From contig NZ_KQ483358.1 of the NCBI RefSeq assembly GCF_001432305.1, positions 2,417,822-2,481,821 on the forward strand: a DNA stretch of 64,000 bases. Reading direction: 5' to 3'. The stretch's first letter is position 1. Every line of letters starts with the position of its first letter. Made by a program: the position numbers and the translations under genes. The DNA is from Curvibacter sp. PAE-UM (GTDB lineage: Bacteria > Pseudomonadota > Gammaproteobacteria > Burkholderiales > Burkholderiaceae_C). The notes beneath the pieces were generated by a model. The model was not told where the DNA came from, did not search any database, and saw nothing but the letters and a program-made list of their open reading frames with translations. Of the stretch, positions 1 to 64,000 are shown piece after piece.

Positions 1-405
1 CAACGCAACCTCGTGGCCTTCAGCGCCATCTGCGCACACCAGCTGGTCTACCCCACGCAGCAGGTGAGTTTCATCAGCTTTCGCAAGAGCAAGGCCAAGA
101 AGGGCGTGGCCGACAACCTCATCCACTGCTGCGCCGAACACAGCCAGTACGACCCGGCCCAGGGCGCGCGTGTGCTCAACGGCCCGGCCGAGCAGCCCCT
201 GTGCGCCGTGCTGCTGGAGCACGACGCCAAGGCCGACACACTGACGGCTTACGCCACGCTGGGCGGCGAACTGTTCGACGATTTCTTCCGCAAGTACGAG
301 TTCAAGCTGAGCCTGGATGTGGGCCCGAAGGCGAAGAACGCGGTGGCCGGCAAGGCGGCGGTGCGGGAGCTGGAGAAGTTTTGCCGGAATCCGATTCAGT
401 GTTAA
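1..405 (+). CDS. Rieske-type [2Fe-2S] protein, C-terminal part (5' end outside window)
   Basis: The reading frame is open from the first base, so the gene starts upstream of the window; at least 134 residues are visible. Near the start it has C-A-H, and about 30 residues later C-C-A-E-H-S-x-Y-D-P followed by G-A-R-V-L-x-G-P-A. This is the two-part Cys/His cluster-binding pattern of Rieske proteins, with the usual G-P-A loop after the second half. The function is electron transfer through a [2Fe-2S] cluster; the partner oxidoreductase would lie upstream and is not visible. A cytochrome bc1 or arsenite-oxidase-like small subunit are both possible. The stop is TAA at 403-405. Confidence 0.8.
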   Translation, partial: QRNLVAFSAICAHQLVYPTQQVSFISFRKSKAKKGVADNLIHCCAEHSQYDPAQGARVLNGPAEQPLCAVLLEHDAKADTLTAYATLGGELFDDFFRKYEFKLSLDVGPKAKNAVAGKAAVRELEKFCRNPIQC

Positions 406-481
406 GTGGCGCAGAACAAAGAGTCGTAGATTGCGAAAAACGAAGCGTGCTTAGCATCGGTGTCGAAGTGCATGGTTGGCA

Positions 482-1039
482 TCATTTCGAAAGACCTGCC
501 GATATTGCTGCGATAACAGCAATTCCAAAAACGGGGATAAGCATGTACGAGAGAGCCAATATCCGTTCGGCGCCCTTGGAGAGTCCATATGCGACTAGCA
601 AAAAGATTGGATAAAAAAACCAGCTGCTCATCTCTCTTTGGGCAGGGCGATCAATGGCAAATGCATAGAGCATTAGCGCATATGCACCAATGAAAAATGC
701 GACTTCGGCGACAAGCCGGACTCGCGGCAGATTGCGCAACAAGTGGCCACGAATCAGGCCTCCAAAGAACAACCCCATGACGATGGCATTGTCTACAAAG
801 TTGGGAGGCAGAGGACGGCCGACGAGACCTTGAATAAGTTCGACTAGCGGGTGACTGATCCACGTCTGGTAGAACGTCAGTGCGTCAAGAATGAAGCCTT
901 TCCATTTGAATACAGCTTCGGAAAGCGACGCTAGGGACGTCGTCGTAAGAAAGAGTGCTATGACGAGAAAGACCTTAATGCGCCACGGAGAACGATCCCA
1001 GTGCTGCACAGCCTCATCGATATCTGCTTTCAGTCCCAT
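482..1039 (-). CDS. small multi-pass membrane protein of unknown function
   Basis: The product is 185 residues. I start it at ATG 1037-1039 (MGLKADIDEA...), because the frame upstream of that point reads as the shadow of the next gene. A short charged N-terminus is followed by about four or five hydrophobic segments (around residues 22-42, 75-105, 110-130 and 140-183), which suggests an inner-membrane protein. I recognise no family motif. No strong Shine-Dalgarno is visible. The downstream neighbour on the same strand is outside this gene's 3' side only by the Rieske gene on the other strand, so it ends convergently with that gene. Function unknown. Confidence 0.6.
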   Translation of the reverse strand: MGLKADIDEAVQHWDRSPWRIKVFLVIALFLTTTSLASLSEAVFKWKGFILDALTFYQTWISHPLVELIQGLVGRPLPPNFVDNAIVMGLFFGGLIRGHLLRNLPRVRLVAEVAFFIGAYALMLYAFAIDRPAQREMSSWFFYPIFLLVAYGLSKGAERILALSYMLIPVFGIAVIAAISAGLSK

Positions 1040-1080
1040 ATTGGTCTGGAATGAATCAGTGCTGATCGGGTCGCTCTGGA

Positions 1081-1542
1081 TCAATACACCCAAGGCACAA
1101 ACCGCTTGGTCTGCTCCCGGTAGTGCACATACCCCGGGTGCTGCGCCAGCATCCAGCGTTCTTCCAGCGTGGACTTGAACCACAGTACCAGCGACAGTGT
1201 CCACCAGGCCAGCCAGGCTTCCTCGCTGGCGGCTGTCCATGCCAGGGCCCAGGTGCCGAGCAGGAAGGCGGTGTACATGGGGTGGCGTATCCAGCCGTAG
1301 GGGCCGCTGGTGACCAACGTGCCGCCCACGCGCGGGCGGGGGTGGATGTTGAAGTTGCCCAGCCGGTTGGCGCGCAGGGTCCAGCCGAAGAGCAGCAAGG
1401 CCCCCGCGGCCGCGGCCCAGGCGGCCAGCGGGATGGCCCCGTTCTCTGCGGCGGGCCAGGCCATCAGGGCCAGCACGGCCAGCAGGCCGAACTGCAGGAG
1501 CACCAGCCCCGAACCGAGCCATACACGTTGACGTTCGTTCAT
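1081..1542 (-). CDS. isoprenylcysteine carboxyl methyltransferase (ICMT/PEMT)-family membrane protein
   Basis: The product is 153 residues starting at ATG 1540-1542 (MNERQRVW). Three or four membrane spans are followed by the pattern G-T-L-V-T-x-G-P-Y-x-x-x-R-H-P-M-Y and a C-terminal E-E-R, H-x-x-Y and Y-R-E-x-x-x-R-F-x-P. The G-P-Y...R-H-P-x-Y block with the late E-E motif is typical of the ICMT/phospholipid methyltransferase superfamily of small integral-membrane SAM-dependent methyltransferases. Bacterial members mostly have no known substrate. The longer open frame upstream of 1542 is antisense to the COG4315-type gene and is not used. The gene lies 41 bp upstream of the 482-1039 membrane protein and may be co-transcribed with it. 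Confidence 0.7.
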   Translation of the reverse strand: MNERQRVWLGSGLVLLQFGLLAVLALMAWPAAENGAIPLAAWAAAAGALLLFGWTLRANRLGNFNIHPRPRVGGTLVTSGPYGWIRHPMYTAFLLGTWALAWTAASEEAWLAWWTLSLVLWFKSTLEERWMLAQHPGYVHYREQTKRFVPWVY

Positions 1543-1767
1543 GTTCAATCTCACGGTTGGGCCAGGCACGCCCGTGCCGTGGTCAGGTTCTTGACAGTCA
1601 GGCGAACAGTTTAAGCCTGCTGTGCGGCAGAGACGCTGGGGTTTTGCGGCCGGCCACCGGTGCAAATATTTTTTCAGGCCCCTGCATCCATACGCCAATT
1701 CGCTCCGTTCTAAAGGTGGGACGCAATGGTGCGGCCCATCCATCCAACCTTTCAGGACGAGGACATC
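1543..1767. promoter_or_regulatory. divergent intergenic region, COG4315 module 1 side
   Basis: These 225 bases separate the minus-strand methyltransferase-like gene from the plus-strand COG4315-type gene. They contain a T-rich patch near 1665-1676 and the decamer CCATACGCCA at 1688-1697. The same decamer lies upstream of the second COG4315-type gene, at 44675-44684, but there it is in the opposite orientation relative to transcription. No clear sigma-70 promoter is visible, which fits (but does not prove) use of an alternative sigma factor. No ORF here is credible. Confidence 0.3.
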
Positions 1768-2157
1768 ATGAAAAAAAGCTCTCTTTTTGCCGCCTTTGCG
1801 TTTTCCGTTTTGCTCGCCGGTGCGGCCCAGGCGCAGCCGGTCATGCGTGACGGTGTGCTGGCGGACGCGGCAGGCCGCACGGTCTACATCTTCGACAAGG
1901 ACAGCGTGGGCAAGAGCAACTGCAGCGGTGGTTGCCTGGTGAATTGGCCGGCCTTCGTCGCCAAGCCCGGTGCGGCTGCCAAGGGCGAGTTCGGCCTGAT
2001 CGACGCCAACGGCGCACGCCAATGGACGGTGAACGGCAAGCCGCTCTACTACTTCGCGGGGGACAGCAAGGCCGGTGACCGCAATGGCAACGGCATGGGC
2101 GGTGTGTGGCACGTGATTTCCGAGAAGCCGGTGGCCGTGCCCCAAGCGGCGTATTGA
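1768..2157 (+). CDS. secreted COG4315-type protein (Lipoprotein_15-like, Yx(F/W/Y)xxD repeats), module 1
   Basis: The product is 129 residues from ATG 1768, behind a GGACGAGGAC Shine-Dalgarno region. It starts with a signal peptide (KK, hydrophobic core, A-Q-A cleavage near residue 22), and no lipobox cysteine is seen. Mature features are D-G-V-L, the Y-I-F-D-K-D motif, C-S-G-G-C, N-W-P, and a second K-P-L-Y-Y-F-A-G-D block. These are the hallmarks of the COG4315/Lipoprotein_15 family of small periplasmic proteins of unknown biochemical role. The gene lies directly upstream of an ECF sigma factor and anti-sigma factor, and a clear paralogue sits beside a second such pair at 44209-44604. It may be the main target of the adjacent sigma factor (inference). 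Confidence 0.8.
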   Translation: MKKSSLFAAFAFSVLLAGAAQAQPVMRDGVLADAAGRTVYIFDKDSVGKSNCSGGCLVNWPAFVAKPGAAAKGEFGLIDANGARQWTVNGKPLYYFAGDSKAGDRNGNGMGGVWHVISEKPVAVPQAAY

Positions 2158-2174
2158 GAAGGCCGGGGGCGTGG

Positions 2175-2207
2175 CTGGAGCGCATACGGGTCGGGTATGC
2201 TCTCCAG
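2175..2207 (+). repeat. long hairpin between the COG4315-type gene and the ECF sigma gene
   Basis: The sequence is an inverted repeat with arms CTGGAG-c-GCATAC and GTATGC-t-CTCCAG around a 7-base loop. Twelve of 13 positions pair. It starts 17 bases after the stop of the COG4315-type gene and ends 28 bases before the sigma-factor start codon. No T-run follows, so it is not a typical intrinsic terminator. It could be an RNA stem that protects or separates the upstream message, or a protein-binding dyad for expression of the sigma gene. Confidence 0.7.
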
Positions 2208-2235
2208 CGCCACGTCACCCTGGAGAGTGCCCCTG

Positions 2236-2805
2236 ATGGACGACCGTGATGAAGTAGCTTCGCTGCTGGCACGTATCGCCCTGCGTGATGCCAGGGCGTT
2301 TGAAGCCCTCTACCGTCTGGTGGCCAGCCGGCTGATGGCGGTGGCCTTGCGCGTGACGCAAGAGCGCGCCATGGCCGAGGACGTGCTGCAAGAGGTGTTC
2401 GTCACGGTCTGGAACCAGTCCGCGGCGGCAGCACCCGGGCAACAGCTGACGCTGGCCTGGTTGTGCGTGGTCACGCGCCACCGGGCCATCGATCTGCTGC
2501 GCAAACGCAAACCCGAACAGCCCTTGCACTGGCAGGACGAGAACGGCGACGAGCAGATGCACGACCTGCAGGATGAAAGCGGCTCCCCCATGGAGCAGTT
2601 GCTGGCGCATGAAGACGGCGCGCAACTGGGGCATTGCATGGAGACCCTGGAGCCCGAACCCCGGCGGGCGCTGCTGCTGTCTTTCTACGATGGCCTGACC
2701 CAGGCCGAGATTGCCCTGCGCATGCAGCGGCCCCTGGGGACCGTCAAGGCCTGGACACGGCGCAGTCTGATGCGACTCAAGGGCTGCATGGAGGCACTGG
2801 CATGA
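2236..2805 (+). CDS. RNA polymerase ECF-family sigma factor, module 1
   Basis: The product is 189 residues. ATG 2236 has GGAGAG upstream and gives the usual ECF length; the in-frame ATG at 2197 lies inside the hairpin. Region 2 is visible (A-F-E-A-L-Y-R, A-E-D-V-L-Q-E-V-F-V-x-V-W, then R-H-R-A-I-D-L-L-R-K-R), and region 4.2 carries the helix-turn-helix (L-T-Q-A-E-I-A, P-L-G-T-V-K-x-x-x-R-R). It directs core polymerase to stress-type promoters. The stop overlaps the anti-sigma start (ATGA), so the two are translationally coupled, the normal arrangement for a sigma factor held by its anti-sigma partner. Confidence 0.92.
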   Translation: MDDRDEVASLLARIALRDARAFEALYRLVASRLMAVALRVTQERAMAEDVLQEVFVTVWNQSAAAAPGQQLTLAWLCVVTRHRAIDLLRKRKPEQPLHWQDENGDEQMHDLQDESGSPMEQLLAHEDGAQLGHCMETLEPEPRRALLLSFYDGLTQAEIALRMQRPLGTVKAWTRRSLMRLKGCMEALA

Positions 2806-3521
2806 ACTGGTACCGGAACCCGTCGGCCATCGAGCCACTGGCCGCGGCCTATGTGGCGGGCAGCTTGCGCGGCCGGGCGCGCCAGCGCTTCGAAGCCGTC
2901 ATGCGGCACCAGCCTGCGTTGGTGGCCGCGGTGAACGAATGGACGCAACGCCTGGCGCCGCTGCACCGTGCCTTGCCGGCCCAGGCGCCCAGCACAGAGC
3001 TGTGGCGCCGGATAACACGGGCGACAGATACCGCGCCCGCGGCTGGGGCCACTTCCTGGTGGCGTCGCCTGCTGGCCCCGGCGCCTGCGGGCGCCCTGGC
3101 CCTGGGGCTGTTGATGGGCACCCTGGTGCCGGTCCTGTGGCAAGCCCACGGCGATAGACAGCGTGACATGGCCTTGCCCGACAGCTATGTGGGCGTGCTG
3201 GCGACCGCGCAGGGGCAGCCGGGCCTGATCATTTCCAGCTTGCGGCGGGGCAAGGTGGTGGACATCAAGCAGGTCACGCCGGTGGCCGTGCCGCAGGGGC
3301 AGACGCTGTACCTGTGGCGCATCGACAAGGCGGGCGTGGTGGAGGCGGTTGGGCCGCTGCCCGACGGCAAGTTCACGCACCTGGCACTGAGGGAAACCGC
3401 CGAGCAGGTGTTTTTCCCGGCGGTGGAACTGGCTGTGTCGCTGGAGCCTGTGGGCACACAACCCGGCGCACCCACACAGCCCTTTGTGTACCGCGGGCTC
3501 TGCGGCAAGCTCTGGCGTTGA
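2802..3521 (+). CDS. membrane anti-sigma factor, RskA-like, module 1
   Basis: The product is 239 residues beginning in the 4-base overlap with the sigma gene. An N-terminal cytoplasmic domain (about residues 1-90; L-A-A-A-Y-V-A-G-S-L-R-G-x-A-R-x-R-F-E) matches the anti-sigma domain that often begins RskA proteins. A single membrane span follows near residues 98-118, then a periplasmic domain with G-Q-P-G-L, P-Q-G-Q-T-L-Y-L-W and the L-P-D-G-x-F region seen in RskA C-termini. It should hold the sigma factor of 2236-2805 inactive at the membrane until regulated proteolysis or a periplasmic signal releases it (family knowledge). Confidence 0.85.
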   Translation: MNWYRNPSAIEPLAAAYVAGSLRGRARQRFEAVMRHQPALVAAVNEWTQRLAPLHRALPAQAPSTELWRRITRATDTAPAAGATSWWRRLLAPAPAGALALGLLMGTLVPVLWQAHGDRQRDMALPDSYVGVLATAQGQPGLIISSLRRGKVVDIKQVTPVAVPQGQTLYLWRIDKAGVVEAVGPLPDGKFTHLALRETAEQVFFPAVELAVSLEPVGTQPGAPTQPFVYRGLCGKLWR

Positions 3522-3561
3522 GCGCCGCGGCCGCCCGGTTTTACAGGCGGGACTGAACGAT

Positions 3562-3966
3562 TCAATCCGTATGCCAGTTCGCGTACTGCAGGCCCGGTAC
3601 TCTGGAAAACTCGCGGACATTGCGTGTGATGAGGGTGGACTGATGACGCAGGGCCGTGGCGGCGATCAGCGTGTCGTGCGGGCCGATGGGGGTGCCTGCC
3701 GCTTCCAGATCAGCGCGGATGCGGGCTGCATGCTCGGCACATTCAGCATCAAATGGCAATTTCTGCATGGCTTGCAGAAATTGCGCCAAGGCCGTCAAAC
3801 GCGGCGCGGCTGCAGCTTGAGGCAGGCGTAGCAGGCCGTAGCGCAGTTCGTATTCCACAATGGCCGGCACACCGAGATCAGCCGGCCGCATGGCTTGCAG
3901 ACGCGGCACGATCTGCGGGTCGCCCCGGAAGTAGTAGCTGATGGTGTTGGTATCCAGGACCAGCAT
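3562..3966 (-). CDS. vapC: VapC-type PIN-domain toxin
   Basis: The product is 134 residues from ATG 3964-3966. The PIN-domain acidic residues are in place: D5 in L-V-L-D-T-N, E40 (or E38) in I-V-E-Y-E-L-R-Y-G, D98 in G-P-H-D-T-L-I-A-A, and the T-R-N-V-R-E-F motif at 114-120. Such proteins are Mg-dependent ribonucleases, and in many VapC toxins the target is a tRNA or the 23S sarcin-ricin loop. The gene starts 3 bases after the end of the ribbon-helix-helix antitoxin gene, a normal type II toxin-antitoxin layout. All catalytic positions appear intact, so the toxin is probably functional. Confidence 0.9.
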   Translation of the reverse strand: MLVLDTNTISYYFRGDPQIVPRLQAMRPADLGVPAIVEYELRYGLLRLPQAAAAPRLTALAQFLQAMQKLPFDAECAEHAARIRADLEAAGTPIGPHDTLIAATALRHQSTLITRNVREFSRVPGLQYANWHTD

Positions 3967-3969
3967 GGC

Positions 3970-4200
3970 TCAAAACCCGAGGCGCGGCGTATCGGGGGTC
4001 GTTGCGACGGGGTTTTCTTCGCGCAAGGGAAAGTCGGGAAAACGGCCAGCCAAGGCCAGGCAATCCGCCGTCCATTCATGGGACGCGTATTTACGGATGA
4101 TGTCCGCCACCCAGCGGCTTTTCGAGACGCCATGGGCTTGCGCCGCCTGTTCCACCAGGGCCTGGGTGGCATCGTCCAGATACAGAGTGATTTGGGACAT
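3970..4200 (-). CDS. vapB: ribbon-helix-helix antitoxin (VapB/CopG-like)
   Basis: The product is 76 residues from ATG 4198-4200, with AGGAG 9 bases upstream. The N-terminus (S-Q-I-T-L-Y-L-D-D-A-T, then V-E-Q-A-A-Q-A-H-G-V-S-K-S-R-W-V-A-D-I-I) is the strand-helix-helix DNA-binding fold of CopG/RHH antitoxins. The C-terminal tail (W-T-A-D-C-L-A-L-A-G-R-F-P-D-F-P) is the likely toxin-binding arm. It neutralises the PIN toxin encoded 3 bases downstream and, in this family, represses its own promoter together with the toxin. A matching promoter with a repeated AAGTATA motif lies just upstream. Confidence 0.88.
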   Translation of the reverse strand: MSQITLYLDDATQALVEQAAQAHGVSKSRWVADIIRKYASHEWTADCLALAGRFPDFPLREENPVATTPDTPRLGF

Positions 4201-4233
4201 GGCTTGAACTCCTGCAGTGCTTATCAGGTCAAC

Positions 4234-4274
4234 AAGTATACGTCCAAGTATATTTTCTTTCTGCCTGCAGTCAA
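4234..4274 (-). promoter_or_regulatory. vapBC promoter with repeated AAGTATA operator
   Basis: On the minus strand, TTGACT (4269-4274) and TATACT (4247-4252) are separated by 16 bases and form a near-consensus sigma-70 promoter. The -10 sequence recurs 12 bases downstream, giving two AAGTATA copies (plus strand 4234-4240 and 4246-4252) on the same face of the helix. Repeated short sites across the -10 are the kind of operator bound cooperatively by ribbon-helix-helix antitoxins, so autorepression is likely. Confidence 0.65.
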
Positions 4275-4314
4275 GCTTGGCTGACAACCCGGGCTGAACG
4301 CTGATGGGGAAGGG

Positions 4315-5472
4315 CTACAGCTGCGCCAGGCGCTCCAGCGCGGTGTTCAGCGTCTCGTCCTTCTTCGCAAAACAGAAGCGCACCACCTTCTGGTCGAAGC
4401 CGTTGCCGTAGAAGGCCGAGAGCGGAATGGCGGCCACGCCAATCTCGCTGGTGAGCCACTTGCAGAAATCCGCCTCGTTCAGATCGCTCACGGCCGAGAT
4501 GTCCACGCACTGGAAATAGGTTCCCTGGCCGGGCAGCATCTTGAAGCGCGTTTTCTTCAAACCTTCGCGGAACAGGTCGCGCTTGCGCTGGTAGAAGGCG
4601 GGCAGTTCCAGATAAGGTTTCGGGTCGGCCATGTAGGCGGCCAGGCCGTGCTGTACCGGGGTGTTGACGGTGAAGACGTTGAACTGGTGCACCTTGCGGA
4701 ACTCTGCGGAGAGCGGCGCGGGCGCGGCGACGTAACCCACCTTCCAGCCGGTGACGTGGTAGGTCTTGCCGAAGCTGCTGACGATGAAGCTGCGCGCGGC
4801 CAGCGCGGGGAAACGCGCCGCGCTTTCGTGTTGTTTGCCGTCGAACACCATGTGTTCGTAGACCTCGTCGGAAATCACCAGGATGTCGGTCGGGTCCAGC
4901 AGCTCCTGCAGCTGCAGCATTTCCTCTTTCGTCCAGACCATGCCGCTGGGGTTGTGCGGGCTGTTGATGAGGATGGCGCGGGTCTTGGGCGTGATGGCCG
5001 CAGCGATCTTGCCGAAATCGGGGCGGAAGGTGCCGGGCGTGAGCGGCACGCGCACCACCACGCCGCCGGCCAGTTCGATATTGGGCACGTAGCTGTCGTA
5101 GCAGGGCTCCAGCACGATGACCTCGTCACCCGGGTGCACGATGGCCAGGATGATGGTCAGGATGGCCTGGGTGGCGCCGGCGGTGATGGTGATCTCGGTG
5201 TTGGCGTCGTACGTGTGGCCGTAGATCGCCTGGTTCTTTTTCGCGACGGCCTCGCGCAGGGCGGGCACGCCGGTCATGGGCGGGTACTGGTTCAGGCCGC
5301 TTTTCATGGCCTGGGTGACCGCGTCCACCAGGCGCGGGTCGCCCTCGAAATCCGGGAAACCCTGGCCCAGGTTGACGGCGCCTTTTTCGGTGGCCAGCGC
5401 GGACATGACGGTGAAGATGGTGGTGCCCACGTTGGGCAGGCGGCTCTTGAGGGCGGGTGTTCTGATGGTCAT
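4315..5472 (-). CDS. class I PLP-dependent aminotransferase, methionine aminotransferase-like (YbdL family)
   Basis: The product is 385 residues starting at ATG 5470-5472 (MTIRTPALKS). Fold type I aminotransferase features are G-Q-G-F-P-D-F (residues 37-42), the Y-P-P-M-T-G turn, S-P-H-N-P-S-G (171-177), S-D-E-V-Y-E-H and the PLP lysine K236 in S-S-F-G-K-T-Y-H-V-T-G-W-K. The F-G-K-T-Y-H-V-T-G-W-K-x-G-Y signature is shared by YbdL-type methionine aminotransferases and kynurenine aminotransferases. It probably interconverts methionine and 4-methylthio-2-oxobutanoate with a broad range of partners (family knowledge). A CysB-like sulfur regulator lies just upstream on the same strand (14-base gap), so the pair may form a sulfur amino acid operon. 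Confidence 0.85.
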   Translation of the reverse strand: MTIRTPALKSRLPNVGTTIFTVMSALATEKGAVNLGQGFPDFEGDPRLVDAVTQAMKSGLNQYPPMTGVPALREAVAKKNQAIYGHTYDANTEITITAGATQAILTIILAIVHPGDEVIVLEPCYDSYVPNIELAGGVVVRVPLTPGTFRPDFGKIAAAITPKTRAILINSPHNPSGMVWTKEEMLQLQELLDPTDILVISDEVYEHMVFDGKQHESAARFPALAARSFIVSSFGKTYHVTGWKVGYVAAPAPLSAEFRKVHQFNVFTVNTPVQHGLAAYMADPKPYLELPAFYQRKRDLFREGLKKTRFKMLPGQGTYFQCVDISAVSDLNEADFCKWLTSEIGVAAIPLSAFYGNGFDQKVVRFCFAKKDETLNTALERLAQL

Positions 5473-5485
5473 GATGAAAGGATAC

Positions 5486-6439
5486 TCAAAGCTCGTAGTC
5501 GGTGTGTTCGCCGCGCATGACACGCGCCACCAGATCGCGCTGCAGGCGGTCGCTAAGCAGCTGGGCGAATTCGTAGACGAAGTTGCGCAGGTAGGCGCCT
5601 TTCTTGAAGGCCACGCGTGTGACGTTCTTGCCGAAGAGCGTGCCCAGCGGGCGCACCACCAGCTCGTCGCCCGTGCCCTGTGCCGGCAGGTTGCGCACGG
5701 CCATCTCGGCCACCAGGCCCAGGCCCATGCCCAGCTTGACGTAGGTAGTGATCACGTCCGAGTCGATGGCTTCGAGCACGATGCGCGGCTCCAGCTTGCG
5801 CTGGGCAAAGGCCTGGTCGATGCGGGTGCGGCCGGTGAAGGTGGGGTGGTAGGTGATGAGCGGTTCGCTGGCCAGGTCTTCCAGGCTGAGCCGCTCCTTG
5901 GCCGCCAGAGGGTGGTTGGCCGGCAGCACCAGCACGTGCTCCCATTCGTAGCAGGGCAGGGTGACCAGCTCGTCGTAATTGGCCAGCGACTCGGTAGCGA
6001 TGCCGATCTCGGCGATCTCGTCGATGAGCATGCGCGCCACCTGGTCCGGGTTGCCCTGGTGCAGCGAGAGGTTGACCTTGGGCCAGGCCGCGCGCAGTTT
6101 GGCCACGGGCTCGGGCAGCACGTAACGCGCCTGGGTGTGGGTGGTGGCGATGGAGAGAGTGCCGCTGTCCTGCGCGCTGTACTGTTCGCCGATGCGCTTG
6201 AGATTGCCCACCTCGCGCATGATGAGTTCGATGCTCTTGAGCACCTGCTGCCCCGGCTCGGTGATGCGCTTGAGGCGCTTGCCGTGGCGGGCAAAGATGT
6301 CGATGCCCAGCTCTTCTTCCAGTTCGATGATGGCCTTGGACACGCCCGGCTGCGAGGTGTGCAGGGCCTTGGCCGCCTCGGTCAGGTTCAGGTTGTGGCG
6401 CGCCGCTTCCTGGACAAAGCGGAACTGGTGCAGGTTCAT
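5486..6439 (-). CDS. CysB-family LysR-type transcriptional regulator
   Basis: The product is 317 residues from ATG 6437-6439. The first 40 codons of the longer open frame are dropped because M-N-L-H-Q-F-R-F-V-Q-E-A is the standard CysB/Cbl N-terminus. The winged helix-turn-helix covers residues 1-60 (L-N-L-T-E-A-A-K-A-L-H-T-S-Q-P-G-V-S-K-A). The effector domain has T-T-H-T-Q-A-R-Y near residue 100, the CysB-type sulfate/O-acetylserine pocket segment, and T-Y-H-P-T-F-T-G-R near 200. CysB proteins control sulfate assimilation and sulfur source use. It lies upstream of an aminotransferase gene and has a perfect palindrome over its own presumed start of transcription. Confidence 0.9.
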   Translation of the reverse strand: MNLHQFRFVQEAARHNLNLTEAAKALHTSQPGVSKAIIELEEELGIDIFARHGKRLKRITEPGQQVLKSIELIMREVGNLKRIGEQYSAQDSGTLSIATTHTQARYVLPEPVAKLRAAWPKVNLSLHQGNPDQVARMLIDEIAEIGIATESLANYDELVTLPCYEWEHVLVLPANHPLAAKERLSLEDLASEPLITYHPTFTGRTRIDQAFAQRKLEPRIVLEAIDSDVITTYVKLGMGLGLVAEMAVRNLPAQGTGDELVVRPLGTLFGKNVTRVAFKKGAYLRNFVYEFAQLLSDRLQRDLVARVMRGEHTDYEL

Positions 6440-6451
6440 GGTGGATTCCGG

Positions 6452-6468
6452 ATAAAACCGGGTTTTAT
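6452..6468. promoter_or_regulatory. palindrome ATAAAACC-G-GGTTTTAT in the cysB-like promoter
   Basis: The sequence is a perfect 8-bp inverted repeat with a 1-base centre, 13-29 bases upstream of the start codon of the CysB-like regulator. On the minus strand CATAAT (6467-6472) just upstream could be its -10 box, which places the dyad over the transcription start. That position suits negative autoregulation by the LysR-type protein. A hairpin in the 5' end of the mRNA is an alternative reading. Confidence 0.5.
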
Positions 6469-6557
6469 TATGCCTTGCGGGTCTAAGTGCTGGCAGCTGC
6501 TTGCCAGTTGCCAGCCTGCACAATTGGAGGCGCAAACCATCTGTCAGGGAGCCGATC

Positions 6558-6959
6558 ATGCTGAAAACCTACCGAGGCAGCTGCCACTGCGGGGCCATCC
6601 AGTTCGAGGCCGAGCTGGACCTCACGCAGAGCACCTACCGCTGCAACTGCTCGATCTGCCGGCGCACGCGTTTCTGGCCGGCCGTGGCCAGGGAGGGCGG
6701 TTTCCGCCTGCTGGCCGGCGAAGGCGAACTCACCCAGTACCTGTTCAACACCCGCAAGAACCAGCATTACTTCTGCCGGCACTGCGGCGTGCGTGCCTTC
6801 GGCATCGGCACCGAGACGCCCATCGGCAAGATGTACGGCGTGAACCTGGGCTGCATCGACGAGCTCGACGACGAGGCGCTCTCGCGCCTGTCCATCACCT
6901 ATGTGGACGGCCGCGCGGACCGGTGGGGCAGCGCACCGGCCTTCTGCAGCCATCTCTGA
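6558..6959 (+). CDS. GFA-family (glutathione-dependent formaldehyde-activating enzyme-like) zinc protein
   Basis: The product is 133 residues from ATG 6558, with AGGGAG 7 bases upstream. The cysteine pattern G-S-C-H-C-G-A-I-Q-F near residue 8, C-N-C-S-I-C around residue 31, and F-C-R-H-C-G-V-R-A-F near residue 75 is the full GFA/CENP-V domain zinc-binding set. Well-studied members add formaldehyde to glutathione, but most bacterial small GFA proteins have no assigned substrate. The gene is divergent from the CysB-like regulator and shares its control region. Confidence 0.85.
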   Translation: MLKTYRGSCHCGAIQFEAELDLTQSTYRCNCSICRRTRFWPAVAREGGFRLLAGEGELTQYLFNTRKNQHYFCRHCGVRAFGIGTETPIGKMYGVNLGCIDELDDEALSRLSITYVDGRADRWGSAPAFCSHL

Positions 6960-6995
6960 GCGGCTGCGCCGGGCCGGCGCAGGCCCGGGCGGGAT

Positions 6996-8108
6996 TTACT
7001 GCACGAAGCGGTTGCCGCGCGAGAGGATGGTCAGTTCCACCCAGGTGCTGCCGTGGCGCTGGTTGGGGCCGAAGGTGAGCGTGTAGCCGTGCAGGTCCAT
7101 CCGGCCCAGCGTGCCCATGGCCTGCAGCACGCTTTCGCGCGTGGGCTGGGGGCCGGCCTTCTTGAGGGCCGTCACCAGCACCTTGGCGGCGATGCAGGAT
7201 TCCAGCGAGGTGTAGTTCAGCCGGGCACCGTTGAGCGCCTTGAGCGCCTCGGCGCATTCCTTCACCAGCGGCATGGAGATCTGGTTGGAAGCGCGTGGCG
7301 AGGGAATGATCTGCGACACCACGGTACCGCGCGCCAGGTTGCCCACCGATTCGATCAACTCGTCGGGGTTGACGAAGGACAGCGCCGCCACCGGCACCGC
7401 CGCGCCCTTGTCGTTGGCGATCTTCAGGTAATCGCCGACCACGCTGAACTGCGTGGTGGCCAGCACGTAGTGGGGCCCGTCCTTGGTAAGCGCCTCGACG
7501 GCGGCCGCATCGAGCGCCGCGCCGCGCTTGACGGCCACGCCGCGCGGTTTTTCTGCGCCGGCGTCGGCAAAGACACCGGCCACGGCTTCGTAGTTGCTGC
7601 GGCCCACCTCGTCGTCGTAGTAGAGCACCACCGTCCTGCTCGCCCCGACGCCGCGCTTGGACTCCATGATCTTGAGCGTCTCGTCCTTGTAGGAGGCGCG
7701 GATGGTGTAGACGTTGGGGTGGCCGCGCAGGCTCAGCGAGCCGCTGAAGGGGGCGAAGAACAGCATGTTGTTCTGTGTCACCAGCGGCAGCGCGTCCACG
7801 CTGTTGGTGGCCGAGTTGTAGCCGAAGAGCACCATGGCGTTGTGCTGGCCCAGCAACTGCTGGGTGTTTTCGGCGGCGCGCTGGCGGTTGTTGGCGTTGT
7901 CCAGCGTCACGAGCTGGATCTTGCGGCCACCCAGCTGGTTGCCGGCGTTGACCCTGGCGAAAATGGCCTGTGCGCCGTCGCGCATGTCGCGCCCGATGTC
8001 GGCATTGGAACCGCTGAGCGGCACCGACTGGCCGATCACGATGTCCTGGCCCCAGGCGGCCGGGGTGAGGGCCAGGGTCAGCAGGGCCGTGGAAAGCAGC
8101 TTTCTCAT
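6996..8108 (-). CDS. ABC transporter periplasmic binding protein, branched-chain amino acid (LivJ/LivK) type
   Basis: The product is 370 residues from ATG 8106-8108, with AAGGAGACAAG directly upstream. A signal peptide (M-R-K-L-L..., cleavage near W-G-Q at about 22) is followed by I-V-I-G-Q-S-V-P-L-S-G-S-N-A, the conserved opening of Peripla_BP_6 proteins, and by repeated Rossmann-like lobes. It binds a small solute in the periplasm, probably an amino acid or an aromatic or carboxylic acid. No permease or ATPase genes are next to it, so it is an orphan that must use components encoded elsewhere. Confidence 0.85.
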   Translation of the reverse strand: MRKLLSTALLTLALTPAAWGQDIVIGQSVPLSGSNADIGRDMRDGAQAIFARVNAGNQLGGRKIQLVTLDNANNRQRAAENTQQLLGQHNAMVLFGYNSATNSVDALPLVTQNNMLFFAPFSGSLSLRGHPNVYTIRASYKDETLKIMESKRGVGASRTVVLYYDDEVGRSNYEAVAGVFADAGAEKPRGVAVKRGAALDAAAVEALTKDGPHYVLATTQFSVVGDYLKIANDKGAAVPVAALSFVNPDELIESVGNLARGTVVSQIIPSPRASNQISMPLVKECAEALKALNGARLNYTSLESCIAAKVLVTALKKAGPQPTRESVLQAMGTLGRMDLHGYTLTFGPNQRHGSTWVELTILSRGNRFVQ

Positions 8109-8232
8109 CTTGTCTCCTTCGTAAACGATGGGATTCATGAGGCTGCCTCTGACGGGCGGCTCCCAACGCAACCCATTCTAGGGAGACAAGCGTGCCTGGC
8201 GCTGATGCAATGCCTGCGTGGCGCTTATGGGT

Positions 8233-8877
8233 TCAGCCGTGTTGCCAGGGTTTTTCGCGGTACCAGGCCACGCTGGCCAGGTGCAGCATGGGCCGGTCGC
8301 CCGAGGTGTCGCCATAGGCGTGCAGCACGGGCTGTGCCGCGCCGAACTCGGTCGCCAGCCAGGTCTGCAGCCGGTGCACTTTCTCCTCGCCGTGGCAGTT
8401 GGGCGTGGCCATGCGGCCGGTGTAGCGGCCGTCCACCACTTCCATCTCCGTGCAGAGCACGGCGTCCACGCCCAGGCTGGCGCCGGCCAGATGCATGTAG
8501 AGGCTGGTGGAGGCGCTGACGATGATGCAGCGGTGGCCCTGCTGCTGGTGCTCCACCAGATGGTGCATGGCCCAGGGACGCCACTGCAGGGGCAGATACT
8601 CGCGCACGAAAGCCTGGGCGCAGCGCTGCACCTCGGCTTGCGTGCGGCCGGCCAGGCTGGCCTGCAGCAGCACCGCCTTGGCGCGGTGGTTGCTGGTGAA
8701 GCGCAGGGCGTAGGCGGCCAGCCAGGGGCTGCAGATGAAGAGCACCCACAGCAGGGTGGGCGTGCCCAGCAGACGGCGCAGGAAGGGCAGCAGGGTGTCG
8801 CGCCAGGTCAGGGTGCCGTCGAAGTCGAAGGCTGCGACGATGGTCCCTGGCGCTGCTTCGCTCACGGTTTCGGACAT
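8233..8877 (-). CDS. HAD-IB family phosphatase, last gene of the polyprenyl/envelope operon
   Basis: The product is 214 residues from ATG 8875-8877. HAD motifs are in order: motif I F-D-F-D-G-T-L-T (residues 17-24), motif II S-A-S-T-S near 120, a lysine in E-E-K-V-H, and motif III Y-G-D-T-S-G-D-R-P-M-L near 190. These are the subfamily IB signatures (SerB/CicA-like) of small-molecule phosphatases. The start lies 16 bases inside the 3' end of the GT39 gene, so translation is coupled. In context it may dephosphorylate a lipid-linked or sugar intermediate of the same pathway (inference). Confidence 0.85.
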   Translation of the reverse strand: MSETVSEAAPGTIVAAFDFDGTLTWRDTLLPFLRRLLGTPTLLWVLFICSPWLAAYALRFTSNHRAKAVLLQASLAGRTQAEVQRCAQAFVREYLPLQWRPWAMHHLVEHQQQGHRCIIVSASTSLYMHLAGASLGVDAVLCTEMEVVDGRYTGRMATPNCHGEEKVHRLQTWLATEFGAAQPVLHAYGDTSGDRPMLHLASVAWYREKPWQHG

Positions 8878-10397
8878 GAGACCTGGCCGCAGTAGCGCAC
8901 GCAGTAGGGGCAGCCGGTCATGGGCAGCCAGGTGGGGATGTTGTAGTAGCGCCGGAAGACCTCGGCCAGCACGCCCTGGCGATAGGCCTCGAAATTGAAG
9001 TTGCGGCCTTCGACGTAGTGGAAGGTGATGCCGCTTTGCACCGCGGTGTAGGCCTGCACGCTGTCGAAATAAGGGGTGAAGTCACCCATCACCGGCGGGT
9101 CGGACAGCAGCACGCGGATGGTCTTGCCCTGGTAGACGGAATAGTCGACCAGCAGGTCGTCCTGGCGTGCGTGGAACTTGCCGGGGCCGAAGACGGGCAC
9201 GTACTGCCCGCTCACGTAGCCGTAGACGGCGGCGGGTGAATAACCGTCGGCCATGAGCACGGAATCCGGTGTGCGGACCTGGGCCAGCAGCTCGGGCGTC
9301 TTGAAGGCGCGCACGATGGCAAAGTAGCGTGGTTTGCCCGCCCATTGCTCCACATGGGTCAGCGCGATGCCGCCCAGGGGCAGCACATGCAGGGCGGTGA
9401 AGGCAGCCAGGCCCAGGGCGCAGTGGCGCAGCGCGGCCTGGGGCAGCGCGAAGGCCAGCAGCACGAAGACGAAGGGGTAGAAGGACAGCACCCAGTGCAG
9501 GCCCACCACCTTCTTGAGCGAGAGCAGCGCGAAGAACAGCAGGGGCACCACGATGAGCACGCTGACCAGGGGCAGCTGGCGCGCCGTGGCCGCGAGCACG
9601 CCGCGGTGCTTGAGACCCAGCCACAGCACGGCCGGCGTGAGCAGGTAGGCCAGCATGCCCAGGTAGGTCAGCGGCTTGCGCAGTTCGAAGACGGCGTCTT
9701 CGTTGCGATTGATGGCGTTGAACATGATGTTGGACCAGCCATGGCTCATGTTCCACAGGAGATTGATCAGGGGGCCGGGCAGCGCGCACAGCACCAGCAG
9801 CAGCAGGGCGGGCCAGCGCTCGCGGCGGAAGGCAGCGAAATAGACCAGGTAGGCCAGGCCCAGCACCACCGAGAAATACTTGGAGAGGAAGGCGCAGCCG
9901 ATGAAGAAGCCCGAGAGGGCGTACAGGCCCCAGGCGCGGCCGTCCATCTGTGTGCGCCGTTCGGCGCGCAGCAGCATGGCGACCGACAGCACCGACCAGA
10001 AGAGCAGCGGGGTGTCGGTGGTGATCAGCGCGTTGAGCCAGTTGATCGGCGCCAGCCAGAACAGCAGCACGCCCCAGGCCGCGCGCTCGCGGTTCATCGG
10101 CTTGAAGGTCCACCACAGCAGGCCGCCCAGGGCCAGGGGCAGGAGCACCACCGGCAGGCGGATGGCCCAGGTGGCTTCGCCGAAGAGCGTGCGCATGAGC
10201 CAGATCAGCCAGCCCACCATGGGCGGGTGGTCGTAGTAGCCCCAGTCGGGGTAGACGCCCCACCAGTAGAAGAAGGCTTCGTCGCCCGTGATGGGCAGGG
10301 CGGCGGCGAGCCACAGGCGCACGGCCAGCGCGGCCAATGCGGTGACGAGCAGCCAGCGCGGCAGGTTGAAGGAGGCGTCGGTGGAAGAGGAGGACAT
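8862..10397 (-). CDS. GT39/ArnT-like membrane glycosyltransferase
   Basis: The product is 511 residues from ATG 10395-10397. The N-terminal half is strongly hydrophobic with about ten membrane spans. The first periplasmic loop carries T-G-D-E-A-F-F-Y-W-W-G and Y-Y-D-H-P-P-M, the acidic catalytic-loop signature of PMT_2/ArnT-type transferases that use polyprenyl-phosphate sugars. T-D-T-P-L-L near residue 128 is also typical. The C-terminal domain ends in an unusual tail with four cysteines (G-C-P-Y-C-V-R-Y-C-G-Q-V-S-C). Its start codon overlaps the stop of the upstream LPG-synthase-like gene by one base. It likely transfers a sugar onto a lipid, glycan or protein at the periplasmic face. Confidence 0.88.
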   Translation of the reverse strand: MSSSSTDASFNLPRWLLVTALAALAVRLWLAAALPITGDEAFFYWWGVYPDWGYYDHPPMVGWLIWLMRTLFGEATWAIRLPVVLLPLALGGLLWWTFKPMNRERAAWGVLLFWLAPINWLNALITTDTPLLFWSVLSVAMLLRAERRTQMDGRAWGLYALSGFFIGCAFLSKYFSVVLGLAYLVYFAAFRRERWPALLLLVLCALPGPLINLLWNMSHGWSNIMFNAINRNEDAVFELRKPLTYLGMLAYLLTPAVLWLGLKHRGVLAATARQLPLVSVLIVVPLLFFALLSLKKVVGLHWVLSFYPFVFVLLAFALPQAALRHCALGLAAFTALHVLPLGGIALTHVEQWAGKPRYFAIVRAFKTPELLAQVRTPDSVLMADGYSPAAVYGYVSGQYVPVFGPGKFHARQDDLLVDYSVYQGKTIRVLLSDPPVMGDFTPYFDSVQAYTAVQSGITFHYVEGRNFNFEAYRQGVLAEVFRRYYNIPTWLPMTGCPYCVRYCGQVSCPKP

Positions 10398-11305
10398 CAG
10401 CGCAGGGAAATATCGCGGGAGACGGCCGCACTATATAGGAGGGCCAGCGCGCCGATGGCCACCGCCAGCCAGAGCGTGAGCAGGCGCACCAGCACGGTGA
10501 TGGCGACGGCCGTGGCCAGCGCGCTGCCCTGCAGCACCAGCAGGCCGGTCAGCAGGGCTTCGGTGCCGCCCAGGCCGGCCGGCAGCAGCGAGAGCGCGCC
10601 GCCCACCATGGCCAGGGCGTAGAAGCCGGTGGCCAGCAGCGGATCGATGGTCAGCCCGAGTTCACGACAGACCAGCCAGGTGGCCAGGCCTTGCGCGGCC
10701 CAGGCCACGAGCGTGAGGCCCAGCCAGGTCCAGGGACGCGTGGCCAGGCAGCGCCAGGCGGCGTGCAGCCAGGGCAGGCGGGTGAACAGGACCTGCCTGA
10801 ACTTGAAGAGCAGGATCAGCACGAACAGGCCCACAGTGGCAAGGACGGCCACGAGCTGCAGCTGCCAGGCCGCCGCGCCGGGCAGTTGCGCCAGCCACCA
10901 CAGGCCCGGTAGCGTGAGCAGCAGCAGGGCCAGCAGGTCGGCCACGCGCTCGGCACCGAAGATGGCCAGGCTGTCGGCCGCGCCCAGCGGCTGGCGCAGC
11001 AGCAGGCCGCGCGCGGCTTCGCCCACATTGCCGGGGGTGGGCGTGAAGGTGTAGCCGGCGAGATAAAGGCGCAGGCCCTGGAGCGGCGGCAGCGGGCGGC
11101 CGTAGTGCGCCATCCACAGGCGCCAGCGCTGGCCGCGCAGGAGGTAGTTGAGCATGCACAGGGCTGCCGCCAGCGCGCCGGCCGGCGACCACAGCACGGA
11201 GAGCCGGGCGCCGGTGGCGGTGTCGCCGCTGAGCAGCAGCACCAGGGCGTAGACGGTGGCGGCGCCACCGATGATCAGCAGCAGGGACTTGAGTGGCAGT
11301 TTCAA
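10397..11305 (-). CDS. lysylphosphatidylglycerol synthase TM-region-like (UPF0104) membrane protein
   Basis: The product is 302 residues with about eight hydrophobic spans. Characteristic features are L-L-R-G-Q-R-W (residues 55-61), P-T-P-G-N-V-G-E-A-A-R (91-101), which is the P-x-x-x-G-E signature of the family, and L-P-A-G-L-G-G-T-E-A-L near residue 240. The family is homologous to the flippase-like half of MprF and occurs in many glycolipid and polyprenyl-sugar operons. A role in moving a lipid-linked intermediate across the membrane is plausible here (inference). The gene ends in a TGATG overlap with the GT39 gene and follows the UbiA-like gene by 36 bases. Confidence 0.85.
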   Translation of the reverse strand: MKLPLKSLLLIIGGAATVYALVLLLSGDTATGARLSVLWSPAGALAAALCMLNYLLRGQRWRLWMAHYGRPLPPLQGLRLYLAGYTFTPTPGNVGEAARGLLLRQPLGAADSLAIFGAERVADLLALLLLTLPGLWWLAQLPGAAAWQLQLVAVLATVGLFVLILLFKFRQVLFTRLPWLHAAWRCLATRPWTWLGLTLVAWAAQGLATWLVCRELGLTIDPLLATGFYALAMVGGALSLLPAGLGGTEALLTGLLVLQGSALATAVAITVLVRLLTLWLAVAIGALALLYSAAVSRDISLR

Positions 11306-11341
11306 GCGGGATGCCTGTTCGTGCTCAAGTGTGAACCGGCC

Positions 11342-12202
11342 CTAGCGCCAGAACCGCGAGCCCAGGAACAGCGCCAGCCAGGCGATGCCGGCGGCCAGGA
11401 TCCAGGGGTCGCGCAGCAGGTCGCGCGAGACGTCCTCGCCGCGGCCGCGGTGCACCTGGTAGGCATAACGCAGCAGGCCGAAGACCACTACCGGCACGGT
11501 GTAGACCAGGCGCTCGCCGTGCTGCTGCAGCGCTTCGATGCTGGTGGCATACAAGCCGTAGGTGATGACGGTGGCCGTCATGGTGGCGGCGATGTAGGTG
11601 TCGAGCAGGGCAGGCGGGTAGTGTTCCAGCACGGCGCGCTGTTGCTCCGGTTCGTGGAAGGTTTCGGCCTTGCGTTTGGAGAAACCCAGGAAGAGCGCGA
11701 TGAAGAGGCCGGTGAGCAGCAGCCAGCGCGAAGGCGGGATGCCCACGGCTACCGTGCCGGCCAGCAGGCGCAGCATGAAGCCGCTGGCGATGATGGAGAC
11801 ATCCACCACCGGCACGTGCTTGAGGCGCCAGCTGTAGGCCAGGTTGAGCACGACGTAGAGCGTCAGGATGAGCAGCAACGCACGGCTGCCCCAGGCCAGG
11901 CCCACGCCGGTCAGCAGCAGCACGGTGGCGAGGATCAGCGCCTGGCGCGGGCTGACGACACCGCTGGCCAGCGGGCGCAGGCGCTTGCTTGGGTGCTGGG
12001 CATCGGCGGCGCGGTCGCGCCAGTCGTTGAGGATGTAGACCAGGCTGGAGAAGCAGCAGAAGGCCAGGAAGGCGTACAGCACGCGCGAGACCAGCGGGCC
12101 GTTGTTCCAGGCCTGGCTGAACATCAGGCCGGCGAAGACGAAGACGTTCTTGAGCCACTGGTGCGGGCGCATCAGGCGGATCAGGGGGTGCAGGGCAGCC
12201 AT
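11342..12202 (-). CDS. UbiA-family prenyltransferase, decaprenyl-phosphate phosphoribosyltransferase (DPPR synthase)-like
   Basis: The product is 286 residues with about eight or nine membrane spans. The first Asp-rich motif is N-D-W-R-D (59-63), followed by A-D-A-Q-H-P-S-K-R-L-R-P-L-A-S-G; the second region is Y-S-W-R-L-K-H-V-P-V-V-D-V with S-G-F-M-L-R. The H-P-x-K-R-x-R-P and Y-S-x-x-L-K-x-x-x-x-x-D patterns are those I recall for Rv3806c-type DPPR synthases rather than quinone or heme prenyltransferases. The reaction is transfer of 5-phosphoribose from PRPP to polyprenyl phosphate. It follows a PAP2 phosphatase gene by 4 bases, mirroring the mycobacterial Rv3807c-Rv3806c pair. Confidence 0.83.
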   Translation of the reverse strand: MAALHPLIRLMRPHQWLKNVFVFAGLMFSQAWNNGPLVSRVLYAFLAFCCFSSLVYILNDWRDRAADAQHPSKRLRPLASGVVSPRQALILATVLLLTGVGLAWGSRALLLILTLYVVLNLAYSWRLKHVPVVDVSIIASGFMLRLLAGTVAVGIPPSRWLLLTGLFIALFLGFSKRKAETFHEPEQQRAVLEHYPPALLDTYIAATMTATVITYGLYATSIEALQQHGERLVYTVPVVVFGLLRYAYQVHRGRGEDVSRDLLRDPWILAAGIAWLALFLGSRFWR

Positions 12203-12206
12203 GGGC

Positions 12207-12899
12207 TCACACCTTTCCGGGCGGCTGCCCGTATTTGTAGACGTAACTCAGGACCACCCAGACCAGCCCGCTGGCGAGCAGCGTGATGGGCAGGGCCCAG
12301 AGCGCATCACTGAGCCAGTGCGCCCCGACCGACATGCGCGCCACGCTCACCAGCGCGCCGGCGACCAGGCCGCCGGCGATCCAGCGCCAGCGGCGGCGCG
12401 GGTCGAGCAGCATGAGCGAGACGAAAAAGAAGCCGCAGGCCACGTGGCCGCTGGTGAAGGCGCAGTTGTCGCTGCACTGCTGGGCCTGCGTCAGGGCCGG
12501 GGTGAACTGGCGGTCGCCGCCGAACTGGACCACGTCGAAAGGACGTGCGCGCAGGGTGTGCTCCTTGACCGCCCAGGTGGAGAAGCCGGGGCCCAGCGTC
12601 AGGGCGATGCCCACGAAGGCCAGGGCGATGCCGGCGCGGCGCGAACGCCGCAGCAGGCTGATGACGATCCAGCCCGCGATGCTCAGCAGGGCCAGGCTGC
12701 GGAAGATGTCCGGGACGTATTCGTTGACCAGTTCAACCCACAGCCACTTGGCTGGGTTGATCGGCGGCGCGGCTTGCAGGAAATAGGCGGCGACGGCGAT
12801 GTCGAGCTGCGGCCAGATCACGGGCAGCAGGGCTACGGCAAGGGAGGCGCCCAGGACGAGCAGGAAGACGGTGCGGTTGCGTAGAGGAGGTCGGGTCAT
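12207..12899 (-). CDS. PAP2-superfamily membrane phosphatase, first gene of the polyprenyl/envelope operon
   Basis: The product is 230 residues from ATG 12897-12899. All three acid phosphatase motifs are present: K-E-H-T-L-R-A-R-P near residue 112, T-S-G-H near 150, and A-R-M-S-V-G-A-H-W-L-S-D near 187, between five or six membrane spans. The active site should face the periplasm. Possible substrates are polyprenyl (pyro)phosphates, lipid A phosphate or, by analogy with Rv3807c beside DPPR synthase, polyprenyl-phosphoryl-5-phosphoribose. It opens a five-gene minus-strand operon in which each gene overlaps or nearly abuts the next. Confidence 0.88.
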   Translation of the reverse strand: MTRPPLRNRTVFLLVLGASLAVALLPVIWPQLDIAVAAYFLQAAPPINPAKWLWVELVNEYVPDIFRSLALLSIAGWIVISLLRRSRRAGIALAFVGIALTLGPGFSTWAVKEHTLRARPFDVVQFGGDRQFTPALTQAQQCSDNCAFTSGHVACGFFFVSLMLLDPRRRWRWIAGGLVAGALVSVARMSVGAHWLSDALWALPITLLASGLVWVVLSYVYKYGQPPGKV

Positions 12900-12922
12900 G
12901 GGCGGCGCTTGAGTCCCGGCCG

Positions 12923-12947
12923 ATTGTACGTAGGGCCGGCAGGCCCT
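12923..12947 (-). promoter_or_regulatory. candidate promoter of the pap2-dppr operon, with hairpin at the cbiX stop
   Basis: On the minus strand TACAAT (12923-12928) lies 24 bases before the pap2 start codon and resembles the -10 boxes seen elsewhere in the window; no good -35 is visible. Just upstream, AGGGCC-GGCA-GGCCCT (12932-12947) forms a hairpin at the stop codon of cbiX, without a T-run. Together they suggest a weak boundary between the lpt-cbiX operon and the pap2 operon. Confidence 0.35.
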
Positions 12948-13327
12948 TAGCTGTCGGCTAGTGCGATGCGTGCGAGCATGTCGACCACCCGCTCGTCCTC
13001 GCCGATGGCCGGACGCAATTCGAAGCCCACCTGCGGGTACAGGCGCCGCAATTCGGCCACCAGCAGGGGCAGGTCTTCGCGGGCATGACGGCCCACGCCG
13101 AGGAACATGGGCACGATGGTGATGGCCGTGACGCCCTGCGCCACCATCCCGGCGGCGCAGGCGGGGAGGTCAGGCTCCATGAGCTCCAGGTAGGCGCAGC
13201 GCACGATGGCAGCGGATTCGAGCGCTGCGGCGCGTACGGCCACGGCTTCCATGGGAGCGCGCCACTGCGGGTCGCGCGAGCCGTGCGCGAAGAGGATGAG
13301 GCCGCGTGACGGCACCGGGTGTTGCAT
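12947..13327 (-). CDS. cbiX: short sirohydrochlorin chelatase (CbiX/SirB family)
   Basis: The product is 126 residues from ATG 13325-13327. The longer frame upstream is the 3' end of lptG. The metal-binding histidine is H15 in L-F-A-H-G-S-R-D-P, and a second sits in F-L-G-V-G-R-H-A-R-E-D-L-P. The length is that of single-domain CbiX-S proteins, which work as homodimers and insert Co2+ (cobalamin route) or Fe2+ (siroheme route) into sirohydrochlorin. No other tetrapyrrole gene is near. It starts 5 bases after lptG ends and is probably co-transcribed with lptF-lptG. Confidence 0.88.
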   Translation of the reverse strand: MQHPVPSRGLILFAHGSRDPQWRAPMEAVAVRAAALESAAIVRCAYLELMEPDLPACAAGMVAQGVTAITIVPMFLGVGRHAREDLPLLVAELRRLYPQVGFELRPAIGEDERVVDMLARIALADS

Positions 13328-13332
13328 GAAAG

Positions 13333-14442
13333 TTACCTTCTGAGCACCAGCCAACCGAAGGCGGTGAGGGAGATCAGCATGTAGATCATGCCGGGGGCGG
13401 CGGCCGTGAGCCAGGGAATCCAGTGCTGCAGCTCGCCGATGTAGCCGAACACGTTGTTGAGGAAGAAGAAGCTGATGCCGGCCATCACGCCGCCGAAGAC
13501 GTAGAGGGAGATGCCCTCGTTGCGGAAGTGCAGGTAGGCAAAGGGCAGGGCCAGCATGACCATCACCAGGCAGCTCAGCGGGTAGAACACCTTTTTCCAG
13601 AACTCGATCTCGTAGCGCTCGGCGGTCTGGGCGTTTTCCTTGAGGTGGCGGATGTACTGGAACAGGTCGATGGTGCTCATGCGCTCGGGTCGCAGCACGG
13701 CGGCCGAGACCATCTCGGCCGAGATGCCCGTGGGCCAGCGGAACGCCGGCACGCGGGTGCGTTCGACCCGGCTGAGGGCCAGGCCGGGCGCGTTGAACTC
13801 GGTACGCTCGGCATTTTCGAGCTGCCAGGCGTCGTCGGGCATGAAGCGCGCCAGCGGCGCGTGTGTCATCGAGACCAGGGCACTCTGGTTGTCGAATTCA
13901 AAGATGCGCACATCGCGCATATCGCCGTCGGAGTTCAGCGAGCCGACGTTGACGGCGAACTGGGCATAGGGCTCGCGCTCGCGCAGCCAGGCGCCGGTCT
14001 GGCCCACGCTGAGCTTGCCTTCGTAGCGCGCCTTGAGCAGCTGGGCCGTGCGGTCGGCCCAGGGGGCCAGGTAGTCGCCGATGACGAAGGTCAGCAGGGC
14101 GAAGGTGAAGCCGGCGATGAGCAGCATGCGCAGCGCGCGCCAGGGGCCCAGCCCGCTGGTGCGCAGGATGGTGAATTCAGAACTCTGCGCCAGCCGCGTC
14201 ATGACGTAGATGGTGCCGATCAGCACGGTGATGGGCAGCAGCTCGTAGAGGTGGTTGGGCACCAGCAGGGCCACGTAGCTGGCGGCCTGCGGCACCTGAT
14301 ACCCGGCGGACAGGCCCGGGCGGCCGATGGTGGGCAGCTGGTCAACGAAGTCGAAGAAGGCGAAGAGCGCCAGGAAGCCCAGCGTGACGAAGACCACGGC
14401 CGTGAACATCTCTGCGTGGATCAGGCGGCGGATGGTGTTCAT
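13333..14442 (-). CDS. lptG: LPS export ABC transporter permease LptG
   Basis: The product is 369 residues from ATG 14440-14442. The N-terminus (M-N-T-I-R-R-L-I, then a span with F-F-D-F-V-D-Q-L) and the pattern of three N-terminal spans, a large periplasmic beta-jellyroll domain (about residues 120-265) and three C-terminal spans are those of LptF/LptG permeases. In the LptB2FG complex it extracts lipopolysaccharide from the inner membrane and passes it to LptC. It overlaps lptF by 4 bases (ATGA). LptF and LptG are told apart by gene order and by the late G-Y-I-G-E-L near residue 335. Confidence 0.92.
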   Translation of the reverse strand: MNTIRRLIHAEMFTAVVFVTLGFLALFAFFDFVDQLPTIGRPGLSAGYQVPQAASYVALLVPNHLYELLPITVLIGTIYVMTRLAQSSEFTILRTSGLGPWRALRMLLIAGFTFALLTFVIGDYLAPWADRTAQLLKARYEGKLSVGQTGAWLREREPYAQFAVNVGSLNSDGDMRDVRIFEFDNQSALVSMTHAPLARFMPDDAWQLENAERTEFNAPGLALSRVERTRVPAFRWPTGISAEMVSAAVLRPERMSTIDLFQYIRHLKENAQTAERYEIEFWKKVFYPLSCLVMVMLALPFAYLHFRNEGISLYVFGGVMAGISFFFLNNVFGYIGELQHWIPWLTAAAPGMIYMLISLTAFGWLVLRR

Positions 14443-15542
14443 GGGGTTGCCGCCTTGCGCTGGGGCAGGCGCAGGCGCCAGCCCCAGTTGTACTGGCGCT
14501 TGGCCAGCCAGAGCAGGCCGGCGGCCAGCATGCCGCCGTGCAACAGCACGTTGTAGGCCAGGAAACCGAACTTGCCGGAGGCGATCCAGGTCTGCCCCAG
14601 GGTCAGCAGGTTCAGATAGACCTGAAACAGCAGCAGCGAAAACATCAGGTTGCCCGAGCGCCCCACGCGCGGGTTGACGCGCGTGGCAGCCAGCGCGAGC
14701 ACGGACAGGTTGAGCGCGGCCAGCACGAAACCCAGGCGCATCGAGATCTCGCCCAGGTAGGCCGGGGAGGTCGGGTTGCGGATCAGCGCCAGCGTGGAGA
14801 TGTTGCCCAGCGGGACATCGATCTTGCCACCCAGCGGGTCCTGCGCCACACGCAGTTTGTAGCGTTCGAACTCGCCGATCTTCACCTCGCCTTTGCCCTG
14901 GGTGCTCTCCAGGCGCTGGCCGTTTTCCAGCACCAGGAAACGGTCGTTGCCGATCAGCTCGGTGTAGCCGCTGCGCGCCGAGGTCACCGTCTCCTTGCCG
15001 TTTTCGGTGGTGGCGACAAAGACGTTCCTGGCGCTGTACTCGTTAAGCAGGCTTTTCTCGACGAAGAAGACACGGGTGCCGCCAGCCGATTCCTGGAACT
15101 GGCCGGGCTGCACGCGTTCCAGGTCGCCGCGGCTTTCGTACTGGGCGCGCATGTTCTCAACCTGCTGGTTGGACCAGGGCAGCACGAACATGGCCAGGGT
15201 GGCGATGGCCAGCAGGATGGGCCAGGCGAAACGCAGCAGGGGACGCAGCAGGTTGAACAGGCCCATGCCGCTGGAGAACCAGATGACCATCTCGCTGTCG
15301 GTGTACAGGCGCGACAGCGTCATGACGATGGCGACGAACAGGCCCATGGTCATGATGTTGGGCAGGAAGGACAGCAGCGTGTAGCCCATGACCAGCATCA
15401 CGTCCGACGGATTGAAGCTGCCGCGCGAGGCCATGCCCAGTGTGCGGATCAGCGTCATGGTCATGACAACGGTGACCAGAACGATCAGCGTGGCGCCAAA
15501 GCTGCGTGCCAGCTCCTTGCGGATGGAGGAATCGAATAACAT
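14439..15542 (-). CDS. lptF: LPS export ABC transporter permease LptF
   Basis: The product is 367 residues from ATG 15540-15542 (MLFDSSIRKELARSF). The R-K-E-L-A-R-S-F-G-A-T-L start, the six-span architecture and the periplasmic insert (about residues 120-260, with F-V-E-K and Q-R-L-E-S-T-Q-G-K-G-E) are LptF features. It pairs with LptG in the LPS exporter. It is divergent from pepA with only 22 bases between start codons, the usual arrangement in beta- and gammaproteobacteria, so the promoters of both genes must overlap. Confidence 0.93.
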   Translation of the reverse strand: MLFDSSIRKELARSFGATLIVLVTVVMTMTLIRTLGMASRGSFNPSDVMLVMGYTLLSFLPNIMTMGLFVAIVMTLSRLYTDSEMVIWFSSGMGLFNLLRPLLRFAWPILLAIATLAMFVLPWSNQQVENMRAQYESRGDLERVQPGQFQESAGGTRVFFVEKSLLNEYSARNVFVATTENGKETVTSARSGYTELIGNDRFLVLENGQRLESTQGKGEVKIGEFERYKLRVAQDPLGGKIDVPLGNISTLALIRNPTSPAYLGEISMRLGFVLAALNLSVLALAATRVNPRVGRSGNLMFSLLLFQVYLNLLTLGQTWIASGKFGFLAYNVLLHGGMLAAGLLWLAKRQYNWGWRLRLPQRKAATP

Positions 15543-15564
15543 TGCTCGTCAGGAAAACGCCATT

Positions 15565-17037
15565 ATGAACTTCGAACTCAAGTCCCTGGACCTCGCCGGT
15601 GCATCCGCGCAGGTCTGCGATGCCCTCATCCTCCTGGTTCCCGCCGGTTTCAAGCCGGGCCGGGACCCCTTGGCGGCCCTGATCGGCCAGGCCCTCAAGG
15701 CCGGCGACCTCGATACCAAGGCCGGCAAGCTGCTGGCCCTGTACCGCCCGGCCCAGGCCAAGGCCGGCCGCGTGCTGCTGGTAGGTGCCGGCGACGGGAC
15801 ACCGCGCCAGGTCAGGCTGGCCGTCCATGCCGCGCTCGGGGCCCTGCGCTGCGGCACCCCGGCCGTGAAGAAGCTGGTGCTGGGTTTCACGCTGGCGCCG
15901 CAGGCCGGTGCTGTCCGGGCAGCCGTGCAGACCGTGGCCGACAACAGTTATGTCTACACGACGACCAAATCCAAGGCCGAAGGTCGCAGCCTGGCGCGCG
16001 TGACCCTGGGCGTGCCCAAGGCAGTTGAGGCCAAGGCCGAGTTTGCCCAGGCCAGTGCCGCCGTGGCCGGCATCGAGCTGGCCAAGGAGTGGGCCAACCG
16101 CCCGGCCAACCACGCCACGCCGACCGACCTGGCCCAGGCCGCTCGTGCGCTGGCCAAGTTCCCCAAGATCAGCTGCCAGGTGCTGGGCCCGCGCGAGGTG
16201 GCCAAGCTGAAGATGGGCGCCTTCATGGCCGTGGCGCAGGGCTCGGAGCAGCCGCTGCGTTTCATCGTGCTGCAGTACAAGGGCGCGCCGGCAGCCCAGG
16301 CCCCCACCGTCCTCGTGGGCAAGGGCATTTCCTTCGACACCGGTGGCATCTCCATCAAGCCGGCGGCCGAGATGGACGAGATGAAGTTCGACATGGGCGG
16401 CGCGGCCAGCGTGCTGGGGGTGTTCCGTGCCCTGGGCGAGCTCAAGCCGGCCATCAATGTGGTCGGTCTCATCCCGAGTTGCGAGAACATGCCCGACGGC
16501 CGCGCCGTCAAACCCGGTGACGTGGTGACCAGCATGAGCGGGCAGACCATCGAGATCCTCAACACCGACGCCGAAGGGCGCCTGGTCCTGTGCGACGCCC
16601 TGAGCTACGCCGAGCGCTACCAGCCCCAGGCCGTGGTGGACATCGCCACGCTGACCGGCGCCTGCGTGATCGCCCTGGGCGCGGTGCGCAGCGGCCTGTT
16701 CAGCCCCAGCGACGAGCTGGCGCAAAAGCTGTTGAAGGCCGGCGAGACTGCGCAGGATCTGTGCTGGCGCATGCCGCTGGACGACGATTACGCCGAGGGG
16801 TTGAAGAGCAACTTTGCCGACGTGGGCAATGTGGCCGGCCGCGCGGGCGGCGCCATCACGGCGGCCAAGTTCCTGCAGCGCTTCACGGCCAAGTTCCCCT
16901 GGGCGCACCTGGACATCGCCGGCACCGCCTGGAAGAGCGGCGCGGCCAAGGGCTCGACCGGTCGCCCCGTGGGCCTGTTGCTGGAGTTCCTGCTGGCCCA
17001 GCAGACGCCCGTCAAATCCGCGCGGCGCAAGGCCTGA
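15565..17037 (+). CDS. pepA: leucyl aminopeptidase (M17 family)
   Basis: The product is 490 residues from ATG 15565, with AGGAAA 9 bases upstream. The C-terminal catalytic domain has every M17 metal and catalytic residue: K253 and D258 in G-K-G-I-S-F-D-T-G-G, K265, D276 in F-D-M-G-G-A, D335 and E337 and R339 in N-T-D-A-E-G-R-L. The N-terminal roughly 170 residues form the variable domain. It is a hexameric two-zinc or manganese enzyme that removes N-terminal amino acids from peptides; in E. coli PepA also binds DNA. It is followed 22 bases later by holC, the conserved pepA-holC order. Confidence 0.95.
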   Translation: MNFELKSLDLAGASAQVCDALILLVPAGFKPGRDPLAALIGQALKAGDLDTKAGKLLALYRPAQAKAGRVLLVGAGDGTPRQVRLAVHAALGALRCGTPAVKKLVLGFTLAPQAGAVRAAVQTVADNSYVYTTTKSKAEGRSLARVTLGVPKAVEAKAEFAQASAAVAGIELAKEWANRPANHATPTDLAQAARALAKFPKISCQVLGPREVAKLKMGAFMAVAQGSEQPLRFIVLQYKGAPAAQAPTVLVGKGISFDTGGISIKPAAEMDEMKFDMGGAASVLGVFRALGELKPAINVVGLIPSCENMPDGRAVKPGDVVTSMSGQTIEILNTDAEGRLVLCDALSYAERYQPQAVVDIATLTGACVIALGAVRSGLFSPSDELAQKLLKAGETAQDLCWRMPLDDDYAEGLKSNFADVGNVAGRAGGAITAAKFLQRFTAKFPWAHLDIAGTAWKSGAAKGSTGRPVGLLLEFLLAQQTPVKSARRKA

Positions 17038-17059
17038 AACACCGGGCGGACGCAGCAGC

Positions 17060-17497
17060 ATGACCGAAGTGGCCTTTCATTTCAACGCGCCGGACAAGCT
17101 GGCCTACGCCTGCCGTCTGTTGCGCAAGGCGGTGGCGGCCGGTTCGCGCGTGGTGGTCACGGCGCCGGCCGATGCGCTGGCCCGGCTCGATACCCTGCTG
17201 TGGACCTTTTCCCAGACCGATTTCATCGCCCATGTGCGCCAGCCGGCCGAGCCCGGCCAGCTGGCCGTCTCGCCGATCGTGCTCACGGACAGTCCGGCCC
17301 AGGAGCTGCCGCATCGTCAGGTGCTGCTCAACCTGGGCACGCAGTTGCCTGCGGGCTTCGAGCGCTACGAGCGCCTGATCGAGGTCGTCAGCCTGGACGA
17401 CGAGGACCGGCAGCTGGCGCGCGGGCGCTGGAAGCAGTACACCGAACTCGGTTACGACATCGTTCGCCATGATCTGAACCTGAAAGGCGCCAGCTGA
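17060..17497 (+). CDS. holC: DNA polymerase III chi subunit
   Basis: The product is 145 residues from ATG 17060. The start (T-E-V-A-F-H-F-N, then A-C-R-L-L-R-K-A) and the D-T-L-L-W-T-F-S-Q-T-D-F-I-A-H segment near residues 46-60 match HolC, as does the later W-K-Q-Y-T-E-L-G-Y-D-I-V-R-H-D-L. Chi joins psi in the clamp loader and contacts single-stranded DNA-binding protein. It is placed between pepA and a small unknown gene that starts in its stop codon (TGATG). Confidence 0.92.
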   Translation: MTEVAFHFNAPDKLAYACRLLRKAVAAGSRVVVTAPADALARLDTLLWTFSQTDFIAHVRQPAEPGQLAVSPIVLTDSPAQELPHRQVLLNLGTQLPAGFERYERLIEVVSLDDEDRQLARGRWKQYTELGYDIVRHDLNLKGAS

Positions 17498-17799
17498 TGG
17501 CCGCGCTCTCCAAGAAGCTGCTGCGCACCCTGCCGACCCTGACCGAGGTGGTGGATGTGCCGGCACAGCCGACGGCCGCCTCCGGCGATTTCGAGGAGGC
17601 GCTGATCGAGCGCGTGCTCCAGCGGCTGGAGCTGACGCTCGATGCCCAGGTGCAGAAGGTGGTGGCCGATGCCCTGCAGGAACAGATGAAGGATCTGGCC
17701 CCGCGCATCCGCCAGCGTGTGGACAACGCCGTACGCAAGGCCGTGACCCAGGCCGTGACCGCAGAAACCAAGCCGCCGGTCGGCCGCCGCGCAGCTTGA
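17497..17799 (+). CDS. small conserved-looking protein of unknown function, coupled to holC
   Basis: The product is 100 residues, with its ATG sharing one base with the holC stop. It is charged and Ala/Val/Leu-rich, with a predicted long amphipathic helix (about residues 30-90; E-E-A-L-I-E-R-V-L-Q-R-L-E, then A-P-R-I-R-Q-R-V-D-N-A-V-R-K-A-V). No cysteine or catalytic motif and no signal peptide is seen. The helical character and coupling to holC suggest a cytoplasmic partner protein, but I do not recognise it. Confidence 0.65.
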   Translation: MAALSKKLLRTLPTLTEVVDVPAQPTAASGDFEEALIERVLQRLELTLDAQVQKVVADALQEQMKDLAPRIRQRVDNAVRKAVTQAVTAETKPPVGRRAA

Positions 17800-17903
17800 G
17801 TGGTCACCAGCAGCATGGGGGTATGCAGCCGCACCGCAGAATTTGAGGTAGTCTTGCGTTCGTCAGTTTTTTTCACCAGCCCGTTTCTATATTGGAGATC
17901 GTC

Positions 17904-19079
17904 ATGCCCGTGAATCAAGTGAATCGTGTACTGCTCGTTGTTGCCGCCGCGGCCCTGCTGGTCGCCTGTGGCAAGAAGGAGGAGGCGGCTTCCGGCGCCG
18001 CCGCGCTGCCCGTGGTGAAGATCGGCCATGTCGGCCCGGTCAGCGGTGCCATTGCCCACCTGGGCAAGGACAATGAATACGGCGCACGCATGGCGATCGA
18101 CGAGCTCAATGCCGCCGGTGTCACCATCAACGGCCAGAAGGTCAAGCTCGAGCTGATGGCCGAGGACGACGGCGCCGATCCCAAGCAGGGCACGGCCGTG
18201 GCGCAGAAGCTGGCCGATGCCAAGGTGGTTGGCGTGATCGGCCACCTGAATTCGGGCACCACCATCCCGGCCTCCAAGATCTACAGCGACGCCGGCATCC
18301 CGCAGATCTCGCCCTCCGCCACCAACCCCAAGTACACCCGCCAGGGTTACAAGACGACCTTCCGCGTGGTGGCCGATGACGTGCACCTGGGCAGCACCCT
18401 GGGCAAGTACGCCGTGGGCACCCTCAAGGCCAAGAACGTGGCCGTGATCGACGACCGCACCGCCTACGGCCAGGGCGTGGCCGAGGAGTTCACCAAGGCC
18501 GCCGAGGCCGCTGGCGCCAAGGTTGTGGCCAAGGAGTTCACCACCGACAAGGCCACCGACTTCAACGCCATCCTGACCAGCATCAAGGGCAAGAAGCCCG
18601 ACGTGGTCTTCTTCGGCGGCATGGACGCCGTGGGCGGCCCTATGCTCAAGCAGATGAAGTCCCTGGGCATCACGGCCAAGTTCATGGGCGGCGACGGCAT
18701 CTGCACCGCCGAGCTGCTCAAGCTGGCGGGCGACGCGATCGGCCAGGAGCAGGTGTTCTGCGCCGAAGCCGGCGGTGTCGAGGGCGAGGGCAAGGCCGGC
18801 ATGGACAAGTTCCGCGCCGACTTCAAGACCAAGTTCAACGTCGACGTGCAGCTCTATTCGCCCTACGTCTACGACGCCACCAAGGTGCTGGTCGCCGCCA
18901 TGGTCAAGGCCAACTCCTCCGATCCGGCCAAGTACCTGCCGGTGCTGGCGGCGACGGCCGATTACAAGGGCGTGACCGGCCCGATCGCTTTCGACGAGAA
19001 GGGCGACATCAAGAACGGCGCGCTGACCCTGTTCACCTACAAGGCCGGCAAGCGCGAGCAGCTGGCCGTGGTCCGCTGA
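17904..19079 (+). CDS. ABC transporter binding lipoprotein, branched-chain amino acid type
   Basis: The product is 391 residues from ATG 17904 (Shine-Dalgarno TTGGAGAT). The signal sequence ends in a lipobox (L-L-V-A-C, Cys near 22), so it is probably membrane-anchored. The mature part starts V-V-K-I-G-H-V-G-P-V-S-G and continues with the Peripla_BP_6 two-lobe fold (G-H-L-N-S-G-T-T-I-P-A near 115, D-D-R-T-A-Y-G-Q-G near 175). The likely ligand is a branched-chain amino acid. It has no neighbouring permease genes and is followed by a strong terminator, so it is monocistronic. Confidence 0.88.
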   Translation: MPVNQVNRVLLVVAAAALLVACGKKEEAASGAAALPVVKIGHVGPVSGAIAHLGKDNEYGARMAIDELNAAGVTINGQKVKLELMAEDDGADPKQGTAVAQKLADAKVVGVIGHLNSGTTIPASKIYSDAGIPQISPSATNPKYTRQGYKTTFRVVADDVHLGSTLGKYAVGTLKAKNVAVIDDRTAYGQGVAEEFTKAAEAAGAKVVAKEFTTDKATDFNAILTSIKGKKPDVVFFGGMDAVGGPMLKQMKSLGITAKFMGGDGICTAELLKLAGDAIGQEQVFCAEAGGVEGEGKAGMDKFRADFKTKFNVDVQLYSPYVYDATKVLVAAMVKANSSDPAKYLPVLAATADYKGVTGPIAFDEKGDIKNGALTLFTYKAGKREQLAVVR

Positions 19080-19100
19080 TTCAGCGTTCCGCACCCCCGA

Positions 19101-19125
19101 AAAGCGCCTGCGGGCGCTTTTTCTT
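19101..19125 (+). terminator. intrinsic terminator after the amino-acid binding lipoprotein gene
   Basis: The stem AAAGCGCC / GGGCGCTTT with a 3-base loop is followed by TTCTTT, 21 bases after the stop codon at 19079. Confidence 0.85.
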
Positions 19126-19170
19126 TGTCCGTCCCGGCCCCTTCCTGCCAGAGGCGACGCCAGGCTCGGC

Positions 19171-19176
19171 TACAAT
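19171..19176 (+). promoter_or_regulatory. probable -10 box of tRNA-Ser
   Basis: TACAAT lies 11 bases before the tRNA 5' end, in the position expected for a -10 element. A clear -35 hexamer is not seen. Confidence 0.5.
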
Positions 19177-19186
19177 AGCGGGCTTC

Positions 19187-19276
19187 GGAGGGGTGGATGA
19201 GCGGTTTAAGTCACACGCCTGGAAAGCGTGCGTGGGGTAAAACCCACCGCGGGTTCGAATCCCGCCTCCTCCGCCA
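19187..19276 (+). tRNA. serX: tRNA-Ser (anticodon GGA)
   Basis: The 90-base cloverleaf has acceptor stem GGAGGGG paired with CTCCTCC (one G-T pair), discriminator G and encoded CCA (19274-19276). The anticodon loop CCTGGAAAG reads UCC codons. A long variable arm (GTGGGGTAAAACCCAC) marks a class II tRNA, as expected for serine, and GGTTCGAATCC is the T-loop. The symbol is a general one. Antisense and sense ORFs over this region are artefacts. Confidence 0.96.
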
Positions 19277-19282
19277 AAATGC

Positions 19283-19315
19283 AAAGGCCCACGCAGTGCG
19301 TGGGCCTTTTGTTTT
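19283..19315 (+). terminator. intrinsic terminator of tRNA-Ser
   Basis: The stem AAAGGCCCACGC / GCGTGGGCCTTTT has a 3-base loop and is followed by GTTTT. It begins 7 bases after the CCA end of the tRNA. Confidence 0.9.
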
Positions 19316-19580
19316 GGCGGGGCAGGGTAGGTGAGAACAGAGGGACGTCCTCTCGCCTTTGCGCCTTGCGCGGGGGCGCAGCCCCGGGAAATTCGCGCCA
19401 GACGAATTTCGAGCCATCCCGCCCGCTGCTCGTCAACCCGTGCCGAACCCTTCTGCCTCGTGACTTTTTCCTGTTCTGCAATGGCGTGGGAGCGGTCCAC
19501 AAGGCGAAATCGATTAACCTGTGCACAGCAAGGAAGCTCGTCTTTGCCATCCCCATCGACAAGAAACATGAGGAGACACG
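19316..19580. other. non-coding interval between tRNA-Ser terminator and the DUF4189-like gene
   Basis: About 265 bases lack a credible gene. They hold a GC-rich patch near 19350-19387 and a perfect inverted repeat GAAATTCG-7-CGAATTTC (19388-19410). The last 40 bases carry the Shine-Dalgarno AGGAGA of the next gene. The ORFs that cross this region run through the tRNA and have no protein-like features. Confidence 0.5.
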
Positions 19581-19955
19581 ATGCGTGAAATGAAATCAAC
19601 CCTTCGCTGCTGGACCCTGGCCCTGACGCTGGCACTGGGTGCCGGCCAGGTTCTGGCCGCCGGTGCGCTGGCCATCGACAGCAACCAGGGTGACCAGTAC
19701 GGCTTTGCCTACAACCATCCGAGTTCGGGCCAGGCCGAGCAGCGCGCCCTGCAGGAGTGCGGAGGTGGCTGCCAGATTGTGCTGCGCTTCAGCAACAGCT
19801 GCGCGGCCTACGCGACTGACCAGTCGCGTGGCTCGAACGCTTACGGCTGGGGCTATGCCTCGTCGGCCGGGGCAGCCCAGAACCGCGCCCTCTCGGAATG
19901 TCGTGCGCGTGGGAATTCCTGCATGGTCCGGGTCTGGGGCTGCGATAACCAGTAG
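19581..19955 (+). CDS. secreted DUF4189-like small protein
   Basis: The product is 124 residues from ATG 19581 (AGGAGA 4 bases upstream; a second ATG at 19590 is possible). A signal peptide with cleavage near V-L-A-A (about 27) is followed by a domain with A-I-D-S-N-Q-G-D-Q-Y-G-F-A-Y-N, paired cysteines (E-C-G-G-G-C, N-S-C-A-A-Y, E-C-R-A-R-G-N-S-C, W-G-C) and two similar G-Y/W-G-Y-A-x-S-x-A-x-A-x-N-R-A-L units. This repeat and cysteine pattern matches the DUF4189 family of periplasmic proteins with unknown role. It is free-standing between tRNA-Ser and a convergent Bug-protein gene. Confidence 0.75.
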   Translation: MREMKSTLRCWTLALTLALGAGQVLAAGALAIDSNQGDQYGFAYNHPSSGQAEQRALQECGGGCQIVLRFSNSCAAYATDQSRGSNAYGWGYASSAGAAQNRALSECRARGNSCMVRVWGCDNQ

Positions 19956-19970
19956 GCCTCACAGTCGGCG

Positions 19971-20966
19971 TTATTCAGCCTGAAGGCCTGCCATCTGGAT
20001 GGCCTTGCGGCTGAGTTCGATGTCGCGCGTCAGATAGGCCTGGAATTCCTGGGGAGTCGTGGCGGATGCGACAGCGCCGTTGGTCTCAAACGCGGTGCGC
20101 AGTCGGGGCTGCTGCAGTGCGGCCGTCAGCGCACGGTTCAGTTTCTCCGTGACCTGTGGTGGCAGCCCTTTGGGTGCCATCAGGCCAATCCAGCCTGAGA
20201 ATTCGAATCCAGGCACGGTGGTCGCCAGGGAGGGCGTATCGCCCACCGGCTTGCTCGTCGGGCCCATGCTGTGACCCAGCAGCCGCAAACGGCCTGCGTT
20301 CACCAGGCCCATTGCAGCGGGTGCGGGTGTCAATACCCAGTCGGTCTCGCCGGAAACGACGGAGGCCACACCCTGGCTGCCGCCCTTGTAGGGCACATGC
20401 AGCGATTTGAAGCCGGCGGCGGACTGGAACGCCACGCCGGCCAGGTGACTGGCCGAGCCGATGCCCGCCGAGGCCATGTTGCTCGACTCGCCTTTGGACC
20501 TGGCATAGGCGATCAGGTCAGCGGTGCTGCGCACGGGCAGGTTCATGTTGCACACCAGGACGTTGGGCAGCAGCGCGATCAGCGAGACAAAATCGAAGTC
20601 TTCCAGCGGCCGGTAGGTCACGCCTTTTTGCAGCAGGGGCGCGCCCGTGATGGCGCTGCTGGACGCAACAATCAGGGTATAGCCATCGGCGACCGCATTG
20701 CGGCCCATCTGGACGCCAATGGCGCCCGCCGCACCGGCCTTGTTATCGACGATCAGAGATTGGCCCAGCAGTGGCCCCATCTCATTGGCGACGATCCGGC
20801 CGACGGTATCGAGCGAGCTGCCGGGGGCGTTGGGCAGGATCAGGGTGATGGCGCGGCGCGGGTACGGATCCGTTTGCGGGAAGGCTGGAGCCGACCAGAA
20901 CAGGGCGCTTGCAGAGCCGGTGGCGAGCAGTTGACGCCGGGAAATCCCGTGGCGGATGTCTTGCAT
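19971..20966 (-). CDS. Bug/TctC-family tripartite tricarboxylate transporter binding protein
   Basis: The product is 331 residues from ATG 20964-20966. A Tat-like signal (S-R-R-Q-L-L-A-T-G) precedes Y-P-x-R-x-I-T-L-I-L-P-N-A-P-G-S-S-L-D, the conserved opening of Bug proteins, and V-D-N-K-A-G-A-A-G-A-I-G around residue 80, which closes over carboxylate ligands. It would deliver an organic acid to TctAB-type permeases, none of which is nearby. Burkholderiales genomes typically carry many such orphan Bug genes. Confidence 0.9.
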   Translation of the reverse strand: MQDIRHGISRRQLLATGSASALFWSAPAFPQTDPYPRRAITLILPNAPGSSLDTVGRIVANEMGPLLGQSLIVDNKAGAAGAIGVQMGRNAVADGYTLIVASSSAITGAPLLQKGVTYRPLEDFDFVSLIALLPNVLVCNMNLPVRSTADLIAYARSKGESSNMASAGIGSASHLAGVAFQSAAGFKSLHVPYKGGSQGVASVVSGETDWVLTPAPAAMGLVNAGRLRLLGHSMGPTSKPVGDTPSLATTVPGFEFSGWIGLMAPKGLPPQVTEKLNRALTAALQQPRLRTAFETNGAVASATTPQEFQAYLTRDIELSRKAIQMAGLQAE

Positions 20967-21132
20967 GTGGTCCCCTCTGTTCAGTTGATTGATTCCGGCA
21001 TTGAATCTATGTCAATTCGTCGATTGCCGCACTAGGGTCATTGCCGATGCCATCAGCGCCGGCACTTCGGACTATTTCCCGGAGCCATGAGCCGGCTTGT
21101 CATGCCTGCTGTCTGAACTGGCGTTGCACCGG

Positions 21133-21162
21133 GCGCCAGCTTGCGACTCAGGACGCTGGCGC
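21133..21162. repeat. inverted repeat across the 3' end of the RarD-like gene
   Basis: The arms GCGCCAGC (21133-21140) and GCTGGCGC (21155-21162) match perfectly around a 14-base loop that holds the stop codon of the minus-strand permease gene. No T-run follows on the minus strand. It could stabilise or end that transcript. Confidence 0.45.
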
Positions 21163-22044
21163 GCGGTCGGGGCGCAGTTTGAGCAGCCCCTCGAGGACCA
21201 GCAGGCCGACGGCCAGCCAGACCGGCCCGTAGGTCCACCACTGGGTGGGTGCGATGCGTTCACCCAGCAGCAGCGCCACACCCACCAGCAGCACCGGCTC
21301 GACATACCCCAGCAGGCCGAACAGGCCCAGGGGGAGCAGGCGGCTTGAGAGGATGTAGCTGACCAGGGCCGTGGTGCTGATCAGGCCCATCACCGGGACC
21401 AATCCCCACAGGGCGGGACGCTGCGCATAGACGTCCAGGCCCGGTGCCACGCCCAGGGCGAACCAGGCCGCCAGTGGCAGCATGAGCAGCATGTCGAACC
21501 AGAGGCCGCCCAGATGGTCGGTACGGTAGCGCCGGCGCAGCATGAAGTACAGCGGATAGCCCAGGGCCACGACCGCGGCGGTCCAGCTGAAGCTGCCCAC
21601 GCGCCAGAGCTCATGCAGCACGCCGGTGCCGGCGCAGAGGACGGCCAGGCGCTGCAGCGGGGTGAGGCGTTCACCGTAGACCAGGCGGCCGGTCAGCACC
21701 ATGGCCAGCGGCAGCATGAAGTAGCCCAGGGAGACGTCGAGCGCGCGGCCGTTGGGTGGCGCCCAGAGGAAGAGCCAGAGCTGCACGCCCAGCAGGGCCG
21801 CCGAGAGCGGCAGCACCAGCCACAGCAGGGGCTCGGTACGAAGGCGGTGGCGGGTGGCCCGCACCAGCTGCCAATCGCCGCCAGCCAGCAGGAAGGCCGC
21901 CATCAACGGCACGGTCAGCAGCATGCGCCAGCCGAAGATCTGCTCGCCGTCCAGAGGCGAGAGCCAGGAGGTGTAGTAGTACATCACCCCGAACAGGGTC
22001 GAGGCGAGCACGGAGAGCGCCACCCCCTGGGTCGTGGGTGTCAA
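21148..22044 (-). CDS. RarD-like EamA/DMT-family permease
   Basis: The product is 298 residues with ten hydrophobic spans in two EamA repeats. The opening G-V-A-L-S-V-L-A-S-T-L-F-G-V-M-Y-Y-Y and G-W-R-M-L-L-T (residues 38-44) resemble RarD. The only in-frame start at the right place is TTG 22042-22044; upstream codons to the end of the SPFH gene give no ATG or GTG. It begins 10 bases after that gene ends and is probably translated by coupling. The substrate is unknown; amino acid or chloramphenicol export are reported for relatives. Confidence 0.85.
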   Translation of the reverse strand: MTPTTQGVALSVLASTLFGVMYYYTSWLSPLDGEQIFGWRMLLTVPLMAAFLLAGGDWQLVRATRHRLRTEPLLWLVLPLSAALLGVQLWLFLWAPPNGRALDVSLGYFMLPLAMVLTGRLVYGERLTPLQRLAVLCAGTGVLHELWRVGSFSWTAAVVALGYPLYFMLRRRYRTDHLGGLWFDMLLMLPLAAWFALGVAPGLDVYAQRPALWGLVPVMGLISTTALVSYILSSRLLPLGLFGLLGYVEPVLLVGVALLLGERIAPTQWWTYGPVWLAVGLLVLEGLLKLRPDRAPAS

Positions 22045-22054
22045 GGCGCCCGAC

Positions 22055-22963
22055 CTATTTCTGCTGGCGCACCATGGCCATGGCCGAGGTGATCAGGGCC
22101 GAGACCTCGGTCATGTTGCTCGGCACGATCAGCGTGGTCGTCGCATCCGATGCCACCTTGCCATAGGCCTCGACAGCCTTCTCGGCCACCTTGAGCTGCA
22201 CGGCCAGTTCGCCGCCGGGCTGGCGGATGGCGGCGGCCACACGCTCGATGGCGCCGGCCGTGGCGTCGGCCACGGCGGTGATGGCGGCGGCCTCACCCTG
22301 GGCCTGATTGATGGCCGCCTGCTTCTCGCCTTCGGAGCGGGCGATGAAGGCCTCGCGTTCGCCGGTGGCGATGTTGATCTGTTCCTGGCGCCGGCCCTCG
22401 GAAGCGGCGATCAGGGCGCGTTTCTCGCGCTCGGCCGTGATCTGGGCCTGCATGGCGTGCAGGATTTCCTTCGGGGGCGTCAGGTCCTTGATCTCGTAAC
22501 GCAGCACCTTGACGCCCCAGTTCAGCGCGGCCTCGTCGATGGCCTGGACCACCTGGGCGTTGATGATGTCGCGCTCCTCGAAGGTCTTGTCCAGTTCGAG
22601 CTTGCCGATCACGCTGCGCAGCGAGGTCTGGGCCAGCTGGGTGACGGCCACGATGTAGTTGGACGAGCCGTAGCTGGCGCGCATGGGGTCGGTGACCTGG
22701 AAGTAGAGGATGCCGTCGACCTGCAACTGGGTGTTGTCGCGCGTGATGCAGACCTGGCTGGGCACGTCCAGCGGCACTTCCTTCAGGCTGTGCTTGTAGG
22801 CCACCTTGTCGATGAAGGGGAAGATGAAGTTCAGGCCGGGCGTGAGCGCGCCGTGGTATTTGCCCAGGCGCTCGACCACCCAGGCGTTCTGCTGCGGCAC
22901 GATCTTGACCGAGCGGCTGACAAAGATGACGGCGATGACAAAAACGAGGATGGCGATTTCCAT
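22055..22963 (-). CDS. SPFH/band 7 membrane protein (stomatin/QmcA-like)
   Basis: The product is 302 residues with an N-terminal span (I-A-I-L-V-F-V-I-A-V-I-F-V), the SPFH domain (V-V-E-R-L-G-K-Y near residue 30, F-I-F-P-F-I-D near 47, D-V-P-S-Q near 67) and a coiled-coil C-terminal half rich in Glu, Ala and Lys. QmcA-like proteins form large cage-like oligomers at the inner membrane, often with FtsH or beside an NfeD partner. Its NfeD partner gene is immediately upstream (16 bases), which supports the assignment. Confidence 0.92.
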   Translation of the reverse strand: MEIAILVFVIAVIFVSRSVKIVPQQNAWVVERLGKYHGALTPGLNFIFPFIDKVAYKHSLKEVPLDVPSQVCITRDNTQLQVDGILYFQVTDPMRASYGSSNYIVAVTQLAQTSLRSVIGKLELDKTFEERDIINAQVVQAIDEAALNWGVKVLRYEIKDLTPPKEILHAMQAQITAEREKRALIAASEGRRQEQINIATGEREAFIARSEGEKQAAINQAQGEAAAITAVADATAGAIERVAAAIRQPGGELAVQLKVAEKAVEAYGKVASDATTTLIVPSNMTEVSALITSAMAMVRQQK

Positions 22964-22979
22964 GGTGGTTCTCCCTGCT

Positions 22980-23411
22980 TCAGTTGGCGATTTTTTCGAG
23001 GATCAATTGGCTGCCACGCACCTCGACGATGCGGTGCGCACCGGTGGCACGGCTGCTGACATCCCGCGGCACGGCCAGCCACTGGGCACCACGGTACTTG
23101 ATATGGGTGTTGCCGTCGGGCAGCCAGGACTCGACCTGCACGGTCTCACCGATGTCCAGGTTGACGTCCGGGTTGGTCCCGGCGTCCTGGCCGGCTGCCG
23201 CGCGCGGGCGCCAGAAGTGCCAGGCCAGCACGGCGCCACCGCCGACCAGCGCGGCGATCACCACCTGCGGCGTGGCCGCCAGCCCGGTGTGGGCCGCCAC
23301 GGCCCCGGCCGCCAGGCCCCCGGCCAGCATGAGCAGGTAGAAGGTACCGGTCGTCAACTCGGCGGCCACCAGGATGCCGGCGGCCAGCCACCAGAGGGTC
23401 GAATCAGCCAT
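22980..23411 (-). CDS. NfeD-family membrane protein
   Basis: The product is 143 residues from ATG 23409-23411 (M-A-D-S-T-L-W-W-L-A). Two or three N-terminal spans are followed by a C-terminal OB-fold-like domain (about residues 80-143; G-E-T-V-Q-V-E-S-W, Y-R-G-A-Q-W-L-A-V). This short NfeD1b form is the usual genetic partner of SPFH proteins, as here. The longer open frame upstream is non-coding leader. Confidence 0.88.
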   Translation of the reverse strand: MADSTLWWLAAGILVAAELTTGTFYLLMLAGGLAAGAVAAHTGLAATPQVVIAALVGGGAVLAWHFWRPRAAAGQDAGTNPDVNLDIGETVQVESWLPDGNTHIKYRGAQWLAVPRDVSSRATGAHRIVEVRGSQLILEKIAN

Positions 23412-23556
23412 GACTTGCTTTGCTCCTATCGGTGGGTGTGATTCAATTGCGACATTCTGCGGCAAATCCCATGACAGATTCGGGTCAGCCGCCAATTAAT
23501 CCTTACACTTCGCGCTCGTTTTTCTTTTTTGTCAGCCCGGCTGGAGTCCACCGTCC

Positions 23557-25833
23557 ATGAAGTTTCGCTTTCCCATCGTCATCATCGACGAAGACTTCCG
23601 TTCCGAGAACACCTCGGGCCTGGGCATCCGGGCCATGGCGCAGGCCATCGAGGCCGAAGGCTTCGAGGTGCTGGGTGTCACCAGTTACGGTGATCTTTCA
23701 CAGTTCGCCCAGCAGCAGTCGCGTGCCAGCGCCTTCATCCTGTCGATCGACGACGAGGAGTTCACCCCCGGCCCGGACCTGGACCCGGCCGTGCTGAACC
23801 TGCGCACCTTCATCGAGGAAGTGCGTCGCAAGAACGCCGACGTGCCGATCTACGTCTACGGCGAGACCAAGACCAGCCGCCACCTGCCCAACGACATCCT
23901 GCGCGAGCTGCACGGTTTCATCCACATGTACGAGGACACACCCGAGTTCATGGCGCGCCACATCATCCGCGAGGCCAAGAGCTACCTGGAAGGCATCCAG
24001 CCGCCGTTTTTCAAGGCGCTGCTCGACTATGCCGAGGACGGCTCCTACTCCTGGCACTGCCCGGGGCACTCGGGCGGCGTGGCGTTCCTCAAGAGCCCGG
24101 TGGGCCAGATGTACCACCAGTTCTACGGCGAGAACATGCTGCGCGCCGACGTCTGCAACGCGGTGGAAGAGCTGGGCCAGCTGCTGGATCACGATGGCGC
24201 CATCGGCGAGAGCGAGCGCAATGCCGCGCGCATCTTCAACGCCGACCACTGCTATTTCGTCACCAACGGCACCAGCACCTCCAACAAGATCGTGTGGCAC
24301 CACACGGTGGCGCCGGGCGACGTGGTGGTGGTGGACCGCAATTGCCACAAGTCCATCCTGCACGCCATCATCATGACGGGGGCGATTCCGGTCTTCCTCA
24401 AGCCCACGCGCAACCACTTCGGCATCATCGGCCCGATCCCGCAAAGCGAGTTCGAGCCGGCCACCATCCAGGCCAAGATCAAGGCCAACCCGCTGCTCAA
24501 GGGCGTGGACGCCAAGAAGGTCAAGCCGCGCGTGCTGACGCTGACGCAGTCCACCTACGACGGCGTGCTCTACAACACCGAGACCATCAAGAGCCTGCTC
24601 GACGGCTACGTCGACAACCTGCACTTCGACGAAGCCTGGCTGCCGCACGCGGCCTTCCATCCCTTCTATGGCCGTTACCACGCCATGGGCAAGAAGCGCG
24701 GGCGGCCGAAGAATTCCATGGTCTACGCCACCCAGTCCATCCACAAGCTGCTGGCCGGCATCAGCCAGGCCAGCCACGTGCTGGTGCAGGATGCCGAGAA
24801 CACCAAGCTGGACCATCACCTCTTCAACGAGGCCTACCTGATGCACACCAGCACCAGCCCGCAGTACAGCATCATCGCCAGCTGCGATGTGGCGGCGGCC
24901 ATGATGGAGCCGCCCGGCGGCACCGCGCTGGTGGAGGAAAGCATTCTCGAGTCGCTCAACTTCCGCCGCGCCATGCGCAAGGTGGACGAGGAATACGGCA
25001 AGGACTGGTGGTTCAAGGTCTGGGGCCCGGAGAAACTGACGGAAGAGGGCATCGGAAGCGCCGAGGACTGGATCATCCGCAGCGACGGCCGCAGCACCAA
25101 GAACGGCAGCAAGTGGCACGGCTTCGGCCAGCTGGCCGACGGCTTCAACATGCTGGACCCGATCAAGTCCACCATCGTCACGCCCGGCCTGAACTTGGAC
25201 GGCAAGTTCGACAAGACCGGCCTGCCGGCTTCCATCGTGACCAAGTACCTGGCCGAGCACGGCGTGGTGGTGGAGAAGACCGGCCTGTACAGCTTCTTCA
25301 TCATGTTCACCATCGGCATCACCAAGGGCCGCTGGAACACCCTGCTGACCGCTCTGCAGCAGTTCAAGGACGATTACGACAAGAACCAGCCCATGTGGCG
25401 TGTCATGCCGGATTTCTGCAAGAAGCAGCCCAAATACGAGCGCATGGGCCTGCGCGACCTGTGCCAGTTCATCCACGAGATGTACGCCAAGTACGACATC
25501 GCGCGCCTGACCACCGAGATGTACCTGAGCGACCTGACGCCGGCCATGAACCCGAGCGACGCCTATTCCCATATCGCCCATCGCAAGACCGAGCGGGTGG
25601 AGATCGACCAGCTCGAAGGCCGCATCACCGTGGGCCTGGTGACGCCCTACCCGCCGGGCATCCCGTTGCTGATCCCGGGCGAGGTCTTCAACAAGAAGAT
25701 CGTGGACTACCTCAAGTTCGCGCGCGAGTTCAACGGCCAGTGCCCGGGTTTCGAGACCGACATCCACGGCCTGGTGGAAGAAACCGGCCCGGACGGCAAG
25801 CAGCACTACTACGCGGATTGCGTGAAGGCCTGA
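23557..25833 (+). CDS. Orn/Lys/Arg decarboxylase, biodegradative arginine decarboxylase-like
   Basis: The product is 758 residues from ATG 23557, full length for the fold type I basic amino acid decarboxylases. It has the N-terminal wing domain (residues 1-130), the PLP domain with S-W-H-C-P-G-H-S-G-G near 165-174, V-T-N-G-T-S-T-S-N-K (235-244), D358 in F-D-E-A-W, the PLP lysine K397 in T-Q-S-I-H-K-L-L, and a C-terminal domain with T-P-Y-P-P-G-I-P-L-L-I-P-G-E. It decarboxylates arginine, lysine or ornithine to the matching polyamine and consumes a proton. No antiporter gene is adjacent, so a polyamine rather than acid-resistance role is as likely. A strong terminator follows. Confidence 0.92.
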   Translation: MKFRFPIVIIDEDFRSENTSGLGIRAMAQAIEAEGFEVLGVTSYGDLSQFAQQQSRASAFILSIDDEEFTPGPDLDPAVLNLRTFIEEVRRKNADVPIYVYGETKTSRHLPNDILRELHGFIHMYEDTPEFMARHIIREAKSYLEGIQPPFFKALLDYAEDGSYSWHCPGHSGGVAFLKSPVGQMYHQFYGENMLRADVCNAVEELGQLLDHDGAIGESERNAARIFNADHCYFVTNGTSTSNKIVWHHTVAPGDVVVVDRNCHKSILHAIIMTGAIPVFLKPTRNHFGIIGPIPQSEFEPATIQAKIKANPLLKGVDAKKVKPRVLTLTQSTYDGVLYNTETIKSLLDGYVDNLHFDEAWLPHAAFHPFYGRYHAMGKKRGRPKNSMVYATQSIHKLLAGISQASHVLVQDAENTKLDHHLFNEAYLMHTSTSPQYSIIASCDVAAAMMEPPGGTALVEESILESLNFRRAMRKVDEEYGKDWWFKVWGPEKLTEEGIGSAEDWIIRSDGRSTKNGSKWHGFGQLADGFNMLDPIKSTIVTPGLNLDGKFDKTGLPASIVTKYLAEHGVVVEKTGLYSFFIMFTIGITKGRWNTLLTALQQFKDDYDKNQPMWRVMPDFCKKQPKYERMGLRDLCQFIHEMYAKYDIARLTTEMYLSDLTPAMNPSDAYSHIAHRKTERVEIDQLEGRITVGLVTPYPPGIPLLIPGEVFNKKIVDYLKFAREFNGQCPGFETDIHGLVEETGPDGKQHYYADCVKA

Positions 25834-25863
25834 GCCAGCGCAGGGGTCTCACGGCCCAAAGAA

Positions 25864-25890
25864 AACGCCCCGCAGTGCGGGGCGTTTTTC
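25864..25890 (+). terminator. intrinsic terminator after the decarboxylase gene
   Basis: The stem AACGCCCCGC / GCGGGGCGTT with a 3-base loop runs into TTTTTC. It may also serve the converging fabI gene. Confidence 0.92.
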
Positions 25891-25915
25891 ATGGCGGAGC
25901 GCGGTGGCGCGAGGC

Positions 25916-26713
25916 TCAGGATTCCAATACCGCCACGGCGGATTGGCTGAAACCGCCGTCCACGTAGCTGATTTCAGAGGTCATGCCGCTGGCCAGGTCG
26001 CTCATCAGGAAGGCGGCCACGTTGCCGACATCCTCGATGGTCACGTTGCGCCGCAGGGGCGAACCATTGGCCGCAATGCCGAGCAGTTTGCCGAAGTCCT
26101 TGATGCCGCTGGCGGCCAGGGTCTTGATGGGGCCGGCGCTGATGCCGTTCACGCGGATGCTACGGCCGTCCGGCAGGTGGCCCACGGCCTCGGCCAGGTA
26201 ACGCACCGAGGCTTCCAGGCTGGCCTTGGCCAGGCCCATGGTGTTGTAGTTCGGGATGGCGCGCAGGGCGCCCAGGTAGCTCAGCGTCAGCAGGGCCGAT
26301 TTGTCCTTGAGGAAGGGCAGGGCCGCCTTGGCCATGGCCGGGAAACTGTAGGCGCTGATGTCGTGCGCGATGCGGAAGTTTTCCCGGGTCAGGCCGTCGA
26401 GGAAGTTGCCGGTGATCGCCTCGCGCGGGGCGAAGCCGATGCTGTGCACGAAACCGTCGAATTGGGGCCAGTGGGCCGACAGGTCCTTGAAGAGATTGTC
26501 GATCTGGGCGTCGTCACCGACGTCGCAGTCGAAGATCAGCTTGGAGTCGAAGTCGGCGGCGAACTCGGTGATGCGGTCCTTGAAGCGCTCGCCCACGTAG
26601 CTGAAGGCCAGTTCGGCCCCCTGTTCATGGCAGGCCTTGGCGATGCCATACGCGATGGAGCGGTTGCTCAGCACGCCAGTGATCAGAAATTTCTTGCCGG
26701 TCAGGAAGCCCAT
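25916..26713 (-). CDS. fabI: enoyl-[acyl-carrier-protein] reductase (NADH)
   Basis: The product is 265 residues. The SDR cofactor region is [11 protein letters not shown] (13-23), and the FabI catalytic set Y146 (L-S-Y-L-G), Y156 and K163 (Y-N-T-M-G-L-A-K) falls at exactly the E. coli positions. It performs the last step of each fatty-acid elongation round. The enzyme class is the target of triclosan and isoniazid-like drugs. It is divergent from yejA with only about 36 bases between start codons. Confidence 0.96.
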
Positions 26714-26723
26714 ATTTTTTCTC

Positions 26724-26731
26724 GGTTAACC
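26724..26731. promoter_or_regulatory. GGTTAACC dyad between fabI and yejA
   Basis: The 8-bp palindrome extends to CT-C/T-GGTTAACC-A/G-AG with one mismatched pair, and lies 10 bases from the fabI start. It could be an operator shared by the two divergent genes. It is short, so chance is possible. Confidence 0.25.
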
Positions 26732-26749
26732 AAGGAAGGAAAGATTTGT

Positions 26750-28630
26750 GTGCAGAATTGTCGCATGCGGATGCGCCATTTTCTGCTTGCCCTGATTTCG
26801 CTGATCTTCTGCCTGCCGGGCTGGGCCGCGCATGCTTATGCCCAGTTCGGCGATATCAAGTATGCGCCGGGCTTTGCCCATTTCGACTACGTGAACCCGG
26901 CGGCGCCCAAGGGTGGCGAGATCACGCTGGTGCCACCCACCCGCCTGTCCAACTTCGACAAGTACAACCCCTTCACCCTCAAGGGCAGTGCCCCGCCCGG
27001 TCTCAATGGCCTGGTGTTCGAAAGCCTGCTGACCGGCACCCTGGACGAGCCGACCACGGCCTACGGCCTGCTGGCACAGGAGGTCACGGTGGCGCAGGAC
27101 AAGCTCTCGGCGGTTTTTACGCTCAACCCGCTGGCGCGCTTTCAAAATGGCGATCCGGTGCTGGCGGCCGACGTCAAGCATTCCTTCGACCGGCTGACGT
27201 CCAAGGAGGCGGCGCCCCAGTTCCGCACCATCTTCGGCGAGATCCGGGGCGTGACCGTGGTGGCGGAGCGGGCGGTACGCTTCGACTTCAAGCGCGTCAA
27301 CGCCGAGCTGCCGCTGATTGCCGGCAGCCTGCCCGTGTTCAGCCGCAAGTGGGGCCTGGACAACGGCAAGCTCAAACCCCTGGACCAGATCGTCACCGAT
27401 CTGCCTATCGGCTCCGGCCCCTACCGCATCGGCAAGGTCAACTTCGGCAAGGACATCAGCTACGAGCGCGACCCGGCCTACTGGGCCCGTGATCTCAACG
27501 TGCGCCGCGGCCTGTTCAACTTCGATCGCATCACCTACAAGATCTACAAGGACAACACCGCGCAGCTGGAGGCCTTCAAGGCCGGCGAGTTCGACTACAT
27601 CCAGGCCTTCATCGCGCGCGAATGGGCGCGGGCCTACACCGGCAAGCCCTTCGAGCGCGGCCAGCTCATCAAGAAGGAGCTGCAGCACGGCAATGCCGGC
27701 GACTTCCAGGGTTTCCTTTTTAATATGCGGCGCGACAAGTTCAAGGACGTGCGCGTGCGCCAGGCCATCGCCCTGGCCATGGACTACGAGTGGATGAACC
27801 GCCAGCTCTTCTACAACGCCTACACACGAGTGCGTGGTTATTTCGTCGGCAGCGACTTCGAGGCCAAGGGCAAACCCACGCCCGAGGAACTGGCCGTGCT
27901 GGCGCCGCTGCGCCGACTGCTGCCGCCCGAAGTCTTCAGCGAGGATGTGCCGCTGCCGCCGGTGGCCAGCCTGGACCCGGCCTCTGGCCACACCCTGCGC
28001 GACAACCTGCGCCGCGCGCGTGACCTGCTGGCCGCCGCCGGCTGGACCTACCGCGACGGTGCGCTGCGCAACGGCAAAGGCGAACCCTTCACGATCGAGT
28101 TCCTCGACAACTCGGGTTCCATGGGCCGCGTGGTCACGCCTTATGCGCGCAACCTGGAAAAGCTGGGCATGCAGGTCAACTACAAGGTGATCGACTTCGC
28201 CATCCTGCAAAAACGCATGGACGTGTTCGATTTCGAGATCATCAGCAACCGCCTGATTGGCAGCGAGGCGCCGGGCACCGAGCTGCTGGAGCGCTACGGC
28301 TCCAAGGCCGCCGATATCGAGGGATCGAGCAACGTCATCGGCCTCAAGGACCCGGCGGTCGATGCCCTGCTGGACCAGGTGATCTCGGCTCAGACCCGGC
28401 CGCAACTGGTGGCACGTGTGCGTGCGCTGGACCGCGTGCTGCGGCACGGCCACTACGCCGTGCCGCACTGGTACAGCGGCGTGCATCGCGTGGCCTGGCG
28501 CGCCGGCCGCTTCGAACAGCCGGCCGTGACGCCGCGTTATTACCAGCCCGAGGCCTGGGTCACCTCGGTCTGGTGGGCAACACCGGCCAATCTTGCGGCC
28601 AGCCTGGCCGCGAACGGGGGAGGGAAGTAA
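26750..28630 (+). CDS. yejA: oligopeptide/microcin C-type ABC transporter binding protein
   Basis: The product is about 626 residues. I place the start at GTG 26750, which has AAGGA 9 bases upstream; ATG 26765 (M-R-M-R-H-F) is an alternative with no Shine-Dalgarno at a proper distance. An Arg-rich signal peptide ends near A-H-A-Y-A. The mature part has Y-A-P-G-F-A-H-F-D-Y-V-N-P-x-A-P-K-G-G, the standard YejA opening, and the SBP_bac_5 fold. YejA proteins capture peptides, including microcin C-like antibiotics and host peptides. The gene is followed by yejB (3 bases), yejE and yejF. Confidence 0.92.
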   Translation: MQNCRMRMRHFLLALISLIFCLPGWAAHAYAQFGDIKYAPGFAHFDYVNPAAPKGGEITLVPPTRLSNFDKYNPFTLKGSAPPGLNGLVFESLLTGTLDEPTTAYGLLAQEVTVAQDKLSAVFTLNPLARFQNGDPVLAADVKHSFDRLTSKEAAPQFRTIFGEIRGVTVVAERAVRFDFKRVNAELPLIAGSLPVFSRKWGLDNGKLKPLDQIVTDLPIGSGPYRIGKVNFGKDISYERDPAYWARDLNVRRGLFNFDRITYKIYKDNTAQLEAFKAGEFDYIQAFIAREWARAYTGKPFERGQLIKKELQHGNAGDFQGFLFNMRRDKFKDVRVRQAIALAMDYEWMNRQLFYNAYTRVRGYFVGSDFEAKGKPTPEELAVLAPLRRLLPPEVFSEDVPLPPVASLDPASGHTLRDNLRRARDLLAAAGWTYRDGALRNGKGEPFTIEFLDNSGSMGRVVTPYARNLEKLGMQVNYKVIDFAILQKRMDVFDFEIISNRLIGSEAPGTELLERYGSKAADIEGSSNVIGLKDPAVDALLDQVISAQTRPQLVARVRALDRVLRHGHYAVPHWYSGVHRVAWRAGRFEQPAVTPRYYQPEAWVTSVWWATPANLAASLAANGGGK

Positions 28631-28633
28631 GCC

Positions 28634-29668
28634 ATGCTTGCCTACATCCTCAAGCGCCTGCTGCTCATGATCCCGACGCTGTTCGGCATCCTGCTGCTGA
28701 CCTTTGTCGTCATCCAGTTCGTGCCGGGCGGCCCGGTGGAGCAGATGGTGGCGCAGCTGCAGGGGCGCGATACGGGCGGCGAGGGCGCAGCGGCCAGTGG
28801 TGCGGGCTATCGCGGCCGCCAGGGTGTGGATGCCGCGCGCATCGCCGAGATCCGCACCTTCTACGGCTTCGACAAGCCGGCCCACGAGCGTTTCTGGCAG
28901 ATGCTGGGGCAGTACGCACGCTTCGACCTGGGCAAGAGCTTCTTCTATCCCAAGAGTGTGTGGGAACTGGTCAAGGACAAGCTCCCGGTGTCGATCAGCC
29001 TGGGGCTGTGGACCTTCTTCCTGAGTTATCTCATCTCCATTCCGCTGGGCATCGCCAAGGCCGTGCGCGCCGGCACGCGTTTCGACACGCTGACCAGCCT
29101 GGTCGTGCTCATCGGTTACGCCATCCCCGGTTTCGTGCTGGGCGTGGCGCTGCTGGTGATCTTCGGCGGCCAGCTGCAGTGGTTCCCGTTGCGCGGCCTG
29201 ACCTCGAGCAACTGGGAGACGCTGAGCTGGGGCGCGAAGATCGTGGACTACCTCTGGCACATCACGTTGCCGGTGACGGCCAGCGTGCTGGGCGCCTTTG
29301 CCGTGACCACCATGCTGACCAAAAACGCCTTCCTCGAAGAGATCCGCAAGCAATACGTGCTGACGGCCCGCGCCAAGGGCCTGGGCGAGAGGCGCGTGCT
29401 GTGGACACATGTGTTCCGCAACGCGCTGATCCCCATCGTCACGGGTTTCCCGGCGGCCTTCATCGGCGCCTTTTTCGCCGGCTCCCTGCTGATCGAGACC
29501 CTGTTCTCGCTCGACGGCCTGGGCCTGCTGTCCTATGAATCGGTGATGCGACGCGACTATCCCGTCGTGCTGGGCACGCTCTACCTGTTCACGCTGATCG
29601 GCCTGGTGACCAAGCTGATCTCCGACCTCTGCTACGTCTGGGTCGATCCCCGGGTGAAGTTCGACTGA
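28634..29668 (+). CDS. yejB: peptide ABC transporter permease YejB
   Basis: The product is 344 residues. The opening M-L-A-Y-I-L-K-R-L-L-L-M-I-P-T-L-F-G is shared by DppB/OppB/YejB permeases, and the V-P-G-G-P-V-E-Q loop plus a long region near residues 40-60 (A-A-A-S-G-A-G-Y-R-G) are YejB-specific. Six spans carry the EAA loop (A-R-A-K-G-L-G-E near residue 246). Its stop overlaps the yejE start by one base. Confidence 0.93.
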   Translation: MLAYILKRLLLMIPTLFGILLLTFVVIQFVPGGPVEQMVAQLQGRDTGGEGAAASGAGYRGRQGVDAARIAEIRTFYGFDKPAHERFWQMLGQYARFDLGKSFFYPKSVWELVKDKLPVSISLGLWTFFLSYLISIPLGIAKAVRAGTRFDTLTSLVVLIGYAIPGFVLGVALLVIFGGQLQWFPLRGLTSSNWETLSWGAKIVDYLWHITLPVTASVLGAFAVTTMLTKNAFLEEIRKQYVLTARAKGLGERRVLWTHVFRNALIPIVTGFPAAFIGAFFAGSLLIETLFSLDGLGLLSYESVMRRDYPVVLGTLYLFTLIGLVTKLISDLCYVWVDPRVKFD

Positions 29669-30702
29669 TGGCTGGCGTTTCCCTTTCCCCCTCACGGCGC
29701 GCCTGGCTGCGCTTCCGGCGCAACCGCCTGGGCTACTGGAGCCTGCTGGTCTTCTGCACGCTGTTCGTGCTGAGCCTGGGCGCCGAACTCATCTCCAACG
29801 ACAAGCCGCTGCTGGCACGGCACCACGGCCAGTGGTACCTGCCCATCCTGCACAACGTGCCGGAGACGGCGTTCGGTGGGGATTTCGCGACGCCGACCGA
29901 CTACCTGGACCCCTTCATCCAGCAGCAGTTCGCGAAAGAGGGCAACTTCGCGCTCTACCCGCCCAATCCCTACCACCACAGCACCATCAACTACTTCGCC
30001 AAGGAGCCCAACCCCTCGGGGCCCTCGGCCGACAACTGGCTGGGCACCGACGACCGCGGACGTGACGTGGTGGCCCGCCTGCTCTACGGTTTTCGCATCT
30101 CGGTGCTGTTCGCCCTGGCGCTGACCTTCATCGGCGTGCTGCTGGGGGTGATCACCGGGGCCGTGCAGGGTTATTTCGGCGGCAAGATCGACCTGGGGTT
30201 CCAGCGTTTCATCGAGATCTGGGGCTCCATGCCCGAGCTCTACCTGCTCATCATCTTCTCGGCCATGTTCGACCCCAGTGTGGCCCTGCTGCTGATCCTG
30301 CTCAGTCTCTTTGGCTGGATGGGCCTGTCGGACTACGTGCGGGCCGAATTCCTGCGCAACCGCCAGCTCGACTACGTGCGCGCGGCGCGCGCCATGGGCC
30401 TGTCCAACGGGCAGATCATCTGGCGCCACATCCTGCCCAACAGCCTCACGCCCGTGGTGACCTTCCTGCCCTTTCGCATGAGCGCAGCCATTTTGGCGCT
30501 GACCTCGCTGGACTTCCTGGGCCTGGGCGTGCCGCCGGGCACACCCTCGCTGGGCGAACTGCTGGCCCAGGGCAAGAACAACATCGACGCCTGGTGGATC
30601 TCGCTGTCCACCTTCGGCGTGCTGGTCATCACCCTGCTGCTGCTGACCTTCATGGGCGATGCGCTGCGCGATGCGCTGGACCCCAGGAAGGCTGAAAAAT
30701 GA
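29668..30702 (+). CDS. yejE: peptide ABC transporter permease YejE
   Basis: The product is 344 residues. After the first span comes a large periplasmic segment with Y-P-P-N-P-Y-H-H-S-T-I-N (near 92-103) and W-L-G-T-D-D-R-G-R-D-V, the OppC-type marker, then five spans with the EAA loop R-A-A-R-A-M-G-L-S-N-G near 237. The large loop is typical for YejE. The stop overlaps yejF (ATGA). Confidence 0.93.
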   Translation: MAGVSLSPSRRAWLRFRRNRLGYWSLLVFCTLFVLSLGAELISNDKPLLARHHGQWYLPILHNVPETAFGGDFATPTDYLDPFIQQQFAKEGNFALYPPNPYHHSTINYFAKEPNPSGPSADNWLGTDDRGRDVVARLLYGFRISVLFALALTFIGVLLGVITGAVQGYFGGKIDLGFQRFIEIWGSMPELYLLIIFSAMFDPSVALLLILLSLFGWMGLSDYVRAEFLRNRQLDYVRAARAMGLSNGQIIWRHILPNSLTPVVTFLPFRMSAAILALTSLDFLGLGVPPGTPSLGELLAQGKNNIDAWWISLSTFGVLVITLLLLTFMGDALRDALDPRKAEK

Positions 30703-32303
30703 GCGGGTTCCTGTTGGAGGTGAAAGACTTGCGCGTCGCCTTCGGCGGCAAGGAAGTGGTGCGCGGCCTCGATTTCCAGATCGCCCCGGGCGAGAAAGTG
30801 GCCCTGGTGGGCGAGTCCGGCTCGGGCAAAACCGTCACGGCGCTGAGCCTGTTGCGCCTGCTGCCCGAGGCTGCCGTCAGCGGGACCGCCGGCTTCGCCG
30901 GCAGCGATGGCCAGGCCGACCTGCTGTCCCTGTCCGAGCGCGAGTTGCGCGGCATCCGCGGCCGCGACATTGCGATGATCTTCCAGGAGCCGATGACGGC
31001 CTTGAACCCGCTGTTCACCATCGGCGACCAGATTGTCGAAGTGCTGCAGCTCAAGCTGGGCCTGGGCCGCGCACCGGCTCTGGCGCGCGCCATCCAGTTG
31101 CTGGCCGACACCGGCATTGCCCAGCCCGAAGAGCGTGTCAAGGCTTTCCCACACCAGTTGAGCGGCGGCCAGCGCCAGCGCGCCATGATCGCCATGGCCC
31201 TGGCCTGTCAGCCCAGATTGCTGCTGGCCGACGAGCCGACCACGGCGCTGGACGTGGCCCTGCGCGGCCAGATCCTGGACCTGCTGGACGGCCTGCAGCA
31301 AAAACACGGCATGGCCGTGCTGATGATCACCCACGACCTGAACCTCGTACGGCGTTTTGCCAGCCGGGTGGTCGTGATGGAAAACGGGTGCATCGTGGAG
31401 CAGGGGCCGGTGGCCGAAGTGTTTGCGCGGCCGCAACACCCCTATACCCGCAGCCTGATCGACAGCCGACCGGTGCGCGACGTGCAGGAGCTGCCCCAGC
31501 AGGCCGGCGCGCCGGCACTGCTGCAGGCCCGGGGCCTGCGCGTGGGCTACCCCGTGCCGCTGCCCGGCCTGCGCGGCTGGTTCCGACGCGGCGAGTTCGT
31601 GGCGGTGCAGGGCGCAGACTTCAGCATTCCGCCCGGCCACACCCTGGGGGTGATCGGCGAATCGGGTTCGGGCAAGTCGACCCTCGCGCTGGCTGCCCTG
31701 GGCCTGCTGCCCTTCACAGGGGAATTGCAGGTGGACGGCCGGGCCTGGAGCCGCGACCAGGTGCGCAACAAGGCGCTGCGCCGGGTGGTTCAGGTGGTGT
31801 TCCAGGACCCGTTTTCCTCGCTCTCGCCGCGCCTGACGGTGGAGGAGATCGTGGGGGAGGGCTTGACGATCCATACGCCTGAGCTATCAAAAGAGGAGCG
31901 ATCGGCCAAGGTCGAGCGGGCGTTGGAGGAGGTGGGCCTGACCGAGGCCCAGTTCCCTGGCCTGTTGCAGCGTTACCCCCATGAGTTTTCCGGTGGCCAG
32001 CGCCAGCGCCTGGCCATCGCCCGGGCGCTGATCGTCGAGCCGCGCCTGATCGTGCTGGACGAACCCACCAGTGCCCTGGACGTGACCATCCAGAAGCAGG
32101 TGCTGCAGCTGCTGCAGCGCCTGCAGCGTGAACGGGCCCTGAGCTACCTGCTGATCACCCACGACGTGGACGTGATCCGGGCCATGGCGCACGAGGTGCT
32201 GGTCATGAAAGGCGGGGAAATCGTCGAGTCCGGCCCGGTGGCGGCCCTGCTGGACGCTCCGGCCCATCCCTACACCCGGACCCTGGTGCAGGCGGCCACC
32301 TGA
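30699..32303 (+). CDS. yejF: peptide ABC transporter dual ATP-binding protein YejF
   Basis: The product is 534 residues with two complete nucleotide-binding domains. The first has Walker A G-E-S-G-S-G-K-T near 38-45, signature L-S-G-G-Q-R-Q-R near 154 and Walker B L-L-L-A-D-E-P-T-T. The second has G-E-S-G-S-G-K-S-T near 322, signature F-S-G-G-Q-R-Q-R near 430 and L-I-V-L-D-E-P-T-S. It powers YejBE. A terminator-like hairpin begins at its stop codon. Confidence 0.94.
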   Translation: MSGFLLEVKDLRVAFGGKEVVRGLDFQIAPGEKVALVGESGSGKTVTALSLLRLLPEAAVSGTAGFAGSDGQADLLSLSERELRGIRGRDIAMIFQEPMTALNPLFTIGDQIVEVLQLKLGLGRAPALARAIQLLADTGIAQPEERVKAFPHQLSGGQRQRAMIAMALACQPRLLLADEPTTALDVALRGQILDLLDGLQQKHGMAVLMITHDLNLVRRFASRVVVMENGCIVEQGPVAEVFARPQHPYTRSLIDSRPVRDVQELPQQAGAPALLQARGLRVGYPVPLPGLRGWFRRGEFVAVQGADFSIPPGHTLGVIGESGSGKSTLALAALGLLPFTGELQVDGRAWSRDQVRNKALRRVVQVVFQDPFSSLSPRLTVEEIVGEGLTIHTPELSKEERSAKVERALEEVGLTEAQFPGLLQRYPHEFSGGQRQRLAIARALIVEPRLIVLDEPTSALDVTIQKQVLQLLQRLQRERALSYLLITHDVDVIRAMAHEVLVMKGGEIVESGPVAALLDAPAHPYTRTLVQAAT

Positions 32304-32336
32304 AAACCGCGGGGTTCGACAAGACCTGCGGTTTCA
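32304..32336 (+). terminator. probable terminator of the yejABEF operon
   Basis: AAACCGC (32304-32310) pairs with GCGGTTT (32328-32334), with an inner GGTT / GACC extension. The T-run is short (TTT), so efficiency is uncertain. Confidence 0.55.
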
Positions 32337-32365
32337 ACAAAATCGGCCCACACGGGCTGGAATTT

Positions 32366-32461
32366 CCTTGAAAATCAAGGCTCTAGTCCCGATTTTCGAG
32401 TACAATTCGGCAATTCTCGACCAAACGGGCGGATTACCAACCGCCCTTTTTTTATGGTCGA
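32366..32461 (+). promoter_or_regulatory. rimP-nusA operon leader: promoter box and terminator-like hairpin (candidate attenuator)
   Basis: TACAAT (32401-32406) is a likely -10 box. About 20 bases after the expected start, GGGCGG (32427-32432) pairs with CCGCCC (32441-32446) and is followed by seven Ts, an intrinsic terminator placed before the operon rather than after a gene. TCGACCA (32417-32423) and TGGTCGA (32455-32461) enclose it and could form an outer stem. Upstream, CCTTGA-AAA-TCAAGG (32366-32380) and AAAATC...GATTTT (32371-32396) are overlapping alternatives. Since nusA is in this operon, autogenous control by termination or antitermination is plausible (known for E. coli nusA). Confidence 0.55.
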
Positions 32462-32491
32462 ACGCTTTTTGATGGCCAGGGAAGGGCAACG

Positions 32492-33079
32492 TTGACACTG
32501 CAGCAGATCGTCGAACAAACCGTGACCGGATTCGGTTACGACCTGGTGGAGATCGACCGCTCCGCCGGGGGCTTGCTGCGCGTGACAATCGACCTGCCCT
32601 GGGATCCGCAACTCGGTGAGCGTTTCATCAACGTCGAGGACTGCGAGAAGGTCACGCGCCAGTTGCAGTATGCGCTGGAAGTCGATGGCATCGAGTACAA
32701 GCGGCTCGAGGTGTCTTCGCCGGGCATCGATCGCCCGCTGCGACATGAAAAGGATTTCGAGCGTTTCGTCGGCCAGGTGGTCGACATCACGCTCAAGGCG
32801 CCGATGGGCGCGGCTGCGGCCGGCCAGGTCAGTGCCAGCCGCAAGAAATTCCGCGGCACGCTCGAACGCGTGAGCGCTGCCGACGGCAGCACGGGCTGGC
32901 AGATCGTCTGGAGCGATGCGCCAGCGCCCAAGCCGGGACAGAAGGTGAGCAAGAAGCGTGAGCCGGTGCCGCTGCAGGCACTGGGTTTCACGCTGGACGA
33001 ATTGCGCGAGGCGCGTCTGGCGCCGATCGTGAGTTTCAAGGGCCGCAGCGATATGCACGCTGGGGCCACGGGTCTTTGA
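32492..33079 (+). CDS. rimP: ribosome maturation factor RimP
   Basis: The product is 195 residues from TTG 32492, with GGAAGGG 5 bases upstream. There is no in-frame ATG or GTG: the nearby ATG 32472 is in another frame and stops at once. The N-terminal domain ([34 protein letters not shown]) is RimP. It helps assemble the 30S subunit. It is longer than E. coli RimP because of an insert near residues 105-150. It heads the rimP-nusA-infB operon. Confidence 0.92.
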
Positions 33080-33099
33080 GGGTATTGGAGGTTAGAGGC

Positions 33100-34605
33100 A
33101 TGAATCGCGAACTGTTGATGCTGGTGGAAGCCATTTCCCGCGAAAAGAACGTCGAGCGCGACGTGGTCTTTGGTGCGGTGGAATCCGCCCTGGCGCAAGC
33201 CACCAAGAAGCTGTACGAAGGCGACGTGGACATCCGCGTGGCGATCGACCGTGACACGGGCGTCTACGAGACGTTCCGCCGCTGGCATGTCGTCCCCGAC
33301 GAGGCCGGCCTGCAACTGCCCGACCAGGAAATCCTGCTGTTTGAAGCCAAGGAACAGATCCCCGACATCGAAGTCGACGAGTACATCGAAGAGGGTGTCG
33401 AGTCGGTGCCGATCGGCCGCATCGGCGCCATGGCCGCCAAGCAGGTCATCCTGCAGAAGATCCGTGACGCCGAGCGCGAGATGCTGCTCAACGACTTCAT
33501 GTCGCGCGGCGAGAAGATCTTCGTGGGCACCGTCAAGCGGATGGACAAGGGCGACATCATCGTGGAGTCCGGCCGGGTCGAAGGTCGTCTGCGCCGCGGC
33601 GAGATGATCCCCAAGGAAAACCTGCGCACCGGCGACCGCGTGCGCGCCATGATCATGGATGTGGACCTGACGCTGCGTGGCGCCCCCATCATCCTGTCGC
33701 GCTCGGCTCCCGAGTTCATGATCGAGCTGTTCCGCCAGGAAGTGCCCGAGATCGAGCAGGGCCTGCTGGAGATCAAGTCCTGCGCCCGTGATGCCGGTTC
33801 GCGCGCCAAGATCGCCGTGCTCTCGCACGACAAGCGCGTCGACCCCATCGGCACCTGCGTCGGCGTGCGCGGCACCCGCGTCAACGCCGTGACCAACGAG
33901 CTCGCCGGCGAGCGTGTGGACATCGTGCTGTGGAGCGAAGACCCCGCCCAGTTCGTGATCGGCGCGCTGGCCCCGGCCAATGTGCAGTCCATCGTGGTGG
34001 ACGAAGAGAAGCACGCCATGGACGTGGTGGTTGACGAGGAAAACCTCGCCATCGCCATCGGCCGCGGCGGCCAGAACGTGCGTCTGGCGTCCGACCTGAC
34101 CGGCTGGAAGATCAACATCATGGATGCCGCTGAATCGGCCGAGAAGCAGGCCACCGAGACTGGCTCGCTGCGCTCGCTGTTCATGGCCAAGCTCGACGTG
34201 GACGAGGAGATCGCCGACATCCTGATCGCCGAGGGCTTCACCAGCCTGGAAGAAGTTGCCTACGTGCCGCTGCAGGAGATGCTGGAGATCGAGTCCTTCG
34301 ACGAAGACACCGTCAACGAGTTGCGTGCCCGTGCCAAGGACGCCCTGCTGACGATGGAGATCGCGCGCGAGGAGAGCGTCGAGGAAGTGTCGCAGGACCT
34401 GCGCGACCTCGAAGGCCTCACGCCCGAGCTGATCGCCAAGCTGGCCGACGGCGGCGTGCATACGCTGGATGACCTGGCCGACCTCGCGGTCGACGAGCTC
34501 ACCGAGATCACCGGCCAGTCCGAGGACGAAGCCAAAGCCCTGATCATGAAGGCGCGCGAACATTGGTTCACCAATGAAGCCGCCGCTCAAGAGTCATCGT
34601 CATGA
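33100..34605 (+). CDS. nusA: transcription termination/antitermination factor NusA
   Basis: The product is 501 residues from ATG 33100 ([12 protein letters not shown]). Domains in order are the N-terminal RNAP-binding domain (1-130), S1 (about 135-200; [13 protein letters not shown]), KH1 and KH2 (about 205-350; [13 protein letters not shown] near 327), and two C-terminal acidic repeats (about 370-495). It modulates pausing, termination and antitermination. It follows rimP by 20 bases and precedes infB by 72. Confidence 0.96.
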
Positions 34606-34677
34606 AAAAATAAGTTCAGTCAAGGCTGGCCATTGCCCTCCGGGCTGGTCATGCCGTAGCTAAAGGCCCCATCACAA

Positions 34678-37539
34678 ATGTCCAGTACGACCGTCGCCGA
34701 GTTTGCAACCGAACTCAAGAAGTCAACCGATACCCTGCTTGAGCAGCTCAAGGCCGCAGGCGTGGCTAAATCCTCCGCCGCCGACACCCTGACCGATGCC
34801 GACAAGCAACGCCTGCTGGGTTTCCTGCAGGCCAGCCATGGCACAGCCACGGCTGAGCGCAAGAAGATCACCCTGACCAAGAAGTCGACCACCGAAATCA
34901 AGCAGGCCGACGCCAGTGGCAAGGCCCGCACCATCCAGGTGGAAGTCCGCAAGAAGCGCACCTTCATCCGTCGCGATGATGGCAGCGATGTGGCCGAGGG
35001 GGGCGTAGCCGAGCCGGTTGAAGAAGCTCCGGTGGCAAGCCAGGCGGCCCCTGCGGTCGACAATGCCGAACTCATGCGCCGCGAGGAAGAGGCTCGACGT
35101 CAGGCCGAGCTGATCCGTCGTCAGGAAGAAGATCTGGCAGAGAAGCGCCGCCAGCGCGAAGCGGCCGAGCAGCGCGAGCGTGAAGCCGCAGAACGTGCCG
35201 CCAGCTACGCGGCGACGGAGGACGAGAAAAAGGTTCAGGCATCGACCAGCAAGGCTGAAGCCACGGCCGAAGCCGCGGACGCTGCTGCAGCGCGTGCTGC
35301 GGCGCAGGCCGAGCTGCGCGAAAAGGCGGCCGCCGAATCCAAGGCCCGTGCCGACGAAGAGGCTGCGCGTGCACTGGACTTGAATGACCGCCGCCGCAAG
35401 GCCGAGGCGGAAGCTGCGGCCATCCGCTCCATGATGGCAACCCCGGCCAAGAAGGCCCCGCCACCGCCGCCGCCGCCCAAGAAGGAAGAGCCGAAGACGG
35501 CCATGAAGGGCACCCTGCACAAGCCGGCAGCCGGCAGCACGGTTGCCAGACCGGCCAAGCCGGCAGGTTCCGGTGCCGCTGCGCCTGCTGGTGCCGGCAA
35601 GGAAGTCAAGTCGGCCAAGCTCTCGAGCAGCTGGGCCGGTGATCCGGCCAAGAAGAAGGCCATTCCCACCCGCGGCGACACCAGTGGTGGCGTCGGCCGC
35701 AGCAGCTGGCGCGGTGGTCCGCGCGGCAAGCGCGGTCACGACCGTGATGACCAGCATACCCAGGCCGCACCGGTCGAGGCCCGCATCGTCGAGGTGCACG
35801 TGCCCGAGACCATCACCGTGGCCGAACTGGCACACAAGATGGCCGTGAAGGCTTCCGAGGTGATCAAGCACCTGATGAAGCTGGGCCAGATGGTCACCAT
35901 CAACCAGCCGCTGGACCAGGACACGGCCATGATCGTGGTCGAGGAAATGGGCCACAAGGCCATCGTGGCGGCCCTGGACGACCCCGAAGCCTTCACCGAC
36001 GAGGAAGTGTCGGAGCAGCACGGCGAATCGCTGCCGCGCGCCCCGGTCGTGACCGTCATGGGCCACGTCGACCACGGCAAGACCTCGCTGCTGGACTACA
36101 TCCGCCGCGCCAAGGTGGCCGCGGGCGAAGCCGGCGGCATCACGCAGCACATCGGCGCCTACCACGTGGAAACGCCGCGCGGCATGATCTCCTTCCTGGA
36201 CACCCCGGGTCACGAGGCTTTCACGGCCATGCGTGCCCGTGGCGCCCAGGCGACCGATATCGTGATCCTGGTCGTGGCTGCCGACGACGGCGTCATGCCG
36301 CAGACCCGGGAAGCCATCAAGCACGCCAAGGCGGCGGGGGTTCCCATCGTCGTTGCCATCAACAAGATCGACAAGCCCGATGCCAACGCCGACCGCGTGA
36401 AGCAGGAACTGGTGGTGGAAGAGGTGGTGCCGGAAGAATTCGGCGGTGACTCGCCCTTCGTGCCCGTGTCGGCCAAGACCGGCCAGGGCATCGATGCGTT
36501 GCTGGAGCAGGTGCTGCTGCAGGCCGAGGTGCTGGAACTCAGGGCCCCGATCGACGCCATGGCCAAGGGCCTGGTCATCGAGGCCAAGCTGGACAAGGGC
36601 CGCGGCCCGGTGGCTACCGTGCTGGTGCAGACCGGCACGCTCAAGACCGGCGACGTGGTGCTGGCCGGCCAGACCTATGGCCGCGTGCGCGCCATGCTGG
36701 ACGAAAACGGCAAGCCGATCAAGTCGGCCGGGCCGTCCATTCCGGTGGAAATCCAGGGCCTGACCGAGGTCCCGCAGGCGGGCGACGAGTTCATGGTGCT
36801 GTCCGACGAGCGTCGGGCTCGCGAGATTGCAACCTACCGTGCCGGCAAGTTCCGCAATACCAAGCTGGCCAAGCAGCAGGCCGCCAAGCTGGAAAACATG
36901 TTCACCGACATCTCCGCCGGCGAAGTCAAGATGGTGCCCATCATCGTCAAGGCCGACGTGCAGGGTTCGCAGGAAGCCCTGGCCGCCTCGCTGCTCAAAC
37001 TGTCCACCGACGAGGTCAAGGTGCAGCTGGTCTATGCGGCCGTCGGTGGCATCAGCGAGTCCGACGTCAACCTGGCAATTGCCTCCAAGGCCATCATCAT
37101 CGGCTTCAACACCCGGGCTGACGCCGGGGCGCGCAAGCTGGCCGAGAACAACGATGTCGAGATCCGCTACTACAACATCATCTACGACGCCGTTGATGAG
37201 CTGAAGGCGGCGATGTCGGGCATGCTGGCACCGGAGAAACGCGAAGAGGTCATCGGCATGGCCGAGATCCGTACCGTTTTCGTGGCCTCCAAGATCGGCA
37301 CGGTCGCCGGCTGTATGGTCACCGCCGGCTTCGTCACCCGCAGCGCGCATTTCCGCCTGCTGCGCGACAACGTGGTCATCTACACCGGCGAGCTGGACTC
37401 CCTCAAACGCATGAAGGACGATGTGCGCGAGGTCAAGGAAGGCTTCGAGTGCGGTATCAAGCTCAAGAACTACAACGACATCAAGGAAAACGATCAGCTG
37501 GAGTTCTTCGAGGTCAAAGAAATCGCCCGTACGCTGTAA
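34678..37539 (+). CDS. infB: translation initiation factor IF-2
   Basis: The product is 953 residues from ATG 34678. An N-terminal IF2_N domain (1-50) is followed by a long Ala/Lys/Glu-rich, partly coiled region (55-260) and a proline stretch near 262-268. The G domain begins near 460 with G-H-V-D-H-G-K-T-S, then D-T-P-G-H-E-A-F and N-K-I-D-K-P-D-A, and domains II-IV complete the protein. It places fMet-tRNA on the 30S subunit and promotes subunit joining. An internal start producing a shorter isoform, as in E. coli, cannot be judged from the sequence. Confidence 0.96.
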
Positions 37540-37542
37540 ACC

Positions 37543-37917
37543 ATGCCGGCCAAGAAGTCATCCACTCCGAACCGCGGCTTCAAGGTCGCCGATCAGATCC
37601 AGCGCGATCTGACGGAGTTGATCGCGCGCGAGTTGAAAGACCCGCGCGTGGGCATGGTGACGCTGCAAAGCGTCGAGGTCACACCCGACTACGCGCATGC
37701 CAAGGTGTATTTCAGCGTGCTGATCGGTGACCCGCAGGAAACGCAGGACGCGCTGAACCAGGCCGCCGGCTTCCTGCGCAACGGCCTCTTCAAGCGCCTG
37801 CACATCCATACCGTGCCGACCCTGCACTTCCTCTTCGACCGCACCACCGAGCGGGCTGCTGACATGAATGCGCTGATCGCGCAGGCTGTCGCATCGCGTT
37901 CCAAAGACGAGGGATAA
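37543..37917 (+). CDS. rbfA: 30S ribosome-binding factor RbfA
   Basis: The product is 124 residues from ATG 37543. The core [41 protein letters not shown] and P-T-L-H-F-L-F-D near 85 is the KH-like RbfA fold. It acts in late 16S 5' end maturation and cold adaptation. It lies 3 bases after infB. Confidence 0.94.
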
Positions 37918-37919
37918 GC

Positions 37920-38866
37920 ATGCAAGCGCCACGCACCAGGGTGCAACGGCGCCCTGTGCATGGGGTGCTCTTGCTGGACAAACCGCTCGGAATTTCGAGC
38001 AACAACGCTTTGCAGAAAGCCAAGTGGCTCCTGCGTGCCGAAAAAGCCGGCCACACCGGCACGCTCGACCCGCTGGCCACCGGCGTGCTGCCCATCTGCT
38101 TCGGCGCCGCCACCAAGTTCAGCCAACTGCACCTGGATGCCGACAAGACCTACGAGACCACGGTGCGACTGGGCGTGCGCACCAGCACGGCCGACGCCGA
38201 AGGTGAGGTCGTCGAAACCCGTCCGGTGACCTGCACCCTGGGCCAGGTGGTCGAGGTGCTGGACCAGTTCATGGGGCCGATCCGCCAGGTGCCGCCCATG
38301 CACAGCGCGCTCAAGAAGGACGGCAAGGCACTGTACGAATATGCCCGCGAGGGTGAGACCGTCGAGCGCGAGCCGCGCGACGTGGTGATCCACGAGCTGG
38401 AACTGCTGGAGGTCCAGTTGCAGGGCGATGAGCCGTTTCTGCGCCTGCACGTGAAATGCAGCAAGGGCACCTACATCCGCACGCTCGGTGAGGACATCGG
38501 CGAGGCCCTGGGCTGCGGCGGCCACCTGGTGGCACTGCGACGCATCGCGACCGGCCCCTTCGACCAGGCCCAGTGCGTGACCCTGGAAGGGCTGGAGAGC
38601 ATGGACGAGGCGCAGCGCCCCGTGCAGCTCAAACCGGTCGATGCGCTGCTGGACGGTCACACCGCCGTCACCCTGGACACGGAGAATGCCGGTCGTTTCC
38701 TCAGCGGTCTGCGCCGGCGCGGCAGCTGGCCCGATACCGAACAAGTGGCTGTCTACGGCAGCCAACCCCATGCCTTGCTGGGCACCGCCCATGTCAAGGC
38801 GGGGGAACTCATACCCGGGCGTCTGTTGAGCCCGATCGAAATCCAACAAATCCTGGAAAGCCAACC

Positions 38867-38870
<4 letters not shown>
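37920..38870 (+). CDS. truB: tRNA pseudouridine(55) synthase TruB
   Basis: The product is 316 residues from ATG 37920. The catalytic aspartate is D50 in G-H-T-G-T-L-D-P-L-A-T-G-V-L. L-L-L-D-K-P-x-G-I-S-S-N (17-28), the K-T-Y near 75 and K-G-T-Y-I-R-T-L near 180 are conserved. It makes pseudouridine 55 in the T-loop of tRNAs. A C-terminal PUA-like domain follows residue 250. It lies 2 bases after rbfA and overlaps typA (ATGA). Confidence 0.95.
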
Positions 38871-40696
<1,826 letters not shown>

Positions 40697-40719
40697 GCTT
40701 CGGGGCGGTCTGAGGGGTG

Positions 40720-41595
40720 ATGAAGCTCACGCACCGGCGTGCCGTGTGGGTGATGGTGGCGGTGGCCCTGATGTGGTCCATCGCCGGTGTCGTCACGCGG
40801 CAGCTGGAGGCCGCGCGCAGCTTTGAAGTCACCTTCTGGCGCAGTTTTTTCACGGCACTCTCGCTGCTCGTGATCCTGCCGCTGTGGCACGGTCCGCACG
40901 CCGTCTGGTGTCAGCTGCGCAGCGCGCCGGCGGCCCTCTGGTGGTCCGGCCTGTGCTGGAGCGCCATGTTCACCTCCTTCATGCTGGCCCTGACCATGAC
41001 CAGCGTGGCCGGGGTGCTGGTCATCTCCTCGCTCAATCCCCTGTTCACCGCGCTGCTGGCCTGGCTCTTCCTGCGCCAGCGCATCGCCTGGTTCACCTGG
41101 GCGGCCATCACGCTGGCTGGCGCCGGCATGGCCTGGATGTTCGGTGGGCAGCTGGGGAGCGACAGTGGCCTGGGCCTGTTCGTCGCGCTTTTTGTGCCGC
41201 TGAGCGCGGCGATCAACTGGATCGTGGTGCAGCACGCCCATGCCAAAGGCGAGGACGTGGACCTGGTGCCGTCGGTGCTGGTCGGTGGCATTCTTTCGGC
41301 CCTGGCCACCTTGCCGCTGGCGCTGCCCCTGCAAGCCACCGCGCACGACATCGGCCTGCTGGCAGTCCTGGGTCTGGTCCAGTTGGCCATCCCGTGCACG
41401 CTGCTGGTGATCTGCGCGCGCGTGCTCAAGGCACCCGAAATTTCCCTGCTGGCGCAGCTGGAAATCATTTTCGGCATCCTGCTGGTCTGGCTCGGTGCCG
41501 GTGAGCGGCCGGCTGCAACCGTGCTGCAGGGCGGTGCCTTGGTGCTGTTTGCTCTGGTCTCCAATGAGTTGATGGTCTGGAAGAAAAAACGATGA
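40720..41595 (+). CDS. EamA/DMT-family permease
   Basis: The product is 291 residues from ATG 40720 (GAGGGG upstream; GTG 40717 is in frame but unlikely). Ten spans form two EamA repeats; S-I-A-G-V-V-T-R-Q-L near residue 20 and S-L-N-P-L-F-T-A-L near 105 are typical. An exporter of metabolites is expected, with unknown substrate. The last codons overlap the hydrolase gene (ATGA at 41592-41595). Confidence 0.85.
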   Translation: MKLTHRRAVWVMVAVALMWSIAGVVTRQLEAARSFEVTFWRSFFTALSLLVILPLWHGPHAVWCQLRSAPAALWWSGLCWSAMFTSFMLALTMTSVAGVLVISSLNPLFTALLAWLFLRQRIAWFTWAAITLAGAGMAWMFGGQLGSDSGLGLFVALFVPLSAAINWIVVQHAHAKGEDVDLVPSVLVGGILSALATLPLALPLQATAHDIGLLAVLGLVQLAIPCTLLVICARVLKAPEISLLAQLEIIFGILLVWLGAGERPAATVLQGGALVLFALVSNELMVWKKKR

Positions 41596-42779
41596 CATTC
41601 CCCATTGCCTACACCTGTCCCGAGGTGCAAACCGAAGTTCGCGGGCATCTCGGCTGCATCACCCTGAACCGCCCACGCGCGCTCAACGCCTTGTCCCTGC
41701 CCATGATCCGGGCCCTGGCCGCGGCGCTGCTGGCCTGGCGCGAGGACCCGCAAGTGCAGGCGGTGGCGATCCGCGGCATGGGCAAGGAGGGCGCTTTTGC
41801 TGCCTTCTGCGCCGGTGGCGACATCCGCTTCTTCCATCAGGCCGTGCTGCGCGGCGATGCCGAACTGGAGGACTTCTTCACCGAGGAATACGCCCTCAAC
41901 CACCTGATCCACCACTATCCCAAGCCCTATATCGCCTTCATGGATGGTGTCGTGATGGGTGGCGGTATGGGTCTTAGCCAGGGCGGTGCCCTGGCAGACC
42001 CTGCGGGTGAATGTGAAGGCACGGGCCGGGCGAGCCCGTCCGTGCGTGCCAAGGCGCCAAGGCTGCGCATCGTGACGCCGCGTACGAAGATGGCCATGCC
42101 GGAAACGAACATAGGCCTGTTCCCCGATGTGGGCGGCGGCTGGTTCCTGGCGCGTTGCCCGCGCCATGGTGGCGAGTGGCTGGCCCTGACCAGCGAAGTC
42201 ATCGGTGCCGGCGACGCGCTGGCGCTGCAACTGGCCGATGCCTGCTTCGATGCGGCGCACATTGCTGAGGCCTGGGAGGCGTTGGCCGGCCTGGCGAGTT
42301 TTGATGCCACCAGCCTGCAGGGTTGGCAGCGCAACTACATCACCGCGGCACCCGCCGCGGCCCTGCCGCTGGACACCATCGCGCGCTGCTTCGAGCAGCC
42401 TGACGTGTTGCACATCGTGTTGGCGCTGGAAAAGGAGCCTGGCGAGTGGGCTGCGGCCACCGCGCGCGCACTGCGCACGCATTCACCGCTGATGTTGCAG
42501 GTGACGCTGGAGCAGATCCGCCGTGGCGCCGGCATGAGCCTGGCTGACGAACTGCGCATGGAGCGTGACATGGTGCGCCACTGCTTCAACACGCGCCACC
42601 TGGAACGTTACATGACAGCGACCGACACCATGGAAGGCATACGTGCCCTGGTGATCGACAAGGACCGGGCGCCGAAATGGAGCCCGCCGCGCCTGGAGGA
42701 GGTCACGCCCGCCATGGTGGACGGTTTCTTCGCCTCGCCCTGGCCGGCGCACGCGCACCCCCTGCGCGAACTGGACTGA
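41592..42779 (+). CDS. 3-hydroxyisobutyryl-CoA hydrolase-like (crotonase superfamily), with an in-frame insertion
   Basis: The product is 395 residues. Crotonase features are N-R-P-R-A-L-N-A-L near 30, C-A-G-G-D-I-R near 75, the second oxyanion-hole region M-G-G-G-M-G-L-S (118-125), and A-M-P-E-T-N-I-G-L-F-P-D-V-G-G-G (about 170-185), which is characteristic of HIBCH proteins. These hydrolyse 3-hydroxyisobutyryl-CoA in valine breakdown. Between L-S-Q-G and L-R-I-V-T about 24 residues are extra compared with the family pattern I know; the DNA there is palindromic (see 41985-42058). The reading frame stays open, so the gene is intact but activity may be altered. Confidence 0.87.
   Translation: MTFPIAYTCPEVQTEVRGHLGCITLNRPRALNALSLPMIRALAAALLAWREDPQVQAVAIRGMGKEGAFAAFCAGGDIRFFHQAVLRGDAELEDFFTEEYALNHLIHHYPKPYIAFMDGVVMGGGMGLSQGGALADPAGECEGTGRASPSVRAKAPRLRIVTPRTKMAMPETNIGLFPDVGGGWFLARCPRHGGEWLALTSEVIGAGDALALQLADACFDAAHIAEAWEALAGLASFDATSLQGWQRNYITAAPAAALPLDTIARCFEQPDVLHIVLALEKEPGEWAAATARALRTHSPLMLQVTLEQIRRGAGMSLADELRMERDMVRHCFNTRHLERYMTATDTMEGIRALVIDKDRAPKWSPPRLEEVTPAMVDGFFASPWPAHAHPLRELD
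41985..42058. repeat. 74-bp palindromic element read in frame inside the HIBCH-like gene
   Basis: The ends GGTGCCCTGGCA (41985-41996) and TGCCAAGGCGCC (42047-42058) are inverted repeats matching at 10 of 12 positions. Inside, GGCACGGGCCGGGC and the following GCCCG..CGTGC.TGCC form a second inverted repeat. The size fits the roughly 24 extra residues in the protein. A mini-element of the kind seen as Rickettsia palindromic elements (which also insert in frame) or a degenerate MITE/REP is suggested. No second copy was noticed in this window. Confidence 0.6.
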
Positions 42780-42789
42780 GTCCCCTGTG

Positions 42790-43599
42790 TCAGAGCTGGT
42801 GGTAGACCGCCTGCGCCAGCTGCAGCAATTGGGGGCGCGTCAGCGTGCCTGACAGCGCGTAGGCAAAACCTTCTTCCACCCAGTAGAAGCCCGGGACCGG
42901 GCCATCCGCGCTGTAACGGAATTCCGTGCTGGCACCGCCGCCGCTTACCTTTCCAGGCGTGCTGCCCAGATAAAGCGTCACACGCTCGCCGCGCGCATTC
43001 TGGTACATGAACTGGGCGCGGGCGCCTTCGTCGCCTGGCAGCAGGCGGCCGCCGACCAGCTCGTACCCCTGTTCGTTCAGCCGGGGCAGCTTGAGCGGAC
43101 GGCCCAGGCGTTTGGACAACCACTGCACCAGGTGATCTTCCTGCGCTGAACTCACCTCGACCGGATGGCGGACTTCAGGCACATAGACCGCATGTGCCAG
43201 CGCCGCCTGGTGCACGAATTCGCGCGCCGGCTGCTGGCGGGCCAGCAACGCTGCCGATGATCCCTGCTGCTGCCCATGCGTGAACCAGCCCAGGCCAAAC
43301 GCCAGGGCCACGCTGGCGGCCATGCCCCCCCAGCGCCACCACTGCTGCACCTGCTGGCGGGCGTGCTGGGCCTGGCCAGCGGCGGCCAGCAAGGAGGCCG
43401 GGACCGGTTCAGCCAGCACGTCCCCATGCAGGCAACGCAAGGCGTCGCGCTGGCGCTGCCAGGCTTGCAGCGTGGCGCTGGCCTGCGGATCCTGCGCCAG
43501 CCGGCGTTGGATGTCGGCACGCTCGCCGGCATCGAGCCGGCCGTCGAGCAGGGCGTGCAATTCGGCTTCGGGGACGGGGTGCTCGGGGCGCTTATCCAT
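42790..43599 (-). CDS. membrane anti-sigma factor, module 2
   Basis: The product is 269 residues. The N-terminal part (P-E-A-E-L-H-A-L-L-D-G-R-L-D, then R-R-L-A-Q-D-P) is a typical anti-sigma domain that lacks the zinc-binding H-x3-C-x2-C. One membrane span lies near 90-108 (M-A-A-S-V-A-L-A-F-G-L-G-W-F), and the periplasmic part (from 115) has L-Y-L-G-S and G-F-Y-W-V-E-E. It differs from the RskA-like partner of module 1. It lies 16 bases after the sigma gene and should hold that factor inactive. Confidence 0.8.
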   Translation of the reverse strand: MDKRPEHPVPEAELHALLDGRLDAGERADIQRRLAQDPQASATLQAWQRQRDALRCLHGDVLAEPVPASLLAAAGQAQHARQQVQQWWRWGGMAASVALAFGLGWFTHGQQQGSSAALLARQQPAREFVHQAALAHAVYVPEVRHPVEVSSAQEDHLVQWLSKRLGRPLKLPRLNEQGYELVGGRLLPGDEGARAQFMYQNARGERVTLYLGSTPGKVSGGGASTEFRYSADGPVPGFYWVEEGFAYALSGTLTRPQLLQLAQAVYHQL

Positions 43600-43615
43600 G
43601 GCGGTCTTCAGTTTC

Positions 43616-44161
43616 TCATTTCAGGCGCCGCAGGGGCGGCGCCAGGGATTCGGTGGCCGCAACGCTGCGGGCCGGTGGGGGTGCCGATGCGTCCATCAGT
43701 TCCTGCAGCCGGCTGCGCGCCCGCGACAGGCGCGACATCACGGTGCCCACCGGCACGCCCGTGATCTTCGCGACTTCGGCATAGGACAGGTCTTCCAGGG
43801 TGACCAGCAGCAACACCACGCGCTGTTCCTCGGGCAGGCGCAGCAGGCAGCGTTGCAGGTCGATGGCGCTGTCCGTGGAGGACGCGGGTGCCGCGGGTTC
43901 CTGGTCCAGTTCAGCCAGGTCCAGAGGATGGGCCAGGTCACCCTGGCGCACGCGGTGGCGGACCTGGCTCACATACAGGTTGTGCATGATCGTGAACAGC
44001 CAGGCCCGCAGATCCGAGCCGACCAGCCACAGCCGCCATTTGGCGCAGGCACGCTCCAGCGTGTCCTGCACCAGGTCGTCGCAGGCCCAGGCCTCCCCGG
44101 TCAGCGCGCGGGCGTAGCGACGCAAGGCGGGGATGTGTGCGATCAGGGGTTGCCGGTTCAT
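43616..44161 (-). CDS. RNA polymerase ECF-family sigma factor, module 2
   Basis: The product is 181 residues from ATG 44159-44161. Region 2: L-R-R-Y-A-R-A-L-T, D-D-L-V-Q-D-T-L-E-R-A, L-R-A-W-L-F-T-I-M-H-N. Region 4: L-P-E-E-Q-R-V-V-L-L-L, L-S-Y-A-E-V-A-K-I-T-G-V-P-V-G-T-V-M-S-R-L-S-R-A-R. An about 20-residue tail follows. It is only loosely like the module 1 sigma factor, so it likely reads different promoters. It sits between the COG4315-type lipoprotein gene (47 bases upstream) and its anti-sigma gene. Confidence 0.92.
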   Translation of the reverse strand: MNRQPLIAHIPALRRYARALTGEAWACDDLVQDTLERACAKWRLWLVGSDLRAWLFTIMHNLYVSQVRHRVRQGDLAHPLDLAELDQEPAAPASSTDSAIDLQRCLLRLPEEQRVVLLLVTLEDLSYAEVAKITGVPVGTVMSRLSRARSRLQELMDASAPPPARSVAATESLAPPLRRLK

Positions 44162-44208
44162 CGATGGACGAACTTTATACCGCTCACCGGGTCACCGGCC
44201 GATCAGGC

Positions 44209-44604
44209 TCAGGGACGGGCCAGTTGCCAGACCTTGTTGAAGCCGTCGCCGGTGCGGTCGCCCGGTTTCATGTCCTTGGCCCAGAAGTACAAGGGCTTGC
44301 CCTTGAGGGCCCACTGCTTCTTGCCGTCGTCGCGGGTGATGATGGTGTAGTCACCGCTGGCCTGGTCTGTGTCGCCGGCCATCAGGGGCGGCCAGTTGGT
44401 GGCGCACGGGCCGTTGCAGACGGATTTGCCGCTGCCGGCGGTATCACGGTCGAAGGTGTAGAGCGTCATGCCGTTGGGGCCGGTCAGCACGCCGTCGACC
44501 ACCTTGGCCGGGCCGGCGGCCATCGAGGCACAGCCAGCGAAAAGGGAAGCGGACAGGGTCAGAAGCAGGAAGGCGCGCTTGGCGCGGGGAGCGGTCAATG
44601 CCAT
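44209..44604 (-). CDS. COG4315-type lipoprotein (Lipoprotein_15-like), module 2
   Basis: The product is 131 residues. I start at ATG 44602-44604 with GGAG 6 bases upstream; ATG 44608-44610 touches the GGAG and is less likely. The signal peptide ends in a lipobox L-F-A-G-C, so unlike the module 1 protein it is lipid-anchored. It has Y-T-F-D-R-D, C-N-G-P-C, N-W-P-P, K-P-L-Y-F-W-A-K-D and G-D-G-F-N-K-V-W, aligning clearly with 1768-2157. Function of the family is unknown. Confidence 0.82.
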   Translation of the reverse strand: MALTAPRAKRAFLLLTLSASLFAGCASMAAGPAKVVDGVLTGPNGMTLYTFDRDTAGSGKSVCNGPCATNWPPLMAGDTDQASGDYTIITRDDGKKQWALKGKPLYFWAKDMKPGDRTGDGFNKVWQLARP

Positions 44605-44645
44605 GGTCATCTCCGTCGGGTTGCGGCACAAAAGCGTGCTCAACG

Positions 44646-44676
44646 GGATAAACGCCGGCTGGCCCCGGTTTATTCC
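44646..44676 (-). promoter_or_regulatory. dyad and candidate ECF promoter upstream of module 2
   Basis: The plus strand has GGATAAAC (44646-44653) and GTTTATTCC (44668-44676), a near-perfect inverted repeat. Read on the minus strand this is GGAATA, 17 bases, GTTTAT, resembling ECF promoters with GGAA-like -35 and GTT-like -10 elements. It is 42 bases or more from the start codon. It may be the autoregulated promoter of the module. Confidence 0.45.
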
Positions 44677-44698
44677 ATACGCCAGAAAATAAATGAAA

Positions 44699-45172
44699 TC
44701 AGCGGCTGCGGCTTTTCATGGCGCGCTCCACCTCGCGCTTGCCCTCGCGATCCTTGATGGTGTCGCGCTTGTCGTGCTCGGCCTTGCCCTTGGCCAGACC
44801 GATCTCGCACTTGATCTTGTTGTTTTTCCAGTGCAGGTTCAGCGGCACCAGGGTGTAGCCCTTCTGCTCGACCTTGCCAATCAGGCGACGGATCTCGTCC
44901 TTCTTGAGCAGCAGCTTCTTGGTCCGGACGGCGTCGGGCCGGACGTGGGTGGAGGCGGTCTGGAGCGCGTTGATCTGGCAGCCGATGATGTACATCTCGC
45001 CGTCGCGGATCACCACGTAGCCGTCGGTCAGCTGGACCTTGCCTTCACGCACGGCCTTGACCTCCCAGCCCTCCAGCACCATGCCGGCCTCGAAGCGTTC
45101 CTCGATGAAATAATTGAAGACGGCCTTCTTGTTGTCGGCAATGCGGGCGGGCGTTTCGGGTTTTTTGGCCAT
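44699..45172 (-). CDS. smpB: SsrA-binding protein SmpB
   Basis: The product is 157 residues from ATG 45170-45172. [12 protein letters not shown] (12-23), [10 protein letters not shown][11 protein letters not shown] (24-45), and the basic C-terminal tail ([10 protein letters not shown]) are SmpB. It delivers tmRNA to stalled ribosomes; no tmRNA gene is in the window. It is divergent from ratA (65 bases), the usual arrangement. Confidence 0.96.
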
Positions 45173-45202
45173 GGAGTCTCAAATGGGGGCGGGCAGCAAA
45201 CT

Positions 45203-45208
45203 TACAAT
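45203..45208 (+). promoter_or_regulatory. candidate -10 box of ratA-rnfH
   Basis: TACAAT lies 30 bases before the ratA start. The -35 side is not clear. Confidence 0.4.
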
Positions 45209-45237
45209 TCCGTTTGGGCCTGCGGGTCCAGCATTCT

Positions 45238-45681
45238 ATGAAAACCGTCCACAAGTCCGTTCTGATCTGGTACAGCCCACAGGAAATGTACGCGCTGGTC
45301 GTCGGCGTGGCCGACTATCCGGAGTTCCTGCCCTGGTGCGATCACGCTCGCATCGTGGAGGCTCATGAGGGCGGCGCCACGGCCGAGGTCGGCATTGCGT
45401 TCAGCGGCATCCATCAGAGCTTCACCACCCGCAATACCCACGTGCCGGGCAGCGAAGTGCGGATGGAACTGGTCAAGGGGCCGTTCTCGCAGCTTGAAGG
45501 CCGGTGGAATTTCCTGCCTGTGGGTGAGGGCGGCCAGCGCGCCTGCAAGGTCGAGCTGACCTTGAATTACGGTTTTTCCAACGCGCTGCTGGGCAGGCTG
45601 GTCGGCCCGGTGTTCGACAAGATTGCCGCCAGCCTGGTCGATGCTTTCGTCAAGCGCGCCGAGCAGGTCTATGGGGCCTGA
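45238..45681 (+). CDS. ratA: RatA/COQ10-like START-fold protein
   Basis: The product is 147 residues from ATG 45238 (M-K-T-V-H-K-S-V-L-I-W-Y-S). Y-S-P-Q-E-M-Y-A-L-V near 15-24, V-A-D-Y-P-E-F-L-P-W-C near 28-38, and the C-terminal G-P-V-F-D-K-I-A are the RatA/COQ10 signatures. The family binds ubiquinone in eukaryotes, and E. coli RatA was reported to block ribosome assembly. It overlaps or abuts rnfH. Confidence 0.92.
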   Translation: MKTVHKSVLIWYSPQEMYALVVGVADYPEFLPWCDHARIVEAHEGGATAEVGIAFSGIHQSFTTRNTHVPGSEVRMELVKGPFSQLEGRWNFLPVGEGGQRACKVELTLNYGFSNALLGRLVGPVFDKIAASLVDAFVKRAEQVYGA

Positions 45682-45682
45682 G

Positions 45683-46018
45683 ATGGACATCGAGATACTG
45701 GTCGCCTATGCACCGGCCGCGCGCCAGGTGTGCGAGATCCCCCTGCGCCTGCCGGCTGGGAGCACCGTGGCACAGGCCCTGCAGGCCAGCGGCCTTGCCG
45801 GCAGGTATCCGGAACTCGACCTGTTGCATGCGCCGGTGGGGGTCTGGGGACGCAAGGCGACGCGTGAACAGGTGCTGCGTGCGCAGGACCGGGTCGAGGT
45901 CTATCGCCCCTTGCGCATCGATCCCAAGGTGGCGCGGCGCGAGCGTTTTGCCAAGCAGGGTGCCGGCAGGGCCGGCCTGTTCGCCCAAAAGCGGGCCGGT
46001 GCCAAGTCGGGCTACTGA
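45683..46018 (+). CDS. rnfH: RnfH-family ubiquitin-like protein
   Basis: The product is 111 residues from ATG 45683 (GGGG 6 bases upstream). ATG 45671, inside ratA, is an alternative that adds 4 residues. M-D-I-E-I-L-V-A-Y, G-V-W-G-R-K-A and D-R-V-E-V-Y-R-P-L-R-I-D-P-K-x-A-R-R-x-R are the RnfH (UPF0125) pattern. The role is unknown; the ratA-rnfH linkage is widespread. It ends one base before the convergent DUF4124 gene, with no spacing. Confidence 0.9.
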   Translation: MDIEILVAYAPAARQVCEIPLRLPAGSTVAQALQASGLAGRYPELDLLHAPVGVWGRKATREQVLRAQDRVEVYRPLRIDPKVARRERFAKQGAGRAGLFAQKRAGAKSGY

Positions 46019-48100
<2,082 letters not shown>

Positions 48101-48114
48101 GACAAGCACAGCCC

Positions 48115-48150
48115 AGGCCCGAACCCCCATTCACGGCGTTCGGGCCTTTG
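48115..48150 (+). terminator. hairpin between guaB and guaA (partial terminator or attenuator)
   Basis: AGGCCCGAAC (48115-48124) pairs with GTTCGGGCCT (48138-48147) around a 13-base loop, followed by TTG. The T-run is short. It could reduce read-through into guaA. Confidence 0.55.
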
Positions 48151-48184
48151 CTATTCAGATGGACCGAACCGTTCCTGTACCGCC

Positions 48185-49798
48185 ATGCAACACCAGAAGA
48201 TCCTCATCCTCGATTTCGGCTCCCAGGTCACGCAGCTGATCGCGCGCCGTGTGCGTGAAGCGCATGTGTACTGCGAGGTCCATCCCTGCGATGTCACGGA
48301 TGACTGGGTGCGGCAGTTCGCAGCCGACGGCCAGCTCAAGGGGGTGATCCTCTCTGGCAGCCATGCCAGCGTCTACGAGGAAAGCACTGACAAGGCACCG
48401 CAGGCTGTGTTCGAGCTGGGCGTGCCGGTGCTGGGCATCTGCTACGGCATGCAGACCATGGCGCAGCAGCTGGGCGGCAAGGTGGAAAGCGGCCACCAGC
48501 GCGAGTTCGGTTACGCCGAGGTGCGGGCCCATGGCCACACCGCCTTGCTCAAGGACATCGCCGACTTCACGACGCCCGAAGGCCACGGCATGCTCAAGGT
48601 CTGGATGAGCCACGGCGACAAGGTCACGGCCTTTCCGCCCGGCTTCAAGCTCATGGCGTCCACGCCCAGCTGCCCCATCGCCGGCATGGCCGACGAGCAG
48701 CGCCGCTTTTATGCCGTGCAGTTCCACCCCGAAGTCACGCACACCGTGCAGGGCAGGGCGATCCTGGAGCGCTTCGTGCTGGAGATCTGCGGCACCCGCG
48801 CCGACTGGGTCATGCGCGACCACGTCAAGGAGGCGGTGGAGGCCATCCGCCAGCAGGTGGGCGACGAGGAGGTCATCCTGGGCCTGTCCGGCGGCGTCGA
48901 CTCGTCGGTGGCCGCGGCCCTGATCCACCGTGCCATCGGTGACCAGCTGACCTGCGTCTTCGTGGACCACGGCCTGCTGCGCCTGAACGAGGGCGACATG
49001 GTCATGGACATGTTCGCCGGCAAGCTGCACGCCAAGGTGATCCGGGTCGACGCCAGCGAGCTCTTTCTGGGCAAGCTGGTCGGGGTCAGCGATCCCGAAC
49101 AGAAGCGCAAGATCATCGGCGGCCTGTTCGTCGACGTCTTCAAGGCCGAAGCCGCCAAACTCAAGGGTGAAGGCGCCAAGGGCGCCAAATGGCTGGCCCA
49201 GGGCACCATCTATCCCGACGTCATCGAATCGGGTGGCGCCAAGAGCAAGAAGGCCGTCACCATCAAGAGCCACCACAACGTGGGCGGCCTGCCGGAACAG
49301 CTGGGCCTCAAGCTGCTGGAGCCGCTGCGTGACCTGTTCAAGGACGAGGTGCGCGAACTCGGCGTGGCCCTGGGTCTGCCGCATGACATGGTCTACCGCC
49401 ATCCCTTCCCGGGCCCGGGACTGGGCGTGCGCATCCTGGGTGAAGTGAAGAAGGATTACGCCGACCTGCTGCGCCGGGCCGACGCCATCTTCATCGAGGA
49501 ATTGCGCTCGACCATCGACCCGATTTCCGGCAAGACCTGGTACGAGCTGACCAGCCAGGCCTTCACGGTCTTCCTGCCGGTCAAGAGCGTGGGCGTGATG
49601 GGCGACGGCCGCACCTACGACTACGTGGTCGCGCTGCGCGCCGTGCAGACCAGCGACTTCATGACCGCCGACTGGGCCGAACTGCCCTATGCACTGCTCA
49701 AGAAGGTCTCGAGCCGCATCATCAACGAGGTGCGTGGCATCAACCGCGTCACCTACGACATCAGCTCCAAGCCGCCGGCCACCATCGAGTGGGAGTGA
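48185..49798 (+). CDS. guaA: GMP synthase (glutamine-hydrolysing)
   Basis: The product is 537 residues from ATG 48185. The glutaminase domain has C86 in G-I-C-Y-G-M-Q and F-H-P-E near 180. The ATP-pyrophosphatase domain starts near 235 with S-G-G-V-D-S-S-V, and the dimerisation domain ends in T-I-E-W-E. It makes GMP from XMP and completes the guanine branch with guaB. Confidence 0.97.
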
Positions 49799-49828
49799 TC
49801 TCCCGCGGGCCCGCGCGGTGAACCGGCC

Positions 49829-51667
49829 CTAGCCAGTCCAGTACTCCTGTTGCGGCACCAGCAGCGAGGGCGACAGCGAGCCGCTCGACGGCTGCCGCTC
49901 GCGAACCCTGGCGAATTCCACGCGCTCGCGCGCCTGCGCGGCTTCCGAATAGGCCCGTGTCAGCTGGCCCGCCGCGTCCAGGAGGGCCGGGTCATGTATC
50001 GCCGTGTTGGCCTTGCCACGGATCTGGACCATGTGCCAGGAGCCGTCATGGCCGCGTTGCAGTTCGATGGTTGCGGCGCGCCGGCCGTTGTGGCGCAAGG
50101 AGAAAACCCGGGTGGCGCCGCTGGCACAGGCATTGGCATAGGTGCCGATGCAGTGGCGCTGTTCCAGACCTTCCTCGGCCAGCAAAAAACCTGAATCAAG
50201 TTCCACGGCGAGGAAGGGTCCCGTGGCATACACCGGTAGCAGGGCGGGCCAGCGCACATCCTTGTCGGGATCGACCGTGATCAACAGCGCCCGGTGCCAC
50301 TCGTCCGAGCGGCGGCACAGCGAGCGCCAGGTCACCCCCTTGAGCACCGCTGTGTGGGCGTAGACGAAATCGGACACATCCTGCGCCTCATGGGCCAGAT
50401 TAGCCTCCTCTTCCATGGACAGCCGGGCCCGCATGATGGCACGCAGGAAAATACGTGCATTGTCTTCGCGCAGCGGGCCAGGACGGCCGCGCGTACGGTC
50501 GAGGATGCGTTCGACGCCGCGCAAGGCTGGCTGGCAGCGCTCGATCCGCAGCGGTTCGCTTTGCAAGGCGCTCGCCAGCAGATTGATGAAATGGGTGAAA
50601 GATCCCAGGATACGGGCCGAAGGCGGGAAGAACTGCAGCACGAAACGCAGCACGGCGTTGTCCTGCTTGATCAGGAAACGCCAGCCTTGCGTGCTCATGC
50701 CGGCGGCCAGAAAGCGCGAGCGCACCGTGTCGAAGAAGCCGAACCCCAAGGCCAGCTTCAGCCCGGAGGCCGTGCTCAGGCCGAGGTCGAGCAGGGGCAG
50801 GCCGCCGTCGTCCGGCGCGTAGGGCAAGGCCGGCAGATGCGCCGCCACGTGGGCAACCTGCCCGAGATTCGCGTCCGGCCCGTAAATGGCTTGTGCCATC
50901 GCCAGCACGGGCGGGGCCAGCGCTTCGCGCAGCAGCGCTCCGCAGTGGGCATCGTCCAGCCTCAGCTCGCCGACCTGCCTGAGCTTGGCCCTGAGGGGGC
51001 CGCGCTCCAGCAACAGCCGGGCACGGCCGTGGGCCAGCTTGAGCCTGGACTGCCACGGCCCCGGCCCGGGAAAAGGCGCCGACACGGCATCCTGCAGGGG
51101 CAGGACCGGATCGATGCCGTCGGAGTAGGAATGCTGGTGCAGCAAGCCATGCAGGGCCGAGAGATCGTGCGAGGTCAACTGGCGTGCATGGGCCAGGGGC
51201 AGGGTGCAGTAGGCGGGCTGGGTGTCGGCCATGTCGCTCCATTGGAAGCGCGCGTGGCGGTTGACAAAGATCTGCAGCGTGCCGGTATCGAGGTCGATCA
51301 GAAAACCCCAGGACACGTCACCGCAACTCTTGATGGCCGCCGCCGGCATGAAAGGAAAGCCGGCATGCCAGCCCTCCAGTTCGGGCAGGGCATCAAAGGT
51401 CTCCGCCCAGGTGTGAAACGGGCAGGTTTCGCCGAAATGGTCTTCGAAGAAAGCCTGGATCACGGTCTGGTCGGTTTCCCCCGGAAAGGGGCCGTGTTCC
51501 GGCCCGACCAGCTTCAGCGTGCGGGCATAGGTGTCCAGACGGGCATCGCTGACGCGGTGCAGGTAGGCCAGCAATTCGGTGAGCACGCTTTCACAGCTGC
51601 GCTCGCCGTGCAGTCGGTGCAGCTTTTTCTCGCCGTCTATCCTGAATCCCACCAGCGCGCCGCTCAT
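49829..51667 (-). CDS. PcfJ-domain protein, chromosomal, unknown function
   Basis: The product is 612 residues from ATG 51665-51667 (M-S-G-A-L-V-G-F-R-I-D-G-E). The longer frame upstream is antisense to the PaiB-like gene. The C-terminal third has L-E-Q-R-H-C-I-G-T-Y-A-N-A-C-A-S-G, F-S-L-R and A-T-I-E-L (about 500-540), the H-C-V/I-x-x-Y...G pattern of PcfJ-like proteins first described on a conjugative plasmid. The N-terminal 400 residues look unique, with several W/F-rich segments. No plasmid gene is near. The gene is divergent from the PaiB-like gene. Confidence 0.72.
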   Translation of the reverse strand: MSGALVGFRIDGEKKLHRLHGERSCESVLTELLAYLHRVSDARLDTYARTLKLVGPEHGPFPGETDQTVIQAFFEDHFGETCPFHTWAETFDALPELEGWHAGFPFMPAAAIKSCGDVSWGFLIDLDTGTLQIFVNRHARFQWSDMADTQPAYCTLPLAHARQLTSHDLSALHGLLHQHSYSDGIDPVLPLQDAVSAPFPGPGPWQSRLKLAHGRARLLLERGPLRAKLRQVGELRLDDAHCGALLREALAPPVLAMAQAIYGPDANLGQVAHVAAHLPALPYAPDDGGLPLLDLGLSTASGLKLALGFGFFDTVRSRFLAAGMSTQGWRFLIKQDNAVLRFVLQFFPPSARILGSFTHFINLLASALQSEPLRIERCQPALRGVERILDRTRGRPGPLREDNARIFLRAIMRARLSMEEEANLAHEAQDVSDFVYAHTAVLKGVTWRSLCRRSDEWHRALLITVDPDKDVRWPALLPVYATGPFLAVELDSGFLLAEEGLEQRHCIGTYANACASGATRVFSLRHNGRRAATIELQRGHDGSWHMVQIRGKANTAIHDPALLDAAGQLTRAYSEAAQARERVEFARVRERQPSSGSLSPSLLVPQQEYWTG

Positions 51668-51787
51668 GCCTGTGCCTGTGTCGTGTCCTGAATTTGTCCC
51701 CGTTCCCGGTAAAGGTATCAGAAAACACGCATCGTGTGGCCTCCGCCGGCGCCGTCGGCTCAGGTGCGAGGCTAAACTAGCCGCAAC

Positions 51788-53777
<1,990 letters not shown>

Positions 53778-53787
53778 TCAGCGCTTC

Positions 53788-54798
53788 ATGAAGAAACACA
53801 TCTACATCTTTTCCCCCTCGGGCGCCGTGCGCGACAAAGCCGCCTTCCGGCGCGGCGTCAAGCGCCTGCAGGCCCTGGGCCATGAGGTCGAGATCGACGA
53901 AGCAGCCCTGGCCAGCCATCAGCGCTTTGCCGGTGATGACGCCACCCGGCTGGCTGCCATCGACCGGGCGGCTGCCAGTGGTGCCGATGTGGCGATGATT
54001 TCACGTGGGGGCTACGGCCTGACCCGTATCCTCCCGGGGATCCACTACAAGCGCGTGGCCAAGGCGATTGAAAAAGGCACGCAGTTCGTCGGCCTGAGCG
54101 ATTTCACGGCCTTCCAGCTGGCCGTGCTGGCCCGGTCAGGTTCGGTGACCTGGGCCGGTCCCTCGCTGTGCGAAGGCTTCGGGGTGAGTGACCGGGCGGA
54201 CGTGGCCGATGGGCATGGTGCCGGTGGCCAGAACGGGCCGGACGACATCATGGAGGCCTGTTTCGACGACATGATCCAGGGGCAGGGGGAGGGCGCCGGC
54301 TGGCGTCAGGCCAAGGAGCGTGAATCCGATCTGGCCCAGGTCAGTGCTTTTCACGCCCGGCGTCTGGGCGATGCGGCCAACTTCAAGGTGGATGACGGCG
54401 TGCTGTGGGGCGGCAATCTGGCCGTGCTGTGCTCCTTGCTGGGAACCCCCTTTTTTCCGGCCGTGAAGGACGGCATCCTGTTTCTGGAAGACGTGGGCGA
54501 GCACCCTTACCGCATCGAGCGCATGCTGACCCAGCTCCTGCATGCGGGTGTCCTGGCTCAGCAGAAAGCCATCGTACTGGGGCAGTTCACAGGCTACAAG
54601 CTGGTGCCGCACGACAAGGGCTTCAAACTGCAGTCCGTGATCAACTGGCTGCGCAGCCAGCTCAAGGTGCCGGTCTTGAGCAACCTGCCTTTTGGGCACG
54701 TACCGACCAAGGTATTGCTACCCGTCGGCCAGGCCTGTGATCTGGTGGTGCAGGGGCGCGATGCACTGCTGCTGTGGGGCCACGCCCACGCGGATTGA
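53788..54798 (+). CDS. LD-carboxypeptidase (S66 family, LdcA-like)
   Basis: The product is 336 residues from ATG 53788. S-R-G-G-Y-G near 72-77 and the nucleophile S104 in G-L-S-D-F-T match S66 peptidases, as does G-G-N-L near 210 and E-D-V-G-E. It removes the terminal D-Ala from murein tetrapeptides during recycling. A charged loop (about 130-180; D-G-H-G-A-G-G-Q-N-G-P-D-D) is longer than in E. coli LdcA. The gene is 10 bases after the TadA fusion. Confidence 0.87.
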   Translation: MKKHIYIFSPSGAVRDKAAFRRGVKRLQALGHEVEIDEAALASHQRFAGDDATRLAAIDRAAASGADVAMISRGGYGLTRILPGIHYKRVAKAIEKGTQFVGLSDFTAFQLAVLARSGSVTWAGPSLCEGFGVSDRADVADGHGAGGQNGPDDIMEACFDDMIQGQGEGAGWRQAKERESDLAQVSAFHARRLGDAANFKVDDGVLWGGNLAVLCSLLGTPFFPAVKDGILFLEDVGEHPYRIERMLTQLLHAGVLAQQKAIVLGQFTGYKLVPHDKGFKLQSVINWLRSQLKVPVLSNLPFGHVPTKVLLPVGQACDLVVQGRDALLLWGHAHAD

Positions 54799-54818
54799 AG
54801 CCCGACCGGGCGCCCAGT

Positions 54819-55160
54819 TCAGCGGCTCAGGCTACCTGGACGCGAAATCATGCCCCGGGGCAGCAAGCCTTCGAACATGCCGGTGATCAGGCGGATTTTC
54901 TGGTTGGCCACGCCTTCCCCCTGCAGGGAGGAAATGGCCACCATGATGTCGGCGCGAAGGTACCAAAGGCCGTGCAGATCCGGCGCAAACAGCACACGCC
55001 GCTCAATGTGCGGGTAGCTGCTGCAACCCTCGTCACCCAGAGAGTCGAGCATCGCCTGGCGGATGTCCTCAATGCGGACCGTGGCGTGAGCTTCCTCCGC
55101 CAAGGGGCGGCCCAGCAGTCCCTGCATGCTGCTGATGAATTGGCTGGCCAATTTGTTCAT
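54819..55160 (-). CDS. small protein of unknown function
   Basis: The product is 113 residues from ATG 55158-55160. It is soluble-looking with G-R-P-L-A-E-E-A-H-A, R-R-V-L-F-A-P-D-L-H-G-L-W-Y-L-R-A-D-I-M and a Gly/Arg-rich tail. No motif is recognised. It is convergent with the LD-carboxypeptidase gene and divergent from the cyclase-FHA gene. Confidence 0.5.
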   Translation of the reverse strand: MNKLASQFISSMQGLLGRPLAEEAHATVRIEDIRQAMLDSLGDEGCSSYPHIERRVLFAPDLHGLWYLRADIMVAISSLQGEGVANQKIRLITGMFEGLLPRGMISRPGSLSR

Positions 55161-55414
55161 ATGTTCTTGTATGTATTGATCGACAGACTCAACGACTTCC
55201 GCAGGGTAATTTCACTGCGGGTTTCCCACAACCGATTTATGCTCTGAATGTCATCGTAAAACAACATACAAATCAATAATTTACCCAAGATACATCAAGC
55301 AACACCGGAGGGCTGTATGCTTGTCCAGCCACTTGGACCGAGGGTTGAGCCGCGGTATCCAAGCGTTCGGGGATGCCCTAAACTGTCTACAGAAGAAATC
55401 AATCAAGTTCGCGC
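55161..55414. promoter_or_regulatory. AT-rich divergent intergenic region before the cyclase-FHA gene
   Basis: These 254 bases have clearly lower GC than their neighbours, mostly at 55180-55300 (AACAACATACAAATCAATAA and similar). They should contain the promoters of both divergent genes. No strong -10/-35 pair or Shine-Dalgarno for the cyclase gene is visible (GAAGAAATC lies too far upstream). Confidence 0.4.
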
Positions 55415-56329
55415 ATGGGTGTCAACACCACCGTCGTTTTCACTGATCTGGCCGGCAGCACCTCCGTTTTCGAGTCACTAGGCAATATCAGGGCCACCCG
55501 AGCCGTCACGCAGTTGACGCGCTGGATTTGTGAGGTCCTGCAAGCCCAGGGCGGGCAGGTCATCAAGACACTCGGCGATGGCGTCCTGACCGTGTTCCAG
55601 GACGCCACCGTGGCGGTCAATGCCGTCGTGGATCTGCAGCGCCAGCACCAGATGAACCTCCTGCAGCAGCCCTTGGCCGAGCACCTGCCGATACGCGTTG
55701 GGGTGGCGACCGGCGAGGTGGAAATTGTGAATGGCGATTGCTACGGTGATGCCGTGAACATCGCATCCAGGCTCAGTGATCTGGCCGGCCCGCATGAAAT
55801 CTGGGCGGAAAGCCCCGATCTGGACTATTCCAGCCGGGCCAACGGTATTCGCTACAGGCCTCTGGGTCCCATCAGCGTACGTGGCCGCGTCGAGCCCTGC
55901 AATGTTTACCAGGTGGAGTGGCACGAGGACCAGTCTACCGACTTCATCACCATGCAGGGAGACATCGATCCCATGAGCAAGGCCGCCAAGGCCGACGCCC
56001 TGGGGCAAGAGGTCCACCTGAGCTGGGGTGACCAGAAGCGCGTCTTTCGGGCCTTTGAGTTACCGGCGCACATCGGACGCATCCGCCATTGTGAATTTGT
56101 CGTAGCCGACCCGCGTGTGTCGCGCACGCATGCACGCCTTGAATGGCGCCATGGGCGCATCATGCTCATCGACATGAGCAGCTATGGCACCTGGATCCGT
56201 TTTGTGGGGGCTCGATCAGAACTGCTGCTGCGCAGGGAAGAGTGCGTCTTGCACGGTCGAGGCCAGATTGCTCTGGGCGCATCTTTTACAGATGCCAGTG
56301 CACCCACGCTAGGTTTTGAGGTGACCTGA
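55415..56329 (+). CDS. class III adenylate cyclase fused to an FHA domain
   Basis: The product is 304 residues from ATG 55415. The cyclase domain (1-170) has metal-binding D11 (F-T-D-L-A-G-S) and D55 (K-T-L-G-D-G-V-L), with K51 as an adenine contact. D112, N115 and R119 are in G-D-A-V-N-I-A-S-R. All catalytic positions are filled, so it should make cAMP. The FHA domain (about 200-300) has G221-R222, S236-R237-x-H239 and S255-S256-x-G258-T259, the phosphothreonine-binding set. A protein kinase partner is expected but none is in the window. The start is very close to the first catalytic residue, and there is no upstream sensor. Confidence 0.88.
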   Translation: MGVNTTVVFTDLAGSTSVFESLGNIRATRAVTQLTRWICEVLQAQGGQVIKTLGDGVLTVFQDATVAVNAVVDLQRQHQMNLLQQPLAEHLPIRVGVATGEVEIVNGDCYGDAVNIASRLSDLAGPHEIWAESPDLDYSSRANGIRYRPLGPISVRGRVEPCNVYQVEWHEDQSTDFITMQGDIDPMSKAAKADALGQEVHLSWGDQKRVFRAFELPAHIGRIRHCEFVVADPRVSRTHARLEWRHGRIMLIDMSSYGTWIRFVGARSELLLRREECVLHGRGQIALGASFTDASAPTLGFEVT

Positions 56330-56460
56330 AGCTGTTTTTTGGAATGCCTTTATTACTTAACATAATATACATCGTATAAAGTTAAAGAAATTCCATCAAA
56401 CGACAATAAATTGAACAAAGTCTTTAAATATCAATTAACTCTGAGAAAAACCTAAAGTAA
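56330..56460. other. AT-rich gap between the cyclase-FHA gene and comB
   Basis: These 131 bases are strongly AT-rich (runs such as TTATTACTTAACATAATATA), unlike the surrounding DNA. They are the convergent 3' ends of both genes. No strong terminator hairpin is seen. Confidence 0.5.
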
Positions 56461-57204
56461 TTAATGAGATTGAGTTTGAGCTGAAACCACCCTGCGGATG
56501 GACGGCACCTTGGACATGCGATCGACTTCCATGACGAATCCGGACGGGATGGCACGGACACAGAAATCGAGATCCCTGGGCTCGAATTCGCCGGCCGGCA
56601 CGGCCAGAAATTTCGCGGCCGGCCTGGAGCGCAGGATGCGTTCCACCACATCGTCCGGGTGCAGCTGGCGCAGGCCCAGGATCTGGTCCCGGATGTATTC
56701 GGCACAGGCCAGATCGTCGTCGTCCTGGGGGTGCGACGCGATCACATTGACGGTCCGCAGCCCATTCCTGGCCAACAGATCGCGTACGTGCCCGGCGGTA
56801 TCCATGGCATTGGAGTAGCCGGTGACAAAAACATGGCGGGCCGCCAGCGCCGCCAAGGTGGCCTTGACCCCGTTGGTGGTCTTCTGAACCAGGGTGCGGC
56901 CCGCCAATTCGGCTTGGGCCACGCGGTACGGCGAATTGTCGAGATCAAAGCCGGGAATGCCGAGGCCCTTGATTTCTCCAGCCAGCAGCAAGGAAGGCTC
57001 ACGCGCCTTCAGGCTCATGGCCTCATCGACGGTGTTGACCAGAAGGATTTCCAGAACACCACGCAGAAAGGCGACGTGCGCCACCGTGAACGCGCGAATG
57101 ACATCAATGACGATATTGATGTCGGCGTCGGGATAAGGCTGATCGGTCCCTCGCAGGATCCGGATATCAGGTGCCGGGCCGCTCATCTCGCCACGCCGGT
57201 GCAT
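56461..57204 (-). CDS. comB: 2-phosphosulfolactate phosphatase-like protein (ComB family)
   Basis: The product is 247 residues from ATG 57202-57204, with GGAAGG 4 bases upstream (M-S-G-P at 57186 is an alternative). I-D-V-I-R-A-F-T (33-40), G-E-I-K-G-L-x-I-P-G-F-D-L-D-N-S-P (76-92) and K-T-T-N-G-V-K-A-T near 107-115 are the ComB signatures. ComB hydrolyses 2-phosphosulfolactate to sulfolactate on the coenzyme M route. It is the last gene of the chemosensory operon and follows comA by 30 bases. Confidence 0.85.
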   Translation of the reverse strand: MHRRGEMSGPAPDIRILRGTDQPYPDADINIVIDVIRAFTVAHVAFLRGVLEILLVNTVDEAMSLKAREPSLLLAGEIKGLGIPGFDLDNSPYRVAQAELAGRTLVQKTTNGVKATLAALAARHVFVTGYSNAMDTAGHVRDLLARNGLRTVNVIASHPQDDDDLACAEYIRDQILGLRQLHPDDVVERILRSRPAAKFLAVPAGEFEPRDLDFCVRAIPSGFVMEVDRMSKVPSIRRVVSAQTQSH

Positions 57205-57234
57205 CAGGCCTTCCGATCAAGACGACGCCCTGTA

Positions 57235-58146
57235 TTACTTGAGCCTCACCATGCCGGGGATCAAAGTGGCCGGCTGAGGCCACTCGTTCTTTCCCGCACC
57301 TTCGAGTTTGCGGCGCCGCTCCACGCCCGTACTGAAGCGGCTCGGTTTGGCCTCGGGTTCGACGAAGCGCCCGTCCGGCCCGTCGTAGAGGGAAAAGGTG
57401 TCGGACCGGATGCCCAGCCGCAAGGTTTCCAGGCCGATCACGTCGCCAAAGGCAATATTGCCCAGATTGACGTTGGGGCCGAGCGCAGCGATCAGTTTGG
57501 TCTGCAAGGCCTTGGTCGGCGCCTCCCAGATGGCATCGGAAGAGTTGAACTGGGCATTGCTGATGCTCTCTACCAGGTCGGAGCGCAGACGGCCCTGGGC
57601 ATCGCAGATGCCGCTCTTTCCAGATTCCCGAGCTTCCAGGATGACCCGCTTCGCTCCGGCGGCCAGATCGGCGTGGATTTCGGCAATCCATTGGGAGATC
57701 GGCATGTTGTCGGCCTCGTCGATGTCCTTCTTTCCAACCTCGCTCAGGACGTAGAACTCCTCGGCGAAATCGGCGATGTGCTTGCCCTTTTCCTCGATGG
57801 AAAGCGGCAAGGTACCGTTGGAGATTTCGACGATCTGGCAGTTGTAATGCTTGAGGAAACGGTAGAACGCGTCCAGTTTCTTCTGGGCCAGCGCCTTTTC
57901 GAACAGGGTGCCGCCGAAATAGAACATCACGTCGTTGTCGATCAGGCACTGGATCTTCTTTTCCAGTTCACTGGTGACCATGGCCGTGCACCAGCCGAAC
58001 TTGACGACATCGATCAAGGCAGCGTCGCTCTCCACCACATCCGTGAAGTAACGGGTCGGGACGCCGTTGTCGATCAAGGCGGTGAGCCCAAAATCCCGAG
58101 GCTTGGAGATGCGCTTGGGTGTATCCAGAAAGTTTTGCGACAGCAT
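57235..58146 (-). CDS. comA: phosphosulfolactate synthase-like protein (ComA family)
   Basis: The product is 303 residues from ATG 58144-58146 (AGAGGTCGT upstream). F-T-D-V-V-E-S, D-V-V-K-F-G-W, F-Y-F-G-G-T-L-F-E-K-A and E-I-S-N-G-T-L-P-L (about 125-133) match ComA, a (beta/alpha)8 enzyme that adds sulfite to phosphoenolpyruvate. It is longer than archaeal ComA (extra N- and C-terminal parts). It lies 10 bases after the cheW-like gene, so it is in the chemosensory transcript. Confidence 0.85.
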   Translation of the reverse strand: MLSQNFLDTPKRISKPRDFGLTALIDNGVPTRYFTDVVESDAALIDVVKFGWCTAMVTSELEKKIQCLIDNDVMFYFGGTLFEKALAQKKLDAFYRFLKHYNCQIVEISNGTLPLSIEEKGKHIADFAEEFYVLSEVGKKDIDEADNMPISQWIAEIHADLAAGAKRVILEARESGKSGICDAQGRLRSDLVESISNAQFNSSDAIWEAPTKALQTKLIAALGPNVNLGNIAFGDVIGLETLRLGIRSDTFSLYDGPDGRFVEPEAKPSRFSTGVERRRKLEGAGKNEWPQPATLIPGMVRLK

Positions 58147-58156
58147 ACGACCTCTT

Positions 58157-58678
58157 TCAAGGGGTGGCGGGGGAAACCGGACTCGTGAAAATGCGTGAAG
58201 GTTCAAGCACGGGAATCACCCTTCCCTGGTGCAAAAAACACGAGATGGCGATGCCGTCCCAGAACGCCTGGCCAACCGGCAGCGGGCACTGGTTGCTGTC
58301 GACCACCTCGACCATGCGGATGAGGAAGGGGGCACAGAATGCTCCATAGTCGATGGCTACACCGGGCGCCACCTGATAGGCCACCATGAGCACATGGCTG
58401 AAGGGCGGAGAAGCCGACGAATCCATGCCCCCCAGGTAGGCCTGGAGGTCGATCAGTGGCAGTTGCCTGCCCTGCCAGGCCACCAGGCCCCGGCAGAAAT
58501 GCGCCATGCCGGGCACCGGCACAAGCCGGGGCGACTCGACCAGTTCGACGCCAGCATGAACCGGCAGCGCGATGAACGAGTCCGCGGCGTATTCCAGTAC
58601 ACAGGCCAAGGCCGGGGTTTCACGCCCTGCTTCAGCGGGGAGCGCATCGTCAACCAGAACGGGCAGTTGCATGTCCAT
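58157..58678 (-). CDS. CheW-like adaptor protein
   Basis: The product is 173 residues (ATG 58676-58678; M-Q-L at 58672 is possible). L-E-Y-A-A-D-S-F-I-A-L-P-V-H-A-G-V-E-L-V-E, P-G-M-A-H-F-C-R-G-L-V-A-W-Q-G-R-Q-L-P-L-I-D-L is a CheW domain (about 25-160). It couples receptors to CheA. It is 3 bases after the preceding gene and 10 before comA. Confidence 0.82.
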   Translation of the reverse strand: MDMQLPVLVDDALPAEAGRETPALACVLEYAADSFIALPVHAGVELVESPRLVPVPGMAHFCRGLVAWQGRQLPLIDLQAYLGGMDSSASPPFSHVLMVAYQVAPGVAIDYGAFCAPFLIRMVEVVDSNQCPLPVGQAFWDGIAISCFLHQGRVIPVLEPSRIFTSPVSPATP

Positions 58679-58681
58679 GGT

Positions 58682-59152
58682 TCAGTCCGGATGCCTCAGC
58701 GTCTCGGGGAGCATGCGCTGCGCCGTCGTGCAAAAAGCAAGCTCCCTGTCGATCTCGACGTAGGCGTCGATCAACTCCACCTTGCCTTGCATGACGGCTG
58801 GCATGGCATGAAACTCGAGCTCCGTATCGATCAGGACGCGGACTTCGGTCCAGGCCAATGCGGCGCCCTGGCGGGAGCCCGTGAAACGGGTCAGAAGGAA
58901 GCGATCCGGCGGAAACATGTCCAGCAAATCCATCTGCGCCGACAGCGCCAGCACCGCCTGCGTCCCGCCCGGCTGGTTCCCCAGCACGAAAACGCCCGGC
59001 TCGGCGGTCGCGACAGGTGTCTGATCGATGTATTCGGTCGACGACACGTCGCGCTGAGGGATCAACAGGCGCAGCGAATCGGCACGCAACAGCACGAAGT
59101 CGCCGCGCATCTTCATGGTCCGGGCCTGGCCCGTGCGGCTCGGATCGCTCAT
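58682..59152 (-). CDS. possible divergent CheW-like protein of the chemosensory operon
   Basis: The product is 156 residues from ATG 59150-59152. F-V-L-L-R-A-D-S-L-R-L-L-I-P-Q-R-D-V near 20-37 and A-W-T-E-V-R-V-L-I-D near 100-110 have the rhythm of CheW strands, but the G-x-x-x-x-R-G-x-x-x-P core is missing. I class it as CheW-like only tentatively. It lies between cheA (22 bases) and the clear cheW. Confidence 0.5.
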   Translation of the reverse strand: MSDPSRTGQARTMKMRGDFVLLRADSLRLLIPQRDVSSTEYIDQTPVATAEPGVFVLGNQPGGTQAVLALSAQMDLLDMFPPDRFLLTRFTGSRQGAALAWTEVRVLIDTELEFHAMPAVMQGKVELIDAYVEIDRELAFCTTAQRMLPETLRHPD

Positions 59153-59174
59153 GTTTTGCGGCTCCCCGGTTCCT

Positions 59175-62039
59175 TCATGCCACCAGCGCCTCGCGTATGG
59201 TCTGCAGAAGCTCGCCCTCGTTGTAGGGCTTGGTGATGTAGTTGCTGACGCCAGCCTGTTCGGCCAGCCGACGGTGCTTGTCCTGGGAGCGCGAGGTGAT
59301 CATGATCACCGGCACCGCCTTGAGATCGTCGCGGTTGCGGATATGGGTGGTGAGCTCGATGCCGTTCATATTGGGCATTTCGAGGTCGGTCAGCACGATG
59401 TCCGCATTGAAGGACCCCAGGGTGTCGATGGCGTCGATGCCGTCGCGCGCCGACTGCACCCGGAATCCGGCGTCCTGGACCAATTGCATCAGGGAGGTGC
59501 GGACTGACAAGGCATCGTCGACGATCAGCACGCCCGGCGAGTCTTTCTGCGCCGCCGCCGTGGTACCGGACGAGCGCAGGCTCTTCACCTGACGTTGGAC
59601 GCTTTCGCTGCCAAGCAGCTGGCTCGTGTCCAGGTTCACGGCCACGCTGCCATCCCCCAGGATCGACAGTCCGGCCACGCCGCGAATGTGGCGCGCAAAC
59701 CGGCCCGGGTTCTTCACCAGCAACTCGCGCGAATCGATCAGGCGATCAACGCCCAGGACATGGGTCTTGTTGTCCGCCCGGATGATCACGGCATCGTAGT
59801 CATCCAGCGGTTTTTCGCTGTCCATGGCCAGCCCGGTCAGCTCGGCCAGCAGCCGGCCGCCCAGTACCCGTTTGCCGTGGTGGTAGACCAGCTTGTCGCC
59901 AGCGCGTTCGAACCGCCCGACTCCCCTCGGGACGGCCTGTTCGATATGCAGCGAAGGCAGCGCAAAGCGCTGGCCGCCGACTTCCACCACCAGCGATTGC
60001 ATGGTCGACAGCGAGGCGGCGAAGCGCAGTTCGAAGGTACAGCCCTGCCCTTCCCGCGTGCTGATGCGGATGGTGCCATTCATGGCGCTGATCCAGTCCC
60101 GCACCACGTCCAGGCCCACGCCGCGCCCCGACACTTCGTTCACGGCATCACGCGTCGAAAAGCCGGGCAGCAGGATGAGGCGAGCCAGCTCGTCGTCCGT
60201 CAAGACCTGGTCCGGGTTGATGAGCCCCCTTTCCATGCCGCGCCGGCGGATGGCGGCCAGATCCAGCCCGAGGCCATCGTCGCTGCACTGGAGCACCACC
60301 TGCTGGCCCTGGCGCGAATACGCCAGTTCGATGCGACCCACAGGCTCCTTGCCGGCAACCCTGCGCTCCTCGGGCGATTCGATGCCGTGATCGACCGCAT
60401 TGCGCAACAGATGCAGCAGCGGCTCCGCCAGGCGATTGAGCATGTCCCCGTCGATCAGTGCCTCGCTGCCCTTGATGGTCAGCGCCGCCAGTTTGCCGGT
60501 GGCCTGGCAGGTGGCACGCACATTGCGCTGCAGACGCGGCTCCAGTATGCCGGCCGGGCTCATCCGTGTGCGGATGACCAAGTGCTGCAGGTCTTTCGAC
60601 AGGCGCTGTTGCAGCGACTGCACCCCCGTCAACTGGGAAATGTCTTCTTCGAGCCGGAAGGCGAGCGTGCGGGCATCGGCGGATTCTTCCATCAGTGCAT
60701 GGGTCGTGCTGTGCAGTTCGCTGTACTGGTCCATCTCCAGCGGATCAAAAGCCTCTTCATTCTCACGGCGCGTACGGGCGCGCATCATGGTCAGGGCACG
60801 CACATCGACCAGGGTCTCCAGTTCGAACAGGCGCTTCTGCACCCGCAGATTCTGGTTGATCAGATCGCGGGCGTGCTCGGTCAGGCGCTTGATACGGGCC
60901 TCCAGCGCGGCGCTGTTGACCGAGACTTCGCCCGAGACGCGGAACAGTTCATCAACCTGCTGGACGCTGACACGCAGCGCCGTGGCGTTGCGCGCCGCAG
61001 ACGAGGTGCCTTCATGCGCTTGTGCGACCGCCTGCAGGGATTGCGGCGCGTTGCTGCGGGCGGAGACCTGTGACGGCGCCGTGCTGGCCAGCGCAACGGA
61101 GGTGGAGCGTGACAGCGCCTGGTCGATCACTTCGCCGCGGTCGATGCGATTGGCCAGGTCCAGGACTCTCTGCAACACTTCCTGCGCCTGTTGAGGGTAA
61201 TCGTCCGTGCCAGTGACATAGCCGACCATCTGCTCAAGGCAGTAAGCGGCGTCCAGCAGGGTATCCGCGGCGGGCCTGGCAACGACCCCGCCCTGGCTTT
61301 CGAAGTGATCCAGGATGTCCTCGAAATGGTGTCCCAGCGACGCGAGGCCGCGCAGGCCGATGATGGCGCCGGACCCCTTGAGGGTGTGCGCCATGCGCCG
61401 CGCGGCGATCAGATCCGAACTGTCGCCCTCCCCCTGTGCCATGTTGCGCGACAGGTCCACCAGATAGCGTGCCTGGTCGGGCGCCTCGTGGAAAAAGCCC
61501 TCCAGCAGCTTGGAATCCACATCGGCCGGAATCTGCAGTGCCACGTCTTCCGGTGTGGCCAGCACCGCGCGTGCCGGCTGGCCATCTCCGCCCGGCTGTT
61601 GCACCTGCAGCGGCATGGCGCCCAGCATGTGCATGATCTTCAGCGCCCGCTCTTCGTCCAGCGCATAGGGCGCATGCACCAGATGGTCGACCAGGCCCGC
61701 AGCCGTGGTCGGATCGGAGATGTTGCGCAGGTAGTAGATGATCAGCGGCGGCCACGCGCGCAGAAACCTGATCAGGTCCCCGCGTTCATGGTTTTGCAAG
61801 CCCGGCAGTGCCAGCGTGTTCTCGAGCACATGGTTGCAGACAGCCTGCAGACCGGGGAAACCTGCCATTTCGGCAGCCTCCCCCATCCGCTGCGCCAGGC
61901 TGCTGTATTCATCCAGCGCCACCAGAAAGGCCTGCTCGGCGGCATCCAGAGATGCCAGTTCGTCCAGGTCGCGGTCGAGCTGCGGCTGGGCGAGCTCGAT
62001 CTCGGCGGCCAATGCATCGATCAGGTCGTTCAGCTTCAC
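59175..62039 (-). CDS. hybrid CheA-type histidine kinase with C-terminal receiver
   Basis: The product is 954 residues. An N-terminal HPt-like helical segment without histidine (about 30-130) is followed by a true HPt with H218 (A-H-T-L-K-G-S-G). The dimerisation region (about 340-480), the ATPase with L-R-N-A-V-D-H-G-I-E, D-D-G-L-G-L-D and G-R-G-V-G-L-D, a CheW-like domain (about 690-820), and a receiver with D885 (T-D-L-E-M-P) and K in T-K-P-Y complete it. This is the ChpA/PilL-type layout more than flagellar CheA. No separate CheY, CheB or CheR gene is in the window. Confidence 0.92.
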   Translation of the reverse strand: MKLNDLIDALAAEIELAQPQLDRDLDELASLDAAEQAFLVALDEYSSLAQRMGEAAEMAGFPGLQAVCNHVLENTLALPGLQNHERGDLIRFLRAWPPLIIYYLRNISDPTTAAGLVDHLVHAPYALDEERALKIMHMLGAMPLQVQQPGGDGQPARAVLATPEDVALQIPADVDSKLLEGFFHEAPDQARYLVDLSRNMAQGEGDSSDLIAARRMAHTLKGSGAIIGLRGLASLGHHFEDILDHFESQGGVVARPAADTLLDAAYCLEQMVGYVTGTDDYPQQAQEVLQRVLDLANRIDRGEVIDQALSRSTSVALASTAPSQVSARSNAPQSLQAVAQAHEGTSSAARNATALRVSVQQVDELFRVSGEVSVNSAALEARIKRLTEHARDLINQNLRVQKRLFELETLVDVRALTMMRARTRRENEEAFDPLEMDQYSELHSTTHALMEESADARTLAFRLEEDISQLTGVQSLQQRLSKDLQHLVIRTRMSPAGILEPRLQRNVRATCQATGKLAALTIKGSEALIDGDMLNRLAEPLLHLLRNAVDHGIESPEERRVAGKEPVGRIELAYSRQGQQVVLQCSDDGLGLDLAAIRRRGMERGLINPDQVLTDDELARLILLPGFSTRDAVNEVSGRGVGLDVVRDWISAMNGTIRISTREGQGCTFELRFAASLSTMQSLVVEVGGQRFALPSLHIEQAVPRGVGRFERAGDKLVYHHGKRVLGGRLLAELTGLAMDSEKPLDDYDAVIIRADNKTHVLGVDRLIDSRELLVKNPGRFARHIRGVAGLSILGDGSVAVNLDTSQLLGSESVQRQVKSLRSSGTTAAAQKDSPGVLIVDDALSVRTSLMQLVQDAGFRVQSARDGIDAIDTLGSFNADIVLTDLEMPNMNGIELTTHIRNRDDLKAVPVIMITSRSQDKHRRLAEQAGVSNYITKPYNEGELLQTIREALVA

Positions 62040-62078
62040 GGGCGTAGCCTCCTCGGGAAAACAATGCTGACGTCGGTC

Positions 62079-63872
62079 TCAGGCCATCTTCGGCAGCTTG
62101 AACACGTTGACCGATTCCACCAGCCGGCGCGCTGATTGCAGCAGCGACTCGGTTTCGCGGTTCTGGGCCGAGATCTGGTCTGCCGTGCGCTCCGTGCTCA
62201 GGCCGATGTGCTGCACCGAGGCCAGCAGGTTGGCCGACATCTCGCGCTGCTGCTCGGACATCTCGGCAATCCGCTTCACCTGGGCCACCAGTTCTCCGGT
62301 GATCTGCTGGGTCATGCGCATCTGCTCCCCTGCCTTTTGCGCCTGTTCGGAGCCCTGTACCACCTGGCCGATGGTGCGGTTCACCGTGCTGATGGTTTCA
62401 TTGGTTTCGAGCTGGATGTTGTTCACCAGCGTGCTGATCTGCTGGGTGGCCGTCCGCGAGCTTTCGGCCAGTCGCTGCACTTCTTCCGCCACCACCGCAA
62501 AACCGCGCCCCGCTTCTCCGGCCACCGCGGCCTGCATGGACGCGTTCAGCGCCAGCACGTGGGTGCGTTCCGAGATGGTGTTGATCAGGTTCACGATGCC
62601 TGAAATTTCCTGAGAACGCTCGCCCAGGCGCTTGATGCGCTTCTCCGTCTCGGCGATCGTTTCGCGGATCGACTCCATGCCCTTGACCGTGCCGTTCACC
62701 GTTTCCAGCGCGGTATTCGTCACGGCCGTGGCCTTGCTGGCCGATGCATTGGACTGCTCCGCCAACTCCGCCACCTGGTTCATGGTCTGCGTTGCGTTGG
62801 TGAGAGATTCGATCATCTTGCCCACGCTGGTGCGCTCGTCCGCGGCCGTCTTGGACACCATCTCGGCCTGGGTGCGCACCTTGTCCGAGGCCTGGGCCAC
62901 GTGGCCGGCGATCTGGCTCACGCCCTGCAGCACCTTGGAGGTCTCGGCCGTCAGGGAGTTGATGGAGTCGGACACGGTGCCGATCACGTCCTCGGTGACG
63001 GGCGCCTTCACGGTCAGGTCACGCTGCGACAGTTGATGCACCGATTCCAGGATCGAGATGACCGACTGGTTCAGACGGTCGTTTTCCGTCTCGGCCTTGA
63101 GCTGGGCATCTCGGCGTTCCTTCAGAAGACCGTGCACCGTGCGCCAGATGGCACCCAGTTCGTCCTGCGACTTGACGCCCTCGGCTTCCTTCAACTCCTC
63201 GCCTGCGCGCACACGCTCCACCGTGTTCTGCAGGTCCTGCAACGGACGGCTGATGCCGCGGTACACATACAGCGCCGTGCCGATGCCGAGCAATGCCAGC
63301 AGCAGGCCGGTCAGTCCCATCAGACGGTTGGCCGTCGCGTGGATCTGGGCAATGCTCTCTTCGTTGTTCTTCTGCGCCAGCTTGCGCAAATCCGTGATGC
63401 CCTTCACGGTGGCAATCGCCCCGGGGGTCGTCCATTTGAGGCGGATCTCCTGGACCTCATCCACCTTGCCTTCGTCGAACATGCCAAAAAGCAGCGGCTG
63501 CTTGGCCACATACTCCGCAAGAAACGCCCTCGTCTGCTTCAGCTTTTCAGCCTCTTCCTCCGTCAGGTTGGGCAGTTCCGAGTAGGCTTGCAGGCCCTGC
63601 TCGACGTCCCGGATGTGTTTCGGGTTGCTGTCCTTGATGCTCTGGCGCCGTTTCGCATCGGGACTGGTCATGTACAGCGGGAAGCCGGAACGCAGCTCCC
63701 AGACGGAGTTTTCCGCCTGCGCAATGATCGAGAACTTGGTCTCGGTCAGCGCCTGCAGACGCTGGAACGTGTTCACCTGCCAGGTGGCCACTACGGCGAA
63801 CACGGCGGATAGGAGCAGCAGCAGGCTGAAGCCGGCCAGCACCTTGGTTCGGATCGTCAGGTTCAATTTCAT
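62079..63872 (-). CDS. methyl-accepting chemotaxis-type receptor
   Basis: The product is 597 residues. ATG 63870-63872 has GGAGAG 5 bases upstream; a TTG one codon earlier is not needed. A first span (12-34), a periplasmic sensor of about 155 residues, a second span (about 190-212), HAMP, a second linker and the signalling domain follow. The hairpin tip reads [25 protein letters not shown] rather than the flagellar type Q-T-N-L-L-A-L-N-A-A. There is no C-terminal pentapeptide. It is 39 bases upstream of cheA. PilJ-like or an alternative-function receptor are possible. Confidence 0.92.
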
Positions 63873-63920
63873 CAAGGCTCTCCAGTCGTTGCAATCATCA
63901 AGGGGGCGGCCATGGCCCGG

Positions 63921-64000
63921 CTATGCGCCTGTGGCCGCCAGTTCGTCGCTCAATTTGCTCAGCAGCACCGGCACCTGCAAGTCCATCCAGGTACGCTCGG
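63921..64000 (-). CDS. 3' end of a probable CheW/PilI-like protein (5' end outside window)
   Basis: Twenty-five codons and the stop (TAG, plus-strand cta at 63921-63923) are visible, ending R-T-W-M-D-L-Q-V-P-V-L-L. A tail with W-x-D-L-x-x-L is common at the end of CheW proteins, and the gene lies directly upstream of the receptor gene, where pilI sits in Pil-Chp clusters. The assignment rests on context. Confidence 0.5.
   Translation of the reverse strand, partial: ERTWMDLQVPVLLSKLSDELAATGA

Follow-up and report, generated by a model that had tools for sequence, protein, structure and literature searches.

A pilus-type chemosensory gene set of Curvibacter sp. PAE-UM that ends in comA and comB, and its possible role in making sulfolactate

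ComA is known mainly from the synthesis of coenzyme M and of spore sulfolactate, and the question raised by this locus is why genes of the ComA and ComB families (phosphosulfolactate synthase and phosphosulfolactate phosphatase) should lie directly behind genes of a chemosensory array. We analysed the window, that is, the whole stretch of 64,000 nucleotides, together with its continuation in the genome and with related loci in other genomes. The reading we prefer, at a probability of about 0.55, is that the array and comAB form a module that makes sulfolactate, which most likely acts at or outside the cell surface.

Six genes on the minus strand follow one another in the order MCP, hybrid CheA, 156-aa protein, CheW, ComA and ComB, separated by gaps of 39, 22, 3, 10 and 30 bases, and all their frames are open (Table 1). 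Open frames and Pfam matches thus bear out the genes, strand and gaps of the preliminary description, the label of the 156-aa protein apart. Its operon stands as far as these six genes go, and is too short: the set comprises ten genes, with four more on the same strand preceding the MCP gene (CheW, a PilH-like protein, a PilG-like protein and a third receiver protein), and its upstream part extends past the window (G000:C1:2481742-2484021). The MCP matches the Pfam families MCPsignal and 4HB_MCP_1, with HAMP slightly under its cut-off, and CheA matches Hpt (residues 178-262), HATPase_c, CheW and Response_reg, with no Pfam match in residues 1-177. At the cheW-comA junction the gap holds a ribosome-binding-site-like AAGAGG, and a simple scan of the junction on that strand found no promoter- or terminator-like site; together with the short gap and the kept neighbourhood described below, this agrees with the earlier suggestion that the chemosensory genes run into comA-comB as one unit. 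The boundary gene beyond comB adjoins tatD in relatives that are without the set.

Table 1. Genes of the set within the window, and the gene at its boundary (positions in the window)
Feature	Position	Strand	Remarks
Upstream CheW (PilI-like), 3' end only	63921..64000	-	remainder of gene past window end
MCP	62079..63872	-	start ATG; 4HB_MCP_1 sensor domain (residues about 30-190), weak HAMP, MCP signalling domain
Hybrid CheA, 954 aa	59175..62039	-	start GTG; one Pfam Hpt, HATPase_c, CheW, C-terminal receiver
156-aa protein, family unassigned by Pfam/NCBIfam	58682..59152	-	between CheA and CheW
CheW (second of set)	58157..58678	-	Pfam PF01584, 39.1 bits (cut-off 23.5)
ComA, phosphosulfolactate synthase family, 303 aa	57235..58146	-	PF02679; C-terminal extension of ~50 residues
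ComB, phosphosulfolactate phosphatase family, divergent	56461..57204	-	PF04029 (2-ph_phosp)
Boundary gene, adenylate/guanylate cyclase-type domain and FHA	55415..56329	+	Pfam; outside the set, convergent with comB

The 156-aa protein had been called a divergent CheW-like protein, a label that our searches did not confirm. It has no Pfam or NCBIfam match, nine of nine orthologs lack any Pfam match at E<=1, comparison of its profile with that of the neighbouring CheW gives a probability of 0.1%, and AlphaFold models it poorly (pLDDT 45.6). In eight other loci a homolog stands between CheA and CheW; three of these loci were retrieved using the 156-aa protein as the query.

The Pil-Chp genes of P. 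aeruginosa, which belong to the type IV pili and include a receptor with a PilJ-type sensor domain, are the closest model for the array. Both systems have a PilG/PilH-like receiver pair, CheW, MCP and hybrid CheA with a C-terminal receiver in a common order. Unlike the Pil-Chp CheA, which is described as having multiple Hpt domains (PMC10782961), the CheA of this set has one Pfam Hpt, its MCP carries a 4HB domain instead of the PilJ-type sensor domain, and the set is without a methyltransferase or methylesterase gene; beyond Pil-Chp it adds a receiver protein, a second CheW, the 156-aa protein and comA-comB. The genome contains, in addition, a pilGHIJ-chpA-like cluster whose CheA has 1984 aa, so that the ten-gene set would be an extra array of the pilus type.

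ComA is assigned with ease to its family (PF02679, 264.6 bits, cut-off 25.2; PDB 1u83, E 1.6e-78 over residues 7-253). It shares 49% identity with YitD of B. subtilis, and 49 columns are invariant in an alignment of 11 ComAs that includes it; as far as column conservation, rather than published residues, can tell, the loss of active-site residues considered in the preliminary description has not taken place. Its score against the archaeal NCBIfam equivalog TIGR03849 (227.1 bits) is below the 280-bit threshold. ComB matches PF04029 over residues 26-186 (117.4 bits, cut-off 26.4) and has PDB relatives 2z0j, 1vr0 and 2yyv; it matches eight NCBIfam equivalog models, none over its cut-off (best 91.3 bits against 332), and shows IRAFT and TTNGV in place of the RATT or RATS and the TTNGT of the three PDB relatives. 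These replacements inside two conserved motifs, together with scores of both enzymes below the equivalog cut-offs, are what speaks for substrates other than sulfite plus phosphoenolpyruvate (PEP) and phosphosulfolactate. Since the 49 invariant columns of ComA are common to ten other ComAs, YitD among them, we regard such a change of substrate as improbable for the pair, though less so for ComB. Both genes are under purifying selection, with dN/dS of 0.035-0.18 for comA (6 pairs) and 0.11-0.22 for comB (5 pairs). The C-terminal extension of ComA ends in PGM..LK in all four carriers with a complete gene and has another ending in L012/L013. It was considered as a tether to the array and rejected, as it changes faster than the core and gives no sign of binding. 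Relatives of ComA on plasmids amount to 19 records, each with less than 60% identity.

Two known uses of these enzymes can be compared. Coenzyme M synthesis, archaeal and bacterial, proceeds through ComA-ComE or the products of the xcb genes. What the present locus has in common with it is the ComA family; neither comC or comDE nor lyase-type genes adjoin comAB, and coenzyme M synthesis is thus unsupported at this locus. Such partner genes, as read by eye, do stand beside comA at loci L055-L057 and L109. Elsewhere in the genome, far from comAB, there is a ComE-like match of 140.3 bits, below the cut-off of 221.5 (the same search finds matches in 14 of 14 controls, two of them over the cut-off), and it belongs to a ComD/ComE-like pair in L106 with tricarballylate-type and aldehyde dehydrogenase genes (read by eye, save the ComE-like match). 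One protein over the cut-off for Ldh_2, which we take to be the family of ComC, is also encoded far from comAB and adjoins an aldehyde-dehydrogenase-like gene (L107, by eye). Neither of these two loci is visibly connected with comAB, but to judge from the matches, sulfolactate might be converted further by the distant Ldh_2 and ComE-like proteins. The other comparison is with yitC-yitD of B. subtilis, likewise genes for a phosphosulfolactate phosphatase and synthase. They lie in one operon and are inferred to make phosphosulfolactate, and sulfolactate is given as 5% of spore dry weight in the account that we cite (PMC517825). The present pair differs in having no link to sporulation, a divergent ComB and a ComA extended at its C-terminus, and in its position behind an array.

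Within the genus, ComA, ComB and the orthologous CheA are present in the same five of 26 genomes, and none of the three occurs in the other 21, where the best match to CheA has 31% identity (E 1.6e-97). In the four other carriers, all draft genomes, CheA is 82-96% identical and MCP 85-98% identical over its full length. In all five carriers comA directly follows the same cheW, with a gap of 10 bases in four and 38 in one, a regularity that goes beyond chance. The neighbourhood search proposed in the preliminary description thus confirms a kept link and at the same time restricts it to these five genomes of one genus. Adjacency of comA and comB is seen in three of the five; the two genes are on different contigs in G648 and G655, and in G648 a Tn3-type transposase-like gene follows comA.

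At the same chromosomal site two relatives have no gene and a third has pilus-ATPase-like genes. In a tree of six flanking genes from eight of the 26 genomes, the four carriers included do not form a clade (p-AU 6e-6), and the carrier label changes three times, two of the changes being forced by well-supported branches. Because the carriers are not one clade and the site is empty or otherwise filled in relatives, the set has come or gone whole more than once. Synonymous divergence between this genome and L010 is 0.45-0.88 for most of the set and 0.59-0.74 for HolB, TatD and LdcA, with higher values for comB (1.08), the cyclase-FHA gene (AC, 1.58) and a 113-aa protein (1.20). The values for AC and the 113-aa protein raise horizontal exchange of the set alone, which is disfavoured in that the set without comB matches HolB, TatD and LdcA; for the same reason we tentatively prefer inheritance of the set with its locus. 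The comB side, given its higher dS, may have another history.

As a genome has either the whole set or none of it, sensing by the array and sulfolactate chemistry are probably linked. A physically linked block that is deleted or transferred could mimic such linkage, for it can vanish whole without any functional coupling, and comAB may simply have landed behind cheW by chance and been kept for an unrelated reason, e.g., sulfite removal or supply of an osmolyte. ComA-ComB pairs without an array (L012 and L013/G506) and related arrays without comAB fit this explanation. The 10-base spacing kept in four of five carriers argues against it, as does the fact that array and comAB are never found apart in the 26 genomes of the genus, and we consider it unlikely, if still to be reckoned with.

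If sensing and chemistry are linked, the array might sense the product itself. Sulfolactate is malate with a sulfonate replacing one carboxylate. The sensor domain of the MCP is modelled as a four-helix bundle (pLDDT 89.1), and the ten best fold matches in the PDB are all chains of MCP2201 (TM-score 0.78-0.85 by target length), described as a malate/citrate receptor of Comamonas testosteroni (PMC10735184). The array would then form a closed loop, with sulfolactate from ComAB leaving the cell and being detected by the set's own MCP, so that the cells would make their own cue for behaviour on surfaces or in groups. The fold match that suggests this is weak, however (best Foldseek E 1.3e-3, none <=0.001, 14-18% identity), other four-helix receptors come next, and searches of PDB sequences with the sensor-domain profile found no receptor. 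The pocket residues listed for MCP2201 are T105, T108, R135, Y138, R142 and Y172 (PMC10735184); by helix offset, not superposition, only Y138 is kept here, as Y92, and R135 and R142 are replaced by L89 and Q96. The two receptors are thus alike in fold and differ in the pocket arginines, and a malate pocket of the MCP2201 type was rejected on that alignment. Four related arrays that lack comA have an MCP matching this one in its C-terminal part only, so that loci without comAB have another sensor domain, which favours the loop; that difference comes from one clade only, and the set is without an exporter gene. We consider the loop improbable. Quite doubtful, too, is the specific proposal that in the Comamonadaceae a chemosensory operon carries, besides a receptor, the enzymes that make this receptor's ligand, with sulfolactate as a self-made, sulfonate-type signal steering pilus-type behaviour.

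Loci outside the genus suggest another possible destination. None of 12 ComA loci has array genes beside ComA (E<=1e-20, within the stretch read, in family, order and class samples; two contigs are shorter than 5 kb), and all four related arrays outside the genus are without comA. Five of the 12 loci are of flagellar or surface-glycan type: L054 and L097 are islands of the flagellin-glycosylation type in which a single frame encodes both ComA and ComB, L053 has ComA between flgK/flgL and fliR, and L094 and L095 are surface-polysaccharide-type islands. A gene with a PAPS-reductase domain (Pfam), which could supply sulfite, adjoins comA in L094, and a similar gene, read by eye, is found in L095. 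Sulfolactate made by ComAB may accordingly decorate flagella, pili or another glycan, its synthesis being expressed in common with the pilus-type array since both would serve life on surfaces; in this genome, sugar-nucleotide-like genes and a TPR protein stand beside three flagellins (by eye). Four of the remaining outside loci are coenzyme-M-like, however, three are uninformative, and no transferase or ligase gene lies in or beside the set. We consider decoration of the surface unlikely, about on a par with a chance landing of comAB behind cheW. The matches listed in our literature search include no paper on a sulfolactate-bearing glycan, and their titles and abstract openings contain no report of comA beside chemosensory genes; most subscription papers lie outside such a search.

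The module reading that we prefer is supported by co-occurrence in five of 26 genomes, by adjacency in five of five carriers, by gene content and order, by gain or loss of the set as a whole, by low dN/dS and by the lack of an adjoining comC or comDE. It is weakened by the restriction to one genus, the draft state of the other carriers, comA-comB adjacency in three of five and scores below the equivalog cut-offs. Under this reading the ten genes pass on together as one module and are probably co-transcribed; ComA would join sulfite and phosphoenolpyruvate, ComB would take off the phosphate, and sulfolactate would be the end product, so that expression of the array would always bring its synthesis with it. 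Sulfolactate would most likely act at or outside the cell surface, where it would either modify a surface appendage or glycan or serve as an extracellular cue. Our guess at its destination gives surface modification and a co-inherited passenger minor shares of similar size, a cue for the array a smaller one, and something else the rest; the alternatives overlap with the preferred reading and our confidences in them do not sum to one. Here a conserved set ties ComA to a chemosensory array, and elsewhere ComA occurs in islands for flagellin and polysaccharide; taken together, this suggests that some bacteria employ sulfolactate on their surface or as a cue.

The chemosensory genes of this stretch continue upstream past the end of the window on the same strand as the MCP gene, and the four genes found there (table), added to the six in the window, therefore make a set of ten in the order receiver protein, PilG, PilH, CheW, MCP, CheA, 156-aa protein, CheW, ComA, ComB. 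The six genes from MCP to ComB were all found as in the preliminary description, with exactly the intergenic gaps it gave (39, 22, 3, 10 and 30 bases), except that the 156-aa protein, taken there as CheW-like, has no detectable relation to CheW and no Pfam match; homologs of it occupy the same position in eight other loci of this array type. Past the receiver end come tatD, PilZ and holB-like genes, all three present also where the set is absent, and at the other border a cyclase-FHA gene (AC) faces comB.

Positions of the set genes in the window, and loci read from other genomes
Feature	Locus	Position	Strand	Context or basis
289-aa protein, C-terminal receiver	L002	upstream of window	as set	
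PilG-like single receiver protein	L002	upstream of window	as set	
PilH-like single receiver protein	L002	upstream of window	as set	
CheW (PilI-like)	L002	upstream of window	as set	
MCP	window	63872-62079	minus	
CheA	window	62039-59175	minus	
156-aa protein	window	59152-58682	minus	
CheW	window	58678-58157	minus	
ComA	window	58146-57235	minus	
ComB	window	57204-56461	minus	
Array with comA	L009			Burkholderiales bacterium
Array with comA	L010			Curvibacter sp.
Array with comA	L011			Hylemonella sp.
Array with comA	L014			Burkholderiales bacterium
Outside ComA	G186, G202, G379, G837			coenzyme-M-like; by reading neighbours
Outside ComA	G159, L054	7230-8891		flagellin-glycosylation-type island; ComA and ComB one open frame, both domains by Pfam
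Outside ComA	G925, L097	6625-8136		flagellin-glycosylation-type island; ComA and ComB one open frame, both domains by Pfam
Outside ComA	G535, L053	4775-14277		flagellar structural locus; another family of the order, draft genome
Outside ComA	G887, L094	1677-4179		surface-polysaccharide-type island
Outside ComA	G954, L095	4987-8199		surface-polysaccharide-type island
Outside ComA	G750			ComA-ComB, then AMP-ligase-like gene; short contig; by eye
Outside ComA	G506			ComA-ComB pair without array
Outside ComA	G682			short contig

Ten bases separate the cheW stop from the comA start, with AAGAGG directly after the stop codon; the gap is also 10 bases in L009, L010 and L014, and 38 bases in L011. A simple scan of 56330-58900, which is weak evidence, gave no promoter-like site on that strand, and the sole terminator-like site on that strand sits within comB, in agreement with the proposed operon.

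A ComA search of named genomes returned six loci: comA stands behind the same array genes in L009, L010, L011 and L014 (where a contig end truncates it), and comA-comB occurs without array genes in L012 and L013. Curvibacter and Hylemonella both belong to Comamonadaceae. Coordinates equate the four array loci with genomes G648, G653, G657 and G655, respectively. Among the 26 genus genomes examined, ComA, ComB and CheA (82-100% identity) are present in the same five; the closest match to this CheA in the remaining 21 has 31% identity (E 1.6e-97), and comA and comB accompany the array throughout, all present or all missing. They adjoin in three of the five carriers (own, G653 and G657); in G648 the gene after comA is Tn3-type transposase-like and comB starts a different contig, and in G655 contig ends cut both genes. 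Rhs-like and transposase-like frames follow comB in L010 (11741-17023, by eye), where a stray fragment matches ComB residues 165-193.

In comparison genomes G145 and G229, tatD and AC adjoin with no frame called in between, and in G647 (L075:6690-10282) two T2SSE-domain (pilus/secretion-ATPase-like) genes, one with an MshEN domain, occupy the array site; the stretch fetched from G642 lacks the tatD side. A tree of six flanking genes covered eight of the 26 genus genomes (G655, without flanks, was omitted and 17 were not fetched). Carriers and non-carriers are intermixed in it, a grouping of its four carriers is rejected (p-AU 6e-6), and the carrier label changes three times, two of these changes being forced by well-supported branches; the tree does not distinguish gain from loss.

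Ratios of dN/dS (Nei-Gojobori, own script) are 0.035-0.18 for comA (six pairs), 0.11-0.22 for comB (five pairs) and 0-0.40 for the remaining eight set genes, and a 50-residue extension of ComA evolves faster than its core. Between the own genome and L010, dS is 0.45-0.88 in nine set genes, in line with HolB (0.59), TatD (0.61) and LdcA (0.74), and 1.08 in comB; just past comB, AC (1.58) and a 113-aa protein (1.20) are unlike those nine.

In wider samples, ComA was found in 5 of 250 genomes of the family sample (own included), in 29 of 399 of the order sample at E<=0.001, mostly near 30% identity, and in 7 of 369 of the class sample at E<=1e-20. Together the samples yielded 12 ComA loci outside the genus at E<=1e-20, and array genes were seen in none of the stretches read around them, those of G682 and G750 being contigs under 5 kb; in G925 an MCP match, weak at 25%, lies some 19 kb away from comA. 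The neighbourhood conservation that the preliminary description proposed to check is present within the genus (5 of 26) but was not seen among the loci sampled beyond it. Four related arrays (CheA 62-65%) have no ComA next to them. Those in G097, G198 and G015 came from a search of 250 genomes of the family with the 156-aa protein as query, which misses same-type arrays without a recognisable homolog; the fourth is an additional array copy in G653. Their receptors match the own MCP in the C-terminal part only, so where comAB is absent the sensor domain is a different one, in a comparison that has just one clade on one of its sides. An extracellular solute-binding protein gene (SBP_bac_3) directly precedes the MCP of the comA-less array in G015 (L051:3726-4571).

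Flagellar or surface-glycan loci account for five of the 12 outside ComA loci, in a small sample with labels partly by eye. Of the two lineages with single-frame islands, one belongs to the same family and the other lies elsewhere in the class: G159 has flagellin, GT41 and DegT by Pfam and fliD by eye, and G925 has DegT and a cytidylyltransferase by Pfam, with genes resembling flagellin and fliD about 12 kb off by eye. Between the flgL-like and fliR-type genes of G535 stand comA, a gene read by eye as glyoxalase-like (Pfam gives no match) and comB, comA and comB each being broken into two frames; Pfam domains nearby are FlgK, flagellin-type (FlgL-like), FliR-type, FliP and FliM. Glyoxalase-family and histidine-phosphatase genes (Pfam) adjoin comA in G887 and G954, each with a PAPS-reductase gene (Pfam and by eye, respectively), and the G954 island holds an AMP-binding ligase. 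Three flagellin genes (Pfam) of the own genome have sugar-nucleotide-like genes and a TPR protein as neighbours (by eye) at L114:10016-16275 and L115:526-5601, likely a flagellin-glycosylation region, without comA.

The set resembles Pil-Chp in its receiver pair, CheW, MCP and hybrid CheA, and differs in that CheA has one Pfam Hpt and the receptor no PilJ-type domain (Pfam); typical pilus-class CheAs are described in the cited text as carrying several Hpt (PMC10782961). The genome also encodes a 1984-aa ChpA-like protein within a cluster, and another CheA by flagellar genes (L079, L081), and the array of the set is therefore an additional one. The MCP sensor domain is well modelled as a four-helix bundle (pLDDT 89.1) whose best ten PDB matches are MCP2201 chains, at E 1.3e-3 to 5e-3 (none <=0.001). 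A helix-offset comparison gave no counterpart of the MCP2201 pocket arginines. Sulfolactate is similar to malate. MCP2201, a receptor of Comamonas, has malate and citrate as ligands (PMC10735184, PMC12112095). The modelled likeness, at fold level, would be a lead for sulfolactate sensing and no more.

ComA has 49 invariant columns among 11 aligned proteins, own and B. subtilis YitD included, and ComB has 19 among eight. Two motifs deviate in own ComB: three solved relatives have RATT or RATS and TTNGT, own ComB IRAFT and TTNGV. Neither protein reaches its NCBIfam equivalog cut-off, which makes sulfolactate the likely, not the certain, product on this sequence evidence. In the part of the source cited, sulfolactate makes up 5% of the dry weight of B. 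subtilis spores, and yitCD is inferred to take part in phosphosulfolactate synthesis (PMC517825). Elsewhere in the own genome (L106:6829-8025; C1 near 880.8-882.0 kb) lies a ComD/ComE-like pair, its ComE-like part at 140 bits, below cut-off, with tricarballylate-type, binding-protein and aldehyde-dehydrogenase-like neighbours (by eye).

The association of comAB with the array stands, and is stronger than the preliminary description could know: the ten-gene set is all-or-none in the genus genomes examined. With a probability of roughly 0.55, comAB would be a working part of this module and would make sulfolactate.
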